A stretch of 20,541 nucleotides of DNA from a virus, in IMG/VR virus record IMGVR_UViG_3300025079_000036, positions 1 to 20,541 of that record. The stretch is one strand, 5' to 3'. Position numbers and translations under genes: made by a program. Positions 1 through 20,541 of this stretch are shown one piece after another. Position 1 is the stretch's first letter, and every line of letters starts with the position of its first letter. Below the pieces are notes generated by a model. That model was not told the origin of the DNA. It worked only from the letters and a program-made list of their open reading frames with translations, and did not search any database.

Positions 1-1838
1 GGAGTAGAGCTACCATTAAATTGAAAGTTATCATTGCCATTAGGGTCTGTAATATAAACCTGACCACCATCAGCTTCTAAAATAATATCAGCACCAGAAT
101 TAAGCTTAAGACCTGCAAGGGAAGTAATGCTTTGAGTGCTGCCGCTATTAACGGCAACAGTTAGTCTAGTTACATTATCATCTTTAAATACAATCTGACC
201 AGTGCTAGAATCTATAACAATACCAGCAGATGAATCTAATGTAATACCACCGCCACCATCATTAGTAAGTTTATCTAAAGAGATACTGCCTACATTAGTT
301 ATGTTAGCATCACTAAAGTCTATAGTTCCAGTAACATCAAAATTACCACCAACAGACAAATTGCCAGATACATCCATAAGGCCATCTACATTAACAGTAG
401 TAGCAGCAATATGTATTTCAGTATCAGCAACTAAATCAAGATGCCCGTCTGCACCAGATTGAATGTAGATAGCTGAGTCACGAAACTGTACTTTACCATC
501 AGTGCTAACAGTAATATTAGCGTGAGTTGTTGCACCACCACTGCTATGAATTGTTCCTGATTCATCTGGAAGCAACAGCGTTCTAGTTCCAGTAGGATCA
601 ACTACACCTAATTTAGTAATGTTACTATTCTGAAAATACTGCATGGTTGCAGAAGCAGCGTTATCAAACAATATTCTTTGCTGACCACTTGTTCCTAAAA
701 CATTAACCTGACCTCCAGCTGGTTTTAAATCTATATCTCCAGATGAAGCTTCAATAGTAAGGTTGCCAGTAGATGTAATACTTTGGGTAGTACCATTAAA
801 ACCAAACGTCATTCTAAGAGTACCAGCATCTTTAATAAGCAAAGAACCAGAAGCAGAATCAAGTATAATTTCGTCAGTTATATCTAATAAGAATGAACCA
901 CTTCCTATAAGAGAAGAGTCACCAGTAAACTCCATGCTAGGTGCAGCTGGATTATGGAATGTAATTCTGCTCTCACCACCAGTACCTTTAATAAAGACCT
1001 GATTGCCTGTTGGTTGTAAAGTTATGCTGCCACCAGATTGTGAGACAATAAGAGGAGCAGTCAAAGCGCCAGTTACCTCTGCTGTAGAGCTAAACAAAGT
1101 AGCGTCTTGTAATCGTATAGCTTTGTTACCAGCATTAAAATCAATGCCGTATGTAGCACTTCCATCAAGTCTTATGTCAGCAGTATTGCCACTTTTTGTT
1201 GATTTAATGTCTAAAACTGCACCGTTAGTAGTTAAACGGCTATCGCTAACAGCAATAATATCAAATTTGCTGTTAGCATTACCAGCCATTGTTAGGGTAT
1301 TCGAAACAACATCATCAAGAGTAATATCAAAATTAGCAGAAGTATCAGCAGTAAGATTACCATTAGTGTCAAACCCAAATATTTTACCAGCCCTGCTACC
1401 TATAGTAGGCAAAAACAAACTTATTTCTGAGTCATAAGGATGAAGCCTAATCGCACGATCTGACTTGTCTTTAAGATCACCGACCATTGCAGTGAGAGTA
1501 TCTAGCTGTGTATTAAGAGCAGCCCTGTTGATTGTAGTACCAGCAGTAAAGTCTGTTATTCTTTCAATAGGTATGTCTCTGACAATAGTAACAATGTGAC
1601 CTTGAGTAATTCCAGTTACAAAAGCAATCGCTCCTGTTGATCCACCACCGCCTGAGATTCCGTATTCTGTACTGCCTGTTCCTTGACCTCTTTCAGAAGC
1701 TGCAACTAAAGCTGTATCCCCAACGTAGACATGGATCTCATCGTTCTCAAAGAACTCAAAAGGAATTGCAAATGCTGTCTGGGAACTTGTTGCCGTATAG
1801 CGAATACGTGCGTTATTGGCTGCTACTGTAATTGTCAT
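1..1838 (-). CDS. Tail fibre protein, T7 gp17-like N-terminus (C-terminus cut by window edge)
   Basis: Receptor-binding fibre attached to the tail. The reading frame is open from an ATG at 1838 to the left edge (612 codons visible, no stop), so the C-terminal receptor-binding end is missing. Residues 1-130 match the T7-type fibre anchor: an IPFEFF strand near residue 26, a GHIVTIVRD strand, DFTAGTTINRAALNTQLD, then DLKDKSDRAIRL. The rest is Gly/Ser/Thr/Asp-rich beta repeat sequence. Residues 323-393 and 539-608 are imperfect copies of one unit, with a partial copy at 270-296. Between the two full copies lies a FRDSAIYIQ...DVSGNLSVGG module (449-507). The start has a good AGAGGTGA ribosome site just upstream. 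It follows the last core gene after a 68-nt gap. The assignment to the fibre family is secure; the host receptor cannot be guessed. Confidence 0.9.
   Translation of the reverse strand, partial: MTITVAANNARIRYTATSSQTAFAIPFEFFENDEIHVYVGDTALVAASERGQGTGSTEYGISGGGGSTGAIAFVTGITQGHIVTIVRDIPIERITDFTAGTTINRAALNTQLDTLTAMVGDLKDKSDRAIRLHPYDSEISLFLPTIGSRAGKIFGFDTNGNLTADTSANFDITLDDVVSNTLTMAGNANSKFDIIAVSDSRLTTNGAVLDIKSTKSGNTADIRLDGSATYGIDFNAGNKAIRLQDATLFSSTAEVTGALTAPLIVSQSGGSITLQPTGNQVFIKGTGGESRITFHNPAAPSMEFTGDSSLIGSGSFLLDITDEIILDSASGSLLIKDAGTLRMTFGFNGTTQSITSTGNLTIEASSGDIDLKPAGGQVNVLGTSGQQRILFDNAASATMQYFQNSNITKLGVVDPTGTRTLLLPDESGTIHSSGGATTHANITVSTDGKVQFRDSAIYIQSGADGHLDLVADTEIHIAATTVNVDGLMDVSGNLSVGGNFDVTGTIDFSDANITNVGSISLDKLTNDGGGGITLDSSAGIVIDSSTGQIVFKDDNVTRLTVAVNSGSTQSITSLAGLKLNSGADIILEADGGQVYITDPNGNDNFQFNGSST
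15..872 (-). repeat. Two ~70-residue imperfect repeats within the tail fibre gene
   Basis: Fibre residues 323-393 (nt 660-872) and 539-608 (nt 15-224) align through the shared pattern I.lDS..G...iKD, then TQSITS, then DI.L...GGQV and a final ...F. A shortened copy covers residues 270-296 (nt 951-1031) with ITLQPTGNQVFIKG. The repeats are seen at protein level; the DNA has diverged. They probably form successive units of the trimeric fibre shaft, which is inference from similar beta-rich fibres. Confidence 0.65.
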
Positions 1839-1885
1839 ATGTCACCTCTAAGTTTCTTATTTAATAAAATGCGTAGAAGATCAAT

Positions 1886-1909
1886 GTACAAACTAGCTAG
1901 TACAAACTA
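1886..1909. repeat. 10-bp direct repeat pair around a perfect palindrome, upstream of the fibre gene
   Basis: GTACAAACTA occurs at 1886-1895 and again at 1900-1909 on the plus strand, 14 bp apart. The perfect 10-bp palindrome ACTAGCTAGT (1892-1901) spans the gap between them. The second copy includes the stop codon of the 1328-residue core gene (TAG on the minus strand, 1907-1909). It lies in the short gap before the fibre gene. It could be a protein-binding site or a relic of fibre-gene exchange; neither is shown. Confidence 0.5.
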
Positions 1910-4900
1910 TTGCGCCCAAGCCCTAGTGATTTGGTTAACATCATCTTTAAGGAACCAAAACCTAGCAAATGGAGCGTTTCTAGCTATTTGTTTTGCACCT
2001 TCTCCGTACTCTCCGTTAGCAAATTGATACATTCCACGGCCCACATCAGACGCCCAAGAAGGCCCAGCGCCACCAAGGCCCATTACAGCGTCTAGTGTGG
2101 AAGGCTCTTGTGGAAACTTAGGAGAAAGTATTCCACCAGTAATGTTTGGCCCACCAAGGGCTAATGAGGTATGCATACCAGTGTACATAAGATCTGAATA
2201 AAGAGCCATAACTCCACTCATATCAAAACTTCTTGCAAACTTGTCTTGTGCAGACATCTCATCCCAAACAAAGTCAGCAGTTCTTAACTTTAAAGAAAGA
2301 TAGGCAAGCCCTAAAGATGTAGCTATTCCTAAAGCTCTATTTTTAATTTGACCTTGAGCAAGAGAAGCAACGGTTTTGTTTACGTTAGCCAACGTATAGC
2401 TGTAGAATTGGAATGGAAGTCCCATTAGGCCGTTTTCAATACGAGCATAACCTTTGACCTTTGGGTCTTCAGTAAAGCCAAATTGCTTTGCAACTGTCAT
2501 TGGAAGATAGGCTACACCATCAGTAATGATTGGTTTGTCAGCAGGAGTTCCTGACATAATAGTGTTTAACACACCACTGTTTAAGGCAACTCTAAACTGA
2601 GATACAGTTTCTTCAGCTTCTCTAAATCGAATATCGTATTTCTTATTTGCTGCAAGCTTAATGCCTTCTTCTTTTTCATTACGCATATAAGCGTAGGCAA
2701 GTTCATCAATTCTTTGTTCATACTCAGTTATTGTTTCATCAATTTTTCTGCGATGAGTTGTGTGATGTAATTCATGCAGTAATATAAACTCAACATAATC
2801 ATCTGCTGAATCTATAAGGTCTGCGTTTTTAATTAACTGATTTCTATGTACATGAACTTCTTCTGAAATAGTTCCTTCTTTTAACAAATCATCAAGTCGT
2901 TTAATCATTTCATCTTTTGTTCTAGGGCTTGATTTAAAATTGTCATAAACGCTTTTTACTCTAATAGGGTCAACGTAAATTGTACTTGGAACACCGTCTG
3001 TATAATTCATGGCAATGCCAAGAGCATTTTCTAAATCTTTACTATCCATAATACTTCTTGCAACTTTAGGATCAGTAATAATCCTATCAACAAAAAACTC
3101 TTGGCTATATCTAGTTAACAGTTCTTTTTCAGTTGATTTAGATATTAGTTTTGCTTTTACTTTTTTGTATGTTTTCCGTGTTTCAGCAATAATCTTGTCT
3201 AAACTAATGTTTGTCCACTCTCTAGTGTTTGCCATGTAGAGATTGTTTGTTGATTTTTCCCAAGGAGATTTAGCAATTTTTGCAGCAATTTTTTGATCTA
3301 TCCCGTATCTAGCAAGCCATGTTTTTTCTTGTGGGGTAATACTTTTGTATCGAATAGAATAATCAATAATAGTGTGAGCGTCTATTATTCCAGACAACTG
3401 TTTTGCAATAGTTGTCATAGGAGCTAGTCCGTTAAGAATGTAGAAAGCATTTCTTGCGCTAGTTAATAACTCATTAGAATTAACATTGTTACTTAAATCT
3501 TCTACTAATCTCATATGAGCAGTACCACGAAGAATGTCTATAGCCTCACCAGCAAGCCTAACTTCGTCTACAGTCATGTTGACCATATTCTTATCCATTA
3601 AAGCCTGTGTGCCTTTAACAACATTATCTAAGTCATACTCCATTACAATTCTTCCAAAGTCAGGAAGAGCAGCAAGACCAGCAGAACCCATGTAGCTAAA
3701 CTGAGCAGCTTCTTTTAATACAAAAGCAATCTTCTGATTAATAGCTTCAGGATTTCTAAGAACAGAACCAGAAACTCTATCATACATATGCATATAATCT
3801 CTACGCATTTTGTTAATATCTTCTTGGGTAAATTGCTTTCGTATCATCTCCATTTCCATGTCAAAGATAACGCCATCTACATCTTTACCAAATGCTTTTC
3901 TGTATTCGTATCGTGGTTCAATCCTTGCTGAGTAAGTTTGCATTGCAGCTAATGGGTCTGTAATAATAAATTTAGTAACAAGCTTGTTAGGTATATCTAC
4001 TTGCCTGTGTCTAAAGTGCTTAGATCTTCCGTATCCAAATCCTATATTATCTATATTTAAAGGATCTTCTTCGTCTAAGATTTTTGAAATAGTTTTGTTA
4101 ACTCTTTTTTCTAAATTCTCTGGTGTAACTGAAAGTTTAATTCTTTCAAATTCTAAAGTTCTTGGATTTTTTTCGTATATAAATGGGTTTGCTTGATACC
4201 AGTTGTACAAAATATCATAAAATTCTTTTCTATTTTTTTTGATAGCTGAACTATCCCAGAAACGAGGAAAGAATATATCTTGATCCTCAGTTCTTTCTGA
4301 TTTTAAGTTAGAGTCTTCTAATGCAATAAGGGTTGTTCTGTCTTCTGCAATGTCATTGCTAAGTTTGGTTAACCTATCATCAATTAACCTAGACTCATAT
4401 GCGCCTCTTCCAGTTCTCCGCATACGAGCATTTTCACGTTGAGTTTTTAAAGAAGAAATCTCTGCTTCAAGTTGATCGATCTTAGCTTTGATGCCTTTTG
4501 CATTTCCAATTAAACCTACTTCAGATAGTTTTGTTTCTGCATCTAAAAAATAAGCGTTCATTACCTCAATGGCTTTAGCTTCATTTGGAGTTAAATCTGT
4601 ATCATCTTTAATTCTTTTTTCGCTTACTCTTCCTAACCATTTTTTATAAGTATCGTCACTCCCCATTGCCCTTCTTCCAAGATCACCAAAGTTTATGTCT
4701 AACTTTGTTGCAAGAGGCGCGTTTGTGTCAGAAGCCCATAGCCTTATAAACTGATCATGTGCAGCTACCCATTTTCCATTAGCAACAGCAGATCTTTGAT
4801 AAACAGAATTTGGAGTAGCAATTCCAAGCGAGTTAAGAGCTAGAGCAACGCCGCTGTCACTAAAACTTTTGACCATCATTTCTTTAACAAAACTAGGATA

Positions 4901-5893
4901 TTTAGATTGCAACACTCTTTTCATAGGCGTTGAGACTGCTTTGTAGAAAACACTATTAGTAAAAGCAGATTCTAAAATTTTATATGGGTCAGCTAAATCT
5001 ACCCCCATATCTTCTAGTTCCCTAAAGGCTTTTTCATTTCTATAAGATCTAGCCATACCTCTTAATTCTTCGGCTCTTTCTAAAAGATTTGCAGCTTCTG
5101 GCCTACCTCGCCCTTGAATAGAATTAGCTTCTTGCTCAGTCCTAGACGCAGAGTCTTCAAAAGATTTTATTGTTGTATTTAAATCATCATCACTTTTATC
5201 AAATAAAGGTCTTTCTGATCTTTGAGGCAGATTAATCATCTGTTCTCTAGTAACGCCTTCAAGGTTATCAATCCTAGAAAGCATAGTCATTTCTTCTTGT
5301 ATTGCGATTTCTGTTCTAGCTTGCGCTCTTGCTTTAGCAGTCATTGGTGCGCCAAATGCTGCGCCAAACCCAGCCCCAAATATTCCAGCCATGCCAATAT
5401 TTATAGCACTTTCTTGAGCAGTCTGAAGAGCATCGAAGGGTTGAACTAATCCAGCCTCAATACCGCCTTGTAAAACAGCAGTACCAGCACCAACACGCAA
5501 TGCTGATCTACCTATTCCAATAGTAGGCCCACCAAAAGGAAGAGCAATAAGGTTTATTGGATCAAATATACCAGCAACTAATTGAGCGCCTAGCGAGGAT
5601 TGAGACAAGATCTCTCTTCTACTAGAGCTTTCATTAATAGTTCTTTTAAGTGATGCCATATGCAAAGGGTTAACAGCGCGACCCAATGTGGTAGCGTACA
5701 TTTCGTAGCCACGCATATCTTCCATTGCGTTATAACCAGATTCACGTTGCATACCAAACTCAAATGTCTGGCCTACTGTTTCAAACAAAGGATCAAGACT
5801 GTATCCTACAGACGCACTAACAGTTTTCCCAAAGCTAGGTTTTTCACTTACTATGTCTCTTTCAAAAAATAATGGATTGTATTTATTTTCCAT
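1907..5893 (-). CDS. Giant internal virion protein (gp16-like, 1328 aa) with HELHH metalloprotease-like motif
   Basis: Probable largest protein of the internal core, ejected into the host ahead of DNA. The length (1328 aa) is close to T7 gp16 (about 1318 aa), and it is the last gene before the fibre, as gp16 is. Residues 102-184 are Gly/Ala-rich and hydrophobic (IFDPINLIALPFGGP...), suited to membrane contact. Residues about 465-535 look like a charged coiled coil. Residues 1040-1044 are HELHH, an HExxH zinc-binding signature, followed by E1064 in RIDELAYAY at a spacing typical of a third zinc ligand. The C-terminal ~150 residues (GLMGLPFQFYSY..., ending NAPFARFWFL) resemble the C-termini I know from podoviral core or large polyvalent proteins. 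No N-terminal lytic transglycosylase motif is evident. A GGAG ribosome site lies 9 nt before the ATG. The core role rests on size and position; protease activity is inferred. Confidence 0.75.
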   Translation of the reverse strand: MENKYNPLFFERDIVSEKPSFGKTVSASVGYSLDPLFETVGQTFEFGMQRESGYNAMEDMRGYEMYATTLGRAVNPLHMASLKRTINESSSRREILSQSSLGAQLVAGIFDPINLIALPFGGPTIGIGRSALRVGAGTAVLQGGIEAGLVQPFDALQTAQESAINIGMAGIFGAGFGAAFGAPMTAKARAQARTEIAIQEEMTMLSRIDNLEGVTREQMINLPQRSERPLFDKSDDDLNTTIKSFEDSASRTEQEANSIQGRGRPEAANLLERAEELRGMARSYRNEKAFRELEDMGVDLADPYKILESAFTNSVFYKAVSTPMKRVLQSKYPSFVKEMMVKSFSDSGVALALNSLGIATPNSVYQRSAVANGKWVAAHDQFIRLWASDTNAPLATKLDINFGDLGRRAMGSDDTYKKWLGRVSEKRIKDDTDLTPNEAKAIEVMNAYFLDAETKLSEVGLIGNAKGIKAKIDQLEAEISSLKTQRENARMRRTGRGAYESRLIDDRLTKLSNDIAEDRTTLIALEDSNLKSERTEDQDIFFPRFWDSSAIKKNRKEFYDILYNWYQANPFIYEKNPRTLEFERIKLSVTPENLEKRVNKTISKILDEEDPLNIDNIGFGYGRSKHFRHRQVDIPNKLVTKFIITDPLAAMQTYSARIEPRYEYRKAFGKDVDGVIFDMEMEMIRKQFTQEDINKMRRDYMHMYDRVSGSVLRNPEAINQKIAFVLKEAAQFSYMGSAGLAALPDFGRIVMEYDLDNVVKGTQALMDKNMVNMTVDEVRLAGEAIDILRGTAHMRLVEDLSNNVNSNELLTSARNAFYILNGLAPMTTIAKQLSGIIDAHTIIDYSIRYKSITPQEKTWLARYGIDQKIAAKIAKSPWEKSTNNLYMANTREWTNISLDKIIAETRKTYKKVKAKLISKSTEKELLTRYSQEFFVDRIITDPKVARSIMDSKDLENALGIAMNYTDGVPSTIYVDPIRVKSVYDNFKSSPRTKDEMIKRLDDLLKEGTISEEVHVHRNQLIKNADLIDSADDYVEFILLHELHHTTHRRKIDETITEYEQRIDELAYAYMRNEKEEGIKLAANKKYDIRFREAEETVSQFRVALNSGVLNTIMSGTPADKPIITDGVAYLPMTVAKQFGFTEDPKVKGYARIENGLMGLPFQFYSYTLANVNKTVASLAQGQIKNRALGIATSLGLAYLSLKLRTADFVWDEMSAQDKFARSFDMSGVMALYSDLMYTGMHTSLALGGPNITGGILSPKFPQEPSTLDAVMGLGGAGPSWASDVGRGMYQFANGEYGEGAKQIARNAPFARFWFLKDDVNQITRAWAQ
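2732..2776 (-). other. HExxH metalloprotease-like zinc site inside the giant core protein
   Basis: Residues 1040-1044 of the 1328-aa protein read HELHH, preceded by the hydrophobic FILL as in many zincin helices. H1040, E1041 and H1044 would be two zinc ligands and the catalytic glutamate. E1064, 20 residues after H1044, is the natural third ligand (gluzincin pattern) and lies just beyond this span. The motif and spacing are seen; zinc binding and proteolysis are inferred. Confidence 0.6.
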
Positions 5894-5896
5894 TAA

Positions 5897-8800
5897 TTAA
5901 AACTCCAACATAATATTTTGAGTTGCCTCTGGGTTAGCTGGTGAAAAAAGTCCTCCAGAAGTTGTCATAGGCCCATGCCGCAATGCTGATGTTGGTAAAG
6001 ATCTAGGGCCACCAAAGGCGTCTAATGCAGCAGACTGTATCCTATGATTTCTTATGTTGTTTCTATTATTAACAGCAGTTGTAAATTCTGAATCAGTATT
6101 AGAAATAATTAAAGGCGCTCTGTAAGATTTTCTTTCGCTAGGCGGCCCTACTTTATTATCAACCATTGTATAAACCTGTCTGTAACCGCCCTCACTCATG
6201 GGAGCTACTCGAAAAACAGCATATTGAATATTGTTCCCAGTTCTTAATCCAATAGGCTTTAAGAAAACATTACCCATTTGACTGTCATCACCAAATACAG
6301 CACCCAAAACATTTTGAACTGGCCCAAGTAGTGCTGGGGAAATAGATAATTTATTGCTATCGGCTAATACTGAAGTAGATTTAGTCAATCCAAGTACAAC
6401 ATTACCACCAAGAGGGTCAGCTAATGTGACTTGTTTTATAATGTGTGCTTTAAGCAAATCTTCATTGCCAGCCCCAGAAGCATAGCTAAGAGGTGCGCTT
6501 GTATTTTCAGACCCGCCATTTCCAAAAACAATACCTCCACCACTAGGGTACTTCATTAACATTTGTTCTTCTAGTATTCCCCTTATTTCCCCTGATGATT
6601 TGTCTTGGTTTAAAGGTAGAGACATTATATTTAGTGTTAACGCTTTTAGTCCATTAACTGCTGAAAGTGGCATATCTGTAATGTTATCAAGAGTAAGAAC
6701 AAACTCATCTAAAGTAGAATCAAGCCTTGTTTCTACTCTCTTTTTAAAGTTGTCATTATTTTTGTATGTATTTCTTAAAGCAAAAACTTCTGCTAAACTT
6801 CCCTCATTATTTACATCTATAAGACCAGTTCTTCCAGCATCTAAAAGATATTTGAGAGTTGAGTATTCTTCTGAATCAAGAGATTCCATCATTAAAGAGT
6901 TCATAGTAACTCCCTGATGTTCATATTCAGCAAAGTTTGCAAAATGAGATAAGAGTGCTTTAGGGCTATTTCCTTTAAATTGACCGCCAGCTAAGTTTGT
7001 TAATGCCTGAGCCAAAGATTGAGGCATTGTACTTTGTTGAGAAATAAAAGTTAAAAGATTACGGCCATCTTCAGAGTTAAAAACTTCTGGGTCATTAAAC
7101 AACTGGCCCATTGTTCTACCATTAAGTATCTCAGGAAATTGTTCTGCTATTGCAACATCAAGAAACGCTTGGTCTTTTTTTGATTTTGGGTCTAAATTGC
7201 CAGAATTTAATCTTTTATAAAGTAAAACTTTATCTGCTCTAGCATTTACTTGACTTTGGATTTCTGTTTCATCGGCCGCCACGCGAGATCTAATTCCACT
7301 TACTTTACTAATTGCTGTGTCTATTTCTGTCCTAGAAGTTAAAACACTTAATATTTGATTGCCTGTTCTTATTACTTCTTCATTAAATTTAACACCATCT
7401 GCTCCTATTTTCTTTTTTCCAAATGTATCAATGTAAACTTCTAAGTCACCAAGCTCTTGAGAATTAGAACCTTCAGAAAAATTAACTATATAAGATGAAG
7501 CACTTTCAGTTCTGACTCGAATTTTATTAACTCTAGCTTGATCTGAAGTTATAGCGTCAGCCTCAAGCGCTTTGTCTATCAAACCAACCATATACTCAGA
7601 TGATTGTGTACCTGTTGTACTATCAGTATCTCCACCACTATTTGCGTGTTGAAAAAATAAAGCTAAATCTTCATTAAGACTATTTTCTATTTCGACTTTG
7701 TTTTTTCTTTCTAAAACATTGTTAACACCACCGCCAATAGTTGAGTTAATAAATTGTTTAAATTCTGAAGAACCATTCTTAGCGATCAGTCCTTCTTTTT
7801 TAAGAGCATTTACAAATTGTTTTTGGCTTTGAGTTAATAAGTCGTAACTGTCATCTGCGTCTTGTCCACCATTTAACACTATAGCAAGAGCTTCTGGATT
7901 TCCTAACGATGCAGCATTAAGAAGTGGAGTATATAATGCTTTTGTTTTTATGCTAAATATATCTGCTGATGCTTGTACTGCTGTATAAATGTTATCTGTG
8001 TCTTGAAGAGCAGCTTCTTTTACTTGCGATATTCGAGACTCTACTTCTTCAGCAATAAGTTTTGTAGATGCTCTAATCTCTGAAGCACTTAACGAAGATA
8101 GCGAGTCACTAGAAAATAATTGTGCATCAATTTCTATTCCATCAAAATCTAATCTGTATCTCTCATAGTTTGTTCTAGCTTGCTCAAGAGCTAAAACATC
8201 TTCATCATTTTGGACAGCATCAAATGGTTGAGATGCTGTTACTGCATATGAATATGCTGAAGCAACATCTGCTCCAGCAAGTTTTACAATTCTTTTTATT
8301 TCTTTTTTTTCAAAGTTGCTCAAGCCAGCCATATTTGTTCCGCTGCTACTAATCGCAAGTTTTATTTTTTTTCTTTCTGTATCATCTTCTGCATATCCAA
8401 GAAGAAATTGTATTGAGCCTTTAGCTGCTTGTAGACTTGCAGCCCTAAAACTAGAGTCAACAAATCCTTGTAGCTTTAATCCAGAATCTTCTCCATCTTG
8501 AGAAACAGTACGTGCTTTTTCAAGAAGCTCATCAATAACTCCATTAGGAGAGCCTAAAGCAGCTTGTTCAAAAATGTTTTCTTTAAGTAAGATTAATCCT
8601 TGGTCTATAGAGTTGGAGGCATTTTGTCTTTCTCTAGTAGCAACATTTGCTCGAATGTTTAATTGTGTGTCAGCAAGCCATTCAGCACCTTTTTCTTCAA
8701 CGTATGCTTTGTATTTACCTATTGATCCCTCAGACATTTTAGCAATGTAATCTTGCATTACTTCAGAATAAGAATTTGTATCAAGAGGATACTTTAAACT

Positions 8801-9160
8801 AATTTCTTTAGCTTTAAATTTTATTTCTTGATTTATAGAATTTTCATATCTTTGATCAACAACTCTTTGATATGCGTTAGCTGCTATAGAACCAAATCCA
8901 GATGGCGGTTCTGGTGGTGCGTTAAAGTTTACAGTATTGCCAGTTTTTGGATCTATTGTTCTAAAGGATCTAAGTCTAATTGACTTTGCAAAATCTTCAC
9001 CTTTTGTTTCTGCTGCTTGTGACGCTTGTTGGAAAGCTATTCTTTGTATCCCAGATGCAGCATTGCCTATAGCATCACCGACTGACCTTGCGCCAACGTC
9101 TGTTCTTACAACTCCAACTGGCTTGTTGAAGACTGTAGTTTTTTGTCTAATAACAGCCAT
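5897..9160 (-). CDS. Internal virion core protein (gp15-like by position, 1087 aa)
   Basis: Probable internal-core or ejection protein. It occupies the T7 gp15 position, between the 148-aa gp14-like gene and the 1328-aa gp16-like gene, and is larger than T7 gp15 (747 aa). The sequence is largely helical, rich in Ala, Glu, Lys and Asn, with no signal peptide. The N-terminus (MAVIRQKTTVFNKPVGVVRT) is basic, followed by an Ala-rich stretch ending near residue 60. The C-terminal ~100 residues turn Gly/Pro/Ser-rich (SGGLFSPANP). I see no catalytic motif. The start codon overlaps the previous stop in a TAATG at 9160, and the next gene begins after 3 nt. The DNA is noticeably more AT-rich than the head genes. 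The assignment depends on order and composition rather than a recognised domain. Confidence 0.65.
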   Translation of the reverse strand: MAVIRQKTTVFNKPVGVVRTDVGARSVGDAIGNAASGIQRIAFQQASQAAETKGEDFAKSIRLRSFRTIDPKTGNTVNFNAPPEPPSGFGSIAANAYQRVVDQRYENSINQEIKFKAKEISLKYPLDTNSYSEVMQDYIAKMSEGSIGKYKAYVEEKGAEWLADTQLNIRANVATRERQNASNSIDQGLILLKENIFEQAALGSPNGVIDELLEKARTVSQDGEDSGLKLQGFVDSSFRAASLQAAKGSIQFLLGYAEDDTERKKIKLAISSSGTNMAGLSNFEKKEIKRIVKLAGADVASAYSYAVTASQPFDAVQNDEDVLALEQARTNYERYRLDFDGIEIDAQLFSSDSLSSLSASEIRASTKLIAEEVESRISQVKEAALQDTDNIYTAVQASADIFSIKTKALYTPLLNAASLGNPEALAIVLNGGQDADDSYDLLTQSQKQFVNALKKEGLIAKNGSSEFKQFINSTIGGGVNNVLERKNKVEIENSLNEDLALFFQHANSGGDTDSTTGTQSSEYMVGLIDKALEADAITSDQARVNKIRVRTESASSYIVNFSEGSNSQELGDLEVYIDTFGKKKIGADGVKFNEEVIRTGNQILSVLTSRTEIDTAISKVSGIRSRVAADETEIQSQVNARADKVLLYKRLNSGNLDPKSKKDQAFLDVAIAEQFPEILNGRTMGQLFNDPEVFNSEDGRNLLTFISQQSTMPQSLAQALTNLAGGQFKGNSPKALLSHFANFAEYEHQGVTMNSLMMESLDSEEYSTLKYLLDAGRTGLIDVNNEGSLAEVFALRNTYKNNDNFKKRVETRLDSTLDEFVLTLDNITDMPLSAVNGLKALTLNIMSLPLNQDKSSGEIRGILEEQMLMKYPSGGGIVFGNGGSENTSAPLSYASGAGNEDLLKAHIIKQVTLADPLGGNVVLGLTKSTSVLADSNKLSISPALLGPVQNVLGAVFGDDSQMGNVFLKPIGLRTGNNIQYAVFRVAPMSEGGYRQVYTMVDNKVGPPSERKSYRAPLIISNTDSEFTTAVNNRNNIRNHRIQSAALDAFGGPRSLPTSALRHGPMTTSGGLFSPANPEATQNIMLEF

Positions 9161-9606
9161 TATACCACACTTTCATATTGCATTACGCCCTGACCAACAG
9201 TTCCAGCAGCACTGATTGTAGAAGCAAGCAATGTGTTTCTACCCCTACGTCTTTCAGTGCTTGCAGCTATGTCTGATTTTCTTGACTGAATAGCTGTTTG
9301 CATTTGAGCGCGTCCAATGTCCTCACCGAATACTTCTTTTTGCCTTTTAAGAAATGCTTGTACGCTGTTATCGCTTTGCGCTCTGCCCATTGCAGCAAAC
9401 GCAGCTATGTTAGATGCAGTAGCTAAATCATAATCAGCCCTTCTTGCTTCGGACTCCTGCATTGCTTGCACTTTATTTAGTTTCTTATCTGTTTCAATGT
9501 TAAAAGCGTTTAGGTCTGATGATTTTTTTGCACCAATTCCACCTAGTATTTGACCACCAGCACTTACGGCTGTAGCTGCTATCATTAATGCTACTGGTAT
9601 TGCCAT
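9160..9606 (-). CDS. Internal virion protein B-like (gp14-like, 148 aa)
   Basis: Small core protein at the T7 gp14 position, directly after tail tubular protein B and before the two giant core proteins. Residues 1-25 (MAIPVALMIAATAVSAGGQI...) form a hydrophobic Ala/Gly segment. The middle is charged and helical (about 40-115, with AFAAMGRAQSDNSVQAFLKR), and residues about 123-142 are again small and hydrophobic. In T7, gp14 is ejected and inserts in the outer membrane, which would suit these ends. T7 gp14 is 196 aa, so this one is short. It is joined to both neighbours by TAATG overlaps (9606 and 9160), so translation is likely coupled. Order and composition support the call; no sequence signature proves it. 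Confidence 0.7.
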   Translation of the reverse strand: MAIPVALMIAATAVSAGGQILGGIGAKKSSDLNAFNIETDKKLNKVQAMQESEARRADYDLATASNIAAFAAMGRAQSDNSVQAFLKRQKEVFGEDIGRAQMQTAIQSRKSDIAASTERRRGRNTLLASTISAAGTVGQGVMQYESVV

Positions 9607-12290
9607 TATACTATTAACTCCACTACTAGCCCATTTACTTGCAACGGTAATGGTGCGTCTTGTTCTATTGTAATTCTAGGGCTTCTTGTAAAGCCTGTCA
9701 TTTTAACTTCAGTCTTACCTGTTATGCCAGCAAGTACATCAACACCAGTAAGAGAGCTAATTTTACTTCCTATAGAAACACTTTTACTATTAACAATTAA
9801 AGACTGTGCATCTTTTAAATCTAATACTACTTTGCCAATCCCTCTAACTTCTCCAGTTATAGGGCCATTCCCTAATGAGGCATCAATTTCATTTGTTATT
9901 ATTTTAGAGTTAAACTTTTTGCCAACATAACCCCTAACTAATGGATTACTTATTGTACCACTGCCATAAGGGATTACTGCTACTTCAGCAGAAACATCTA
10001 CTGTTGCATCAGAAGCAACTGTAAACGTGCCTACATAAGTTTGAGAGCCTCCAAGGTTATCAACAAGTATAACGTCTACAACATTGCCAGCAACATAAAC
10101 ACCGCTAACACTAAGCTTGCCAGTGCCACCACCACCAACAGGAGTAAACACATAGTTGTCTAAGCCAACGTCCTTAACAAACTCACACAGATGTAGCTTG
10201 TTAAATGCGTCATAAACATTGGCAAACATCCTATCGCCTATTGAGGCAAGAGAAGAAAACCTTCCTCCCTCTACTGTGAGCTTAGTCCAAGACGCTCTAC
10301 GCTCTGTTCTGTTTGATGAGAACAATGCAAGAGTACCATCTTCGTTTGTAAATGCTGCATATGAGTCAGGTTGATTAAAGCCGCTGTGAGCAACGGTAGA
10401 GTATTTTGGGTTGTCTATCATATGAGAAGCAATAGAGGACACAGGAGAGGCGCTGTAGGCTTGCTCTGAGTCTGTATAGATGTACTCTCTTACAATTCTA
10501 CCGTTAGACTGAACAAATACAGTAGCGCCATCTATCTCAACGGGCTGTGTAAACGAAGACCCATATGGAGTTTGCTTTTTAATCTGTAGGTTTGTTGGAG
10601 TAATCGCTTTGTTCTCGAAGGTAGGAACATAGAACTCACTGCTGTTTGTAAAGATTTGTAAGTCACGATTAGATACCAGATGCCTAATAGAATTTACTGT
10701 ACCTGTTGCGGTAGTTGCAATAATAGCCTCATTGTCTAATGCTTCGCCTACATCAAAGTTGTAGAAGCTACCTATCTTGCTAAAGAACAATGTATCTGGC
10801 TGATCTAAAGTACCACCAAACACCAAACGGTTCTGGTGAATAGCAACAGCAGCAGGGAAACCATGCTCTGCTGAAAAAGATTGCTCATCAAAGTCTGTTG
10901 TTGCAGCATTACTTGTAATTTTTACAAATCCACCACCATCTTCAGAAACATTAGCTGAACCACCAGCAGTAAATGAATAAGTATTATCATCAATAATAGC
11001 AAGAATAGTTCTTGCTCCATTTAAATTACTTGCCGTTATGTTTCCAACAGCAGCAGCTTCAGATAATGTTATTGTTTCTCCGACAGTAAAACCATGAGAA
11101 GGTTGGGTAACTTCAACAATATTACTACCGCTGTTTACTCTAAGAGGATTAAGAACCTCTAATCTTGTTGTTAAGCTATCAAGAATAACACCTTTTATTT
11201 GTGCTGTACTATTTACTTTAGCTACCCTTACCTCATTACCAGCATATCTAATTATAGTTCCAACGTGTGTAGAACTAGCATGATACCCTAAACTATTTCC
11301 ACCAGTCCTACTGCCAGTAATGTCAAAATATGATACAGCTTGTTTGTTTGTAACTCCAACCTCAACAGAATTTGTGCTGCTTGCAGTAGACTGGATTCGT
11401 GTAACAGTTTTAAAAAAAGCTGTAGAATTTACTGTTGTACTATTTGGGCCAGCAAGTTGCTCAATTTGAGCTTCTCCATCTTGATTTGTTCCATGAATAG
11501 TAAAATTTAATGAAGAAATGTCCTGACCTGATTTAAAACTAATTTCTCTAGCATTTGTAAAAGTAGCTGTTCCACTTGAGGCAAGCGCACCATTAATACT
11601 TAAATCACCAGCGGGTATTTGTTGAGTTGTAGTAATACCATTATCATCAACAGTGCCTAACGTATCGTAAACATTAATATTTCTTTCCTCTCCATTTGGG
11701 GAGGAGGTATGAGATGAGTCTAGCTTTACTGAAAAACCTGATTGGAATTTATTATAAGGTTGATAAGTTTGTTTACCATCTGCTCTTGTATCAAATGCAA
11801 ACGTACTAATCTCAAAGGTAGTAAGACTAGTTCTTGTCAGAAGCCTTGGAGCAAAGAGTGGGTGACAGATATAAAGCACATCACCTAGCTGCGCTGTAGT
11901 ATATTCCTTTAAAAACTCTCTATCAAAGGGAACAGCTACACCATCTGTGCCAGCAGTAATGTTTACACTTATACTGATTACTGCTCCACTGGTAGCTATC
12001 TGATAAACCTTAAGTGCCTGATGCTGTATAGAAACAATGTATTGTTCGTTATCGTCATATACAAAAGGTACTAAGACAGATTGCTCTGGGTATGTAGCAC
12101 TATAGGTTATGCCGTGATTAATGTGGTTCTCTAGCCCCTTGCGTTTAATTAAGGAGCCTTCGGCCATAACAACCATGTTTTGTATTGTAGAAGCAGACGC
12201 AGAATAGATAGGAGTATCAACTCTCATTGAGAGAGAATCGCTGACTTCACCATACTGAAAGCTGTTTATTGGTACTCTTACTTTCTGCAT
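9606..12290 (-). CDS. Tail tubular protein B (gp12-like tail nozzle) with inserted beta domains
   Basis: Forms the nozzle of the short tail, below tubular protein A, and carries the fibres. The N-terminus (INSFQYGEVSDSLSMRVDTP...NMVVMAEGSLIKRKG) is the usual opening of this family. The core signature HGFPAAVAIHQNRLVFGGT...LFFSKIGSFYNF sits at residues 476-512. At 894 aa it is about 100 residues longer than T7 gp12 (794 aa). The extra length lies before the core, in two beta-rich stretches: about 225-314 (FTIHGTNQDGEAQIEQLAGP) and 391-457 (PSHGFTVGETITLSEAAAVG). Both resemble small domains I recall from other phage tail proteins. It starts in a TAATG overlap with tubular A (12290) and ends in another with the 148-aa core gene. 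The assignment is strong. Confidence 0.9.
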   Translation of the reverse strand: MQKVRVPINSFQYGEVSDSLSMRVDTPIYSASASTIQNMVVMAEGSLIKRKGLENHINHGITYSATYPEQSVLVPFVYDDNEQYIVSIQHQALKVYQIATSGAVISISVNITAGTDGVAVPFDREFLKEYTTAQLGDVLYICHPLFAPRLLTRTSLTTFEISTFAFDTRADGKQTYQPYNKFQSGFSVKLDSSHTSSPNGEERNINVYDTLGTVDDNGITTTQQIPAGDLSINGALASSGTATFTNAREISFKSGQDISSLNFTIHGTNQDGEAQIEQLAGPNSTTVNSTAFFKTVTRIQSTASSTNSVEVGVTNKQAVSYFDITGSRTGGNSLGYHASSTHVGTIIRYAGNEVRVAKVNSTAQIKGVILDSLTTRLEVLNPLRVNSGSNIVEVTQPSHGFTVGETITLSEAAAVGNITASNLNGARTILAIIDDNTYSFTAGGSANVSEDGGGFVKITSNAATTDFDEQSFSAEHGFPAAVAIHQNRLVFGGTLDQPDTLFFSKIGSFYNFDVGEALDNEAIIATTATGTVNSIRHLVSNRDLQIFTNSSEFYVPTFENKAITPTNLQIKKQTPYGSSFTQPVEIDGATVFVQSNGRIVREYIYTDSEQAYSASPVSSIASHMIDNPKYSTVAHSGFNQPDSYAAFTNEDGTLALFSSNRTERRASWTKLTVEGGRFSSLASIGDRMFANVYDAFNKLHLCEFVKDVGLDNYVFTPVGGGGTGKLSVSGVYVAGNVVDVILVDNLGGSQTYVGTFTVASDATVDVSAEVAVIPYGSGTISNPLVRGYVGKKFNSKIITNEIDASLGNGPITGEVRGIGKVVLDLKDAQSLIVNSKSVSIGSKISSLTGVDVLAGITGKTEVKMTGFTRSPRITIEQDAPLPLQVNGLVVELIV

Positions 12291-12874
12291 TAGCTACGCC
12301 TTTGAGATATAAACCTTGATGTGTTTAGCTTGCGACTTGTTTGCTGCTGTGAGTCTAGTGTTCTTGCTTTCCTCATTTGCATTTCTGCCCTTGCTTCCAT
12401 AGCATTAGAAAGCTGTGCATCCCTAGCAATAGAGACTGCAAAAAGACTTGCAAGTGAAAGCTCAACCGCAAGTACAAAGTAAGCTGGCCAGTGTTCTTCA
12501 CTTACTCTGAATACATAATCAGCCATGACAACATCAGTCTCAACAGCATTAGAAAATGCTTTGTTAGTATATGTGTCATACTCTATAATATTGTCGTTTA
12601 CTGTTAATGAGTTAATCATTAAGAAATCTGCTGGCAACTGGTAAGCAGCAGAGTATCTGGAAGCTGGTACGTCTGTCAGTCTACTCAGTTGTACTTGAGT
12701 AGTTGCAAACCGCCATCTTGTATTGGTTAAGGAAGATCTTGCAATGTCTTCGTATATAGACGCCGCAACATCAGACTCGGTTGTTCCGTCTGTAAAAGAC
12801 TGAATCGCGTCACCGCCAATTAGGATCGATGCGCGAGAACATATTTTTATTGCTGTGTCAGCTACCTCTGGCAT
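12290..12874 (-). CDS. Tail tubular protein A (gp11-like tail adaptor)
   Basis: Ring protein that joins the portal to the nozzle. The length (194 aa) equals that usual for T7 gp11 (196 aa). Family features are visible: AIKICSRASILIGG at residues 8-21, an SFTDGTTESD turn, then IYEDIARSSLTNTRWRFAT. The ASRYSAAYQLPADFLMI segment (about 71-87) is the family's W/Y-rich middle. A helical region and a basic C-terminus (SRFISQRRS) follow. The ATG at 12874 is fixed by the conserved N-terminus, but it has no Shine-Dalgarno: only 8 nt separate it from a GC hairpin (12883-12902). Translation may therefore depend on hairpin melting or on coupling from the upstream gene. The stop overlaps the tubular B start. 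Confidence 0.9.
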   Translation of the reverse strand: MPEVADTAIKICSRASILIGGDAIQSFTDGTTESDVAASIYEDIARSSLTNTRWRFATTQVQLSRLTDVPASRYSAAYQLPADFLMINSLTVNDNIIEYDTYTNKAFSNAVETDVVMADYVFRVSEEHWPAYFVLAVELSLASLFAVSIARDAQLSNAMEARAEMQMRKARTLDSQQQTSRKLNTSRFISQRRS

Positions 12875-12882
12875 AAGAAAGT

Positions 12883-12902
12883 CGGGGGGCCGAAACCCCC
12901 CG
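12883..12902 (-). terminator. GC-rich hairpin between head and tail genes (candidate terminator, Tphi-like position)
   Basis: Seven perfect base pairs (CGGGGGG with CCCCCCG) close a six-nucleotide loop. On the transcribed strand the stem is followed by ACTTTCTT, a weak U-rich tail, and then by the ATG of tubular A. It lies directly after the head genes and before tail tubular A, where T7 has its terminator Tphi. The structure is certain. Intrinsic termination is likely but partial at best, since the tail genes must still be transcribed. It could also be a processing or translation-control element. Confidence 0.65.
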
Positions 12903-12908
12903 CCCTAT

Positions 12909-13178
12909 TTAGTCACCGTCAGTATTAGTAACGACAACGCCGTTAGTAATATCAACAGTAGAACCATCGTTTGCATTGACATAAGCATGAGTGATAACAG
13001 GCGTTCCACCTGTGGATGTCACTGTAATGATTACATCGTTTACATTCAGCATAGACGCAGATGAGTTAAAGTAACCCGCTGTGTTTGCTGTAGCAATGGT
13101 ATCAGAAGATACATAATACCAAAGCCTTTGACCTGATGCCCCACCAATAAGGTGAAGACCTGATGCACTATAAGCCAT
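12909..13178 (-). CDS. Putative head decoration protein (89 aa)
   Basis: Small protein encoded directly after the major capsid gene. The sequence is Gly/Ser/Thr/Asn-rich and predicted beta: it opens MAYSASGLHLIGGASGQRLW, continues YYVSSDT, and has a GYF...LNVNDVIITV segment in the middle. It lacks charge and transmembrane features. Small beta proteins of this type with the opening YSASGLHLIGG often follow the capsid gene in podophages, where a capsid-decorating role is presumed. A strong AAGGAG site precedes the ATG. The terminator-like hairpin begins 6 nt after its stop. No function is demonstrated; decoration is inferred from position and size, and a head-tail role is the alternative. Confidence 0.6.
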   Translation of the reverse strand: MAYSASGLHLIGGASGQRLWYYVSSDTIATANTAGYFNSSASMLNVNDVIITVTSTGGTPVITHAYVNANDGSTVDITNGVVVTNTDGD

Positions 13179-13192
13179 ATTAAGTCTCCTTC

Positions 13193-13999
13193 TTAGTTGT
13201 TATCAAGGACTTCACAGATACCATTGGCGTCAATGCCAACAGCGCCCATGGACATCATTGATGTTGCAAGGTGTGATGCTTTTTCAGCGACATAGTTCAC
13301 TTCAGTTTGAACGTCAGCATTAATGCCAAGGCCAACAGATGAAGTGTGATACGCAATATTCTTACCAGCCGTTACAGCAGAAGTAGAGAATACTTTGAAT
13401 CCCATGAACTCTTTCATGGTCATGCCACCAGCGAACGGTAGATTTTGCTCACCAACAAAGTCAGAAGAAGCAAACTGGCTTATTGCGAATAAGTCAGCGT
13501 AACCCTTTGGGTTCATCGCCAAGTAACGCTGTCCGTCTTCTGGAACGTCATTAAGTCCCATGGTTTCGAACAATGAAAGCAAGTCAGCAATCTCAAGTGC
13601 AGAGCTAGTATCGTGAATTGCAGTACCGCCAGCAGCATCCATAGCTGCGTAGATCAGTTCATCTGTCTTACGGCCAAGAGCCGCAGCAGCAGATTGTGCA
13701 ACAGCTTGACGTTCGTTGATGTTAATCTTCAACTCGTCTAGCTTGTCGATGTACTCTGGTGCATAGAAGTCAGCCATAGTGGCTTCGACTGTTGTATGCG
13801 CCAACTCCATTGGAGTTACGTTACCGTTACGTGATTTAGTATTTGCGACGCCTTTTCCAATTACTTGGAATCGAGCAACTGAACCTGTCACATTGCTTGT
13901 GCGTACAGTGTTCCGTAATTTGGAACCCATGCGCTGATAAGCTATATGAACTTCGGTTTCAAACTGCTTGATAAAGGCTGTGTCAATAGTATTAGCCAT
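13193..13999 (-). CDS. Major capsid protein (268 aa)
   Basis: Subunit of the icosahedral head shell, expected to have the HK97 fold. The N-terminus (FIKQFETEVHIAYQRMGSKL, then RNTVRTSNVTG) and the block DKLDELKININERQAVAQSA with ALGRKTDELIYAAMDAAGG identify a short capsid family common in marine podophages, separate from the longer T7 gp10A (345 aa). The C-terminus is Met/Gly-rich with ATSMMSMGAVGIDANG. There is no decapod-like extension or frameshift product. The gene follows the gp13-like gene after a 78-nt gap holding two GGATACCC repeats, and it has an AGGA site 9 nt before the ATG. The region is richer in G+C than the core genes (29 of 60 at 13201-13260). I recognise the family by sequence, from memory. 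Confidence 0.85.
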   Translation of the reverse strand: MANTIDTAFIKQFETEVHIAYQRMGSKLRNTVRTSNVTGSVARFQVIGKGVANTKSRNGNVTPMELAHTTVEATMADFYAPEYIDKLDELKININERQAVAQSAAAALGRKTDELIYAAMDAAGGTAIHDTSSALEIADLLSLFETMGLNDVPEDGQRYLAMNPKGYADLFAISQFASSDFVGEQNLPFAGGMTMKEFMGFKVFSTSAVTAGKNIAYHTSSVGLGINADVQTEVNYVAEKASHLATSMMSMGAVGIDANGICEVLDNN

Positions 14000-14032
14000 T
14001 TTTTCAGTCCTAATTTGAAGTTACAGTTACAC

Positions 14033-14066
14033 GGGTATCCACTCTTTCACTTCAACAAGGGTATCC
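14033..14066. repeat. Octamer direct repeat pair upstream of the capsid gene
   Basis: GGGTATCC (GGATACCC on the coding strand) occurs at 14033-14040 and at 14059-14066, 26 bp apart start to start, in the 78-nt gap before the capsid gene. I saw no other copy in the window. A weak sigma70-like pair, TTGAAG and TGTAAC 18 nt apart, lies on the minus strand of the same gap. The repeat may be an operator or transcription signal for the highly expressed capsid gene; this is speculation. Confidence 0.4.
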
Positions 14067-14077
14067 TTTCGGGCCTT

Positions 14078-14674
14078 TCAGTGCGTAACGGGCCGTAGTA
14101 ATTTATCCCTAACACTATTTTTGTTTGGATTGCAACGTACAAAATCAACATATTTGTTTGGGCCAACTGTAGAAACACCCATTGCCTCGAACCCTAACCA
14201 GCTTGCCCAGTTTAACATAAACTCATAATCAGACAATATAGTCATGCTCATATGGGTCTGTGTTCTGTCAAAGAACCTAACAAACATCAGAGAACCACGC
14301 GCTATCGCATTGAAGTTTCCTTTAATATTATTAGAAAACATAGCAAACATTTGTGGGAAGTCTTGATCTCCGTCATACCAAAGACCGCCAACAGCTAAAA
14401 ATGTTTCGTCTTCCTTCCTAGCAATGTAGCACTCAGAGTATTTCTGCATCTCTTCTATTGCTTGAGGAATGTCTAAATGCCCAAGAAGTTTTAGTTCTCT
14501 TCGGCTTTCTTTGCTTAGATGCTCAACTACTTCATCTATGTGGTCGGTTGTAAACGGGGTCAGATAATACTGGCCCCGTCTTATTATTTTAACTTCATCT
14601 GTATATTTGCTGGAAACCATCGGTAACTTGTTTGATGTAATGTGGGTCGCGATCTTTCCAATATCTTGGGTCAT
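14078..14674 (-). CDS. T7 gp13-like protein with GNAT acetyltransferase fold
   Basis: Accessory virion-assembly protein. The pattern matches T7 gp13 (DUF2833-type): an N-terminal strand (VKIIRRGQYYLTPFT), a helix ending SRRELKLLG, SECYIARKEDETFLAVGGLW near residues 80-99, and a C-terminal ...NWASWLGFEAMGVS. This layout is that of GNAT N-acyltransferases; the AcCoA loop is not clear, so activity is uncertain. At 198 aa it is longer than gp13 (138 aa). The gene sits between scaffold and capsid, whereas T7 has it after tail tubular B. The start at 14674 has an AGGGAG site 7 nt upstream but overlaps scaffold by 80 nt. The alternative ATG at 14620 (residue 19) has no obvious ribosome site, so I prefer 14674. 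Confidence 0.7.
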   Translation of the reverse strand: MTQDIGKIATHITSNKLPMVSSKYTDEVKIIRRGQYYLTPFTTDHIDEVVEHLSKESRRELKLLGHLDIPQAIEEMQKYSECYIARKEDETFLAVGGLWYDGDQDFPQMFAMFSNNIKGNFNAIARGSLMFVRFFDRTQTHMSMTILSDYEFMLNWASWLGFEAMGVSTVGPNKYVDFVRCNPNKNSVRDKLLRPVTH

Positions 14675-15341
14675 TCATCATCTCCCTAAGTTCTTGCTCT
14701 GTTGTGCCAGCATTTCCTTGTGCGCTGCCAGCAAAAGAACCATCTTTCATTGCTTCCATTACAGACTCAAGAGCAATGATACCTTCATGGGTTTCGCACA
14801 TTCTTTCAATAGCTGGCATTGCATCCTCAGGAAAGAACTTGGTTGCAAACATAGAAGCAGCTTGTATTCTGTCGTTTGCATTATCACCAAGCTTTGCTGA
14901 CTCAGCTTCCATGTCTGGTTGTGAGCCATTCACAGCTTCGGCATACATCTCTATGCCTTTCTTAAACTCGTCTTGGCTGTAACCATTCTCAAAAGAATGT
15001 TCAGACCACCATTTTAGCAACTCGTTATCAACAGCAAGCTCTTCATCTACAGACTCAGGTAACTGGTAATCGCCAGCAGAATCAGGTCTTTCGCTAAAGC
15101 TTTCTGCCTTGATCTCCTCAAGAAGCTTATTGCGTATGTCTTCTTCTTTACCACCAAGCTTAGACTCAAGCTCTTTGTAAGCCTTGGCTAAGTCTTCACC
15201 ACTTGTGTATTTTTCTGGTAGCCACTCAGGGCGTTCTGGTTTCGTATCTTCTGCAACTACAAAGTCACGCTGCTCTTCTGCTGGTGCAGCTTCTACTGGT
15301 GCAGCTTCTCCTAATTGAGAGTTCATTAGTGTGTCACTCAT
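14595..15341 (-). CDS. Capsid scaffolding protein (248 aa)
   Basis: Internal scaffold that directs capsid assembly and leaves before DNA fills the head. The acidic Ala/Glu-rich N-terminus (APVEAAPAEEQR) is followed by the family signature PEWLPEKYTSGEDLAKAYKE at about residue 40, then LESKLGG. The middle is helical, acidic and repetitive. The C-terminus (NDPRYWKDRDPHYIKQVTDG, ending FQQIYR) matches the capsid-binding tail of T7-like scaffolds. The length is usual for the group (T7 gp9 is 307 aa). The start overlaps the previous stop as ATGA at 15338-15341, with AGGAG 8 nt upstream. The last 80 nt are shared with the gp13-like gene. The assignment is firm. Confidence 0.88.
   Translation of the reverse strand: MSDTLMNSQLGEAAPVEAAPAEEQRDFVVAEDTKPERPEWLPEKYTSGEDLAKAYKELESKLGGKEEDIRNKLLEEIKAESFSERPDSAGDYQLPESVDEELAVDNELLKWWSEHSFENGYSQDEFKKGIEMYAEAVNGSQPDMEAESAKLGDNANDRIQAASMFATKFFPEDAMPAIERMCETHEGIIALESVMEAMKDGSFAGSAQGNAGTTEQELREMMNDPRYWKDRDPHYIKQVTDGFQQIYR
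14682..14687 (-). promoter_or_regulatory. Shine-Dalgarno inside the scaffold gene that fixes the gp13-like start
   Basis: AGGGAG on the minus strand lies 7 nt before the ATG at 14674. It is embedded in the scaffold frame (the Arg-Glu codons of the LREMM segment). It supports initiation at 14674 over the later ATG at 14620. It may be chance, since the codons also serve the scaffold. Confidence 0.5.
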
Positions 15342-15601
15342 TTGTTCTTACTCCTATGTGAATGGGCAATACGTTGCTCAATAAGACCAACGATATATCT
15401 CTGCCCTTCTATATGACGTAACTCTTCCGTAGTTACATTTGGCCCATTTACCATTTCTATAGTAACTGAGCGTAGATAACGAATAACTTCCTTGCCTGTT
15501 GGCGATTCAAATACTTTGGCTACATTGTGACTTATTTGTTTATCAAGGTCACTCTTCCGTTGTACCCCGTCTATTCCAATATTAACCTTCTGGTTGTTCA
15601 C
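15338..15601 (-). CDS. Bbp19-like small head-morphogenesis protein (87 aa)
   Basis: Small protein between portal and scaffold, a place where many podophages carry a Bbp19-family gene (named for Bordetella phage BPP-1). The family pattern is visible: NVAKVFESPTGKEVIRYLRS at about residues 27-46, then TTEELRHIEGQRYIVGLIEQ near the C-terminus, with a basic tail (SHRSKNK). It is helical and soluble. The start overlaps the portal stop by 20 nt, and its stop overlaps the scaffold start. The function in the family is not established; a head role is inferred from the neighbours. Confidence 0.65.
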   Translation of the reverse strand: MNNQKVNIGIDGVQRKSDLDKQISHNVAKVFESPTGKEVIRYLRSVTIEMVNGPNVTTEELRHIEGQRYIVGLIEQRIAHSHRSKNK

Positions 15602-17132
15602 CCATTTGTCCTTGCTGTTGTTGCATTTGTTGTTGCGCCATCTGTTGCGCCATCTGCGCTATTTGTTTGCGCTGCTCTTCATCCCTAATTAAACTCTCAG
15701 GAACTCCGAACTTCTTAGCCAAGTGGATAGCTGTCTGCTCTCCATCAACTAATAACTGTAACATCTCTGGGCCAAACGAGCCGCCAACTAACTCTAGGAA
15801 ACGAGCTACACTTGAGATGTCTTGATTGGCTTGGGCTTGAGCAAGCGGAGATACAGAGCGTACCTTTACTTCCCTGCCATTAACTGTCGGAACTTCAATG
15901 CGTCCCTGCTTTTTAAGTATGTAGATAACCCTTTGCAGTACGGGCTGCACAAGCTCGGCTTGCAATCTACCAAATGCAGACCCCATTCTGCGAGACAGGT
16001 CAGCCATTCTTTCAGCTACCTCAGTAGCAGAAGCTGGTGTCTTGTCAGGATTACCAAGCATATCATTGTAAAGTGCGCGCTTAATATTTAGTCTCATATC
16101 AGACAAAACAAGCTGTGCTACATCGAACCTACCAGCAGATTGTATAGGCTGTAATCCAGCAGAACCCATAGCTTTTGGAATGATAGATCCTGGAACAAGG
16201 TTGATGGTATCAGGGTTAATAACGCCATCATCTTCCATTTGGTATATGCCAGAAATAGACATCTGAGCATTTTCAAGGATTAGCTCTATGGTAAGGTTGG
16301 TTGTTTTAATAGCCGATAGCGCATTGATAAGTGGGCCACGGCCATAGACTTCGCCAGCACACTTAGACCAGCGGAAGCAGACAAAGGGATTTGACCCAAT
16401 TCCAGATATTTCTTTAGAATATATACAGGATTTAGTTGTCATGCAGATAGCATAGTGAAAGTATGCTTCTTGATTTTTCTTAGAATAGTCTCGGCAAACA
16501 ACCTCAAGTACAGTTGTTTCTCTACCTGATCCCATGAACGAAAGAACTTGATCGTTAAACTTTCCGTTCGGATACATAAGCTGCAAGTGGTCAAACTTTA
16601 CTTTCTTGCGCTCTCTGTAAACGTGGTCAATCTTATCGTCAGGGCCAGTGTCTAGCACAACGTGCGGTAGTGGGATTGCAGAGAAGGTTACTGGATTAAT
16701 TGAGTCACCTTCTTCAACGCACAACACACCAGTACCAACGGCTAGATCCATAAAGGACTCATGCACTTCTTGGCTAAAATTAGAGTTCTGAAGAACCTCG
16801 AATACATACTCAGTAACTTCGTCTAGCTCATTATTGACTTCTTCGCGCTGCTCAACAGGAACCTCGCTACCAGCCATAAGGTCAGCCCATCGTGCAAAGT
16901 TAGGAACAATGCCAGACTGTAAACGACTAGCAAACTCTTGAACACCTACGACCGCTGTTTCGTCAAAGATCCTATCGTCCCTGCGCTGCCCAGCTTCCTC
17001 ATGATAGAATGATTCACGCTGTGGAAGTGCATACTCATAGCACTCCTCAAACAATGGAACCCAATTCTCACGAAATGCTTTAGCTTTTATGTAACTTGCA
17101 ATGTATTGCTTTGCGATTGGATCTTCAGCCAT
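15582..17132 (-). CDS. Portal protein (head-to-tail connector, Head-tail_con family)
   Basis: Twelve-subunit ring at one capsid vertex through which DNA enters and leaves; it binds TerL and tail tubular A. The length (516 aa) matches the family (T7 gp8 is 536 aa). Conserved parts visible: WVPLFEECYEYALPQRESFY (residues 20-39), QEFASRLQSGIVPNFARW, a PLPHVVLDTGPDDKIDHVYR strand region, GEVYGRGPLINALSAIKTTN, and the clip/stem part with ALYNDMLGNPDKTPASATEV. The C-terminus is Gln/Met-rich (QQMAQQQMQQQQ), probably flexible. It starts in a TAATG overlap with the small MCFG gene. The assignment is strong. Confidence 0.93.
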   Translation of the reverse strand: MAEDPIAKQYIASYIKAKAFRENWVPLFEECYEYALPQRESFYHEEAGQRRDDRIFDETAVVGVQEFASRLQSGIVPNFARWADLMAGSEVPVEQREEVNNELDEVTEYVFEVLQNSNFSQEVHESFMDLAVGTGVLCVEEGDSINPVTFSAIPLPHVVLDTGPDDKIDHVYRERKKVKFDHLQLMYPNGKFNDQVLSFMGSGRETTVLEVVCRDYSKKNQEAYFHYAICMTTKSCIYSKEISGIGSNPFVCFRWSKCAGEVYGRGPLINALSAIKTTNLTIELILENAQMSISGIYQMEDDGVINPDTINLVPGSIIPKAMGSAGLQPIQSAGRFDVAQLVLSDMRLNIKRALYNDMLGNPDKTPASATEVAERMADLSRRMGSAFGRLQAELVQPVLQRVIYILKKQGRIEVPTVNGREVKVRSVSPLAQAQANQDISSVARFLELVGGSFGPEMLQLLVDGEQTAIHLAKKFGVPESLIRDEEQRKQIAQMAQQMAQQQMQQQQGQMGEQPEG

Positions 17133-17338
17133 TAGTCAAACCTACCTAAAAATCCTTGACGCCCACCAGAGAATAAAGACCTACGAGTGCCTTTAGTTTT
17201 CCTTCTTGTTAGTACATCAGAAATATCTTCCCGCTTTTGCTCTGCGCGATCCTCTATTTTCTCACGTTCTAAATCGTCAGCCTCTACACGTTGTTCAGCC
17301 GAAGCTTGTTTTTGCTGTCTGCTAGGGCCAAAACACAT
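17132..17338 (-). CDS. Small MCFG-type protein, possible T7 gp6.7-like virion protein (68 aa)
   Basis: Begins MCFGPSRQQKQ, followed by a highly charged helix (EADDLEREKIEDRAEQKRED), and ends RRKTKGTRRSLFSGGRQGF. From memory, T7 gp6.7, a small ejected virion protein encoded shortly upstream of the T7 portal gene, also begins MCF and has a basic Gly/Ser C-terminus. Such MCFG proteins commonly precede portals in podophages. A strong AAAGGAG site precedes the ATG after a 58-nt gap from TerL, and the stop overlaps the portal start. A second MCFG protein is encoded at 19422-19613. The ejection role is inferred from this resemblance; no enzymatic motif is seen. Confidence 0.65.
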   Translation of the reverse strand: MCFGPSRQQKQASAEQRVEADDLEREKIEDRAEQKREDISDVLTRRKTKGTRRSLFSGGRQGFLGRFD

Positions 17339-17396
17339 AGCGATCTCCTTTGTTTATTCTTCGTAAGCACAAAAACCACAAAACATCAATGGAAAA

Positions 17397-18920
17397 CTAC
17401 ATCCTTGCCCAGAAGCTAGGCTTCTTTCTTGAGCTACCACCCCTATTGAATACATCAAAGCTACGTTTTGCTACTACTGGTACTGCTGGTTTCTGTGAGT
17501 TCATCAAGGCTCTACCCTCACCAGCGCCTAGAAATAGGTACTGCGCTGCGTCGTGAACGTGGCTAAACATATTCTTGTCAGGTTTATCTGCATAACGCTC
17601 ACCTGATACTTCCATACGCTTGTAGGCATACCCACCTTCAAATCCTTTAATAAGCTGTGGGCATCGCCTATCAATTAAAAGCACTGGCTTACCTTCGGAC
17701 ATCTTGGTTAGCTGGGAAGAGACAGCTTCAAGTCGAAGATCAACAGAGTTGGAGGGCGCTGGGAACGCCTTCAAGCCAGCACCACGCAGAATGTGAAAGG
17801 GTGTGGATTCATCAGTCTGCGCTCTAAAGTCACCAGCAGGATCGCCATATATAATAACATCCCCCGCAGCAGCATAACGTGTAGATAGCTCATTCCTCAT
17901 AACTTCGGCAAATCTCACTATGCCCATGTCAATAGCTACGATCTCTGACTGTAAGAACCAGCGTCCTCGTATCTTCTGACCAAATACTGCTGCTGGTGTA
18001 AGCCCAAAGTCAACGCCAACATAGACAGGAACCCCTGCCGCTACTGGTATTTCCTCATCAGCTACATGGATTTCTGGTGCAAACATAGGATACACAGGCT
18101 TTCCGTCTTGAATGTGGCCCAATCTATTCATCACATATACATCAATCCAGCTTTTAGTCTTACCTTGAATAAGGTTTGGATAGTAAGACTTCATCATGTT
18201 CTTAGTGTTCTCAGCATTAGAGTTAGGAACGTAGTCTTTTATTTCTCCGTCTTCGTCTCTGGCCTCGACCATTCCAGAGGGCTGCGTAAAGAACTTCCAG
18301 TTGTCTGGTTTAACCAGCATCTTAGCTTGCTCACGCGGAATATGATCTGGCACTGGAACCTCTCCAGCCATGATCGGCCACCAGTGATCTTCCTCAGGAG
18401 CGTTGGTATCGGCAATAACGCCAGTCCAAGAAGGGCCACCATCACGCATTGAAGGGTAACGACCAACACGCATTGTGCAGGCATCAATAATACTTTTCGG
18501 AAGCTCACGCGCCTCATTAATCCAGACACCAGTAAGCTCAAGAGATAATAGTTTTTTAACATCTTCTGGCCTATCAAGAGCTAAGAAAAGAACCTCAAGG
18601 TCTATGTCACCTTTTTTTATGTGATGGGTATATGGCACAGACCAAGTGAACTTACCCCAATCTGCTTCGGGAAACCAATCTAACCAAGTCTTGATTGTAG
18701 TAGTTCTAAGCTGGGGATTGGTGTTTCTAATAATTGCCCATCGACTATGGCGTATTCCGTCAGATGCTTTCTTCTGCTCAAGGGCGCGGCGAAACACTTC
18801 AACGCAGCAGCTAACAGATTTACCAGAACCTACGGGGCCTCTTATGCCACGAAAGAACGTGGTGTTTTTCATAAAAGCTTTTATTACATCGCCATCAGGC
18901 TTGTATTTAAATTCAGCCAT
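17397..18920 (-). CDS. terL: Terminase large subunit (ATPase-nuclease)
   Basis: Motor that pumps DNA into the prohead and cuts it. The N-terminal ATPase has Walker A GPVGSGKS at residues 28-35, a Walker B region at ELTGVWINEA (128-137, with the NEA variant common in this family) and a DTNAP coupling motif (171-175). The C-terminal RNase H-like nuclease shows its three acidic sites: D304 in VGVDFGLTPA, D360 in YGDPAG and D457 in SHVHDAAQYLF. The length of 507 aa is normal for a two-domain TerL. It begins in a TAATG overlap with the 52-codon gene and is followed by the MCFG-portal genes, so packaging genes precede the head genes. Confidence 0.95.
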   Translation of the reverse strand: MAEFKYKPDGDVIKAFMKNTTFFRGIRGPVGSGKSVSCCVEVFRRALEQKKASDGIRHSRWAIIRNTNPQLRTTTIKTWLDWFPEADWGKFTWSVPYTHHIKKGDIDLEVLFLALDRPEDVKKLLSLELTGVWINEARELPKSIIDACTMRVGRYPSMRDGGPSWTGVIADTNAPEEDHWWPIMAGEVPVPDHIPREQAKMLVKPDNWKFFTQPSGMVEARDEDGEIKDYVPNSNAENTKNMMKSYYPNLIQGKTKSWIDVYVMNRLGHIQDGKPVYPMFAPEIHVADEEIPVAAGVPVYVGVDFGLTPAAVFGQKIRGRWFLQSEIVAIDMGIVRFAEVMRNELSTRYAAAGDVIIYGDPAGDFRAQTDESTPFHILRGAGLKAFPAPSNSVDLRLEAVSSQLTKMSEGKPVLLIDRRCPQLIKGFEGGYAYKRMEVSGERYADKPDKNMFSHVHDAAQYLFLGAGEGRALMNSQKPAVPVVAKRSFDVFNRGGSSRKKPSFWARM

Positions 18921-19078
18921 TACTTCTTAGCTTTTTCATTTTTCTTTGCAGCAGTGTGAGCTTGAGAAAAACTTTTACCAGACCTCATTGCAACAGTCAT
19001 ATCTTTTATATGCTTTGCACTGTGATGCACCTTATGTTTCTTTAAAGCTGCAACTTGGCTTACCGTTAAGGCTGACAT
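18920..19078 (-). CDS. Small basic conserved phage protein (52 aa)
   Basis: A short gene that fills the space before TerL, found by reading the minus strand from the ATG at 19078. It encodes MSALTVSQVAALKKHKVHHS followed by AKHIKDMTVAMRSGKSFSQA and HTAAKKNEKAKK. It is Lys/His-rich (11 Lys and 5 His of 52), with the LKKH...AKH..M..AM..GKSF.QAH pattern that I recall from small proteins in many phages. Its ATG directly follows the previous TAG, and its TAA forms TAATG with TerL. Function unknown; DNA binding is plausible from its charge. Confidence 0.75.
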   Translation of the reverse strand: MSALTVSQVAALKKHKVHHSAKHIKDMTVAMRSGKSFSQAHTAAKKNEKAKK

Positions 19079-19225
19079 CTATGCTGTTCTTTTAAGAAGG
19101 CTTTTCTTCTTCTTAGGAAAGCCAGCTTTCATATTGGCATAGGACTTAGCAGTGACAGTAGAGTTTTTCTTGGAACGGCTAGTTCCAGCTTTCTTTCTTC
19201 TGTTCATGTTTTCATATAGGCTCAT
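19079..19225 (-). CDS. Small Lys-rich conserved phage protein (48 aa)
   Basis: Reads MSLYENMNRRKKAGTSRSKK, then NSTVTAKSYANMKAGFPKKK and a KSLLKRTA end. It has 15 Lys or Arg of 48 residues and no hydrophobic segment. The opening MSLYENM resembles a family of tiny phage proteins that open MSLYxNI. Its ATG overlaps the previous stop in TAATG at 19225, and its TAG is directly followed by the next ATG, so it fits the gene chain exactly. Function unknown; nucleic-acid binding would fit its charge. Confidence 0.75.
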   Translation of the reverse strand: MSLYENMNRRKKAGTSRSKKNSTVTAKSYANMKAGFPKKKKSLLKRTA

Positions 19226-19425
19226 TACCTTAATCCTTTATCTACGCCAAATTTAATCATACGCTCAACAACCTCAGGGCCAATGCTAGCAATAAGCTTG
19301 TCGCACTCTGTGTCAGTTACAAAGTTCTTACCATGCTTGGCTTCTACATAGGCGTAATGAGTCTTACGAACTATGCGGCGAAGAAGAGAGAGGTCTTCTA
19401 CGCTTATTGTGTTCAAGAAACTCAT
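19225..19425 (-). CDS. Conserved hypothetical protein (66 aa)
   Basis: MSFLNTISVEDLSLLRRIVR opens the protein, then KTHYAYVEAKHGKNFVTDTE and a CDKLIASIGPEVVERMIKFG segment. It is helical, with no signal or membrane segment. I recall similar small proteins from marine podophages but know no function. The start overlaps the previous stop as ATGA (19422-19425). It belongs to the small-gene cluster between TerS and TerL. Confidence 0.7.
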   Translation of the reverse strand: MSFLNTISVEDLSLLRRIVRKTHYAYVEAKHGKNFVTDTECDKLIASIGPEVVERMIKFGVDKGLR

Positions 19426-19613
19426 GTCTCGTTCATGAGAAGAGGAGTAAGAAGGGATCGTTTCTTCATTCCCTTACGCCGTACATCTCTAAGCTGGGAG
19501 GATGTACTCCCGCTTACTGAGGAACTCGGTTCCATTTTTAGCGAAGGAAGAGGATCATATGTCTTCTTCATTGCTTGATAGCGGCTTTCCGCGCTAGATC
19601 CACCAAAACACAT
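19422..19613 (-). CDS. Small MCFG-type protein, second copy (63 aa)
   Basis: Begins MCFGGSSAESRYQAMKK, has a low-complexity Ser/Thr middle (EPSSSVSGSTSSQ) and ends VRRKGMKKRSLLTPLLMNET. It shares the MCFG.S opening and an RRK...RSL basic block with the 68-aa protein before the portal (17132-17338), although the middles differ. Cys2 follows the initiator Met. It is joined by TAATG to the gene above and by ATGA to the one below. It may be a second small ejected protein in the style of T7 gp6.7 or gp7.3, which is inference. Confidence 0.6.
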   Translation of the reverse strand: MCFGGSSAESRYQAMKKTYDPLPSLKMEPSSSVSGSTSSQLRDVRRKGMKKRSLLTPLLMNET

Positions 19614-19882
19614 TACGACTTCTTATGCCTCCTTGCAAAGTTACGGGCAGCTTCAATAGAGCCAAAGCCCCACTTCTGTAATGCTAATGCTTTACGGGTA
19701 GGCTCACCGTTCGGTTTCTTCATCGGCCCCCTCATTCCAGCAAACCTTGCAGCGAAAGAAATACGTCGGGGATTAGTTCCCTTACTAACTGCTGGCTTAA
19801 GGTTAGCGCCCTCGGTTCTCTTAAAGTGAGCGCGACCAGCAGGAGTTAAACCACCAGTAGGACTTTTGTGTTCGCTACGCAT
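19613..19882 (-). CDS. DUF6321-like conserved phage protein (89 aa)
   Basis: Carries the pattern GGLTPAGRAHFKRTEGANLK (residues 10-29), then RRISFAARFAGMRGPMKKPN and GEPTRKALALQKWGF. This is the set of conserved blocks I know as DUF6321, a small family widespread in phages. It is basic, soluble and rich in Gly and Arg. The start overlaps the previous stop by 8 nt and the stop is part of TAATG with the MCFG gene. Its role is unknown; the position beside terminase genes suggests packaging or a virion-associated role. Confidence 0.75.
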   Translation of the reverse strand: MRSEHKSPTGGLTPAGRAHFKRTEGANLKPAVSKGTNPRRISFAARFAGMRGPMKKPNGEPTRKALALQKWGFGSIEAARNFARRHKKS

Positions 19883-20060
19883 CTTTGGACTTCTGCTCCT
19901 TAAGCATACTTTCTCTTAACGCCTTTAATCGCAATTTGTTAATTTCATTTGCAGAGAGAGAAACCCAAGCTTCATTCTTCTCCGTGGTGGGATCGTCAGC
20001 AATGAAAGCACCACTATCATCTCTAGCCCGTACCTTGTTAGAACTCTTCTTCTCAGCCAT
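19875..20060 (-). CDS. Conserved hypothetical protein (61 aa)
   Basis: MAEKKSSNKVRARDDSGAFI followed by ADDPTTEKNEAWVSLSANEI and a charged helix. The block GxFxADDPxTxxNEAWV recurs, from memory, in small proteins next to phage terminase genes. An AAAGGAG site lies about 8 nt before the ATG, the best ribosome site of the small cluster. It is the first gene after the 135-nt gap below TerS, hence probably the first of a co-transcribed run. Function unknown. Confidence 0.7.
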   Translation of the reverse strand: MAEKKSSNKVRARDDSGAFIADDPTTEKNEAWVSLSANEINKLRLKALRESMLKEQKSKDA

Positions 20061-20195
20061 AGCTCTTCTCCTTTGATCAAACCCTATACTAGAAAAAATA
20101 TAACTGGCAAACCTTTTTCCAGAATAATGCGAGTGGTGGACTATTACAGTAACTATGGCGGGTACTTTTTACCCCACCCCCCTGTTGCAACAGAA
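20061..20195 (-). other. Longest intergenic gap (135 nt): promoter-like site and small hairpin
   Basis: No gene fits here. A five-pair hairpin (GGGTA with TACCC, 20160-20174) lies just after the TerS stop but has no U-tract, so it is a poor terminator. A promoter-like pair lies at 20083-20110. The rest is AT-rich with a run of T on the minus strand. Confidence 0.5.
20083..20110 (-). promoter_or_regulatory. Weak sigma70-like promoter ahead of the small-gene/TerL cluster
   Basis: On the minus strand TTGCCA (20105-20110) is followed after 16 nt by TATAGG (20083-20088), 4 of 6 matches at each box and an AT-rich spacer. It would start transcription just before the 61-aa gene. The fit is modest and the site could be chance. 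Confidence 0.3.
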
Positions 20196-20541
20196 TCAAC
20201 CTAGGTCAATACTGACACGAATGTCACCAGCTACTTGCACTTGAGAGCGATCTATAGGCTTATACCCTGCTCTATCTAACAGATCCTTGCTAGCTTCTAG
20301 CTGAACGTACTCAGACTTAGCACCTGTGGCTAGCCTTCTTACAGTTCCAGCAGCCAATGTAGCACTCAGTCCGAACTCCTCATTCATTCTCTGCATCATG
20401 TATTGCTGCACATGAGCTAGCTTTAAAGCCTTGCTTGCAGTCACTCTTCCAGATTCGCCAGCTGCATATCCAGCCATCTCTGCGGCCTTACCTATGGTAC
20501 AGCCATTTGCTACGAGTGTGTCAATCAACGCTGTTTGTTTG
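20196..20541 (-). CDS. terS: Terminase small subunit, N-terminus cut by window edge
   Basis: DNA-recognition partner of TerL. The frame enters from the right edge reading KQTALIDTLVANGCTIGKAA, then EMAGYAAGESGRVTASKALK, LAHVQQYMMQRM and a C-terminal TVRRLATGAKSEYVQLEASK. The KQ.AL...L..G.....AA..AGYA segment followed by a helix is the helix-turn-helix pattern of TerS proteins. A TTG at 20528 is in frame, but the family pattern runs upstream of it, so the true start is beyond the window. The C-terminal end (DIRVSIDLG) is complete. TerL lies six genes downstream. Confidence 0.82.
   Translation of the reverse strand, partial: KQTALIDTLVANGCTIGKAAEMAGYAAGESGRVTASKALKLAHVQQYMMQRMNEEFGLSATLAAGTVRRLATGAKSEYVQLEASKDLLDRAGYKPIDRSQVQVAGDIRVSIDLG

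Follow-up and report, generated by a model that had tools for sequence, protein, structure and literature searches.

A zincin-like insert at a fixed site of the gp16-type ejection protein in a marine T7-like phage fragment

The gp16-type ejection protein encoded by a 20.5-kb phage fragment carries a zincin-like insert (residues ~896-1093) that occupies one fixed site in the protein, is cleanly present or absent in relatives, keeps an invariant catalytic set under deep divergence and is confidently predicted to adopt a compact fold. We favour, with a probability of roughly 0.6, the reading that this insert is an accessory metallopeptidase of the zincin type plugged into gp16, which would cut one or more host proteins early on the cytoplasmic side. 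The fragment, hereafter the window, is the whole stretch of DNA that was analysed (20,541 nt; IMG/VR virus record IMGVR_UViG_3300025079_000036).

A gp16-type protein with an optional insert

Analysis of ORFs together with Pfam and PHROG searches revealed that the minus strand of the window carries a podovirus structural operon, extending from the terminase through the core proteins. Its genes encode a head-tail connector (PF12236, E=5e-95), a T7-type capsid assembly protein (PF05396), a capsid protein (PF19821), two tail tubular proteins, a gp14-type internal virion protein (9160..9606; PHROG_418, E=9e-6), a core protein in the gp15 position (5897..9160) and, following these gp14- and gp15-type genes in operon order, the 1328-aa gp16-type internal virion protein (1907..5893). 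The protein between the gp14- and gp16-type genes has 1087 aa and no informative family match in Pfam or PHROG searches; T7 gp15 has 747 aa. Upstream of the terminase, a small ORF (19613-19882) matches DUF6321 (PF19846, E=6e-24).

The 1328-aa protein matched PHROG_342 ('internal virion protein with endolysin domain') with E=3.4e-34, and hhalign aligned it to T7 gp16 with E=8e-7 and 4e-10. By profile match and gene order it is a T7-gp16-type ejection protein, as the sequence-only reading had proposed, and it has the gene position and size class of T7 gp16 (internal virion protein D; PHROG_342), with homologous blocks in both. Unlike T7 gp16, which carries a transglycosylase at its N terminus and lacks a zincin insert, the window protein appears to be of gp16 type but to lack the N-terminal lytic transglycosylase, because its PHROG_342 match begins at profile position 216; no Pfam match to such a domain was found either, and the absence noted in the earlier reading thus stands. 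An N-terminal transglycosylase is a phage-specific rather than a universal feature of gp16-type proteins (PMC8954989). Going by gp16 homology, the protein would be injected with the DNA, and the insert would be packaged in the internal core and ejected with gp16.

The terminases of the window and of Pelagibacter phage EXVC031P Hodr share 65% identity, and the gp16-type protein of Hodr (WDQ27578.1) is the sole isolate match of the window gp16, with about 26% identity. In terms of sequence relationship, the fragment is that of a marine, T7-like phage related to Hodr. Further relatives were reached through the terminase and Hodr, a prior P0001 scan of IMG/VR having given nothing.

Comparison of 20 terminase-linked relatives covering the site revealed that the gp16 sequence is conserved to about residue 895 and resumes from about residue 1094. 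Between these blocks 11 of the 20 carry 126-201 residues with an HExxH, and in the remaining nine there is no insert and the blocks are joined in frame. Most relatives have an insert of 126-140 aa; the window has the long form, encoded on the minus strand at 2615..3208, preceded by the gp16 core aligned to T7 gp16 (3209..5893) and followed by a core block starting FR.ALNSGVLNT (1910..2614), which is defined by the relatives and by a weak T7 match. In a gp16-core tree of 57 rows the presence/absence label needs three changes, the exact events being unsure on its long branches, and one relative with the insert (L096) and one without (L097) are sisters. A profile search of L097, L100 and L107-L114 detected no copy of the domain. 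These comparisons indicate that the insert is a discrete and clearly optional module at one fixed gp16 site. Gain and loss at a single site that leaves gp16 undisturbed would make it accessory cargo and no part of the DNA channel.

The insert DNA (window 2597-3229) has a G+C content of 31%, against 38% for the rest of the gene, and relatives show a mean difference of about 4 points. None of the 50,697 records searched was a cultured phage with an active insert, and GTDB genomes gave one short match only, in a metagenome-assembled genome.

The active-site motif and the predicted fold

The sequence-only reading had placed an HELHH, preceded by FILL, at residues 1040-1044 and a glutamate, E1064, 20 residues past H1044; all of these are present as described, the HELHH being encoded by minus-strand bases 2776-2762 (feature 2762..2776). 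H1040 and H1044 are predicted zinc ligands and E1041 the predicted general base. The gluzincin pattern HExxH...E that it had recognized holds for the HExxH and for a downstream glutamate, since HExxH followed by E-x-x-[IM]-[ND]-x-x-A was found in all 82 insert-bearing relatives (different proteins), a set gathered partly with domain-derived patterns, one of two of which overlapped the HExxH region and so favoured intact copies. Its third residue, however, was off by five. Alignment of 48 diverse copies (mean identity 28%) revealed that, beyond an N/W anchor, only H1040, E1041, H1044, E1059 and A1066 are invariant, the last an alanine of the Glu helix (2696..2698), whereas the position of E1064 (2702..2704) is occupied by D in 24 rows, E in 7, N in 6, Q in 4, R and K in 3 each and G in 1. 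Because only E1059 (2717..2719), 15 residues after H1044 in the motif YE..I[ND]..A, is invariant in the 48 rows, E1064 was dropped and E1059 is preferred as the likely third zinc ligand; the span flagged earlier (2732-2776, residues 1040-1054) therefore misses it. All four catalytic positions use both synonymous codons of His or Glu across relatives, which argues that these residues are held by selection. In the favoured metallopeptidase reading, residues ~896-1093 would form a self-contained gluzincin-like domain, with Zn2+ bound by H1040, H1044 and E1059 and the water activated by E1041.

Chance was considered as a source of the motif and rejected on the basis of the conservation in 82/82 relatives and a shuffle test. 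By composition, 0.010 HExxH motifs are expected in a 1328-aa protein, and of 20,000 shuffles 1.0% contained an HExxH, none of them with E..[IVLM][ND]..A within the 45 residues after it. T7 gp16 has a single HExxH, at residue 559, which its close relatives lack, and since that motif is unconserved the motif alone is insufficient as evidence. The true site is preceded in one long-form clade (L142, L144, L148, L152, L155, L156 and others) by a further HExxH, HEYVH, which looks coincidental.

AlphaFold modelling of a 140-aa short form (L163) gave a pLDDT of 86.8 and a pTM of 0.83, with strands at 43-46 and 51-54, a helix at 87-103 bearing the HExxH (97-101) and a helix at 112-139 bearing E116; the core of the window form was modelled with a pLDDT near 90. 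The insert is thus confidently predicted to be a small compact alpha/beta domain with a zincin-like order of elements, the order in the L163 model being the same as in the zincin MPTase core of polyvalent proteins (PMC5512222).

Foldseek comparison of the window model retrieved nothing useful from the PDB and, among viral proteins, only a single weak match (E=4e-3), to a phage protein of 1325 aa. With the short form, the first two PDB chains were selecase (E=2.8) and AQ_1354 (E=3.7), both of them zinc enzymes, a minigluzincin and a YbeY-like protein respectively; neither match was significant, and no significant PDB match was obtained by sequence or fold.

Place in the ejection protein and variant copies

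By hhalign, window residues 66-194 correspond to T7 290-415 (membrane region I), 639-872 to T7 788-1038 (the cytoplasmic gp16-C) and, weakly (E=0.012), 1123-1256 to T7 1079-1205 (membrane region II). The composite model of T7 gp16 assigns residues 243-410 and 1119-1290 to the membrane and 411-1118 to the cytoplasm (PMC8954989). Taken together, the alignment and the model place the insert where the cytoplasmic part ends, immediately ahead of the second membrane region, a placement that depends on the T7 composite model and on the weak alignment of the last block. The insert would therefore probably act on the cytoplasmic or inner-membrane side of the host rather than on the outer envelope. Lodged between gp16-C and the second membrane region, on the cytoplasmic side of the host inner membrane, it would most likely cleave at least one host protein at the very start of infection.

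The same position, where gp16-C meets the second membrane region, would suit a self-processing protease that cuts gp16 (or gp15/gp14) in cis or in trans, at head maturation or after ejection, for example freeing gp16-C from the membrane segments; autoprocessing has been proposed by Iyer et al. for polyvalent-protein zincins such as that of P1 DdrB (PMC5512222). However, the zincin-bearing N4 vRNAP is packaged uncut (PMC5512222), and relatives without the domain keep the same flanks, which implies no obligate cut. We regard self-processing as unlikely, though as the main rival to cleavage of a host protein.

The sequence-only reading had hinted at the protease standing in for the transglycosylase, and the lack of that domain in the window gp16, like the lack of an SLT match in the Hodr genome, would fit an envelope enzyme that opens peptidoglycan or periplasmic proteins in its place. 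Three relatives, L198 (3017-8017), L154 (3305-8284) and L169 (3275-8149), encode gp16-type proteins of 1559-1667 aa in which an extra N-terminal enzyme-like domain accompanies the insert. This domain is lysozyme-like in L198 and endolysin-like in L154, and the N-terminal enzymes used appear to be of two unrelated kinds. Substitution was rejected on the coexistence of both kinds of domain in one chain (L198, L154); the insert also sits at the opposite end of the protein, at a site that maps beside the cytoplasmic gp16-C. An envelope role is consequently the least likely of the alternatives, and improbable.

Profile searches located a copy of the domain in the gp16-type proteins of the Hodr clade (L002, Hodr itself, 26884-30627, and L003-L013) at residues ~266-388 (iE about 1e-9 to 1e-13), the copy of Hodr spanning ~266-377, and the view that this clade simply lacks the domain was rejected on finding it. 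In this copy the HExxH is replaced by KKE[IV], so that both zinc histidines are lost while the third glutamate is kept; it is probably a pseudo-enzyme conserved across the clade. By the T7 topology it would fall just after the first membrane region, again on the cytoplasmic side. Since the copy persists without either histidine, the fold can presumably serve without zinc.

Such persistence would fit a structural or binding domain with a metal site but no peptidase activity, whether another zinc hydrolase or a metal-stabilised scaffold, and the best fold matches, though insignificant, include YbeY-like zinc enzymes that are not peptidases. On the other hand, every copy that has the histidines also keeps the general-base glutamate of HExxH, a residue that would be superfluous in a purely structural site, and we judge this explanation to be somewhat less probable again than self-processing. 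In the L135-L139 clade (for example L135, 4049-8380, and L137-L139), a short-form copy with NKEIL occupies the usual gp16 site, and a full long-form copy (HELTH...ELRIDQNA) is nested inside this degenerate one, which points to an active copy being retained as another degenerates.

Relation to known zincins and implications

None of the cut-offs of known families was reached by the insert family in Pfam and profile comparisons. A Pfam match to the putative metallopeptidase DUF4344 covers residues ~1018-1095 around HELHH with E=0.014, but membership was rejected as its 15.6 bits fall below the gathering cut-off of 29.6. The MPTases of polyvalent proteins likewise have an HExxH helix followed by a Glu helix in a protein co-injected with DNA (Iyer et al. 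2017, PMC5512222). Membership of MPTase-PolyVal (PF18818) was nevertheless rejected, the family being absent from the Pfam matches of 12 members at E<=10, and the window chain has few other effector domains; a genome search for PF18818 gave no match anywhere, and its controls were equally silent. The C1 domain of phage N4 vRNAP is also an HExxH domain in an ejected podovirus protein (PMC12633501), but hhalign with the insert family aligns only short stretches of 14-37 columns at a probability of 7-28%, and membership was rejected. The minigluzincins selecase and projannalysin share the minimal HExxH...E scaffold and are among the best, insignificant, fold or sequence matches (E=2.8 and 3.9), although they are free-standing proteins. 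The Hodr protein combines a homologous gp16 with a detectable copy of the same domain, which differs in its site and in the loss of both histidines.

Among the domains of injected polyvalent proteins, zincins are the most frequent (PMC5512222), and the term 'gp16' is absent from the text of that paper. When the open literature was searched for zincins in proteins of gp16 type, nothing beyond the polyvalent-protein and N4 papers came up. That ejected phage proteins can carry zincins is already known, and the insert family and its placement in gp16 appear to be new.

A bolder and much more tentative extension of the favoured reading is that these inserts are swappable proteases coupled to DNA entry, in which a minigluzincin-like module docked where the DNA channel opens into the cytoplasm would cut host defence or DNA-bound proteins and, keeping pace with the host, would be exchanged, nested, relocated or silenced. 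Ejection proteins have been viewed mainly as the plumbing of DNA entry. A fixed gp16 slot that accepts and drops a protease module would make them carriers of enzymes acting before phage gene expression, here in a group of phages with a relative whose hosts are abundant ocean bacteria, and the natural pair with and without the insert (L096/L097), together with the histidine-less versions, offers ready comparisons for the role of zincins in ejected proteins.
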